33,636 nt of DNA. Origin: Kiritimatiellales bacterium. GTDB taxonomy: Bacteria > Verrucomicrobiota > Kiritimatiellia > Kiritimatiellales > Pontiellaceae. Under the pieces are notes generated by a model. The model made no database searches and was not told where the DNA came from. It saw only the letters and a list, made by a program, of their open reading frames with translations. The stretch is taken from positions 1 through 33,636 of the forward strand of contig QIHI01000108.1 of NCBI GenBank assembly GCA_003230915.1, written 5' to 3'. Of this stretch, positions 1 through 33,636 are shown in pieces. The position numbers were made by a program, and so were the translations under genes. The number at the start of each line of letters is the position of its first letter. Position 1 is the first letter of the stretch.

Positions 1-1182
1 ATGGACTTCCTCTATGAAAAGGGTTGCCCGACGTTGGTCATGCCCGGTATCTGGAAAAAGCCGAACATTCCGGCACCGATGGTCGAGCCGAAGGCCGACT
101 ATTCCGAAACACTCGCCGAACTCATAGGCGACCTAAACCTCTGTTCACGTGAATATAAAAGCCGGATCTATGATGGCGAAGTAAAAGGCTTGAGCGTCGT
201 GAAACCCTTCGTCGGTGTAAACTCCGATGTTCCCTCCGATGCCACCGTAATGCGCGTGGAATACAACAACGACCGCGGCGCAATTTTGGCCGAAGGGATC
301 AACCCCTGGTTCTCCGATATCGACACCTACGATATGACTACCTCGGTCATCGACGAAGCGGTTCGCCGTGTCATCGCCGTCGGCGGCGACATGAACCGCA
401 TTGCGATTCTCGATAACTATTGCTGGCCAGATCCAGTCGAGTCGGACAAGATCCCGGACGGCGCGTATAAAATGGCTCAGCTCGTGCGCTCCAACAAAGC
501 GCTCTACGATCTGACCACGCTCTACAAAACCCCCGCCGTTTCCGGCAAGGATTCCTGCAAAAATGACTCCACGCGCGGCGGAAAGAAAATCTCCATCCCA
601 CCCACGCTACTGATCTCCTCCATTGGACAGATTGACGATGTCAGCAAAGCCGTCACTATGCCGCTCAAAGATGCAGGCGACCTGATTTACGTGATCGGCG
701 AAACTAAGGATGAGCTTGGCGCGTCGGCGTACTACCGCAAGCTCGCCGAAGAGCAGGGCGCACCCGAAAACTATGGTGGAACCGTTCCGGCGGTCGATGG
801 CGAAACTGCGCTGAAAATCTATGCGGCCATGAATCAGGCCACCGATACGGGGCTACTCAAGTCTGCCACCACGCCGACCAAAGGAGGTCTCGCCATCGCG
901 CTGTCGCTCATCGCCATCGGTGGGCAGCTTGGCGTGGATGTCGATCTATCCGCGCTCGGCGATTTGGATGCGGCAACGCTCCTCTTTTCCGAATCCAATA
1001 GCCGCTTCATCGTGACGGTTGCGCCGGAATCGGCGACCGATCTTGAAATGCTATTTTCTGGACTCCCGATCACACAGATCGGAAAGGTAACTGAAGAGAA
1101 GAGGCTGGTGCTGAAAGGTGCGGTTAAAGTAGGTCTCGGCGCACTCGTGAAGCCGTTCAAAGGAACTCTGTACGGAGTATAG
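1..1182 (+). CDS. purL: Phosphoribosylformylglycinamidine synthase, C-terminal part (5'-truncated by window)
   Basis: This is the C-terminal 393 residues of PurL, which converts FGAR to FGAM with ATP and glutamine-derived ammonia in purine synthesis. The reading frame is open at base 1, so the methionine there is probably internal and the gene starts upstream. Visible family features are the AVSGKDS segment near residues 178-184 with the following DSTRGG stretch, the P-T-K-G-G-L-A-I segment near residues 290-297 typical of the second AIRS-like domain, and the KPFKGTLYGV end. No glutamine amidotransferase domain follows: the stop at 1182 comes directly after the synthetase domain, so PurQ must be a separate protein. 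The pabB-pabC gene begins about 24 bases downstream on the same strand, which suggests co-transcription. Confidence 0.93.
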   Translation: MDFLYEKGCPTLVMPGIWKKPNIPAPMVEPKADYSETLAELIGDLNLCSREYKSRIYDGEVKGLSVVKPFVGVNSDVPSDATVMRVEYNNDRGAILAEGINPWFSDIDTYDMTTSVIDEAVRRVIAVGGDMNRIAILDNYCWPDPVESDKIPDGAYKMAQLVRSNKALYDLTTLYKTPAVSGKDSCKNDSTRGGKKISIPPTLLISSIGQIDDVSKAVTMPLKDAGDLIYVIGETKDELGASAYYRKLAEEQGAPENYGGTVPAVDGETALKIYAAMNQATDTGLLKSATTPTKGGLAIALSLIAIGGQLGVDVDLSALGDLDAATLLFSESNSRFIVTVAPESATDLEMLFSGLPITQIGKVTEEKRLVLKGAVKVGLGALVKPFKGTLYGV

Positions 1183-1206
1183 GTCGACCAGCAACAGGCA
1201 AGGTTG

Positions 1207-2916
1207 ATGAAAGTGGTTCTTAAACATGCGGGTAAGTGGCTTTGGTTCGGGTCGCCGGAAAGAGTGCTACGGACGGAGCGAATCGAGGAGGTTCTCCCGA
1301 TGTTGCGCGAAGCCGAGGCATCGGGCTTATTTGCGGCCGGATTTGTTTCCTACGAGGCGGCACCGGCTTTCGACCATGCTTTCAAGACACATCCCGCCGA
1401 TGGATTTCCACTGCTTTGCCTCGGGCTATTCAACGCTCCCGATGTGTTAAATGAGATCGAGGAGGAGCAGGATGCGAGCTATGAGGTTGGCGAGCTAAGA
1501 CCTTCCGTTTCCAAAAAGGATTTTATTTCCGCGATTGACACCATCAAAGAGCGGATTGCCGAGGGAGCGACCTATCAGGTGAACTATACCTACCGCCTAA
1601 ATGCGGATTTTTCGGGCGATGCCTGGGCCTTCTTTCGCGAATTGGTAAAAGCGCAGAAAACGGACTATGCTGCATTTATTGACACGGGCGATTTTGCGAT
1701 TTGCTCGGCTTCGCCGGAATTGTTCTTTAGCTTGAACAATGGGAAAGTGGTGTCGAAGCCAATGAAGGGGACGGCGCGGCGTGGCCGGACGTTTGCCGAA
1801 GATGGGCAGCAGGCCGAGGCACTGCGGGCATCGGAGAAGAATCGCGCCGAAAATATTATGATTGTCGATATGATCCGAAATGATATTGGCCGTATTGCTA
1901 AACTGGGCAGTGTTGAGGCTGTCAGCAGGTACGACGTTGAAAAATATCCGACGGTTTGGCAGATGACCTCTACTGTGCAGGGGGAAAGCGATGAAGGTAT
2001 TGCTTCCACGATAGAGGCGCTTTTCCCGTGTGCGTCGATCACGGGGGCGCCGAAGGCAAAAACAATGGAGATTATCCGAGAACTGGAAACCACTTCACGT
2101 AAAATCTATACGGGTAGCATCGGTTTCATGACACCGGAGGGTGAGGCTTGTTTTAGCGTGGCGATCCGCACGGCGCTGATTGACCGGCGGGCCGGAAACT
2201 TGGAGTTCGGGATTGGCGGGGGCATTGTCTGGGATTCGGAGGCCGAGGCGGAATATGAGGAGACGTTGACGAAGGCGCGAGTGCTGACCCAGCCGCGGCC
2301 GGAATTCCACCTGCTGGAAACTATGTTGTGGGAGCCGGAGAGCGGAATTTTTCTGTTGGATGAACATCTGCAGCGATTGGGGAAGAGTGCCGCCTATTTT
2401 GATGTGCCGTTGGATATTTATGCCATTCAGGCAGCGCTGAACCCGGCTTTCGGAAAAGTTTCGCATAAGATTCGGCTACTGGTTTCTCGGGAGGGAGAGT
2501 TTGAGGTGCAGGCCATTCCGCAGGAAAGCGGTGGGGACACCATGGCCATGATTGCGCTGGCGAAGGAGGCGGTCGATTCGCAGAATATTTTCCTGTTTCA
2601 CAAGACGACGCATCGCGAAGTGTATGAGAGGGTCAAGCTAGAATTTCCCGAGGCCGATGATGTGATTCTTTGGAACGAGCGGGGCGAGGTGACCGAAGGC
2701 GGTATGGCCAATTTGGTGATCCGCAAGGGCGGTCGGTTGGTTACTCCGCCGGTCGAGTGCGGTCTGTTGGCAGGAACATTTCGGGCGGCATTGATCAAGT
2801 CGGGGGAGATCGAGGAGTCTGTAGTTTCGATTGAGGAGCTAAGGAACGCCGAGGAAATATTTTTGATTAATTCCGTCCGAAGATGGCGTCGGGCGGTGTT
2901 TAAGCGGAGCTCCTAG
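1207..2916 (+). CDS. pabB: Fused aminodeoxychorismate synthase component I / aminodeoxychorismate lyase
   Basis: A two-domain fusion for p-aminobenzoate (folate) synthesis. Residues 1 to about 365 are a chorismate-using PabB domain. It has the PMKGTARRGR segment with the lysine near residue 187 that marks aminodeoxychorismate synthase, then ENIMIVDMIRNDIGRI, the SITGAPKAKTMEII motif and GIGGGIVWDSEAEAEYEE. The remaining ~200 residues are a PLP-fold type IV lyase (PabC). They have FLLDEHLQRL, a candidate PLP lysine in FHKTTHREVYE, the GEVTEGGMANLVI strand and LLAGTFRAAL. The N-terminal tryptophan-pocket region is shortened, as in other fusions of this type. ATG at 1207 is chosen, but an adjacent in-frame TTG at 1204 is possible because the AAGG at 1200-1203 lies unusually close to both. 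The glutaminase partner PabA is not in the window. Confidence 0.9.
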   Translation: MKVVLKHAGKWLWFGSPERVLRTERIEEVLPMLREAEASGLFAAGFVSYEAAPAFDHAFKTHPADGFPLLCLGLFNAPDVLNEIEEEQDASYEVGELRPSVSKKDFISAIDTIKERIAEGATYQVNYTYRLNADFSGDAWAFFRELVKAQKTDYAAFIDTGDFAICSASPELFFSLNNGKVVSKPMKGTARRGRTFAEDGQQAEALRASEKNRAENIMIVDMIRNDIGRIAKLGSVEAVSRYDVEKYPTVWQMTSTVQGESDEGIASTIEALFPCASITGAPKAKTMEIIRELETTSRKIYTGSIGFMTPEGEACFSVAIRTALIDRRAGNLEFGIGGGIVWDSEAEAEYEETLTKARVLTQPRPEFHLLETMLWEPESGIFLLDEHLQRLGKSAAYFDVPLDIYAIQAALNPAFGKVSHKIRLLVSREGEFEVQAIPQESGGDTMAMIALAKEAVDSQNIFLFHKTTHREVYERVKLEFPEADDVILWNERGEVTEGGMANLVIRKGGRLVTPPVECGLLAGTFRAALIKSGEIEESVVSIEELRNAEEIFLINSVRRWRRAVFKRSS

Positions 2917-3098
2917 TGAATATATGGGTTTCCATTCTGTTTTGGGCGGGCATTGTTTTGTGGCTGGATGGCTCGCTGGCCTTGCTGTTTCAGGAGCGAT
3001 GGCAAAAGTGGGTTGGAGAGTTGAATATCCAGCGAATTGCCTTGATTGAAATAGGGCTGGGGACAGTCATTCTGGCGGTACATTATGTTTTGCTTTGA
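2916..3098 (+). CDS. Small YjeT-like (DUF2065) membrane protein
   Basis: A 60-residue protein with two hydrophobic segments, about residues 3-24 and 40-58, joined by a basic/aromatic stretch (QERWQKWVGEL). This size and order, a first helix ending in D/E-G, a short amphipathic piece with a tryptophan, an arginine, then a glycine-rich second helix, match my recollection of the YjeT/DUF2065 family. That assignment is from memory of the pattern. The GTG start overlaps the last base of the pabB stop codon (TAGTG), so it is translationally coupled to the fusion gene. The function of the family is unknown. Confidence 0.6.
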   Translation: MNIWVSILFWAGIVLWLDGSLALLFQERWQKWVGELNIQRIALIEIGLGTVILAVHYVLL

Positions 3099-3233
3099 AA
3101 TCGGCATTAGCAATCCCAGATGCACCTCATTCGTGTTGTAGTTAACTTGAAAAGATGTGAACCGCTACCCTTTGCTTACCTGCAAAGGTATAAAATTGCA
3201 GTCTGTGATGAAATAAAGTATGGATTTTAGCGT
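3099..3233 (+). promoter_or_regulatory. Intergenic region with possible rsmD promoter
   Basis: These 135 bases separate the YjeT-like gene from rsmD. TATAAA at 3189-3194 resembles a -10 box but has no good -35 at the right distance. TTGCAG at 3196-3201 and TATGGA at 3219-3224 are 17 bases apart and would start transcription almost at the rsmD ATG (3234), giving a very short or absent leader. No Shine-Dalgarno sequence precedes that ATG, which is consistent with a leaderless message. The evidence is weak. Confidence 0.3.
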
Positions 3234-3794
3234 ATGAGAATTATCAGTGGGGTATTGCGCAACCGCCGCTTCAGCGTACCGAAGCAGGACGTGCGACCAA
3301 CCAAAGAGCGGGTGCGCGAGGCGGTTTTTTCATCGCTCGGCGGAACTTGCGAAGGGAAAAGGGTGCTGGATCTCTTTGCAGGGGCGGGCAGTCTAGGACT
3401 GGAAGCTTGGAGCCTCGGTGCGGCGTCCGTGGTTTTTGTGGAGAAAAACCCCACGGTCTGGAAAAACTTGCAACAAAACGTCCAGAGCCTTGATCACGAC
3501 GGGCTGGGTTTTGTGAAGTGCATCAAAGACGATGCCATCCGCTATCTTGCGCGGGCAGGCGGGCTGTTCGAACTCATTCTGGCCGATCCTCCCTACGACC
3601 TTCCCGGTGCCATGGAGCAGACGTTGGCGGGCATTGCCGGGCATTCGGTTTTGACAGGAGAGGGACTCCTGGTGTACGAGTTGCGTTCATCAGACCCGTT
3701 CGAGGTTTCCAATGTCTGGAAGCTACTTCGCAACAAGGTCTATGGCGACACGCGCATCTTGGTGTTGCAATTGAAAAATAAGGATACAGCATGA
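3234..3794 (+). CDS. rsmD: 16S rRNA (guanine(966)-N2)-methyltransferase
   Basis: A 186-residue class I SAM-dependent methyltransferase that modifies G966 of 16S rRNA. It begins with MRIISG and contains the RPTKERVREAVFSSL segment characteristic of RsmD. The SAM-binding motif I is VLDLFAGAGSLGLEA, near residues 44-58, and the catalytic DPPYD is at residues 118-122. Length is normal for the family. Its TGA stop overlaps the ATG of coaD (ATGA at 3791-3794), and the rsmD-coaD pairing is widespread in bacteria. No clear ribosome-binding site precedes the start; the MRIISG opening is the main reason to trust it. Confidence 0.95.
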   Translation: MRIISGVLRNRRFSVPKQDVRPTKERVREAVFSSLGGTCEGKRVLDLFAGAGSLGLEAWSLGAASVVFVEKNPTVWKNLQQNVQSLDHDGLGFVKCIKDDAIRYLARAGGLFELILADPPYDLPGAMEQTLAGIAGHSVLTGEGLLVYELRSSDPFEVSNVWKLLRNKVYGDTRILVLQLKNKDTA

Positions 3795-4270
3795 ATAAAT
3801 CGGCCATATGTGCAGGTACTTTCGACCCCATCACGATGGGGCATCTGGATGTCATCGAGCGCGCCTCGCGCATTTTCCCGCATGTGGTGATCGGGGTAGC
3901 GACCAAGGCGGGTAAAACCCCGTTGTTCAGTCTGGATGAACGTATTGATTTGGTGCGTCAGTCGGTGGGGCATATCAAGGGAGCTGAGGTCGAGAGTTTC
4001 AGTGGATTGCTCGTCGATTTTGCGGAGTCCCAAAAGGTTCGCGTGGTGGTTCGGGGTCTTCGTGCTTTTTCCGATTTTGAGTATGAGTTTCAGATGGCGC
4101 TGACCAATCGGAAGCTCAGACCCGAGATCGAAACCCTTTTCTTAATGCCGAAGCAGGACTATAGCTATGTCAGCTCCAGTAATGTTCGGAGTGTAGCCGA
4201 GCTTGGCGGGGATACCTCCCCTTTTGTTCCTGAACCTGTCCAGCGAGCTCTTAAGGCTCGATTTCACTAG
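3791..4270 (+). CDS. coaD: Phosphopantetheine adenylyltransferase
   Basis: The 159-residue nucleotidyltransferase that makes dephospho-CoA from 4'-phosphopantetheine and ATP, the penultimate step of CoA synthesis. The N-terminal GTFDPITMGHLDVIERA segment (residues 9-25) holds the T-x-G-H version of the HxGH nucleotide-binding motif. Further family marks are VVRGLRAFSDFEYEFQMALTN and YSYVSSSNVRSVAELGG, which carries the ISS-x-x-VR signature. Length is standard. It overlaps rsmD by four bases and is probably translated by coupling. No terminator is obvious after it; the tRNA-Ser gene starts about 80 bases downstream. Confidence 0.97.
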   Translation: MNKSAICAGTFDPITMGHLDVIERASRIFPHVVIGVATKAGKTPLFSLDERIDLVRQSVGHIKGAEVESFSGLLVDFAESQKVRVVVRGLRAFSDFEYEFQMALTNRKLRPEIETLFLMPKQDYSYVSSSNVRSVAELGGDTSPFVPEPVQRALKARFH

Positions 4271-4303
4271 GCCTCGATATGGGTAAATTCCCCAAAAACC
4301 CGA

Positions 4304-4332
4304 TTGATTTCCCCCGGCTGAGTGTGTAGCTT
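4304..4332 (+). promoter_or_regulatory. Possible promoter of tRNA-Ser
   Basis: TTGATT at 4304-4309 is followed after 17 bases by TAGCTT at 4327-4332, about 20 bases before the tRNA. Spacing is ideal but the -10 hexamer is poor. The call rests on position as much as on sequence. Confidence 0.35.
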
Positions 4333-4351
4333 TCCCGACTTGTTTCATTTA

Positions 4352-4441
<90 letters not shown>

Positions 4442-4508
4442 CTTTTCTGCGAAACGGGAAAGAGCCACGCTGGAATCTCGGTGAAGGCGGGAACAGAATA
4501 ATTTTAAG

Positions 4509-4549
4509 CGGAGCGGAGCTCCGTGGTAGATCCCCCCCCCTTTTTTTTT
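4509..4549. other. Stem-loop plus C9/T9 homopolymer run
   Basis: CGGAGC-GGA-GCTCCG (4509-4523) is a perfect 6-bp hairpin, followed by a run of nine C (4532-4540) and nine T (4541-4549) that reaches into the nth stop codon. On the minus strand it could be a weak transcript end for the nth operon; on the plus strand it could end the tRNA transcript. The T run is separated from the stem by the C tract, so it is not a classical terminator for either. Confidence 0.4.
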
Positions 4550-5204
4550 ACGCTTTGCTGGTGATGACGGGTTTTGTGCGGTTGGGGAAGCAGGTTGTGC
4601 AAATGATGCATTGGGTGCCATCACAGCCGCGGGCGGTGCAGTGCTCGCGGCCATAGGTGATCAATTGCAGGTGGAGTGTTTCCCAGGTGGCTGGCGGGAA
4701 TAGTTTTTTTAGGTCGGCCTCGGTTTGAACCACATTCTTTCCGTTGGTCAATCCCCAGCGCTGTGCGAGGCGGTGGATATGGGTGTCGACGGGCATTGCC
4801 GGAACCTTGAAGGCGTGGATCATGACCACGCTGGCCGTTTTGTGACCGACTCCAGGGAGCTTCTCCATCTCTTCGAAACTCTGGGGGACTTCACGGTCGT
4901 ATTCTTCAATCAGCATCTCCGAAAGTCGCTTGATGTTCTTCGCCTTGCTATTCGCCAGCCCGCAGCTTTTGATACATTCGAGAATTTCCTCAACGGAACA
5001 CTTTGCCATCTCTTGCGGCGTGTCGGCCATGGCGAAGAGAGCCGGGGTAACGAGATTTACGCGCTTATCCGTACACTGCGCCGAAAGCAGCACGGCGATG
5101 AGCAAGGTGAAGGCATCGGTATGATCGAGTGGAATGGGAACCTCCGGATAAAGTTCATCCAACGTCCTTCCAATATATTCGGCGCGTTCTTTTTTTGTTT
5201 TCAT
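4548..5204 (-). CDS. nth: Endonuclease III (DNA glycosylase/AP lyase)
   Basis: A 218-residue base-excision repair enzyme that removes oxidised pyrimidines and cleaves at abasic sites. The helix-hairpin-helix is LPGVGHKTASVVM (residues 116-128) with the catalytic lysine at 122. The catalytic aspartate is at 140 in VDTHIHRLAQRWGLT. The C-terminal iron-sulfur region has cysteines at 189, 194, 199, 202 and 205. The classical E. coli arrangement is C-x6-C-x2-C-x5-C, so the position expected to hold the second cysteine (196) is glycine, while C194 and C202 are extra. The ATG overlaps the stop of the upstream gene (ATGA), so it is the last gene of the minus-strand run starting at nfeD. Confidence 0.95.
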   Translation of the reverse strand: MKTKKERAEYIGRTLDELYPEVPIPLDHTDAFTLLIAVLLSAQCTDKRVNLVTPALFAMADTPQEMAKCSVEEILECIKSCGLANSKAKNIKRLSEMLIEEYDREVPQSFEEMEKLPGVGHKTASVVMIHAFKVPAMPVDTHIHRLAQRWGLTNGKNVVQTEADLKKLFPPATWETLHLQLITYGREHCTARGCDGTQCIICTTCFPNRTKPVITSKA

Positions 5205-5725
5205 AGAGACTGGTTTTGATCGGGCTGTATTTTTCTGAAAGATTGTCGGCGTTCAATTTCATCCACAAATGTTCGAACCTGTTTTTTCGAGTAAAAGATG
5301 GTGTTGATGTACACGATTTTCTCGTCGAGGGTCGCCACTTGGGTTCCACTCAGTCGATCAATAAACGCGCGCGATATAACGATTTCAGATAAATCAACCG
5401 TGTTCGATTTCCATAATCCAAACTTTTTATTTCTCATTCGAGCTCGAAGAGAATGTTGCGTAAGAAGCGCATTTCGGTGTTTGAGAAAGGGAAGGATGGC
5501 GAGGAGAGCCACCCCTGTTACGATCAGGGCCTCTATCGCACGTGCACGCAAAACCAATCCCGTGTCGGCGGGGTTAAACGCTCCGTAGGCCCACCATTTT
5601 GTGACAAAGAATAGGATGAAGGAATGTAAAAAAGTCCGAATGGTTAATCGAAAGAGGTTGGGCCGAAGTTCAATGGTTTCCATCGTCATGGTTCGTCGCT
5701 CTGCGTGGTCTTTTTCCGGATTCAT
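5201..5725 (-). CDS. Hypothetical membrane protein, possible bacterial PH-like domain
   Basis: A 174-residue protein not assignable to a named gene. Two hydrophobic segments (about residues 28-48 and 65-84) are followed by a ~70-residue soluble part. That part has alternating strands (NALLTQHSLRARMR, TVDLSEIVISRAF, QVATLDEKIVYIN) and ends with a helix (YSKKQVRTFVDEIERR). Two membrane helices followed by such strands and a final helix resemble bacterial PH-domain membrane proteins; this is inferred from shape only. The ATG at 5725 overlaps the TGA of the methyltransferase gene. A second possible start is Met13 or Met15, which would remove a charged N-terminus. It overlaps nth by four bases. 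Confidence 0.65.
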   Translation of the reverse strand: MNPEKDHAERRTMTMETIELRPNLFRLTIRTFLHSFILFFVTKWWAYGAFNPADTGLVLRARAIEALIVTGVALLAILPFLKHRNALLTQHSLRARMRNKKFGLWKSNTVDLSEIVISRAFIDRLSGTQVATLDEKIVYINTIFYSKKQVRTFVDEIERRQSFRKIQPDQNQSL

Positions 5726-6552
5726 TTTACGCCCACCACATAGGCAACCCAGCCTTGGGTGTTTTCGTAGGTTTTTCGGAGGCGGAAGATTTCGTCGGAT
5801 TCGCCCTCGTCGTCGAAGTCGTGCAGGTAGACCTCGGCTTTGGCGAAGCCGGCTTCGAGTAGAATTTCTTGGAGTTCGGGCAGGGTCCAGAGGCGCCAGT
5901 CGTAGGTGAAGGCTTTGTTGATTTTCCGAAAGCCCGGCACTTTAAAGTGGATGTGGCAGGTGGTGTGATGGCTAATGGGGTTATATTTGGCCTGCTCCCA
6001 GGTGTATTCGAAGTCGGGGATTTTCATGCCGTCGGGCGTGATGAAGCCGGGAATTTCACGGATGTCATCGCATTTTTCGGTGACGGATTCGGTGCCCCCG
6101 TAGATGTCCATAACGAAGAGGCCTTCGGTGTTGAGCGAATGAGCGACGGCTCGGAAATAGTTTTTGAGCGTTTCGCGCTGCTTGAAGACGCAGAAGGAAA
6201 AGTTGAGCGCAAAGGCTAGATCAACTTTTGGGGTGGCCGCTTCGATTACGTCGCCGCAGATGAGGTGCAGGCGGCTTTTTTGTTCCTCCGAGAGTTCGGC
6301 AACGTTGTATTTCAGACCCCAGTCGAGCGTGGGCTGGTGAAAGTCGATGCCCCAGGCCTCATGCATTTTATTGCGCTGCACCCAGCGGGCGGCGAGCTTG
6401 GCGGTGCCGCAAAAATCTTCACGTACGGTCAACGGCTTGCGCTTTCGATGTTTTGTATAGACCCGTTTACCGAAGTCGAGGTCGGTATCGACGTTTTGGA
6501 CGGAGGCTTCGTAGAGCCAGTGAAGGTCGGGGGGTGTTTTTTGTTTGGCCAT
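5722..6552 (-). CDS. Class I SAM-dependent methyltransferase, substrate unknown
   Basis: A 276-residue Rossmann-fold methyltransferase. Motif I is VREDFCGTAKLAARWV, near residues 43-58, where a C-G-T-A loop replaces the commoner G-x-G. The acidic ribose-binding position is in WGIDFHQPTLDWG. Motif post-I includes ICGDVIEA, and motif IV is DLAFALNFSFCVFKQRETL. A C-terminal part (FTYDWRLWTLPELQEILLEAGF) matches the beta-6/7 region of small-molecule methyltransferases. The substrate cannot be told from the sequence. It sits three bases after the inositol-phosphatase-family gene and overlaps the membrane protein gene by four bases, so it belongs to the same transcript. Confidence 0.85.
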   Translation of the reverse strand: MAKQKTPPDLHWLYEASVQNVDTDLDFGKRVYTKHRKRKPLTVREDFCGTAKLAARWVQRNKMHEAWGIDFHQPTLDWGLKYNVAELSEEQKSRLHLICGDVIEAATPKVDLAFALNFSFCVFKQRETLKNYFRAVAHSLNTEGLFVMDIYGGTESVTEKCDDIREIPGFITPDGMKIPDFEYTWEQAKYNPISHHTTCHIHFKVPGFRKINKAFTYDWRLWTLPELQEILLEAGFAKAEVYLHDFDDEGESDEIFRLRKTYENTQGWVAYVVGVK

Positions 6553-6555
6553 GGC

Positions 6556-7344
6556 TCAGCCGTATTGGGTGTAGATCGAGCGGAGGCTGCCGATTAGATT
6601 TTCGTTGGCGCAGAGGACACTCGCGCCATGCGGTTCGGCGTGGAGAGGATAGAGTGAGAGACTAGCCCCAGCTTGTTCGGCAATAAGGCCAGCGGCGGCA
6701 TAATCCCAAAGATAGAGGCTGGTTTCAAAAAATCCGTCACTCGTTCCTGCCGCCACATGGCAAAGATCGAGTGCAGCCGAACCGTTAATGCGTACTTTGC
6801 GAGAACGGGTTGCGAGTGCTTCAAAGGTCTTGAAGTGCAACTCCGGATTCGAGTCCATGTGCTTGGAGATGCCCGTGAAAATCATGGCTTCGTCAAGGCG
6901 GTCTGTATCTGCAACACGGATGGATTCACCGTTGCACTTGGCGGCCTCTTCGATATGTGCGGTATAGTAGGTGTTGAATTCCGGCGCGAAAACGCAACCA
7001 GCCAGCACCTTTGTGCGATATCGTACGGCGACTGAGGCGCACCAGTAAGGGAAGCCGTGGGTATAGTTCATGGTTCCATCGATCGGATCGATGACCCATT
7101 CGTAGCCTTCGACCGGGCTCTTCCGGATGTTTTCTTCGCCGAGGATACCGTGGTCGGGGAATTCCGAGGCAATCATCTCTTCGGCCACCTTCTGGCACTC
7201 CATGTCGAGTACTAGTTTGACATCGTGGTCGAAGGTTTCGTGGGCTTCGTGGCGGCGGGATGTATTGGCCAGAGCGTGCTTTCCGGCCGCTTCCGCCGCA
7301 CAGATTGCGACGTCGAGCAGGTGAGTTAGAGCTATTTTTTCCAT
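6556..7344 (-). CDS. Inositol monophosphatase family protein
   Basis: A 262-residue Mg-dependent sugar/inositol phosphatase-fold protein. The first metal ligands are in ILGEENIRKS (E70/E71). The core motif DPIDGT lies at residues 86-91 and is followed by MNYTHGFPYWCASVAV. The second signature is LWDYAAAGLIAEQAGA from residue 212, with the third metal ligand D214. Length and motifs match SuhB/IMPase, but paralogues acting on fructose-1,6-bisphosphate, histidinol phosphate or PAP share them, so no gene symbol is given. Start ATG at 7344 is three bases from the stop of the preceding gene in the same minus-strand run. Confidence 0.92.
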   Translation of the reverse strand: MEKIALTHLLDVAICAAEAAGKHALANTSRRHEAHETFDHDVKLVLDMECQKVAEEMIASEFPDHGILGEENIRKSPVEGYEWVIDPIDGTMNYTHGFPYWCASVAVRYRTKVLAGCVFAPEFNTYYTAHIEEAAKCNGESIRVADTDRLDEAMIFTGISKHMDSNPELHFKTFEALATRSRKVRINGSAALDLCHVAAGTSDGFFETSLYLWDYAAAGLIAEQAGASLSLYPLHAEPHGASVLCANENLIGSLRSIYTQYG

Positions 7345-7347
7345 GGT

Positions 7348-7836
7348 TTAGTTATGGTCGGCGAAGGTGTCGCTGTAGGAGGGATCGAGTGCGCGCGGCG
7401 GACTGAAAATGATGTGGGCGAGCATGGCACTCCGGAGGGCTTCACCTCCCTTGAGAAGCTGAGTGCTGGTCTGAGTGCTACGTGTGGCGGGTAGGGTTCT
7501 AACGGCATACGGTACAGGCATTGGAATGCTTTCGGCAGATTGCGGCACTTCAAGCTCCATCGGTTCTTCGATCCCGACTTGCTCGAACTCTTCCATTTCC
7601 TGGGCATAGTCGGGGCGTTCGCGGTCTTCCGGCCAGTCGGTCAACTCCGTCGGCTGTGGAGCCATCTGTTCCGCGAGGGTTTCAAAGAACTTCTCCAGCG
7701 GCGAGGCGCGCTTAGGCGGGGCTTCACCGGATTGCTCTGAAGGCTTCTTTGCCTTGCCGCCCTTCTCAATGAAGAACTTGAACACGTTCACCACGACAAT
7801 GACTAAAAAGAAGATTAAGGGAACTAGGTCTTCCAT
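7348..7836 (-). CDS. Small single-pass membrane protein linked to floA
   Basis: A 162-residue protein of unknown function. An N-terminal hydrophobic segment (residues 5-23, LVPLIFFLVIVVVNVFKFF) has few charges before it, so the rest is probably cytoplasmic or a tethered tail. Residues 28-110 are rich in Pro, Glu, Ala and Lys and look disordered. The last ~40 residues look ordered and contain GGEALRSAMLAHIIFSPPRAL. I recall similar 'hydrophobic helix-I-x-x-P-P-x-A-L' endings on short membrane proteins in related phyla, but cannot search for it here. It lies between floA and the inositol-phosphatase-family gene, 71 bases after floA, with a strong hairpin in that gap. Confidence 0.7.
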   Translation of the reverse strand: MEDLVPLIFFLVIVVVNVFKFFIEKGGKAKKPSEQSGEAPPKRASPLEKFFETLAEQMAPQPTELTDWPEDRERPDYAQEMEEFEQVGIEEPMELEVPQSAESIPMPVPYAVRTLPATRSTQTSTQLLKGGEALRSAMLAHIIFSPPRALDPSYSDTFADHN

Positions 7837-7855
7837 CTCAATACCTCAACGGTTG

Positions 7856-7897
7856 TCCACAGATTGCGCGGATGTACCCTTCCGTGCAATCTGTGGA
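7856..7897. repeat. 42-nt near-perfect inverted repeat (REP-like hairpin) after floA
   Basis: TCCACAGATTGCGCGGA (7856-7872) and TCCGTGCAATCTGTGGA (7881-7897) form a 17-bp stem with a single mismatch (G-U on one strand) around the 8-base loop TGTACCCT. It starts 11 bases beyond the floA stop and ends 19 bases before the ATG of the next gene on the minus strand. No T run follows on either side, so it is unlikely to be an intrinsic terminator. It could be an mRNA-stabilising or processing hairpin, or a REP-type repeat. Confidence 0.8.
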
Positions 7898-7907
7898 TGT
7901 TCATTCA

Positions 7908-8936
7908 TTATTTACTTTCTTCGGGCGCTGCATCATCGCCGTTGGAGAGCGACTCGCGCATGGAGGTGTCGGCCATGATGTTCTTCATTTTAAAGTAGTC
8001 CATCACACCGAGATTTCCTTTGCGGAAGGCTTCGGCCATGGCCAACGGCACTTCGGCCTGGGCTTCGATTACCTTGGCCTGCATCTCCTGGACGCGAGCG
8101 CGCATCTCTTGTTCTTCGGCGATGGCCATGGCGCGACGCCCTTCGGCCTCGGCCTGGCGCATGATCTTGTCGGCTTCGGCGCGGTCGGCTTCGAGCTTGG
8201 CTCCGACGTTGGCGATTTGCCCGACCCCAGCGACGGAGACATCGGCGATATCGATCGAAACAATTTCGAAGGCGGTCTGGGCATCGAGCCCGCTTTCGAG
8301 TACGCGACGGCTGATGGCGTCTGGATTTTCGAGGGCATCTTTGTAGGATGGCATGGAGCCAATGGCACTGACAATGCCTTGGCCTACGCGGGCGATAATG
8401 GTGTCTTCGGTGGCGCCGCCGACGAGGCTTTCGAGGTTGGTCCGCACGGTTACGCGGGCTTTAACGAGGAGTCGAATGCCATCTTTGGCGACGGCATCCA
8501 GCATGCCGCTTACGGATTTGGCAGGATCGGGGCAGTCGATGACCTTCGGGTTAACGCTGGTTTGGACGGCATCGATAATGTTGCGCCCGGCGAGGTCGAT
8601 GGCGGCGGCCTGCTGGAATTTCAGGGTAATGTTAGCTTTGTCGGCGGCGATCATGGCACGGACGACGTTTTGCATGCTTCCACCAGCAAGGTAGTGGGCT
8701 TCAAGCTGGTTGGGGTTCACTTCGATCCCAGCCTTGGCGGCGGAAATATAGGTCAGCACCACCTGATTCGGCGGAACGTGCCGGAGTTTCATGCCGACGA
8801 GATCGCCCCAAATTTTAACTTTAACACCGGAAAATGTGGCGCGGACCCACAACCCGATGACCGGCAGAATAAACGCAAGAACTACAAGAATTAATACAGC
8901 AACAACAATGACAATCGGCATGGATAGTCCAGACAT
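7908..8936 (-). CDS. floA: Flotillin-like protein FloA
   Basis: A 342-residue SPFH-family protein of the FloA type, which assembles functional membrane microdomains and influences membrane fluidity and protein complexes. Residues 7-29 form the membrane hairpin ([21 protein letters not shown]). The PHB/SPFH domain follows, with [39 protein letters not shown] and [35 protein letters not shown], all strongly FloA-like. The C-terminus carries the Ala/Glu-rich coiled region [23 protein letters not shown]. An AAGGA motif precedes the ATG. It lies two bases after the polymer-forming gene and downstream of nfeD; floA-nfeD pairing is typical of this family. Confidence 0.96.
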
Positions 8937-8938
8937 GG

Positions 8939-10117
8939 TTATTTTTCCTTGGGGTTATATTTTTCATCTCTCATTTTTTTAAGTTGTTTGAGCTCATCCG
9001 GAATCTGGACGAGCAGGCGGCGTCTCTGAAGCAGGCTGAGTACGAGCGCGCCCGTGCCCATGCTCACCACGACCAGTTGCACAGACCAACTGATGGCAGG
9101 GATGGTGGTGGCGATGTAGATTACGGCCAAGCCGAGCGCCATAGACAGCAGGACACCGCCAATCGAGGTGCTTTTGGAGCGCAGGATCAGCGAGCCGACC
9201 ACCAGTCCCATGATGATGCGGCTGGTGTAGGCCATGAATCCCCAACCGCCGAGAATTAGTGCACCGAGCGGTGCGCCGATGATGGAAGAGAGGCTCATAA
9301 TTCCGAATATCGGAAGTGTTAGTGCAAACAGACCACCGACCCAGAGGCATTTCAGCGGAGAGGTGCGGATCAGTTGCGAGGACATGGCGGTGGTCATTGG
9401 AAACAGACTGATGAACGGAACGCCGACGAGCAGGGCGGCGAGAAACCACAGGCCACGGGCATAGAGCCGATCTAGCGAGAAGGTGGGCGCGGCCTGTGGG
9501 ATGGCACGGTGTAGCTGGCCGGCCACGATACCTTCGGTGGGTACGAGTTCCTTGTTGGAAGAGTAGGTCAAGTCGCCGCCGATACGTGCGTTGCGCTGGA
9601 GGATGATTTCCGGCGCCACGATATCCAGATTCCCGGCAATGCTTCCGGCGATGGTGACGACTCGGCTGGCCGTGATGGAGACATCGCCCTGAGTCTCGCC
9701 TTCGAGGATCACGCTATTACCGAAGAAGCGGATGCTTCCGCCAATGTGTGCTTCTGGGGAAATCTTGACCGTATCGCCGATGGCCATGAGGTTGCCGCCG
9801 ACGGTGCCGCCAACCTGTACGGTTTTTCCCATCAGTCGGACATTGCGCTTGGCCATTCCGGTTAGATCGATGAGGTTTCCCATTCCCCAGACATTTCGCT
9901 CGAATTCACCGCCGAGATTCATCTGATTCCCGCTGAACAGGAAGAGATCCTCCTTTACGAGTCCGTTCACCTCGGCCTCGTTCGTATAGATCCATTGTTC
10001 TTCGGCAAGGGTTTCGGCCATCGCAACGGTATAGGTGTTGGTGGCGGCGAAGCGAATAGCCTGCGCTTGGGCGGTCAGCAATCCGGCTGTTATGAGAAAT
10101 AGGAGGGTACGGTGCAT
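8939..10117 (-). CDS. Secreted polymer-forming (bactofilin-like) domain with C-terminal membrane helices
   Basis: A 392-residue protein with an N-terminal signal peptide (residues 1-20, ending AQAQA). Residues ~35-195 contain regularly spaced short strands with glycine turns ([68 protein letters not shown]), typical of a right-handed beta-helix of the polymer-forming/bactofilin type. The C-terminal ~170 residues hold four to five hydrophobic helices rich in Gly and Leu. This layout would put the beta-helix outside the cytoplasm, unlike classical cytoplasmic bactofilins. ATG at 10117 is preferred because it begins the signal peptide and follows the nfeD stop by two bases; an in-frame start at 10192 would overlap nfeD. 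Confidence 0.85.
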
Positions 10118-10119
10118 AA

Positions 10120-10593
10120 TTAGCTTTTTACGACGGAGACATGACCGTCTGAGGTGGTGGAAATTTTTATAGGTTGGCCGGCTTCGATCCATTCGCCATC
10201 GGCCATTACGTCGATGCGCTTGCCGTTGAAACGGGCGATGCCTGACGGGCGCAGGGTGGAGACCGCTTCGCCGGTGGCGCCGACGGGAAACGTATCGACC
10301 TCATTGTGAGCCTTATAATCCTTGGTGCTAGCCGTGAGCGACAGGCTTTTCCCAATCCGGCTTTTCGGGAAATATTTAATCCAGACCACGAAGGTCACAA
10401 TCCCAACCAGCAACAGGGCAAAGGCACTCAGCATGTTCCACGGTGCGGGAAAGTTCCACCAGCCCACACCGGCCGCCGCCACCCAGGCCACGGATCCAAA
10501 AATTCCGAGGATACCACCCGGCAGAAAAATCTCCGTTCCAATCAGGAGAAAGCCCACCAGCAGAAGAGTAATGTATAGCGATGTAGGTTCCAT
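10120..10593 (-). CDS. nfeD: Short NfeD-family membrane protein
   Basis: A 157-residue NfeD protein of the short type without the serine-protease domain. Residues 1-75 carry three hydrophobic helices (LYITLLLVGFLLIGTEIFLP, GILGIFGSVAWVAAAGVGW, MLSAFALLLVGIVTFVVW). The C-terminal ~60 residues form the OB-fold: VGATGEAVSTLRPSGIARFNGKRIDVMADGEWIEAGQPIKI is the classic NfeDb strand pattern. Short NfeD proteins act with flotillins such as FloA in membrane microdomains. It is the first gene of the minus-strand run. Its promoter region adjoins the inverted-repeat segment at 10647-10830. Confidence 0.93.
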   Translation of the reverse strand: MEPTSLYITLLLVGFLLIGTEIFLPGGILGIFGSVAWVAAAGVGWWNFPAPWNMLSAFALLLVGIVTFVVWIKYFPKSRIGKSLSLTASTKDYKAHNEVDTFPVGATGEAVSTLRPSGIARFNGKRIDVMADGEWIEAGQPIKISTTSDGHVSVVKS

Positions 10594-10646
10594 GAGCGGA
10601 ATACTATGGGGAAGGCGGGAGGATTGGAAGCTAGAAGCGCGATAGT

Positions 10647-10830
10647 AGTCTGTAAATTAAAATACCCACTAGTACCTCATGCCAGACACGTAGTGAGGCT
10701 GGCGCACCGAGACGGCAGCGAAGCGGCAATGAACCTTTCTTCAATTCACGACAAACGAGGATGAGCGTATCGGCAATGGAGTAAGAGATACATTTGCCTC
10801 AGAAAAGTTGGGTATTTTAATGTACAGTCT
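10647..10830. mobile_element. Candidate MITE-like element with 21-bp terminal inverted repeats
   Basis: The left end (10647-10667, AGTCTGTAAATTAAAATACCC) and the reverse complement of the right end (10810-10830) match at 19 of 21 positions. Just outside, GATAG occurs on both sides with a small length difference. The 184-bp length, AT-rich ends and absence of a coding gene fit a non-autonomous element or its relic. A target-site duplication is not certain, and I found no second copy in the window, so mobility is inferred. Confidence 0.5.
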
Positions 10831-10859
10831 ATCAACAAGAAACTTCTTGCTCGGAGGGG

Positions 10860-10886
10860 TTGACACGCCTATTCGGCTACTATAAC
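10860..10886 (+). promoter_or_regulatory. Promoter of rplM-rpsI
   Basis: TTGACA at 10860-10865 is a perfect -35 box. TATAAC at 10881-10886 is a good -10 box, though the 15-base spacer is short. Transcription would begin near 10893, leaving a leader of about 43 bases with AGAGGA as ribosome-binding site before the ATG at 10936. Confidence 0.6.
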
Positions 10887-10935
10887 TTCCCGCCCTTGTA
10901 CTTTTTACCGAAATCCATTGAGAGGATGATTTGCA

Positions 10936-11364
10936 ATGAAAACTTTTGTGCCCAAAGAGGCTGATGTTGTACGTGAATGGTTCGTGGTTGATGCCGCGGG
11001 AAAAACGACAGGCCGTTTGGCGGTTGTGATTGCTAATACGTTGCGCGGACGTAACAAGCCCACCTACACCCCGCACGTTGATACCGGTGCGTTTGTTGTC
11101 GTGACTAATGCCGACAAGATTAAACTGACTGGCAACAAGGAAGAGAAGAAGATCTATCAGGACTATTCGGGCTATTCCAGTGGTCGCACCGAAACCAAAG
11201 CGAAGGATATCCGCGCCAAGAACCCGGAGCGGATCATCACCCAGGCGGTTAAGGGCATGTTGCCGGTCAACCGGCAGAGCCGCCAAATCCTCACCCGCTT
11301 AAAAGTCTACGCTGGTGCGGATCACCCGCACGCCGCGCAACAGGTGCAGGAACTTAAAATTTAA
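10936..11364 (+). CDS. rplM: 50S ribosomal protein L13
   Basis: A 142-residue L13, an early-assembly protein of the large subunit. Family marks are REWFVVDAAGKTTGRLA near the N-terminus, the internal DKIKLTGNKEEKKIYQDYSGY with the following SGRTETKA, and AVKGMLPVNRQSRQILTRLKVYAGADHPH. Length is typical. It is followed after 20 bases by rpsI, the usual L13-S9 operon. An AGAGGA motif lies ten bases before the start. Confidence 0.98.
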   Translation: MKTFVPKEADVVREWFVVDAAGKTTGRLAVVIANTLRGRNKPTYTPHVDTGAFVVVTNADKIKLTGNKEEKKIYQDYSGYSSGRTETKAKDIRAKNPERIITQAVKGMLPVNRQSRQILTRLKVYAGADHPHAAQQVQELKI

Positions 11365-11384
11365 CGATCAGCAGGAAAATTATC

Positions 11385-11786
11385 ATGGCTAAAAAAGATA
11401 CCTTAGAACTAGCGGCAACCGGTCGGCGCAAAACCTCCATCGCACGTGTGCGCATGGTAGCGGGTAGCGGAATAATTACCGTCAACGGATTGGAAGTTAA
11501 CGATTATTTCCAAACTGCAATGCAGCGGGAACTGCTCAAGAAGCCGTTCATCACCGCGGATGTGGTAGGTAAATTTGATGTGATCGCCTCCGTTAAGGGT
11601 GGCGGAAAATCCGGACAGTGCGGCGCGGTGGTTCATGGGGTTGCCCGTGCATTGGCCGGTTCCGACGAGGAGTTGCGCGACGTACTTAAGAAAGCCGGAT
11701 TTATCACTCGTGATGCTCGCGTGAAAGAGCGTAAAAAGCCGGGTCAGCCGGGTGCACGTAAACGGTTCCAGTTCTCCAAGCGTTAA
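11385..11786 (+). CDS. rpsI: 30S ribosomal protein S9
   Basis: A 133-residue S9. The N-terminus has AATGRRKTSIARVRMVAGSGIITVNG, the middle VKGGGKSGQCGAVVHGVARAL, and the C-terminus the basic PGARKRFQFSKR tail. Its final SKR reaches the P-site tRNA in ribosome structures. Length and ending are canonical. A GCAGGAAAA motif precedes the ATG, and an intrinsic terminator follows 20 bases after the stop. Confidence 0.98.
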   Translation: MAKKDTLELAATGRRKTSIARVRMVAGSGIITVNGLEVNDYFQTAMQRELLKKPFITADVVGKFDVIASVKGGGKSGQCGAVVHGVARALAGSDEELRDVLKKAGFITRDARVKERKKPGQPGARKRFQFSKR

Positions 11787-11806
11787 TCGCTGGGCAACCC
11801 CGTTGC

Positions 11807-11837
11807 AAAAGCCTCCCGAAACCGGGGGGCTTTTTTT
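11807..11837 (+). terminator. Intrinsic terminator of rplM-rpsI
   Basis: AAAAGCCTCCCG (11807-11818) pairs with CGGGGGGCTTTT around the loop AAAC, with one T-G pair, and runs into seven T. This is a strong classical terminator separating the ribosomal genes from argJ. Confidence 0.93.
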
Positions 11838-11892
11838 GTTTTCCAACCTTTGTGAAATAGTTTTAATCCAACCTCTTAAAAAGGACGAACTC

Positions 11893-13077
11893 ATGTATTC
11901 AAACCTAGAACTACCGAAAGGCTTTAAATGCGCGGGAATCGCTGCTGGGATCAAGGCCGATGGGTCAAAGGACATGGCGCTGATCCTTTCCGAAGAACCC
12001 GCCACCGCCGCCGGAGTTTTCACTACGAATCAAGTATGTGCCGCCCCCGTTAAACTGTGCCGGGAGCATTTAGCACATGGGTCGGCACGAGCCATCGTAC
12101 TTAATAGTGGAATCGCCAATGCTTGCACCGGTTCTGCCGGTATGGTGGCCGCGCGCGGCATGGCCGCCGAGGCCGCCGAGGCCATCGGTTGCCAGGAATC
12201 GGAAATTTTTGTCTGTTCCACCGGGCGGATTGGGCCGCAGTTGCCACTGGATAAAATCGTAGTTGGTATCGGAAACCTATACTCCGCCGCATCCGGTGGG
12301 AATGTGCAAGCTACCGCCGAGGCCATGATGACCACCGACACTCGGCCCAAAGTTTCGGTCGCCGAGACTCAAGTGGACGGGAAGAGTGTTAAAATCGTTG
12401 GCTTCGCCAAAGGGGCCGGCATGATTGAGCCGAATATGGCTACGATGCTTTCATTTATCACCACTGATGCCGCCGTCGAATCGCAAGCGTTGCAGGCCGC
12501 CCTGAAAAAGGCGGTGGATCTGAGCTTTAACCGGATTACGATCGATGGCGACCAAAGCACCAACGATACCGTCCTCGCGCTCGCCAACGGTGCAGCGGGC
12601 AACGTGCCGCTCGGCGAAGCTTCCAAAGGGTGGGAAGAATTTTCCGAAGCACTGAACAACGTCTGCCACGAGTTGGCGCTGATGATTGTTCACGACGGCG
12701 AGGGGGCCGATAAGTTTGTGACCGTCCATGTAACTGGTGCTGAATCGGATGCCGCCGCCGATCTCGCCGCGCGGTCGGTCGCGAACTCGCTTTTGAATAA
12801 AACCGCTTGGGCAGGAGAATATCCTAATTGGGGGAGGGTGATGGACTCCATCGGCTACTCCAAGGCGCGGGTCGATGAAGATCGGGTTTCGATCCGCTAC
12901 GATGGCGTACAGGCGGTTGCTAATGGTATGCGGACGGAAATTCCGCAAGCGGAATTGATTAAGGTGGTTTCCCAGTCCGATTTTGCTATAAATATTGACC
13001 TGCATCTTGGGGAGGGAAGCGCCACGGTCTACACCTGCAACTGTACCGAGGAATATGTGCGGATCAATGTAGAGTAG
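11893..13077 (+). CDS. argJ: Bifunctional ornithine acetyltransferase / N-acetylglutamate synthase
   Basis: A 394-residue ArgJ that transfers acetyl groups from N-acetylornithine to glutamate, recycling acetyl in arginine synthesis. The self-cleavage site that yields alpha and beta chains is in EPNMATMLSF, with the nucleophile Thr184. Other marks are STGRIGPQLPLDKI, FAKGAGMIEPN, RITIDGDQSTNDTV, HDGEGADKFV and the N-terminal VFTTNQVCAAPV. ATG at 11893 is chosen because AAGGA lies eight bases before it; the reading frame runs open further upstream through the rpsI terminator, but that part is not protein-like. It is the first gene of an arg operon with argB 26 bases downstream. The presence of ArgJ suggests the cyclic acetyl pathway. 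Confidence 0.96.
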   Translation: MYSNLELPKGFKCAGIAAGIKADGSKDMALILSEEPATAAGVFTTNQVCAAPVKLCREHLAHGSARAIVLNSGIANACTGSAGMVAARGMAAEAAEAIGCQESEIFVCSTGRIGPQLPLDKIVVGIGNLYSAASGGNVQATAEAMMTTDTRPKVSVAETQVDGKSVKIVGFAKGAGMIEPNMATMLSFITTDAAVESQALQAALKKAVDLSFNRITIDGDQSTNDTVLALANGAAGNVPLGEASKGWEEFSEALNNVCHELALMIVHDGEGADKFVTVHVTGAESDAAADLAARSVANSLLNKTAWAGEYPNWGRVMDSIGYSKARVDEDRVSIRYDGVQAVANGMRTEIPQAELIKVVSQSDFAINIDLHLGEGSATVYTCNCTEEYVRINVE

Positions 13078-13103
13078 AACGAAATACGCAAGGGATTAAC
13101 TCA

Positions 13104-13976
13104 ATGGACAAGTTTATCGAAAAAGCCGCCGCTCTGACCGAAGCGCTACCCTTCATCCAACAGTTTCGCGGCGAGACCGTGGTGGTGAAGCTGGGTGGCA
13201 GCATCATGGAGCACGAGGATGGCTACAGCCGGATTATGCAGGACATTGCATTCATGGAATGCGTCGGGCTTCTTCCGGTGGTGGTGCATGGCGGTGGCAA
13301 GGCGATTTCTCGGTCGATGAAGGCGGCGAATATTGCGCCCAACTTTGTGCACGGTTTGCGCGTGACCGATGACGCCACCACTCGGGTGGTGGAACAGGTA
13401 CTGAACCACGAGGTGAATCCCCGTCTTGTGGAAATTATTCAGCGGTTCCACGGCAAGGCGCGTGGTATCCACGGCGAGGATATTCTCCGGGTGGACAAGT
13501 TGACCGGTGAAGATCCGAAAACCAACACGCCGTTCGATTGGGGCTATGTAGGTAAGATTAACCAAGTGGATATCGAGCCCATTCTGGCCTATCTGCGCTC
13601 GGATATTGTTCCGGTCATCACGCCGCTGGGACGGGGTGCCGACGGCCATCTATACAACATTAACGCCGATGATGCGGCCACGGCGATCGCTTGTGCGCTG
13701 AACGCACGCAAGCTGGTGTTCTTGACGGATGTGCCCGGCCTGCTACTTGACCCAGAAGATAAAGCCTCGTTGATCTCATCGCTCCATTTAGGCGAGGTGA
13801 ACGAATTGATCAAGCGCGGGGTGATCACCGGCGGAATGCTACCGAAGATCAAGGGTATGATGGGGGCTGTGCAGTCCGGTATTAAGAAGGTGCACATTAT
13901 TGATGCATCAATGCCGCACTCTCTTCTTCTGGAACTGTTTACGAATGAAGGAGTGGGGACTGAAATAACGGAATAG
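13104..13976 (+). CDS. argB: Acetylglutamate kinase
   Basis: A 290-residue amino-acid kinase that phosphorylates N-acetylglutamate, the second step of arginine synthesis. The phosphate-binding lysine and glycines are in VVVKLGGSIM near residues 26-35. VVVHGGGKAIS is the substrate-binding glycine loop, INADDAATAIACAL the nucleotide-site motif, and GVITGGMLPKI the C-terminal lysine-containing motif. A helical N-terminal extension (about 20 residues, DKFIEKAAALTEALPFIQQF) resembles the one that links dimers in hexameric, arginine-inhibited enzymes, so feedback inhibition is plausible but inferred. The gap to argD is four bases. Confidence 0.96.
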   Translation: MDKFIEKAAALTEALPFIQQFRGETVVVKLGGSIMEHEDGYSRIMQDIAFMECVGLLPVVVHGGGKAISRSMKAANIAPNFVHGLRVTDDATTRVVEQVLNHEVNPRLVEIIQRFHGKARGIHGEDILRVDKLTGEDPKTNTPFDWGYVGKINQVDIEPILAYLRSDIVPVITPLGRGADGHLYNINADDAATAIACALNARKLVFLTDVPGLLLDPEDKASLISSLHLGEVNELIKRGVITGGMLPKIKGMMGAVQSGIKKVHIIDASMPHSLLLELFTNEGVGTEITE

Positions 13977-13980
13977 AAGA

Positions 13981-15201
13981 ATGAATACTCAAGAGATCGC
14001 AGATTTACAGAAAAATTATCTTATTCCAACCTATGCACCGGAACTGGCTCTCGTCGAAGGTTCGGGTACAAGCGTGTGGGATGCGGAAGGGAACGAGTAT
14101 CTCGATTTTGTGTCGGGCATTGCCGTTACCAATATAGGCCATTGCCATCCGAAGATGGTGCGGGCAGTACAGGATCAGGTCGAGACACTGGTTCATATTT
14201 CCAATCTCTACTACAACGAAAAGCAACCGCAGTTAGCAAAGGCTCTCGCGGAGCACTCCGGGCTGATGGACGCAAAGTGCTTTTTCTGCAATTCGGGGGC
14301 GGAAGCCAATGAAGGCCTGATCAAACTGGCCCGGTTGTGGGGGAGCGATCAGGGCAAGTTTGAAATTGTTACCATGCAGCAGTCGTTCCACGGGCGGACG
14401 CTTGCCACACTGACCGCTACCGGACAGGAGAAGATCAAGATAGGTTTCGGCCCGCTACCGAAAGGGTTTGTCTACGCCAACTTCAACGATCTTCAATCGA
14501 TTGAAGATGCCATCACACCCAAGACGGTCGCCGTATTGGTCGAGGCGTTGCAGGGCGAAGGCGGCGTAATTCCCGCCGACCCAGAGTTTCTTTCCGGCCT
14601 GAGGAAGCTGTGCGATGAAAAAGGTATCCTATTACTGTGCGACGAAGTGCAGTGCGGTATGGGGCGGACGGGAAAATGGTTCGGTTTCCAGAATTATGAT
14701 GTGCAGCCCGACGCGTTCTCTTTGGCAAAAGGTCTCGGCAATGGTTTTCCGATTGGAGCGATCGTTGCAGGTTCAACGCTGGCCAATACCTTTCAGGTGG
14801 GTCATCACGCCACGACTTTCGGCGGAACACCACTGGCCTGCTCTGCCGCGTTGGCGGTGATTGAAGTGATTGAAGACGAGGACCTGATCGCCAATACGAC
14901 GATGATGGGGGCCTATTTGGTGGAAGGGCTCTGCGAGATTTCTATGAAGCATAAACAATGGATTTCCGGCGTTCGAGGGCTGGGATTATTGCTCGGGTTG
15001 GTGCTCGATGTGCCAGCGCTTCCGCTGCAGAAAAAATTACAGGAAAAAGGGATGCTCTCACTAGCCACTGCAGGTAATGTGTTGCGTTTATTGCCCCCAT
15101 TGAATGTTTCGCAAAAGGAGATCGATCAAGCGCTCCGGTTGATCCGCGAAACCTGCGAGGAATTGAATCCTGAAATGGCGGCTCTGTCGCCGAATCCATA
15201 A
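13981..15201 (+). CDS. argD: Acetylornithine aminotransferase
   Basis: A 406-residue class III PLP aminotransferase that makes N-acetylornithine from N-acetylglutamate semialdehyde. The PLP-binding lysine is Lys250 in SLAKGLGNGFPIGA. CDEVQCGMGRTGKWF supplies the aspartate contacting the PLP nitrogen, and CFFCNSGAEANEGLIKLAR is the phosphate-binding segment. The arg operon context separates it from ornithine and GABA aminotransferases of the same family. In many bacteria this enzyme also serves as succinyl-DAP aminotransferase in lysine synthesis; whether it does here cannot be told. Confidence 0.95.
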   Translation: MNTQEIADLQKNYLIPTYAPELALVEGSGTSVWDAEGNEYLDFVSGIAVTNIGHCHPKMVRAVQDQVETLVHISNLYYNEKQPQLAKALAEHSGLMDAKCFFCNSGAEANEGLIKLARLWGSDQGKFEIVTMQQSFHGRTLATLTATGQEKIKIGFGPLPKGFVYANFNDLQSIEDAITPKTVAVLVEALQGEGGVIPADPEFLSGLRKLCDEKGILLLCDEVQCGMGRTGKWFGFQNYDVQPDAFSLAKGLGNGFPIGAIVAGSTLANTFQVGHHATTFGGTPLACSAALAVIEVIEDEDLIANTTMMGAYLVEGLCEISMKHKQWISGVRGLGLLLGLVLDVPALPLQKKLQEKGMLSLATAGNVLRLLPPLNVSQKEIDQALRLIRETCEELNPEMAALSPNP

Positions 15202-15270
15202 GAGCGTAGACGAGTGCTTCCAGCCTCGTTGCGTTGGTTGAGTTTTTTTAACAAAGAAGGAGAATTAAAA

Positions 15271-15636
15271 ATGGCATATGATTTAACCGGAAAAGTAAAA
15301 CTGGTCCAGGACGCCCAGACGTTCGGGAGTGGATTCACAAAACGCGAAGTGGTGGTGACCGTCGAGGACGGAAAATATCCACAGGAGATCAGTCTGGAAT
15401 TCGTTCAAGATAAGGTGAGTTTGCTCGATAATATTCAGCCGGGGCAGGAAGTAACCATTACCTTCGACATCCGAGGGCGCGAATATAACGGGCGCTACTT
15501 TAACAATCTCCAAGGTTGGAAAATCCAATCTGATGCTCCGGCGCCTGCTCCTACCACCACCGACGAAAAACCGCCAGCTTCCGATAAGGATGTCCCCGCC
15601 GATTTTAATGACTACGAAGACGATATCCCGTTTTAA
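15271..15636 (+). CDS. DUF3127 OB-fold protein with SSB-like acidic tip
   Basis: A 121-residue protein of the DUF3127 type. Residues 3-85 form an OB-fold-like set of strands: LTGKVKLVQDAQTFGSGFTKREVVVTVEDGKYPQEIS, then LEFVQDKVSLLDNIQPGQEVTITFDIRGRE and YFNNLQGWKI. Residues 87-110 are a Pro/Ala/Asp-rich linker. The C-terminus is NDYEDDIPF, which matches the acidic D-D-I-P-F tip that bacterial single-stranded-DNA-binding proteins use to recruit partners. AAGGAGAA lies just before the ATG at 15271; an in-frame start at 15214 lacks a site and reads poorly. It sits between argD and argG with an 18-base gap to argG. Confidence 0.85.
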   Translation: MAYDLTGKVKLVQDAQTFGSGFTKREVVVTVEDGKYPQEISLEFVQDKVSLLDNIQPGQEVTITFDIRGREYNGRYFNNLQGWKIQSDAPAPAPTTTDEKPPASDKDVPADFNDYEDDIPF

Positions 15637-15654
15637 ACTAGGAAGGAATGAATC

Positions 15655-16863
15655 ATGAAAGTTGTACTCGCTTATTCTGGTGGTCTGGATACCACCGTCC
15701 TGTTGACTTGGCTTCAGGAAAAATATGATGCCGAAGTCATCTGCTATTGCGCCAATGTCGGCCAGGAAGAGGAGCTTGATGGCCTTGAAGAAAAGGCTCT
15801 AAAGCATGGTGCGGTAAAGTGCTATGTCGACAATGTCGAAGAGGAGTTTGCCGCCGACTATATCTATCCGATGATGCAGGCCAATGCCATCTACGAAGGC
15901 ACCTACCTGCTCGGCACCTCCATCGCCCGCCCGCTTATTGCAAAGCGTATGATCGATATCGCTATCGCCGAAGGCGCCGAAGCCATCTGTCACGGTGCAA
16001 CCGGGAAAGGAAACGATCAGGTTCGTTTCGAGCTGACGGCGTATGCGCTGAAACCCGATGTTAAAGTCATTGCACCTTGGCGGATGCCGGAAGACTTCCC
16101 GTTTGTGGGGCGTCCCGACATGATCAAATATCTGGAAGAGCGCGACATTCCGTGTTCGGTTTCCGCCTCCAAGCCCTACAGCATGGATCGCAACATGTTG
16201 CACATTAGCTTTGAAGGTGGAATTCTGGAAGACCCATGGAACGAGCCGGACGAAAACATGTGGTGTATGACCAAGCCGCTTAGTCAGGCCGCCGATGAAC
16301 CGGAAACCATTGAAGTTAGTTTTGAAAAAGGTATTCCGGTCGCGGTTAACGGTGAAAAATTCAGCCCAGCCGCCCTGCTGAAAAAACTCAACGCATTGGG
16401 CTGCGAGCATGCCGTTGGTCGCATCGATATCGTCGAAAACCGCTATACTGGGATGAAGGATCGCGGCGTGTATGAAACGCCCGGCGGCACCATTCTGCAC
16501 CACGCGCACCGCGCGATAGAATCCATTACGATGGATCGCGAAGTCATGCACCTACGCGACTCGCTCATCCCGAAATATGCCGAACTAGTCTACAACGGCT
16601 ACTGGTTCGCGCCCGAGCGCGAAATGCTTCAGGTCGCGATTAGCCAGAGTCAGGAAACCGTCACCGGCGATGTGCGCCTCAAACTTTTCAAGGGAGGGGT
16701 GCATGTCTGCGGTCGCCGGTCGCCGTACTCACTCTACAGTCCCGAACTCGTCAGTTTCGACGAGGCGGGTGGCTACGACCAGTCTGACGCCACCGGCTTC
16801 ATTAAGATCAATGCCTTGCGCCTGCGCGTCGGTGCTACGATGAAGGCGAGGAACAAGACTTAG
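15655..16863 (+). CDS. argG: Argininosuccinate synthase
   Basis: A 402-residue enzyme that joins citrulline and aspartate using ATP. The P-loop-like nucleotide motif is [15 protein letters not shown] near residues 6-20. [14 protein letters not shown] is the family signature, and [11 protein letters not shown] binds citrulline/aspartate. The [22 protein letters not shown] and [22 protein letters not shown] segments are also typical. Length fits the ~400-residue type rather than the longer E. coli form. AGGAAGG precedes the ATG. argH is not adjacent: an intrinsic terminator ends the operon here, so the lyase gene must lie elsewhere. Confidence 0.97.
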
Positions 16864-16886
16864 GTTGTGAGTTTATAGTAGACCTG

Positions 16887-16920
16887 AAAAAGCGTTCCTT
16901 TTGGAGCGCTTTTTATTTTT
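16887..16920 (+). terminator. Intrinsic terminator after argG
   Basis: AAAAAGCGTTCC pairs with GGAGCGCTTTTT around a TTTT loop, with one T-G pair, followed by more T. The flanking A and T runs make it potentially bidirectional, so it may also end the convergent MscS transcript whose stop lies at 16935. Confidence 0.9.
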
Positions 16921-16934
16921 ACGGGGTCGTTCTC

Positions 16935-17867
16935 TTACGAAGGTTTTGGGCCGCCTGCATCGGGTTTCCCCTCGGCGGCATTATTATAAAATCGCTGGGT
17001 GGGATAAGCGAGATCGATGTTCGTAGTAGCGGCAAAGGCAATGAGGATATCCTTCCAGATTTGGCTTTCGGAGCTACGCCGCTTACGCGGGTCGCAGAGG
17101 TAGCGGATGGTGAGGGTAACGCCCTGATCGACGACGGAGGTCCATACGATGGGCGTGAGATGCCGGAAGTAGATCAGGAATTTACGGGCGGCTTTACGGA
17201 CTTCTCTTTCAGCCTGCTGATCGTGGATGGCAGAGTGCTGTTTGGCGATGTCTCCGAGTAACTTTTCGGCATCCTGCCAGTCACTTTCAAAGGTGATGGT
17301 GATGGGAATTTCGTTCCAGATAAAGTTAAACCCCTGAGCGTAATTGGCTAAGGCACAGGTGAAGACGAGGCCGTTTGGAATATGGATGATCCGCCCAGTA
17401 CTTTGGTCGGCATCGACCCAGTTCCCGATTTCCAATAGGCTAAATGCGAAGGGTCGTAGGTCGATTACATCCCCGGCATGTTCGCCGATTTGGATGCGGT
17501 CGCCAATGACGAAGGGTTTTCGTCCTGCAATAAAGAGCCATGCGGCAAGGTTGGTCAGCGGGTCCTTTAGAGCAATGGCCAGGCCGGCAGAGACCAACCC
17601 CAGATAGGCGCCGATGCCTGATTGCCCTTCGATCCAAATGTTGAGTAGAACAATGATGCAGATAGCAACTACGGTGTAGGTATAGGTTTTACGCGTCATG
17701 TAACGCTTGGTGGGATTTTTAATACGCTGATCCGTAATTTTTGAAAGAATCCGGAGGATGGCTACGGCGGACAGGATGACCAGAAGAGAAAGTACGGTGT
17801 GGAAGTGGATGGACGAACCTAATTCTAGGTGCTTGAGCCAGTTAGTGAATTGATTCCAGTATTCCAT
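16935..17867 (-). CDS. Small-conductance mechanosensitive channel (MscS family)
   Basis: A 310-residue inner-membrane channel that opens under membrane tension. Hydrophobic helices lie at about residues 24-43, 67-85 and 88-118. The last contains the pore-lining Gly/Ala pattern (GAYLGLVSAGLAIALKDPLTNLAAWLFI), followed directly by the beta-domain entry RKPFVIGDRIQIGEHAGDVIDL and IHIPNGLV. The cytoplasmic alpha-beta part includes ITITFESDWQDAEKLL. It is convergent with argG and divergent from lysA. AAGGAG lies nine bases before the ATG. Substrate or ligand gating beyond tension cannot be inferred. Confidence 0.93.
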   Translation of the reverse strand: MEYWNQFTNWLKHLELGSSIHFHTVLSLLVILSAVAILRILSKITDQRIKNPTKRYMTRKTYTYTVVAICIIVLLNIWIEGQSGIGAYLGLVSAGLAIALKDPLTNLAAWLFIAGRKPFVIGDRIQIGEHAGDVIDLRPFAFSLLEIGNWVDADQSTGRIIHIPNGLVFTCALANYAQGFNFIWNEIPITITFESDWQDAEKLLGDIAKQHSAIHDQQAEREVRKAARKFLIYFRHLTPIVWTSVVDQGVTLTIRYLCDPRKRRSSESQIWKDILIAFAATTNIDLAYPTQRFYNNAAEGKPDAGGPKPS

Positions 17868-18022
17868 GGGTATGGCTCCTTCCTGGGCGTGATCGAATCG
17901 GAAAATTTCTCGTTAGAAATAATCTAGCACGAAACCTTTCTTTTGCAAGGGCGAGCGATTTTACCCCGCCTCTTCATTTTTGGGCGTCCTCTAATGACCT
18001 ACAATTTATCGGTTCCGACCAT

Positions 18023-18050
18023 TGGAAATGCAGGGGGGTTGTGTATAGTC
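18023..18050 (+). promoter_or_regulatory. Promoter of lysA-dapA-dapB
   Basis: TTGGAA at 18023-18028 and TATAGT at 18045-18050 are separated by 16 bases. Transcription would begin about 20 bases before the lysA ATG at 18076, so there is no room for a lysine riboswitch in the leader. Confidence 0.6.
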
Positions 18051-18075
18051 GCGCGCATTGATTTTAGGAGTGGTG

Positions 18076-19341
18076 ATGTCAGAGAAAATTTTTCCGATGA
18101 ATAAGGATCAGCTGGAGGCGTTGACGGAGCGTTTCCCGACCCCGTTCCATATCTATGATGAAAGGGGTATTCGCGAAAATGCGCGGCGGCTGAAGGCGGC
18201 GTTTGCGTGGAACCCGGGCTTCAAGGAATATTTTGCGGTGAAGGCCGCTCCGAACCCGTATTTGATGAAGATTCTCAAGGAGGAAGGCTTTGGCTCGGAT
18301 TGTTCGTCGTACCCAGAGCTGCTTCTTTCGGAGAACGTCGGCGTGGTGGGCGAGGATATTATATTCACCTCCAACGACACACCTGCCTATGAATACGCGA
18401 AGGCGAAAGAGCTGGGTGCAATTATTAACCTTGATGACATTACCCATATTCAATATTTGGAAGATGAGGTGGGTCTGCCGGAGCTGGTGTGCTGTCGCTA
18501 TAACCCAGGGTCACTCAAGGCCGGAAATGCGATTATCGGCCATCCGGAAGAGGCGAAGTATGGCTTCACCCGCAAGCAGTTGTTCGAGGGCTACCGTATC
18601 CTGCGCAACAAGGGCGTGAAACGCTTTGGTTTGCATACGATGGTGGCATCGAACGAACTGGAGGGCTCCTACTTCGTGGAAACCGCACACCTGCTGTTCG
18701 AGCTTGTCGGGGAGCTGACTGCTGAACTAGGCATCGAATTTGAGTTTGTCAATATTGGTGGCGGCATCGGTATTCCGTACAAGCTGGAGGATGAAGCCGT
18801 CGATCTTGAAGCGGTTGGCGAAGGCATTCGAAAGCTCTACGAGGAGTGGATTATTGGTAAAAGACTCAAGCCGCTCGGCTTGCGAATGGAATGCGGTCGG
18901 ATGGTAACGGGGCCATATGGATATCTCGTTAGCCGAGTGCTACACAAGAAGAATACCTATAAGCAGTTTGTGGGACTCGATGCCTGCATGGTGAACCTGA
19001 TGCGCCCGGCTATGTATGGGGCATACCATCATATCACTGTATTGGGTAAGGAGAGCATGCCGCTAGATTATATTTGCGACGTAACCGGATCGCTTTGCGA
19101 AAATAACGATAAGTTTGCGATTGATCGGGCGATCCCTCAAGTGGATATTGGCGATCTCGTGGTAATCCATGATGCCGGTGCGCACGGCCACTCAATGGGC
19201 TTCAACTACAACGGCAAGTTACGTTCGGCGGAACTGTTGCTCCGAGAGGATGGCGAGGTCGTCCAGATCCGGCGTGCTGAAACCGTCGAGGATCATTTTG
19301 CTACATTGGATTTTGGCGGGTTAAAAAGTTTCGAGGTATAA
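18076..19341 (+). CDS. lysA: Diaminopimelate decarboxylase
   Basis: A 421-residue fold-III PLP decarboxylase that turns meso-DAP into lysine. The PLP lysine is Lys56 in YFAVKAAPNP. The glycine loop is FVNIGGGIGIPYKLE. MECGRMVTGPYG binds substrate. The cysteine contributed across the dimer lies in DVTGSLCENNDKFA, where Asn-Asn replaces the commoner E-[ST]-x after the cysteine. NPGSLKAGNAIIGHPEEAKYGF matches the arginine/glycine region. ATG at 18076 follows AGGAG by five bases; a TTG at 18058 is in frame but has no such site. dapA starts three bases after the stop, and dapB follows, forming a compact lysine/peptidoglycan operon. Confidence 0.94.
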   Translation: MSEKIFPMNKDQLEALTERFPTPFHIYDERGIRENARRLKAAFAWNPGFKEYFAVKAAPNPYLMKILKEEGFGSDCSSYPELLLSENVGVVGEDIIFTSNDTPAYEYAKAKELGAIINLDDITHIQYLEDEVGLPELVCCRYNPGSLKAGNAIIGHPEEAKYGFTRKQLFEGYRILRNKGVKRFGLHTMVASNELEGSYFVETAHLLFELVGELTAELGIEFEFVNIGGGIGIPYKLEDEAVDLEAVGEGIRKLYEEWIIGKRLKPLGLRMECGRMVTGPYGYLVSRVLHKKNTYKQFVGLDACMVNLMRPAMYGAYHHITVLGKESMPLDYICDVTGSLCENNDKFAIDRAIPQVDIGDLVVIHDAGAHGHSMGFNYNGKLRSAELLLREDGEVVQIRRAETVEDHFATLDFGGLKSFEV

Positions 19342-19344
19342 ACA

Positions 19345-20214
19345 ATGTATTTTGAAGGAACATACACCGCATTGGTCACTCCGTTTTCCGCTGACGGATC
19401 GGTCGATTTCAAAAAGCTTGAAGAGCTCGTTGAGTTTCAAATTCTCGGCGGCGTGGATGGAATTGTTCCGGCTGGGACGACCGGAGAATCGCCAACGTTG
19501 CGGACGGAAGAACATTTGAAAGTAATTCGGACTGTCATGGAGAAGTCTGCCGGTCGCTGCAAAGTTATTGCGGGTACTGGAGCCAACTCGACCGCCGAGG
19601 CCATCGAACTGACTACTGCCGCCAAGGAGTTTGGTATTGATGGAACGTTGCAAGTGACACCGTATTATAACAAGCCGAATGTTTCGGGCTTGGTGCAGCA
19701 CTTTTCCGCTGTGGCTGATCTTGGTATTCCGGTGGTGCTCTACAACGTACCCGGTCGGTCGGCCTGCGAGATTCCGTTGGAAGTGGTTGCCGAGCTATCG
19801 CAACACGAGCATATCGTTTCTGTGAAGGAAGCGGCGGGGTCGGTCCAACGGGTCATCGACATTAAAGCACAATGTGATATTGAAGTGCTCTCGGGCGATG
19901 ATTCGCTCGCACTGCCGATGATCAAAGAGGGGGCGCTGGGTGTCATTTCCGTTGCGTCGAACCTTATCCCGGCCGAAGTGGTTGCGCTGGTTTCCGCCGC
20001 GCTTGCAGAGGATTATGGAATCGCCCAGGTACGATACGACAAATATGCTCAGTTGTTTGATGATTTATTCATCGATACCAATCCGATCCCAGTCAAAGCC
20101 GCCATGGCCATGAAGGGGCTCATCGAAGAAACCTATCGCTTACCGATGTGTTCGATGACGGAGGATAAAAAAGTCGTGCTAGAAGCATCGCTCAAAAATG
20201 TAGGAGTTCTCTAA
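19345..20214 (+). CDS. dapA: 4-Hydroxy-tetrahydrodipicolinate synthase
   Basis: A 289-residue (beta/alpha)8 aldolase that condenses pyruvate with aspartate semialdehyde, the first committed step to DAP and lysine. The Schiff-base lysine is Lys161 in SVKEAAGS, the same number as in E. coli. GTTGESPTL is the pyruvate-binding segment, and YNVPGRSACEI holds the catalytic tyrosine and substrate arginine. TPYYNKPNVSGLVQHF is also characteristic. Length is standard. GAGG lies eight bases before the ATG. Its stop codon overlaps the dapB ATG by one base. Confidence 0.97.
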   Translation: MYFEGTYTALVTPFSADGSVDFKKLEELVEFQILGGVDGIVPAGTTGESPTLRTEEHLKVIRTVMEKSAGRCKVIAGTGANSTAEAIELTTAAKEFGIDGTLQVTPYYNKPNVSGLVQHFSAVADLGIPVVLYNVPGRSACEIPLEVVAELSQHEHIVSVKEAAGSVQRVIDIKAQCDIEVLSGDDSLALPMIKEGALGVISVASNLIPAEVVALVSAALAEDYGIAQVRYDKYAQLFDDLFIDTNPIPVKAAMAMKGLIEETYRLPMCSMTEDKKVVLEASLKNVGVL

Positions 20215-21026
20215 TGGCCACTAAAGTTGTAGTTCTCGGAGCGGGTGGCCGCATGGGTAAAGCCCTGATTCGCTGCATCATGGAAGAAAAGGTTCCAGGT
20301 CTAGAGCTCCATGGAGCGGTCGACCTTTGGGATGTTCCTGAGCTTGGAAAGGATGCCGGCTTGATGGCCGGCACCAAGGAAGCCGGAGTTAAGCTGATCA
20401 ACAACCTTGAAGAGGTAGGTGCGGACGCCGATGTGATTGTCGACTTTTCATCGCACTTCGGAACGGCTGGCAATGCGCCACGAATCGCGGAGTGGGGCAC
20501 GGCATGGGTGATCGGTACAACGGGTCTGAATGAAGAGGAGCTGGCCGCCATCGATGCGGCGGCGGAAAAAAGTGCTATCGTACTTTCGGGGAACATGAGT
20601 CTTGGTGTCAACCTGCTCTGCAACCTAGTCGAGGCCGGTGCTCGCGCGCTGAAAGGCAAGGGCTACGACATTGAAGTGCTCGAACGCCACCACAACCAAA
20701 AGGCGGATTCGCCCAGCGGTACCGCACTCATGCTCGGCCGTGCGGCAGCCGAAGGGTATGACTGGGATTTAAAGGATGTGCAGGTGGATGGGCGTACCGG
20801 ACTGCCGGGCGAACGACCTCAAGAGGAAATTGCTTTCCATGCCATCCGCGGCGGAGATATTGTGGGCGACCACACCGTTATGTTTGCGGGTATGGGCGAG
20901 TTACTCGAACTCTCGCACCGCGCCACCCATCGCGACGTCTTCGCCATCGGGGCGCTACAAGCTGCCGCATGGGTAGCAGGGAAAGAGCCTAAACTCTATA
21001 GCATGAAGGATGTACTGAGCCTTTAG
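20214..21026 (+). CDS. dapB: 4-Hydroxy-tetrahydrodipicolinate reductase
   Basis: A 270-residue NAD(P)H-dependent reductase acting on the DapA product. The nucleotide-binding loop is VLGAGGRMGKALIR near residues 6-19. The substrate and catalytic motif is LERHHNQKADSPSGTAL, containing the His-His and Lys of the E-x-HH-x-x-K-x-D-x-PSGTA signature. WVIGTTGLNEEEL and SGNMSLGVNLL are the other conserved segments. TAGGAG precedes the ATG, which overlaps the dapA stop. No dapD, dapE or LL-DAP aminotransferase is in the window, so the branch from tetrahydrodipicolinate to DAP is unknown here. Confidence 0.96.
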   Translation: MATKVVVLGAGGRMGKALIRCIMEEKVPGLELHGAVDLWDVPELGKDAGLMAGTKEAGVKLINNLEEVGADADVIVDFSSHFGTAGNAPRIAEWGTAWVIGTTGLNEEELAAIDAAAEKSAIVLSGNMSLGVNLLCNLVEAGARALKGKGYDIEVLERHHNQKADSPSGTALMLGRAAAEGYDWDLKDVQVDGRTGLPGERPQEEIAFHAIRGGDIVGDHTVMFAGMGELLELSHRATHRDVFAIGALQAAAWVAGKEPKLYSMKDVLSL

Positions 21027-21222
21027 GAATTTTTAAAAAGGTGGAGCCGCTCCTCGATCACCAGAATAAATAGGGTGAAATAGGGTCGGAGATTTCATGT
21101 ATACCACTACTTTCGTGAACGGTCAGAAAGAAAGTACCCCCTTAAATTAGTCTCGGAATTCGCATCGACATTGATCGGGTCGGTTTCTATATTGAGCGGC
21201 CTTGTTTAAAAGGATCTGGCGT
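21027..21222 (+). promoter_or_regulatory. Intergenic region with promoter for the lipoprotein-resB-ccsA operon
   Basis: TCGACA at 21165-21170 and TATATT at 21188-21193 are 17 bases apart and make a plausible promoter about 25 bases before the ATG at 21223. Upstream lie a short tandem repeat (AAATAGGGTG then AAATAGGGTC, near 21068-21087) and an inverted repeat TACTTTC...GAAAGTA (near 21109-21137). Either could bind a regulator. No clear terminator for dapB is seen. Confidence 0.45.
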
Positions 21223-21771
21223 ATGAAAAATGGACTTCTTTCCCTGCTTGGTTTGGTGTTGCTGTCGGCGTGTAGCCGCGAGGAAACGCAAACCTATCAA
21301 ACCCCGAAACAGCAGCGACCGGTTGCGCCCGTCATACCAGCCGCACCGCAACCGGCCGGAACCGGATTTACGGCAACCCTTCCAGAAGGCTGGGCCGAAC
21401 AACCCGGTTCAGGCATGCGCAAGGTTAGCTATTCCATCGAAGGCACCTCCATCGATTTTTACCTTATTTCGCTCTCCATGGGCGACGTGCCGAGCAACGT
21501 CAACCGCTGGCGCGGACAGGTCGGACTTGCGGATGCAACACCGGCCGCGATTGCACAAGACGTTAAAACTTTTCAGGCGGGCGGACGCGATGTGAAGTAC
21601 ATCGCGATCTACAACGAAGAAGGAGACAAGGGCATCATCGCTGCCATCGTTGATTTTTCCCCGACGTACTGGTATTTCACCGCTAAGGGTTCTGTCGATG
21701 AGCTTAAAGCCCATGCTCCTGCCATCCTGAGTTTTCTCGAATCCCTCCAGTTTGAGGGGCATAATCACTAA
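21223..21771 (+). CDS. Lipoprotein of unknown function in the cytochrome c maturation operon
   Basis: A 182-residue exported protein. Residues 1-17 are a signal sequence ending in the lipobox LSAC, so the mature protein would be lipid-anchored at Cys17. A Pro/Gln-rich linker (about residues 25-50) leads to a compact domain with FTATLPEGWAEQPGSGMRKVSY, VNRWRGQVGLADATP and a final amphipathic helix. I recognise the GW-x-E-Q-P and N-V-N-R-W-R-x-Q motifs as recurring in proteins beside ccs genes in related phyla, but know no function. ATG at 21223 follows AAGGA by eight bases. The stop overlaps the resB ATG by one base, so it is coupled to cytochrome c assembly. Confidence 0.8.
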   Translation: MKNGLLSLLGLVLLSACSREETQTYQTPKQQRPVAPVIPAAPQPAGTGFTATLPEGWAEQPGSGMRKVSYSIEGTSIDFYLISLSMGDVPSNVNRWRGQVGLADATPAAIAQDVKTFQAGGRDVKYIAIYNEEGDKGIIAAIVDFSPTYWYFTAKGSVDELKAHAPAILSFLESLQFEGHNH

Positions 21772-23189
21772 TGAAGTGGATCGTTGACTTTTTCCTCTCG
21801 CTCAAACTGACCGTGGTATTGCTCTGCTTGAGCATGGTGCTGGTGTTCGCCGGGACACTGGCTCAGGTGGACAAGGGCATTTGGACGGTGATGGATCAAT
21901 ATTTTCGGTGCTTCATCGCTGAAATCGACCTGTACGTGTTTTTCCCGCGTTCGATGGACATCCCTAACATCCGGATTCCTTTTCCCGGCGGATTTCTTAT
22001 TGGTTGGTTGCTGGTCATTAATCTTGTCACGGTACATTGGACCAGTTTCAAGGTGCAGGTGAGTGGGAGCCGCCGGATTGCGGGCATCGTGATGCTACTC
22101 CTTGGCATACTGGTGACCGTCGGCGTCATGTTTGGCTGGGGTGTGGCTCCGGTGGCATCCACGGAGAGCGATGCCTTCTGGCGAGTCTTCCTGCGCCTTG
22201 GGCGCGGCACACTCGCGGCGGTCGTGTTCTATGTGGCGTGCCTGCTGCTCTACCGCAAGCGCGCCGGCATGGTGCTACTGCACGGCGGCATCCTGTTTCT
22301 GTTGGTCGGTGAATTTGCGACAGCCCTGTTTGCCGTCGAGGCCACCATGACGATCAAGGAAGGGGAGACCATCAACTACGTCGACCGCTCCCAGCAGCTG
22401 GAACTGTCGTTTACCGATACGTCGCATCCCGATTTCGATACCACAACGGTGGTTTCTGGCGATGTGCTGAAGAATGGCGCATTCATCAAACCCGCTGGAC
22501 TTCCGTTCGACATTAGGATCAATCGCTACATGATCAACTCGAACAATCCCCAGCCGCTCCAGAAGATCTCCGAATCTCTCCGGAGTCGCTATCCGCAATA
22601 CGAAGGCTATGGCTCTCGCCTCTACGTCGCCGCGTTGCCGGAAGTCAGCGGGGCAGGAGGTGCACGCAATGCTCCGGCCGTCGATGTCGAGTTCTTCAAC
22701 CGCGCCACTGGGGATTCATTGGGGCGCTACATCCTCTCGCTCTGGTTCTATCCAAACTTTGTCAACCGTTCATGGGACATGCCGACGAACATTGCCGTGG
22801 ACGGCAAGACCTACACAACCTACTTCCGCTTTCGGCGGGAATACCTGAAATCGCCCAGCGGCAACCCGTTCTCCGTCCAGCTCCTCGACTTCGTACACGA
22901 AAAATACGAAGGCACGCAGATGCCGAAGGATTTCGCTAGTCAGATCCTGCTCGTCAACGAAGGCGACAATATCGAGCGCGAGTTACGCATCTGGATGAAC
23001 AATCCCCTGCGCTACGCCCGCCGCACCTTCTACCAGCAAGGCTATCTACCTGACGACAGCGGTACCGTTCTGCAGGTCGTCCGCAACGATAGTTGGATGA
23101 TTCCGTACCTCTCCTGCATGATCGTTTTTGTTGGCATGGCCGCGCAGTTTATCCAGTCTTTGGGTCGCTACCTAAGGAGAGATGCCTAA
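21771..23189 (+). CDS. resB: ResB/Ccs1-family cytochrome c biogenesis protein
   Basis: A 472-residue membrane protein of system II cytochrome c maturation, which with CcsA exports and attaches haem to apocytochromes outside the inner membrane. Hydrophobic segments are at about residues 7-29 (SLKLTVVLLCLSMVLVFAGT), 66-85, 101-125, 143-165 and 170-190. A large extra-cytoplasmic domain follows (about residues 195-440, with VEATMTIKEGETINYVDRS at its start) and a final helix, SCMIVFVGMAAQFIQSLG. The LTVVLL-x-G-T-x-x-Q opening is characteristic of ResB. It starts by one-base overlap with the lipoprotein gene and ends by one-base overlap with ccsA. Confidence 0.9.
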   Translation: MKWIVDFFLSLKLTVVLLCLSMVLVFAGTLAQVDKGIWTVMDQYFRCFIAEIDLYVFFPRSMDIPNIRIPFPGGFLIGWLLVINLVTVHWTSFKVQVSGSRRIAGIVMLLLGILVTVGVMFGWGVAPVASTESDAFWRVFLRLGRGTLAAVVFYVACLLLYRKRAGMVLLHGGILFLLVGEFATALFAVEATMTIKEGETINYVDRSQQLELSFTDTSHPDFDTTTVVSGDVLKNGAFIKPAGLPFDIRINRYMINSNNPQPLQKISESLRSRYPQYEGYGSRLYVAALPEVSGAGGARNAPAVDVEFFNRATGDSLGRYILSLWFYPNFVNRSWDMPTNIAVDGKTYTTYFRFRREYLKSPSGNPFSVQLLDFVHEKYEGTQMPKDFASQILLVNEGDNIERELRIWMNNPLRYARRTFYQQGYLPDDSGTVLQVVRNDSWMIPYLSCMIVFVGMAAQFIQSLGRYLRRDA

Positions 23190-24958
23190 TGCGAAAGCTC
23201 ATCACCAACATCATCGTGGTGCTTTTTGCCCTATGGTTTTTCCAGAGTGGGGTGAAACCGCCGAAGGAAACCAGCGCGGATTTCCAGCTCAATGCCTTTG
23301 CGCACCTGCCCGTGAAGTACGGCGGGCGCAAGAAACCAATCGATACACTGGCGCGTAATTTTTTGACGGTGCTGTCCGATAAGCAATCTCTCCGTATGGC
23401 AGACCGGAAGAGGATTACCGCAACGCAATGGCTGCTCGATAATATCTCCGGCCGTCCCGAAGCGATGGACTATAAGGTGTTCCGCATCGAAAACCTCGAT
23501 GTACTCTCAGGCCTCGGGCTGGAGGAGCGCAAACGGTTCCGCTATTCTTACCGCGAGCTATTGCCCAACCTTGGGAAGATCGATGCCGCCGTCCGTTCCG
23601 CCCACGGCAAGGAGGATCGCCAGCGCGATCTCTATGATAAGCAGGTCATAAAGGTAGCGAATAAGATATTCTTCTATCAAAATATGATGGCCTCGTTCGA
23701 AGACCCGACGGCAATCCCGACGGAGCAGTTGATGGCCACGGTGCAGCGCTATATTCGGTTGGAAAACTACTCGATCCCGCTCGTTATTCCGCGAACCCCC
23801 GGCAACCCAAGGTGGCGGCCGTTGATGAGCGCGCTGCTCGCCTCGCATCCGGCCATGAACGCCGTGATCGAGGGGCACGATATTTCCGTCGATCCATTGG
23901 CGCTGCATTTGAACGCGATGCTTGCGGCGTACCGAACGGGCGATGTGGAGCTATTCAACAGCGAGCTAATGGAATATGGAGCATTGCTTCAGGCCGACAC
24001 TCCCTCCGTGTTTGAAAAACTCTCCTTCGAGGTATTTTACAACCGTCTTGGCGCATTCATGAAATCCGCGTCGCTCTATCTTTTGGTCTTTGTCCTCAGC
24101 CTCTTCGGCTGGCTCTTCCGCAAGGAAGGCCTAGTCGGCGCGGCGCGTACGCTGATGGTCTGCGCGTTCATTCCACATACCTTGGCCATCATCGCCCGCG
24201 TTCTCCTTTCCGGCTACCCACCCGTCACCAATCTCTACTCGTCCGCCATCTTTATCGGCTGGGCGGCGGTCGCAGCAGGCATCGTCATCGAGCTTGTTTT
24301 TCGGAAAAAGGCGGCGGGCATGGGGAATCTGGTGGGTGGCATTGCCGGGTTTACCACACTGCTTATCGCGCACTTCCTCTCGGGCGATGGCGATACGATG
24401 GAGCAGATGCGCGCCGTACTCGATACCCGCTTCTGGCTGGCGACACACGTGATCACCATCACCCTCGGCTACATGGGGACCTTCGTCTCCGGCACCATTG
24501 CCATCTTTTATATTTTCGCCGGGCTGTTCACCCGGCGGCTAGACGTAGAGACCGGCGAAAACCTGTATCGCATGATGTACTCCACCACTTGCTTTGCGCT
24601 GTTGCTCAGCTTTGTCGGCACCGTGCTCGGCGGATTGTGGGCGGATGATTCGTGGGGGCGCTTCTGGGGTTGGGATCCTAAGGAAAACGGCGCGCTGATG
24701 ATCGTTATCTGGAACGCCATTATGCTGCATGCACGCTATGGAAGAATGGTGACCCCGCGCGGTTTCGCGCTCATGGCCGTGGGCGGGAACATCGTCACGG
24801 CGTGGTCGTGGTTCGGTGTCAATCAGCTTAGCGTTGGGCTGCACTCCTACGGTTTCACTGAATCCGCCAGCTTCTGGCTGATGGTTTTCTGCGCCTCGCA
24901 GTTCGCCATCATTCTGCTCGGCGCCGTTCCCCTCCGGTGGTGGCGAAGCAAACAATAA
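23189..24958 (+). CDS. ccsA: CcsA-family cytochrome c assembly protein with large N-terminal domain
   Basis: A 589-residue haem-handling membrane protein. After an N-terminal helix (residues 5-20), residues ~25-290 form an extra-cytoplasmic domain not found in minimal CcsA. The multi-helix core then follows. The tryptophan-rich haem-binding loop is GGLWADDSWGRFWGWDPKENGALM. Candidate axial histidines lie in FIPHTLAIIARV, ATHVITITLGYMG and GLHSYGF. ATG at 23189 overlaps the resB stop; an in-frame ATG at 23093 lies inside resB and is rejected. The 3' end is unusual: its last 105 bases recur 1,431 bp downstream (26285-26389), 36 of them identical, suggesting the present C-terminus was supplied by an inserted element. 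Confidence 0.93.
   Translation: MRKLITNIIVVLFALWFFQSGVKPPKETSADFQLNAFAHLPVKYGGRKKPIDTLARNFLTVLSDKQSLRMADRKRITATQWLLDNISGRPEAMDYKVFRIENLDVLSGLGLEERKRFRYSYRELLPNLGKIDAAVRSAHGKEDRQRDLYDKQVIKVANKIFFYQNMMASFEDPTAIPTEQLMATVQRYIRLENYSIPLVIPRTPGNPRWRPLMSALLASHPAMNAVIEGHDISVDPLALHLNAMLAAYRTGDVELFNSELMEYGALLQADTPSVFEKLSFEVFYNRLGAFMKSASLYLLVFVLSLFGWLFRKEGLVGAARTLMVCAFIPHTLAIIARVLLSGYPPVTNLYSSAIFIGWAAVAAGIVIELVFRKKAAGMGNLVGGIAGFTTLLIAHFLSGDGDTMEQMRAVLDTRFWLATHVITITLGYMGTFVSGTIAIFYIFAGLFTRRLDVETGENLYRMMYSTTCFALLLSFVGTVLGGLWADDSWGRFWGWDPKENGALMIVIWNAIMLHARYGRMVTPRGFALMAVGGNIVTAWSWFGVNQLSVGLHSYGFTESASFWLMVFCASQFAIILLGAVPLRWWRSKQ
24865..24900 (+). repeat. 36-bp direct repeat, left copy (inside ccsA)
   Basis: This copy, beginning CGCCAGCTTCTGG, is identical over 36 bases to 26296-26331. 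It encodes ASFWLMVFCASQ of CcsA. It is the candidate attachment core of the element between the copies. Confidence 0.9.
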
Positions 24959-25028
24959 AATAGGATAGACACCTTTTTCCCGTCATCAATGTTGAATGTT
25001 GAGACCTGACCTTGATGCCCTGAAATCC

Positions 25029-25157
25029 TTGGGTGTATAGCCCCGAGGTCAAACTGGAAAGGTTGATGCCTGCGAGCCTTCCGGTGAGCGGATTGAATGA
25101 CGAAGTGGTTTTGACTCCGTTACCGAGCGTGTATTCGATTCGCGAACCTCTTCCCAT
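25029..25157 (-). pseudogene. Rhs/YD-repeat protein remnant
   Basis: The minus strand encodes SRIEYTLGNGVKTTSSF followed by NPLTGRLAGINLSS. This matches the repeat pattern of Rhs/YD proteins (x-Y-x-NGV-x-T-x-x-x-x-x-P-x-TGRL-x-x-I). Only about one and a half repeats are recognisable before the reading frame turns into unrelated sequence, and no start or C-terminal toxin region is present. It is a short decayed fragment, probably brought with or left by a mobile element. Confidence 0.55.
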
Positions 25158-25228
25158 GCACCCTTTCTATAGATCTAAAAATCCGCTGCCAAACCGAAAT
25201 GGTAAAAAGATAGGATCGATACATTTTT

Positions 25229-25301
25229 TTGGTAGACACGCAAGATTGAGGGTCTTGTGGCCGTTAAGGCCGTGTGGGTTCGACTCCCACCTCGAGCACC
25301 A
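25229..25301 (+). pseudogene. 5'-truncated tRNA-Leu (anticodon GAG)
   Basis: From TTGGTAGAC of the D arm onwards this is a good leucine tRNA. The anticodon stem CAAGA/TCTTG surrounds loop TTGAGGG (anticodon GAG), followed by a variable arm TGGCCGTTAAGGCCGT. The T arm is GTGGG-TTCGACT-CCCAC, then CTCGAGC-A-CCA. The 5' acceptor strand (GCTCGAG expected) and the first half of the D arm are missing, replaced by an AT-rich stretch with T7. It cannot fold as a functional tRNA. A 3' tRNA fragment is the usual scar of integration by a tRNA-targeting element. Confidence 0.85.
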
Positions 25302-25365
25302 TTCTCTGTTGAGGACTTTGCAGAACTCAACACCCTTTGCCCTCGTCTTTGAGGGAGAGCCCGCA

Positions 25366-25674
25366 TCACCCATCCAATTCGTGAATCTTATGAATGATAT
25401 TCACAAGCTGCTCTCCCTTGTCCGTCAGAGAATAGACCGTTCGAGGGGGTAGTTCTTTGAACTTTTTTTTATGCAACAGCTTGTAGGAGGTCAACTTTCG
25501 AAGCCGCTCTGAAAGTACCTTCGTTGAAATTCCAGTGATGTGCCTCTCAAGAGCGCCGGGCCGATTAACGCCCTCCTTAACAGACATAAGAACGGAAACA
25601 GACCATTTGCAGCCCACTATCTGTTCGAGGCATTCGTAGTTTTTTCGCATAGTTGCCGATTTTTTTTCATTCAT
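25366..25674 (-). CDS. HxlR-family winged-helix transcriptional regulator
   Basis: A 102-residue MarR-like HxlR regulator. YECLEQIVGCKWSVSVLMSVKEG is the N-terminal dimer and first helix region. RPGALERHITGISTKVLSERLRKLTSYKLL is the helix-turn-helix, and the wing is KKKFKELPPRTVYSLTDKGEQL. Cysteines lie at 15 and 22; some HxlR proteins (for example HypR) sense oxidants or aldehydes through an N-terminal cysteine, so a redox role is plausible. It is divergent from a CPVC thioredoxin-like gene 135 bases away. Codon choice and the adenine/thymine-rich start (four Lys/Glu codons of A runs) look unlike the arg or dap genes. No Shine-Dalgarno is visible, and Met9 is an alternative start. Confidence 0.85.
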   Translation of the reverse strand: MNEKKSATMRKNYECLEQIVGCKWSVSVLMSVKEGVNRPGALERHITGISTKVLSERLRKLTSYKLLHKKKFKELPPRTVYSLTDKGEQLVNIIHKIHELDG

Positions 25675-25809
25675 GACGTCAATATTTTACACCATTTTAT
25701 GCCCTACGCACTGAAAAGTGCCTCCTTTTTCAAGCAAGAGATTTCGAATACGGTCTAGCTGTTGGTCGGAATGGTTCTGGTTGGCGGTTAAATTAAAAGG
25801 AGAAAGATC
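25675..25809. promoter_or_regulatory. Divergent control region between hxlR-like and thioredoxin-like genes
   Basis: A perfect 5-bp inverted repeat GCACT-GAAA-AGTGC lies at 25708-25721, roughly between the two genes and within 40-50 bases of the regulator start. GACGTC at 25675-25680 is a small palindrome next to the regulator start. Either could be the operator for the HxlR protein. AT-rich elements such as TAAAAT on the minus strand near 25684-25700 could serve as a -10 for the regulator, but no convincing pair of hexamers is seen for either direction. Confidence 0.4.
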
Positions 25810-26043
25810 ATGAATAATGCAATATTCTATCACGCAGGGTGCCCTGTTTGTATTGAAGCAGAGCAGAAGGTTGCGGAAGCGATCGATAAGGCTCGGTTTC
25901 ACGTGGAGATCGTTCACCTCGGCGAGGAAAAAAATCGACTCCCCGAAGCGGAGCGGGCGGGTGTCAAATCCGTACCTGCCTTGGTTCTTAATGGTGTTCC
26001 GTTTCATATCAATCATGGGGCAAATCTTTCTGCACTGAAATAA
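25810..26043 (+). CDS. Small thioredoxin/glutaredoxin-fold protein with CPVC motif
   Basis: A 77-residue redox protein. It begins with a strand AIFYHAG leading to the active-site motif CPVC (residues 11-14). The conserved cis-proline is Pro56 in KSVPALVLNG. The length corresponds to a minimal glutaredoxin-like fold lacking the last helix. It is not a classical glutaredoxin (CPYC) and may be a specialised disulfide reductase. AAGGAGA precedes the ATG. A strong terminator 20 bases after the stop makes it a one-gene transcript. It is divergent from the HxlR-type regulator, which suggests that regulator controls it. Confidence 0.82.
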   Translation: MNNAIFYHAGCPVCIEAEQKVAEAIDKARFHVEIVHLGEEKNRLPEAERAGVKSVPALVLNGVPFHINHGANLSALK

Positions 26044-26062
26044 GCGGTCACTGCCGCAATTT

Positions 26063-26101
26063 CAGGTCTTCTCAAGTAAAAATGGGAAGGCCTGTTTTTT
26101 T
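26063..26101 (+). terminator. Intrinsic terminator of the CPVC gene
   Basis: CAGGTCTTCTC (26063-26073) pairs with GGGAAGGCCTG (26084-26094), with two T-G pairs, around a 10-base A-rich loop, followed by seven T. It is a strong terminator placed directly after the stop at 26043. Confidence 0.9.
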
Positions 26102-26284
26102 GCCTAAGTCAGTGGAAAGGTGTCAGTCCTTCTATGGAGACTGTCAATCGCTTGGGTCTATAATCTCTCCTTTTTTGATCTAAAGACGGCTCAGTTGATT
26201 TGAAAGTTCGTTCAGAAAGACTGAACGGACAACCTTCTATCCGTGCGAGGTTTTACACCTCTGGCCACCTAATGCTGCGTACGC

Positions 26285-26389
26285 TTCACCCAATTCGCCA
26301 GCTTCTGGCTGATGGTTTTCTGCGCCTCGCAACTTGCGGTAGTCCTGCTGGGTCTTGTTCCCTTCAAGTTTTGGACAAGCAACCGGTAG
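26285..26389 (+). pseudogene. Displaced 3' end of ccsA
   Basis: This stretch reads FTQFASFWLMVFCASQLAV and then VLLGLVPFKFWTSNR followed by TAG. It aligns without gaps to the C-terminus of the intact CcsA (FTESASFWLMVFCASQFAI, ILLGAVPLRWWRSKQ, stop). The offset is exactly 1,431 bases over the whole length, with 36 identical bases in the middle and clear divergence in the final 58. An in-frame TAA lies a few codons upstream (26270-26272), so this is only a fragment of a gene end. It is probably the old ccsA tail left behind when an element inserted. Confidence 0.85.
26296..26331 (+). repeat. 36-bp direct repeat, right copy
   Basis: Identical to 24865-24900. It lies inside the displaced ccsA tail and marks the right boundary of the 1,431-bp inserted unit. 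Confidence 0.9.
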
Positions 26390-26555
26390 AGTACTTCACG
26401 AATGCGATGCCGTATGTTCTGTATTGGAAGAACGGACTCTATCCCGTCCTGCCGAAGTCAAGGCACTACTCCATACGATGACCACGCATAGGGTGGCCTT
26501 CCGCTACAGATCGCGCTTAAAAAGGAAGTTTCTTGCGGTTGGAATCCTTTTTCAT

Positions 26556-26583
26556 TTGCTTTTCCTGCGCGTGGAAATATGTT
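26556..26583 (+). promoter_or_regulatory. Possible promoter of the tol-pal operon
   Basis: TTGCTT at 26556-26561 and TATGTT at 26578-26583 are 16 bases apart, giving a leader of about 35 bases before the tolQ ATG at 26627. Both hexamers are moderate matches. Confidence 0.4.
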
Positions 26584-26626
26584 TGGAACAGCTTTTTCAA
26601 ACCCCCAAATAAGGACGATAACGACT

Positions 26627-27379
26627 ATGGATCTGTTCAATTCGCTACTGGTTTCGCTACCGATTGCCGACATGGGCAGTGCTTTTTCCGATAGCACCGC
26701 CCCTGGCAAGAGCATTGTGATTTTACTGTTTATCGGATCCGCTTGGGCTTGGACGATTATGTTGACCAAATGGTGGGAGTTACGCTGCGCGGAGCGGGCT
26801 ACGGCGGATTTTCTGGGGGCCTTTCGTTCTGATCGCAACCCGACCGCGCTGTTTACTCGGCGTGAGGAATATCTCGGTGCGCCAGTGAACATCATCTACA
26901 AGGCAGGCTGCGCCGCTCTCGGCGGGGAACTGCAGGCGCATGGTATCGACCCCGACGACCTGTTGATGGGCGATATGACCTCTGAGGCGCATCGCCGCCT
27001 CAGCCTCAATCAGCTTGAAACCCTGCGGGCAGTGGTGGATCGTAATGTAGCCGATGAGGCACTGAACCTCGAAGACAAGATGGGCCTGTTGGCCACGGCC
27101 GTGAGTGCTGCACCATTCCTCGGCCTGCTCGGGACGGTTTGGGGTGTGATGGATGCCTTTGCGGGTATGGCCATTTCGGGGAATGCTGCGCTTTCGGCGG
27201 TGGCGCCTGGCATTTCTGGCGCCCTATTAACCACGATCGTCGGTCTGCTTGTGGCGCTGCCTTCGATGATTGGTTATAACCTGCTTTCAAGCAAGATTCG
27301 GACGATTTCTGTGCAGATGGATAACTTTGCTCAGGAGTATATTTCGGCCATTCAAAATTCGTATGTAATTGAAGGGTAG
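26627..27379 (+). CDS. tolQ: TolQ/ExbB-type proton channel protein
   Basis: A 250-residue MotA/TolQ/ExbB-family protein that with TolR forms the proton-driven motor of the Tol-Pal system in the inner membrane. Three hydrophobic segments are visible: GKSIVILLFIGSAWAWTIML (about residues 27-46), KMGLLATAVSAAPFLGLLGTVWGVMDAF (about 143-170), and AVAPGISGALLTTIVGLLVALPSMIGYNLL (about 180-210). Signatures are the G-L-L-G-T-V-W-G and APGI-x-x-ALLTT motifs. ATG at 26627 is chosen because AAGGA lies upstream at a workable distance; an in-frame ATG at 26579 overlaps the likely promoter. TolQ is preferred over ExbB because tolA, tolB and pal follow. Confidence 0.92.
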   Translation: MDLFNSLLVSLPIADMGSAFSDSTAPGKSIVILLFIGSAWAWTIMLTKWWELRCAERATADFLGAFRSDRNPTALFTRREEYLGAPVNIIYKAGCAALGGELQAHGIDPDDLLMGDMTSEAHRRLSLNQLETLRAVVDRNVADEALNLEDKMGLLATAVSAAPFLGLLGTVWGVMDAFAGMAISGNAALSAVAPGISGALLTTIVGLLVALPSMIGYNLLSSKIRTISVQMDNFAQEYISAIQNSYVIEG

Positions 27380-27444
27380 AGGAGAACGCCTTGGGCTTTA
27401 GAACTTAAAACTTAACACTCCATACCTTAAAAACTGTATTCATC

Positions 27445-27849
27445 ATGGCAAGACGCACCAGCTTAGTTTCATTGAATCAGATCAGCGACATCAACATGAC
27501 GCCGCTGATGGATCTGACGTTTATCCTGCTGATCACCTTTATCATTACCTTTCCGTTGATTGAACAGGGGGTTGCGATCAATCTGCCGAAGGGGAAGGCT
27601 GCGGATATGCAGGATGCTGTTTCGCGGTCGATCAGTCTAAATTTTGATAAACAGCTCTATCTCGACGAACTACCGGTTTCGAAAGAAGAGCTGGTGGCGG
27701 CCCTGCTGGATGTGGTGGCGGAGAATCCAGATACGACCATTTATGTACGCGCCGACCGTACGCTTCCATATGGCGAGGTGGTGGATGTGATGCGAATGCT
27801 CCATGAGGCCAATATTACGCGAATGGCCCTGGTGACGGAAGGGGAGTAG
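27445..27849 (+). CDS. tolR: TolR/ExbD-type protein
   Basis: A 134-residue inner-membrane protein with one helix (about residues 19-39). The conserved proton-carrying aspartate is Asp23 in TPLMDLTFILLITF, the same position as in E. coli TolR. A periplasmic domain follows with SISLNFDKQLYLDELPVSKEEL and the TIYVRADRTLPYGEVVDVMRMLHEANITRMALVT segment typical of ExbD/TolR. It lies 65 bases after tolQ; that gap is AT-rich with repeated AACTTAAAACTTAA-like words and no obvious structure. No strong ribosome-binding site precedes the ATG. Confidence 0.94.
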   Translation: MARRTSLVSLNQISDINMTPLMDLTFILLITFIITFPLIEQGVAINLPKGKAADMQDAVSRSISLNFDKQLYLDELPVSKEELVAALLDVVAENPDTTIYVRADRTLPYGEVVDVMRMLHEANITRMALVTEGE

Positions 27850-27854
27850 GCTCG

Positions 27855-28604
27855 ATGAATGCCTTCCAGAAACAAATCGCCTTGCGGGTGGTTGGAGCCC
27901 ATGCAGCGCTTGTTTTTTTGGTGGTCGTGATTCCTTTTATGCGCGGCTGCTTTCAGCGAAAGCCGAAGGAAATCGTTACCTTTATTGAGTTTGGTGCGCC
28001 TGCGCCGCCGGTGAATATTGAAACGGTGTCTCAGATGGCTGAGCCGGAGCCGCCCGCTCCCACGCTGGAGCCAGAGCCTGCCCCGATTCCCGAACCGCCG
28101 AAACCCAAGCCCAAGCCGGTGGTGAAGCCTAAACCGAAGCCCAAGGTGGAAAAGCCCCTGCCGAAACCCAAGCCTACGAAGCCGAAATGGAAGCCCACTT
28201 CCGTAAAAGACATCAAGAAGGGAAAGAAGATAAAGGAGAGTCCCAAAACACCCACCGTTTCTTCTTCAGACATCAAAAAAGCACTGTCGGGTATATCGAA
28301 GCCAGCGACCTCTGCGGTAAATCCGAGCCAGATCAATGCGTATATCGGGCGTGTCGGGAGTTTTTTCTATGGCTATTGGAAGCCGCCCGCTTCGGCTTCG
28401 TACTCGACAGGATCGGCCATTGTTCGGATTTCGATACGAAAAAACGGACAGATTATAAAAAGGGTGAAAATCAGGGGGTCGGGCGATTCGGTTTATGATA
28501 AAACGGTAATGGATGCAGTGAATGCGGTCAGCACGATTCCCCGACCGCCGCCGGACTATCCGTACGATTATGTGGAAGTCGAATTTAGACTGGAGAATAG
28601 GTAA
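27855..28604 (+). CDS. tolA: TolA-like (TonB/TolA family) trans-periplasmic protein
   Basis: A 249-residue protein with one N-terminal helix (about residues 10-28) and a Pro/Glu/Lys-rich spacer (about residues 55-120: repeated PEP and KPKPK units). The C-terminal domain (about residues 155-249) contains GSAIVRISIRKNGQIIKRVKIRGSGDSVYDKTVMDAVNAVSTIPRPP and the final strand YVEVEFRLENR. The rigid Pro-Lys spacer is TonB-like, but position between tolR and tolB argues for the TolA role of linking the inner-membrane motor to TolB and Pal. GGGGAG overlapping the tolR stop serves as ribosome-binding site. The stop overlaps the tolB ATG. Confidence 0.85.
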   Translation: MNAFQKQIALRVVGAHAALVFLVVVIPFMRGCFQRKPKEIVTFIEFGAPAPPVNIETVSQMAEPEPPAPTLEPEPAPIPEPPKPKPKPVVKPKPKPKVEKPLPKPKPTKPKWKPTSVKDIKKGKKIKESPKTPTVSSSDIKKALSGISKPATSAVNPSQINAYIGRVGSFFYGYWKPPASASYSTGSAIVRISIRKNGQIIKRVKIRGSGDSVYDKTVMDAVNAVSTIPRPPPDYPYDYVEVEFRLENR

Positions 28605-29788
28605 TGAGACGATGGTTTTTAATAGGTTGTATTGCTCTGGCTTCAGCCTCGGCACTGGCTCAGCGCGCGGTGGTAACGAAGTCCGGCGAGGGAAAGATCA
28701 AGATCAATCTGGCGGGTTACCGTACGGGTAACGATACGGCTTCGCGCACGTTTCTTTCAGTGCTCAAGGCGGATTTGAATCGCTCGGGCTATTTCAAAGT
28801 GACCTCGGCAAAGGGGGATCTGAATGTGGTGGGATCGTGTGTTTCCGGCGGCGGGAACATGAAGGCGGAATGTCAGTTGTATCAGGTGAATTCTCGTAAG
28901 CGATTGCTGGGCAAGTCCTACACCACGACAACGACCGATGCGCGTGGACTAGCGCACCGTGTGGCCGATGAAATTGTCTATGCCGCAACAGGCAAAAAGG
29001 GCATGGCTTCGGGTAAGATTGCCATCGTCAGCAGCCGGACTGGCCGCAAGGAGTTATATGTTTGCGATATGGATGGTAAGAATATCCGGCAGATCACCAA
29101 GGATCGTAGCATCGTGGTCGGGCCAGGCTGGATGCCGGACGGCAAGAATATTGTCTATACCTCCTACAAGCGCGGCTATCCGAACGTCTATATGACGGGT
29201 CGCAGCAAGCCGCTCTCGAGCCATGGAGGGCTGAATGCCAGTGGCGCGGTTTCACCGGACGGCAAGAGCATGGCGGTGATTCTGTCGCGCGACGGAAATC
29301 CAGAGCTCTATACGAAGAGTTTACGTACGGGCCGCCTGAAGCGGATGACGAACACTCGGCACGGGAACGAGGCTAGCCCGTGCTGGTCGCCGGACGGTAA
29401 CCACATTGCCTATGTCTCCGACACGAGCGGAAAGCCGCAAATCTACATTATCTCCAAGAGTGGCGGGCGCGCGCAGCGGCTGACGAGCACGGGTTCGGAA
29501 AATGTGGCGCCAGACTGGGGAACAAATGGGTATATTGTCTACAGTAGCCGGGTCGGGGGGCGCTACCGCATTGCCATGGCCAACCCTGCCACGAAGACGC
29601 TGCGGGTTCTGGAGACGGATTGGGCGGACTATGAAGATCCAAGCTGGGCACCCGACGGGCGACATATCGTCTGTTCGCGCACGGCAAACTACCGTTCCTC
29701 CATCTACCTCCTTGACACCCTCAAAGATTCTCCTGTAGCTTTGCTCGCAGGGTCGGTCGACTGGTATTCTCCGGCTTGTTCACCATAA
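28604..29788 (+). CDS. tolB: Periplasmic TolB beta-propeller protein
   Basis: A 394-residue exported protein with a signal peptide (residues 1-19, ending in ALA-Q). Residues ~20-125 are the N-terminal alpha/beta domain (LKADLNRSGYFKV, ATGKKG). From ~residue 130 come repeated propeller blades with the S-P-D-G-K pattern: GWMPDGKNIVYTS, AVSPDGKSMAVILS, CWSPDGNHIAYVS, APDWGTNGYIVYSS and SWAPDGRHIVCS. ISKSGGRAQRLTSTGSENVAPDWG is strongly TolB-like. It starts by one-base overlap with tolA. It is a little shorter than E. coli TolB. Confidence 0.93.
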   Translation: MRRWFLIGCIALASASALAQRAVVTKSGEGKIKINLAGYRTGNDTASRTFLSVLKADLNRSGYFKVTSAKGDLNVVGSCVSGGGNMKAECQLYQVNSRKRLLGKSYTTTTTDARGLAHRVADEIVYAATGKKGMASGKIAIVSSRTGRKELYVCDMDGKNIRQITKDRSIVVGPGWMPDGKNIVYTSYKRGYPNVYMTGRSKPLSSHGGLNASGAVSPDGKSMAVILSRDGNPELYTKSLRTGRLKRMTNTRHGNEASPCWSPDGNHIAYVSDTSGKPQIYIISKSGGRAQRLTSTGSENVAPDWGTNGYIVYSSRVGGRYRIAMANPATKTLRVLETDWADYEDPSWAPDGRHIVCSRTANYRSSIYLLDTLKDSPVALLAGSVDWYSPACSP

Positions 29789-29809
29789 AAAACACATGAG
29801 GTGGGTAGT

Positions 29810-30331
29810 ATGAATATGAAGATTTTCAAGTTTCTTTTTTTTGTGGTTTTGACCGTTTCCATCACCACGCTGACGGGTTGCAGGTCGAAGAGGCCTTCGG
29901 CGGATCTGTATGGCTCCGACAATATGTATGGCGGCTCCATCATTGATGATGATATTCAGCTGAACCCCGACAACATGGGCTTGCCGATGGATGGCGACCG
30001 TAGCTTGTTTGCACCGGTCATGTTTGCTTACGACAGTTCGCAGGTCAACCGAGAGGAAGCCGCCAAGGTCGAGGCCGTCGCGAAATATCTCAATAAAGGG
30101 AAGGCCCAGGGCGTGATTGTCGAGGGTCACGGCGATGAGCGCGGTAGCCGCGAGTACAACCTTGCGCTGGGGGAACGCCGCGCACTGGCCGTCCGCGACT
30201 ACCTCATCAGCCTTGGTGTCGAAGCGTCCAGCGTCCAAACTAAGAGTCTGGGCGAAGAGATGCCCGAGAACATGGGGCACGACGAAGGCGCATGGCGCAT
30301 GAACCGGCGCGGCGTGTTCGCCATCTATTAA
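29810..30331 (+). CDS. pal: Peptidoglycan-associated lipoprotein Pal
   Basis: A 173-residue outer-membrane lipoprotein. The signal sequence ends in the lipobox LTGC. Residues ~65-173 are an OmpA-like peptidoglycan-binding domain. FAYDSSQVNREE gives the first strand and helix, and VIVEGHGDERGSREYNLALGERRALAVRDYL holds the Asp and Arg that bind diaminopimelate. The C-terminus is MNRRGVFAIY. The ATG at 29810 follows GAGG by eight bases; a GTG at 29801 is in frame but lies inside that site. It closes the tolQRAB-pal set. Confidence 0.95.
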   Translation: MNMKIFKFLFFVVLTVSITTLTGCRSKRPSADLYGSDNMYGGSIIDDDIQLNPDNMGLPMDGDRSLFAPVMFAYDSSQVNREEAAKVEAVAKYLNKGKAQGVIVEGHGDERGSREYNLALGERRALAVRDYLISLGVEASSVQTKSLGEEMPENMGHDEGAWRMNRRGVFAIY

Positions 30332-30376
30332 TCCGTTTTTTTCAAGGTGTGGCACTCTTCCGCACCTTCTTTCTTT

Positions 30377-31651
30377 ATGCAGTCCTTCCTCCCCATGATT
30401 GCGGCTTTGCCCGACCTGCTTCCGGGCACCCTGAGCGTGGTTGTGGCCGTTGTGGTTTCCTTCGTGGTCATTACGGGCATTGCTAGCTACTACCGTTTTC
30501 AGCATATCGTCCTTCAGTCGGAGGACACCCAGCCCGAGGACATGGATATTTCGGCCTCCAACATCTTGCGCATTCAGCTGGCTCGCTTTCTTGCCGGTTG
30601 CAGCCGCCGCGGCACCTCGTTTTCCCTCGCGCTGATCCGGGAGGACGATCCTGCCGTGGAGGTGCGCATAGGTTCCACTTTTATCGAGGCTATTAAGGGA
30701 GCCGCGCGCCACGACGACATCACCTGCATCTTCGACGGGCAGACTGCGGCCTTGTTGGCCGAATTCGAACCCGAGGATTCCGAGGCAATTCTCACGCGTA
30801 TAACCCGCGCCGTTGCCAGGGACTGCCCTGAGATTTCTGTTAAATCGCTACGCGTGGGGATCTCCTCCTATCCCGGCCACGGTCTAAGCGGAAAAGAGTT
30901 GATAGAGAGTGCTGGAAAGGGGCTGGAGCAGACGAATGAGCTACAGCCGATTTTCATACCGGAAATCATCGATCATGAAGAAGAAGACGAAAATACAAAG
31001 GAAGATGCTCCCGCCGATGAGGAGGTCTCTTCAGAAGAGGATGCCAAGAGTGGGATCGACGCGGAACAGCATTCCTCCGGTTGGATGAGCCGCCGTAAGA
31101 GCGCCATGCTCGACGAGTTGACTGGCGTACTGAAGCCGTCTTCCATATCGGCCTATATGCAGCGTATGATGAGCGACCTTCGCCATAAAAAGGCCAAGGC
31201 CTCGCTCTTTTGCATCGGGGTCAATAACATGGAGCAGATCGCGCGCTTCCACGGGGAAGAGGTCGCAGATGACATCCTAGCCGAGATCAGTAAAATATTG
31301 CAGGAAAACGTTCGTTCGGACGACCTAATCGGGCGCCATGAGAAATATGCCTTTCTCATTCTCGCGCAGGTTTCGCTCAAAGACGCGGAGATCATCGGCA
31401 AGCGCGTCAGCACGATAATCCAGCAGCGCGAAATCATTACCAGAACGAAAAGACTTAAAACCACCGTAACGCTGGGAGTTGCGGCCTATCCAGAGCATGG
31501 TCGCAATCTACACGCGCTCTACAAGGCGGGGCAGAAGGTTCTCGACCACAGCCGCGCCAACGATATTCGTGCCTATGCGGTGTACGATCCGGAAATCCAT
31601 GATAGTATGCCAGCGAAACCGATGAAGAGTATCAAATCGATACAAGCCTGA
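30377..31651 (+). CDS. Membrane protein with two degenerate GGDEF domains
   Basis: About 425 residues. One N-terminal helix (LSVVVAVVVSFVVITGIASYY, about residues 19-39) anchors two GGDEF-fold domains, joined by an acidic linker near residues 200-235 (HEEEDENTKEDAPADEE). Domain 1 (about 62-190) and domain 2 (about 245-405) keep the fold: in domain 2, DELTGVLKPSSISAYMQ, VNNMEQIARFHGEEVADDILAEIS and VTLGVAAYPEHGRNLHALYKAGQKVLDHSR. Both lack the catalytic signature: it reads FDGQT (119-123) in domain 1 and GRHEKYAF (319-326) in domain 2 instead of GGDEF. It is unlikely to make c-di-GMP. The start is uncertain: ATG 30377 or GTG 30347, and neither has a good ribosome-binding site. It follows pal by about 45 bases. 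Confidence 0.8.
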   Translation: MQSFLPMIAALPDLLPGTLSVVVAVVVSFVVITGIASYYRFQHIVLQSEDTQPEDMDISASNILRIQLARFLAGCSRRGTSFSLALIREDDPAVEVRIGSTFIEAIKGAARHDDITCIFDGQTAALLAEFEPEDSEAILTRITRAVARDCPEISVKSLRVGISSYPGHGLSGKELIESAGKGLEQTNELQPIFIPEIIDHEEEDENTKEDAPADEEVSSEEDAKSGIDAEQHSSGWMSRRKSAMLDELTGVLKPSSISAYMQRMMSDLRHKKAKASLFCIGVNNMEQIARFHGEEVADDILAEISKILQENVRSDDLIGRHEKYAFLILAQVSLKDAEIIGKRVSTIIQQREIITRTKRLKTTVTLGVAAYPEHGRNLHALYKAGQKVLDHSRANDIRAYAVYDPEIHDSMPAKPMKSIKSIQA

Positions 31652-31670
31652 TTCAGGCGGGAGAGCGAGG

Positions 31671-32390
31671 ATGAAACTAGGTGTGAATATCGACCATGTG
31701 GCCACGTTGCGCCAGGCGCGCGGAACCGTTTATCCCGATCCGCTCGACGCAGCCATCCTCTGCGCCCGTGCCGGTGCCCACGGCATCACCGCCCATCTGC
31801 GCGAAGACCGCCGCCATATCCAGGATGACGACATCTTCCGCCTCAAGGAACTCCAGCCTCTGCCGCTCAACCTTGAGATGGCCAATGTCGAATCCATCAT
31901 CGAGATTGCGCTGAGCGTGAAACCAGCCGAGGTTTGCATTGTTCCCGAAAAGCGGCAGGAGCTCACCACCGAAGGTGGGCTGGATGTCGTCGCCCACTAC
32001 GATGCGCTGAAATCCACCGTCGAATGCCTTTCTGAAGCGGGAATCGAAGTCAGCCTATTCGTCGATGCGGATCAAGAGATTATCGCCGCCTGCAAAGAGA
32101 TTGGAGCACCTACGCTCGAACTGCATACTGGAACCTACTGCGATGCCGAGCCTAACGAGCGCGCAATCTGCATGGAGAAGCTCATCGACGCCGCCGATTT
32201 CGCCTATTCCCTCGGGCTCAAGGTCAACGCCGGTCACGGCATCAATCAGGAAAATCTCGGTGCCATCTTCTGCATTCCCCATCTCGATACACTCAACATC
32301 GGCCACAGCATTGTTTGCCGTGCGGTCTTCCACGGCCTAGAAATTTCCGTGAAAGAAATGCTCGTAGGCATGCAGGAATACGAGGGGTGA
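31671..32390 (+). CDS. pdxJ: Pyridoxine 5'-phosphate synthase
   Basis: A 239-residue TIM-barrel enzyme that makes pyridoxine 5'-phosphate from 1-deoxyxylulose 5-phosphate and 3-amino-2-oxopropyl phosphate, the last ring-forming step of vitamin B6 synthesis. Signatures are LGVNIDHVATLRQARGT with its catalytic region, GITAHLREDRRHIQDDDI, VCIVPEKRQELTTEGGLDV, LELHTGTYCDA and VNAGHGINQENL. Length is normal. GAGCGAGG lies next to the ATG. Its TGA overlaps the GTG start of nnr (GTGA); PdxJ is often encoded beside acpS or nnr. Confidence 0.97.
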   Translation: MKLGVNIDHVATLRQARGTVYPDPLDAAILCARAGAHGITAHLREDRRHIQDDDIFRLKELQPLPLNLEMANVESIIEIALSVKPAEVCIVPEKRQELTTEGGLDVVAHYDALKSTVECLSEAGIEVSLFVDADQEIIAACKEIGAPTLELHTGTYCDAEPNERAICMEKLIDAADFAYSLGLKVNAGHGINQENLGAIFCIPHLDTLNIGHSIVCRAVFHGLEISVKEMLVGMQEYEG

Positions 32391-33636
32391 AGTTAGTCTC
32401 CGCCAGCGAAATGCGCGAACTTGATCGCCGTGCCCTTGCGGATGGAATTTCCGGCGAAAAACTTATGGCCACCGCTGGCGAAGGCCTCGCTGATGCCCTA
32501 CGCCGCTTAGCCTCTGCCCACCAACTGATTGACTCCCCGGTACTGTTTGTCGCCGGGTGCGGCAACAATGGCGGTGATGCCTTTGTGGCCGCCCGTATCC
32601 TCCACGAAGAAGATTGGTCGGTTGAATGCTGGCTGGCCGGTTCCGCCCAAAAACCGCAGGGCGACGCACTGACCCACTTGAAATTAATGAAAAAGGCCGG
32701 AGTGCCTTTCCACGCGTTGGAAGATGCTAGCCAATGGAAACATGCCGCCGAGCGCAGCACCGACGCCGAAATCATCGTCGATGGACTGCTTGGCACCGGA
32801 GCCTCCGGCGAACCGCGCGGCGTGATTGCCGATGCCATCCACTTTATCGATGCCCAGACCGACCGTGCGCTCATCGTCGCCATCGATATTCCGTCTGCGA
32901 TGGCCGTACGTGCCGACCTTACCGTTACGATGGGACTTCCAAAATCCGATCTTGTCCAATCCGAAAATCTCGATTTTATTGGGAATATCGAAGTGGTCGA
33001 CCTCGGTATTCCGCACGAATATCTCGACGAGATTGAGGGCGTTGCTGATCTCGAGTTGATCCATCCGTCCGATCTCTCACCGCTCTTTCCCCGCCGCCCG
33101 CGCGATGCGCACAAAGGGGATTATGGCCACATACTTTGCATCGGCGGCTCGAAAGGCTACAGCGGAGCCATCACCATGGCCGCCCGCTCCGCCGCCCGTT
33201 CCGGTGCGGGACGGATTTCCACATTTGTCCCCGAGGCGATCCACGCGCTGGTGGCCTTGGCGGTTCCCGAGGCGATGGTTCATTCAAGCCTACCGGATGG
33301 AAAATGGACGGCCATCATGGCCGGACCCGGTATGGGGCGTACGGCCACCACGACCGAACAGGTTCTTCAGCTATTGGAAACCTCCACCGTTCCGCTCGTA
33401 CTCGATGCGGACGCGATTACGGTGTTGGCGGATCATACCAATGCCATCGCCGCCGCCCGCTGTCCGGTTATCCTTACACCGCATCCCGGAGAATTCGCAA
33501 CCCTGTTTGGCTTGAAGGTGAAAGATGTTCAGGAGGATCGCTCCGGCCTCGTCCAGATGGCTGCCGCCAAGCTGAGTGCAACCATCGTGTTGAAAGGAGC
33601 TGGAACGCTGGTTGCCGCGCCCGGAAATCCACGAGC
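32387..33636 (+). CDS. nnr: Bifunctional NAD(P)H-hydrate epimerase / ADP-dependent dehydratase (3' end outside window)
   Basis: An open frame of 416 codons running off the window. It repairs hydrated NAD(P)H. Residues 1-~210 are the epimerase (YjeF_N) domain: SASEMRELDRRALADGISGEKLM, VAGCGNNGGDAFVAARIL and VDGLLGTGASGEPRG. Residues ~240 onward are the dehydratase domain: KGDYGHILCIGGSKGYSGA, AGPGMGRTATTTEQVL, PLVLDADAITVL and ILTPHPGEFATLFGL. The GTG at 32387 overlaps the pdxJ stop. In the epimerase domain the sequence goes from DIPS (167-170) straight to AMAVRADLTVT. The usual G-L-x-A-x-TG-x-x-x-G loop of about a dozen residues, including the glycine of DIPSG, is missing. The other motifs are intact, so the protein is not simply decayed. 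Confidence 0.92.
   Translation, partial: MKLVSASEMRELDRRALADGISGEKLMATAGEGLADALRRLASAHQLIDSPVLFVAGCGNNGGDAFVAARILHEEDWSVECWLAGSAQKPQGDALTHLKLMKKAGVPFHALEDASQWKHAAERSTDAEIIVDGLLGTGASGEPRGVIADAIHFIDAQTDRALIVAIDIPSAMAVRADLTVTMGLPKSDLVQSENLDFIGNIEVVDLGIPHEYLDEIEGVADLELIHPSDLSPLFPRRPRDAHKGDYGHILCIGGSKGYSGAITMAARSAARSGAGRISTFVPEAIHALVALAVPEAMVHSSLPDGKWTAIMAGPGMGRTATTTEQVLQLLETSTVPLVLDADAITVLADHTNAIAAARCPVILTPHPGEFATLFGLKVKDVQEDRSGLVQMAAAKLSATIVLKGAGTLVAAPGNPR

Follow-up and report, generated by a model that had tools for sequence, protein, structure and literature searches.

The 33,636-nt window analyzed here is one whole contig of a metagenome-assembled genome (1.9 Mb, 143 contigs). It carries the cytochrome-assembly housekeeping gene ccsA, a second copy of the ccsA 3' end farther downstream, an insert of short fragments and two small genes between these ends, and, beyond them, exbB (Table 1). 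We call the end of ccsA that follows a shared 36-nt block tail A, and the corresponding end of the downstream fragment tail B. The ccsA frame stays open through tail A, giving 588 aa in the aligned frame. For comparison we used 28 genomes from the genus, which belongs to the Pontiellaceae in the Kiritimatiellia. Relatives that carry names are metagenome assemblies of Pontiellaceae and Verrucomicrobia, and a scan of GTDB-220 for nearer relatives returned none above 77%. The CcsA search covered the relatives' genomes, 24 of them from the genus. Orthologs of ccsA exist in most genus genomes and are mostly 60–83% identical, with the closest proteins in G012, G003, and G007 (81–83%) and in G008 (77%). 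The body of the gene is nearest to those of G012 and G007. G008 possesses two resB-ccsA loci (C15 and C94), the latter cut by a contig end.

Table 1. Features of the ccsA–exbB interval, in window coordinates. G numbers denote genomes and C numbers contigs.
Feature	Position	Strand	Evidence or remark
ccsA (Cytochrom_C_asm, ResC-like); frame ends in tail A	23192–24958	+	Pfam PF01578, E 2e-21
36-nt block, left copy	24865–24900	+	identical to 26296–26331
Tail A of ccsA, including stop	24901–24958	+	34/58 identical to tail B
Repeat-like motif ATAGGATAGACACCTTTTT, directly 3' of the ccsA stop	24958–24978	+	near copies on C5, C18 (twice), and C52 of the same genome
Rhs/YD-repeat gene-like fragment	25021–25138	-	79% identical to G008:C31
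tRNA-Leu(GAG) 3' part lacking the first 15 nt, foreign	25229–25303	+	similarity to complete tRNA-Leu(GAG)
HxlR-family regulator gene	25366–25674	-	PF01638, E 1e-20
Small thioredoxin-like protein, CPVC motif	25810–26043	+	PF13192, E 1e-7
Truncated noncoding end of an IS110-family insertion sequence	26116–26283	+	89% to two G005 copies
Shared 4-nt GCTT, IS110/ccsA-fragment junction	26280–26283	+	in G005 IS copy and in relatives' ccsA
Orphan ccsA 3' fragment, tail B	26284–26389	+	match to ccsA end
36-nt block, right copy	26296–26331	+	identical to 24865–24900
Palindromic repeat start, supplies the tail B TAG stop	26387–26463	+	83% to an intergenic repeat at G012:C148
Conserved exbB leader and exbB	26537–27379	+	leader homology to G007, G020, G003; PF01618

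The fragments of the insert match different places in different relatives. Specifically, the G008 match to the Rhs-like fragment is located within a series of Rhs-like open frames. The tRNA-Leu(GAG) piece shares 88% identity with this genome's C22 copy and up to 95% with those of relatives; ARAGORN calls a complete tRNA-Leu(GAG) on C22 and in relatives, and makes no call at the truncated piece. G005 has two nearly identical 1.34-kb copies of the element to whose end the IS110 segment corresponds, and their gene encodes a Transposase_20/DEDD_Tnp_IS110 protein (PF02371, E 4e-19, above cut-off; the PF01548 match, E 2e-6, falls just below its own). The segment in the window is end sequence only, with no transposase, and many G001 contigs break in this same repeat. 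Rfam gave no matches in 24000–27500. Judged by these sequence matches, the insert is no single coherent element but a patchwork of pieces unrelated to one another, among which the HxlR/thioredoxin-like gene pair is intact. For this reason, the proposal of the first-pass annotation that the two ccsA ends enclose one integrative or nonautonomous element, or its remnant, is not supported.

The observation behind that annotation holds. The end of ccsA (24854–24958) indeed aligns without gaps to 26285–26389 at an offset of 1,431, with 78 of 105 bases identical. The matches comprise 8/11 bases before the block, 36/36 within it, and 34/58 after it, so the identical 36-base block that the annotation described is present. 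The diverged 58-base tails were said to encode similar residues; tail B translates as FTQFASFWLMVFCASQLAVVLLGLVPFKFWTSNR, and the codon differences between the tails are typical of protein-coding orthologs from two species. Tail B lies in sense orientation on the exbB side and is complete to its stop codon, the TAG of which coincides with the first bases of the palindromic repeat at 26387. We looked for the rest of ccsA at the tail B site and found no further part. To the left of the right-hand block lie about 12 nt of ccsA, then the IS110 end up to 26283; the candidate reading of this flank as wholly ccsA was rejected. No second ccsA tail occurs in the approximately 20 other genus genomes that have a ccsA 3' end.

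How unusual is the 36-nt block? Over the same stretch, the longest identical run in 120 genus ortholog pairs is 26, and in a simulation that keeps sitewise conservation and total identity, a run of at least 36 has a probability of about 0.001. On these two sequence comparisons, the block probably arose by recombination. Runs of at least 36 do occur at conserved motifs in other parts of ccsA, in 14 of 136 ortholog pairs. The identity core stands at both boundaries of the insert, within the ccsA 3' end, and diverged flanks around an identical block form the pattern of a reciprocal exchange.

The explanation that we prefer, at a probability of roughly 0.48, is that the locus is the scar of a homologous single-crossover integration, via the 36-nt block, of an end-joined foreign fragment. 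The notion is that the donor was probably another Pontiellaceae species related to this one, and that its DNA fragment would have comprised the 3' end of ccsA, then intergenic debris and the hxlR/thioredoxin-like pair. The ends of this fragment would have been joined at the 4-nt GCTT, IS110 debris to ccsA, yielding a circle with roughly 110 nt of ccsA. A single RecA-type crossover inside the block could then have integrated the circle into the resident chromosome, fusing the resident ccsA body to donor tail A and stranding resident tail B downstream as an orphan, before exbB. The donor ccsA would read CTTCACCCAATTCGCC, block, and tail A, followed by the repeat at 24958 and the Rhs fragment. 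We infer the donor, a circular intermediate, homologous recombination as the mechanism, and the identity of the resident tail. The locus itself displays a homology anchor with partial locus duplication (~105 nt, including the identical block) and a non-homologous joint with little microhomology, the GCTT at 26280–26283, which is what end-joining would leave. Likewise, the exbB side, in sense and through the stop codon, is where a displaced resident tail should be expected. Against the crossover, a 36-nt tract is short. No donor genome has come to light. In E. coli, incoming molecules that had lost part of their homology and had recircularized integrated by a single crossover, producing duplications of 109–950 bp in 14 sequenced clones (PMC3240628). 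The duplication described here is of that size class.

Single-crossover integration implies that tail B is resident and that tail A came from the donor, an assignment on which the tails themselves bear as follows. By count, tail A is nearest to G008, with 36 of 48 positions identical, a difference that is not significant; its identity to close relatives, 27–32 of 48, is a normal distance. The candidate view that tail A clearly derives from G008 was dropped, as the nearest count lacks significance. Between close species, tail identity normally reaches only about 60–80%. Because both tails lie at the expected between-species distance, tail A could be the native ccsA end. The first-pass annotation had suggested a tree of CcsA C termini, and the check was made by likelihood placement of the 55-nt tails. 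Tail A fits worse at G012 than at G008 by 5.2 lnL (sd 2.8), and the G003 and G006 positions suit it equally well; no single placement was obtained for tail B. The proposal that tail B is the displaced old end stands in part. The scar is unique to this genome, the block looks recombinant, and the right-hand copy lies in sense, on the exbB side, with its stop. The relatives used for the empty-site comparison have no second tail and lie at a distance that hides the exact empty site. The 55-nt tails give no resident or donor assignment.

The main rival explanation, a possible one that we hold only tentatively, is that tail A is native and tail B a stray piece of a ccsA 3' end, which came from another species or a lost paralog and was captured among insertion sequence and repeat debris. 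The 36-nt identity would then reflect chance conservation or later gene conversion. Repeat debris does lie on both sides of tail B, the distance of tail A from its close relatives is a normal one, and the genus does contain paralogous resB-ccsA loci, as exemplified by the second G008 locus. However, under capture, coincidence must explain why the fragment shares an identical 36-nt run with ccsA, reads in sense, ends exactly at the gene's 3' end, and sits beside exbB.

From about 26537, within the exbB leader, the sequence is again homologous to relatives, and the original neighbor cluster continues. In G007 and G020, the gene order is ccsA, ilvC (opposite strand), exbB, exbD, tonB, tolB, and pal. 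In G003, one contig ends with ccsA and then ilvC, and another carries the ilvC start, exbB leader, and tolB, an arrangement that fits the ccsA–ilvC–exbB order. The class I ilvC that neighbors ccsA in these three genomes is missing here (26390–26536). The sole ilvC match in the genome is a remote 512-aa homolog on another contig, and a search of the insert region for ilvC remnants revealed none that was convincing. Loss of ilvC between ccsA and exbB is an event either separate from or linked to the insertion.

The two ends of ccsA also invite comparison with prophage e14, which provides the E. coli icd gene with a replacement 3' end and leaves the old end past its far boundary (PMC6379469). As the first-pass annotation proposed, an element (a prophage, an integrative element, or a nonautonomous relative) could, with this same anatomy, have integrated site-specifically at the ccsA 3' end, the 36-nt block being its attachment core, tail A the replacement, and tail B the displaced pseudo-end. 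We consider that unlikely. The insert is a patchwork and, as the first-pass annotation had observed, encodes no integrase: its only genes are those for the HxlR and thioredoxin-like proteins. Searching with PF00589 (tyrosine recombinases) identified, among the matches listed, only two proteins in this genome (on C14 and C75) and none on this contig. The search for recombinases next to ccsA that the first-pass annotation had suggested for the phylum was made for tyrosine recombinases in the genus, and no PF00589 match lies close to ccsA among the matches listed. Nor does any other genus genome exhibit a double tail, and we found no paper in which ccsA is named as a site of integration. Given that neither a nearby tyrosine recombinase nor another double tail was seen in the genus, recurrent integration at ccsA is not supported, and the idea of its 3' end as an integration target was not sustained. 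It is highly improbable that ccsA 3' ends serve as an unrecognized attachment site for a family of small nonautonomous Kiritimatiellia elements that carry substitute tails and rely for movement on a recombinase whose gene lies elsewhere. Because the insert has no integrase, and the genome's two tyrosine recombinases are its only listed ones, with none listed near ccsA, we prefer the homologous single crossover.

A further explanation, decidedly unlikely, is an assembly chimera in which two strains were joined at the repeated block. The window is one contig among 143, and in G001 contigs break at repeats of this kind. Nevertheless, a switch at the block leaves the second junction (26283/26284) unexplained, and both flanks match the genome's own neighborhood; a chimera is thus disfavored by its need for two separate joints. 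The final k-mer of common assemblers is longer than 36 nt, which likewise counts against it.

Most likely, then, the locus is a small scar amid broken mobile DNA and not a new element with its own attachment site. Such a recombination scar is ordinary but instructive. Like e14 in icd, the event would have given its target gene a new 3' end and left the old one as a duplicated pseudo-gene end. Unlike e14, a prophage that integrates site-specifically and excises, there is no integrase, coherent element, or site reuse here. The arrangement more generally resembles single crossovers by recircularized DNA and homology-facilitated illegitimate recombination, in which foreign DNA comes to lie beside a homology anchor and part of the homologous locus is duplicated (at least 109 bp in E. 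coli; PMC3240628). In contrast to the E. coli case, ours is inferred from a natural genome, with an anchor of only 36 nt and between-species donor divergence. Orphan 3' ends and immunity genes are also known from the Vibrio cholerae T6SS/Rhs loci, for which homology-facilitated recombination, with no integrase, has been proposed (PMC5361080). There, as proposed here, a new 3' region was inserted and the old end was pushed downstream without an integrase; the displaced parts in V. cholerae are, however, effector–immunity parts under selection, whereas here the displaced part is the tail of a housekeeping gene. If our preferred explanation is right, the locus is a natural and well-preserved case of a conserved housekeeping gene that received a new 3' end by integrase-free interspecies recombination, and the old ccsA end persists as a fossil. 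A displaced gene tail alone does not prove a site-specific integrative element.

Several observations concern the mobile DNA of the group. REP sequences are among the sites at which IS110 family members insert (PMC11208160). The noncoding end at 26116–26283 comes from such an element and, unlike complete IS110 elements, is truncated and has no transposase. The family member found in G005 (L257 and L258) and at G001 contig ends has a long noncoding stretch after its transposase gene, is inserted beside GGTGTCAGTCC-type repeats, and is a candidate for bridge-RNA analysis.

Among the matches listed, a tRNA-Leu gene and a tyrosine recombinase lie within a few hundred bases of each other at G010:C89, G042:C253, G016:C127, G021:C2 (1324 kb), G024:C1 (848 kb), G012:C103, G003:C154, and G009:C273. 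Given this repeated proximity, the tRNA-Leu genes of the genus seem to be a hot spot for integrative elements.

Finally, the HxlR/CPVC thioredoxin-like pair (25366–26043) is sporadic in Kiritimatiellia, occurring in 15 of 240 genomes, this one included. The divergent genes are linked in 13 of the 14 other Kiritimatiellia genomes with a match, and the pair adjoins various genes in the seven neighborhoods compared. It has the look of a two-gene redox module that spreads horizontally. If our preferred explanation is right, its presence here shows how accessory genes, a redox regulator and its thioredoxin-like partner, may settle beside core genes.
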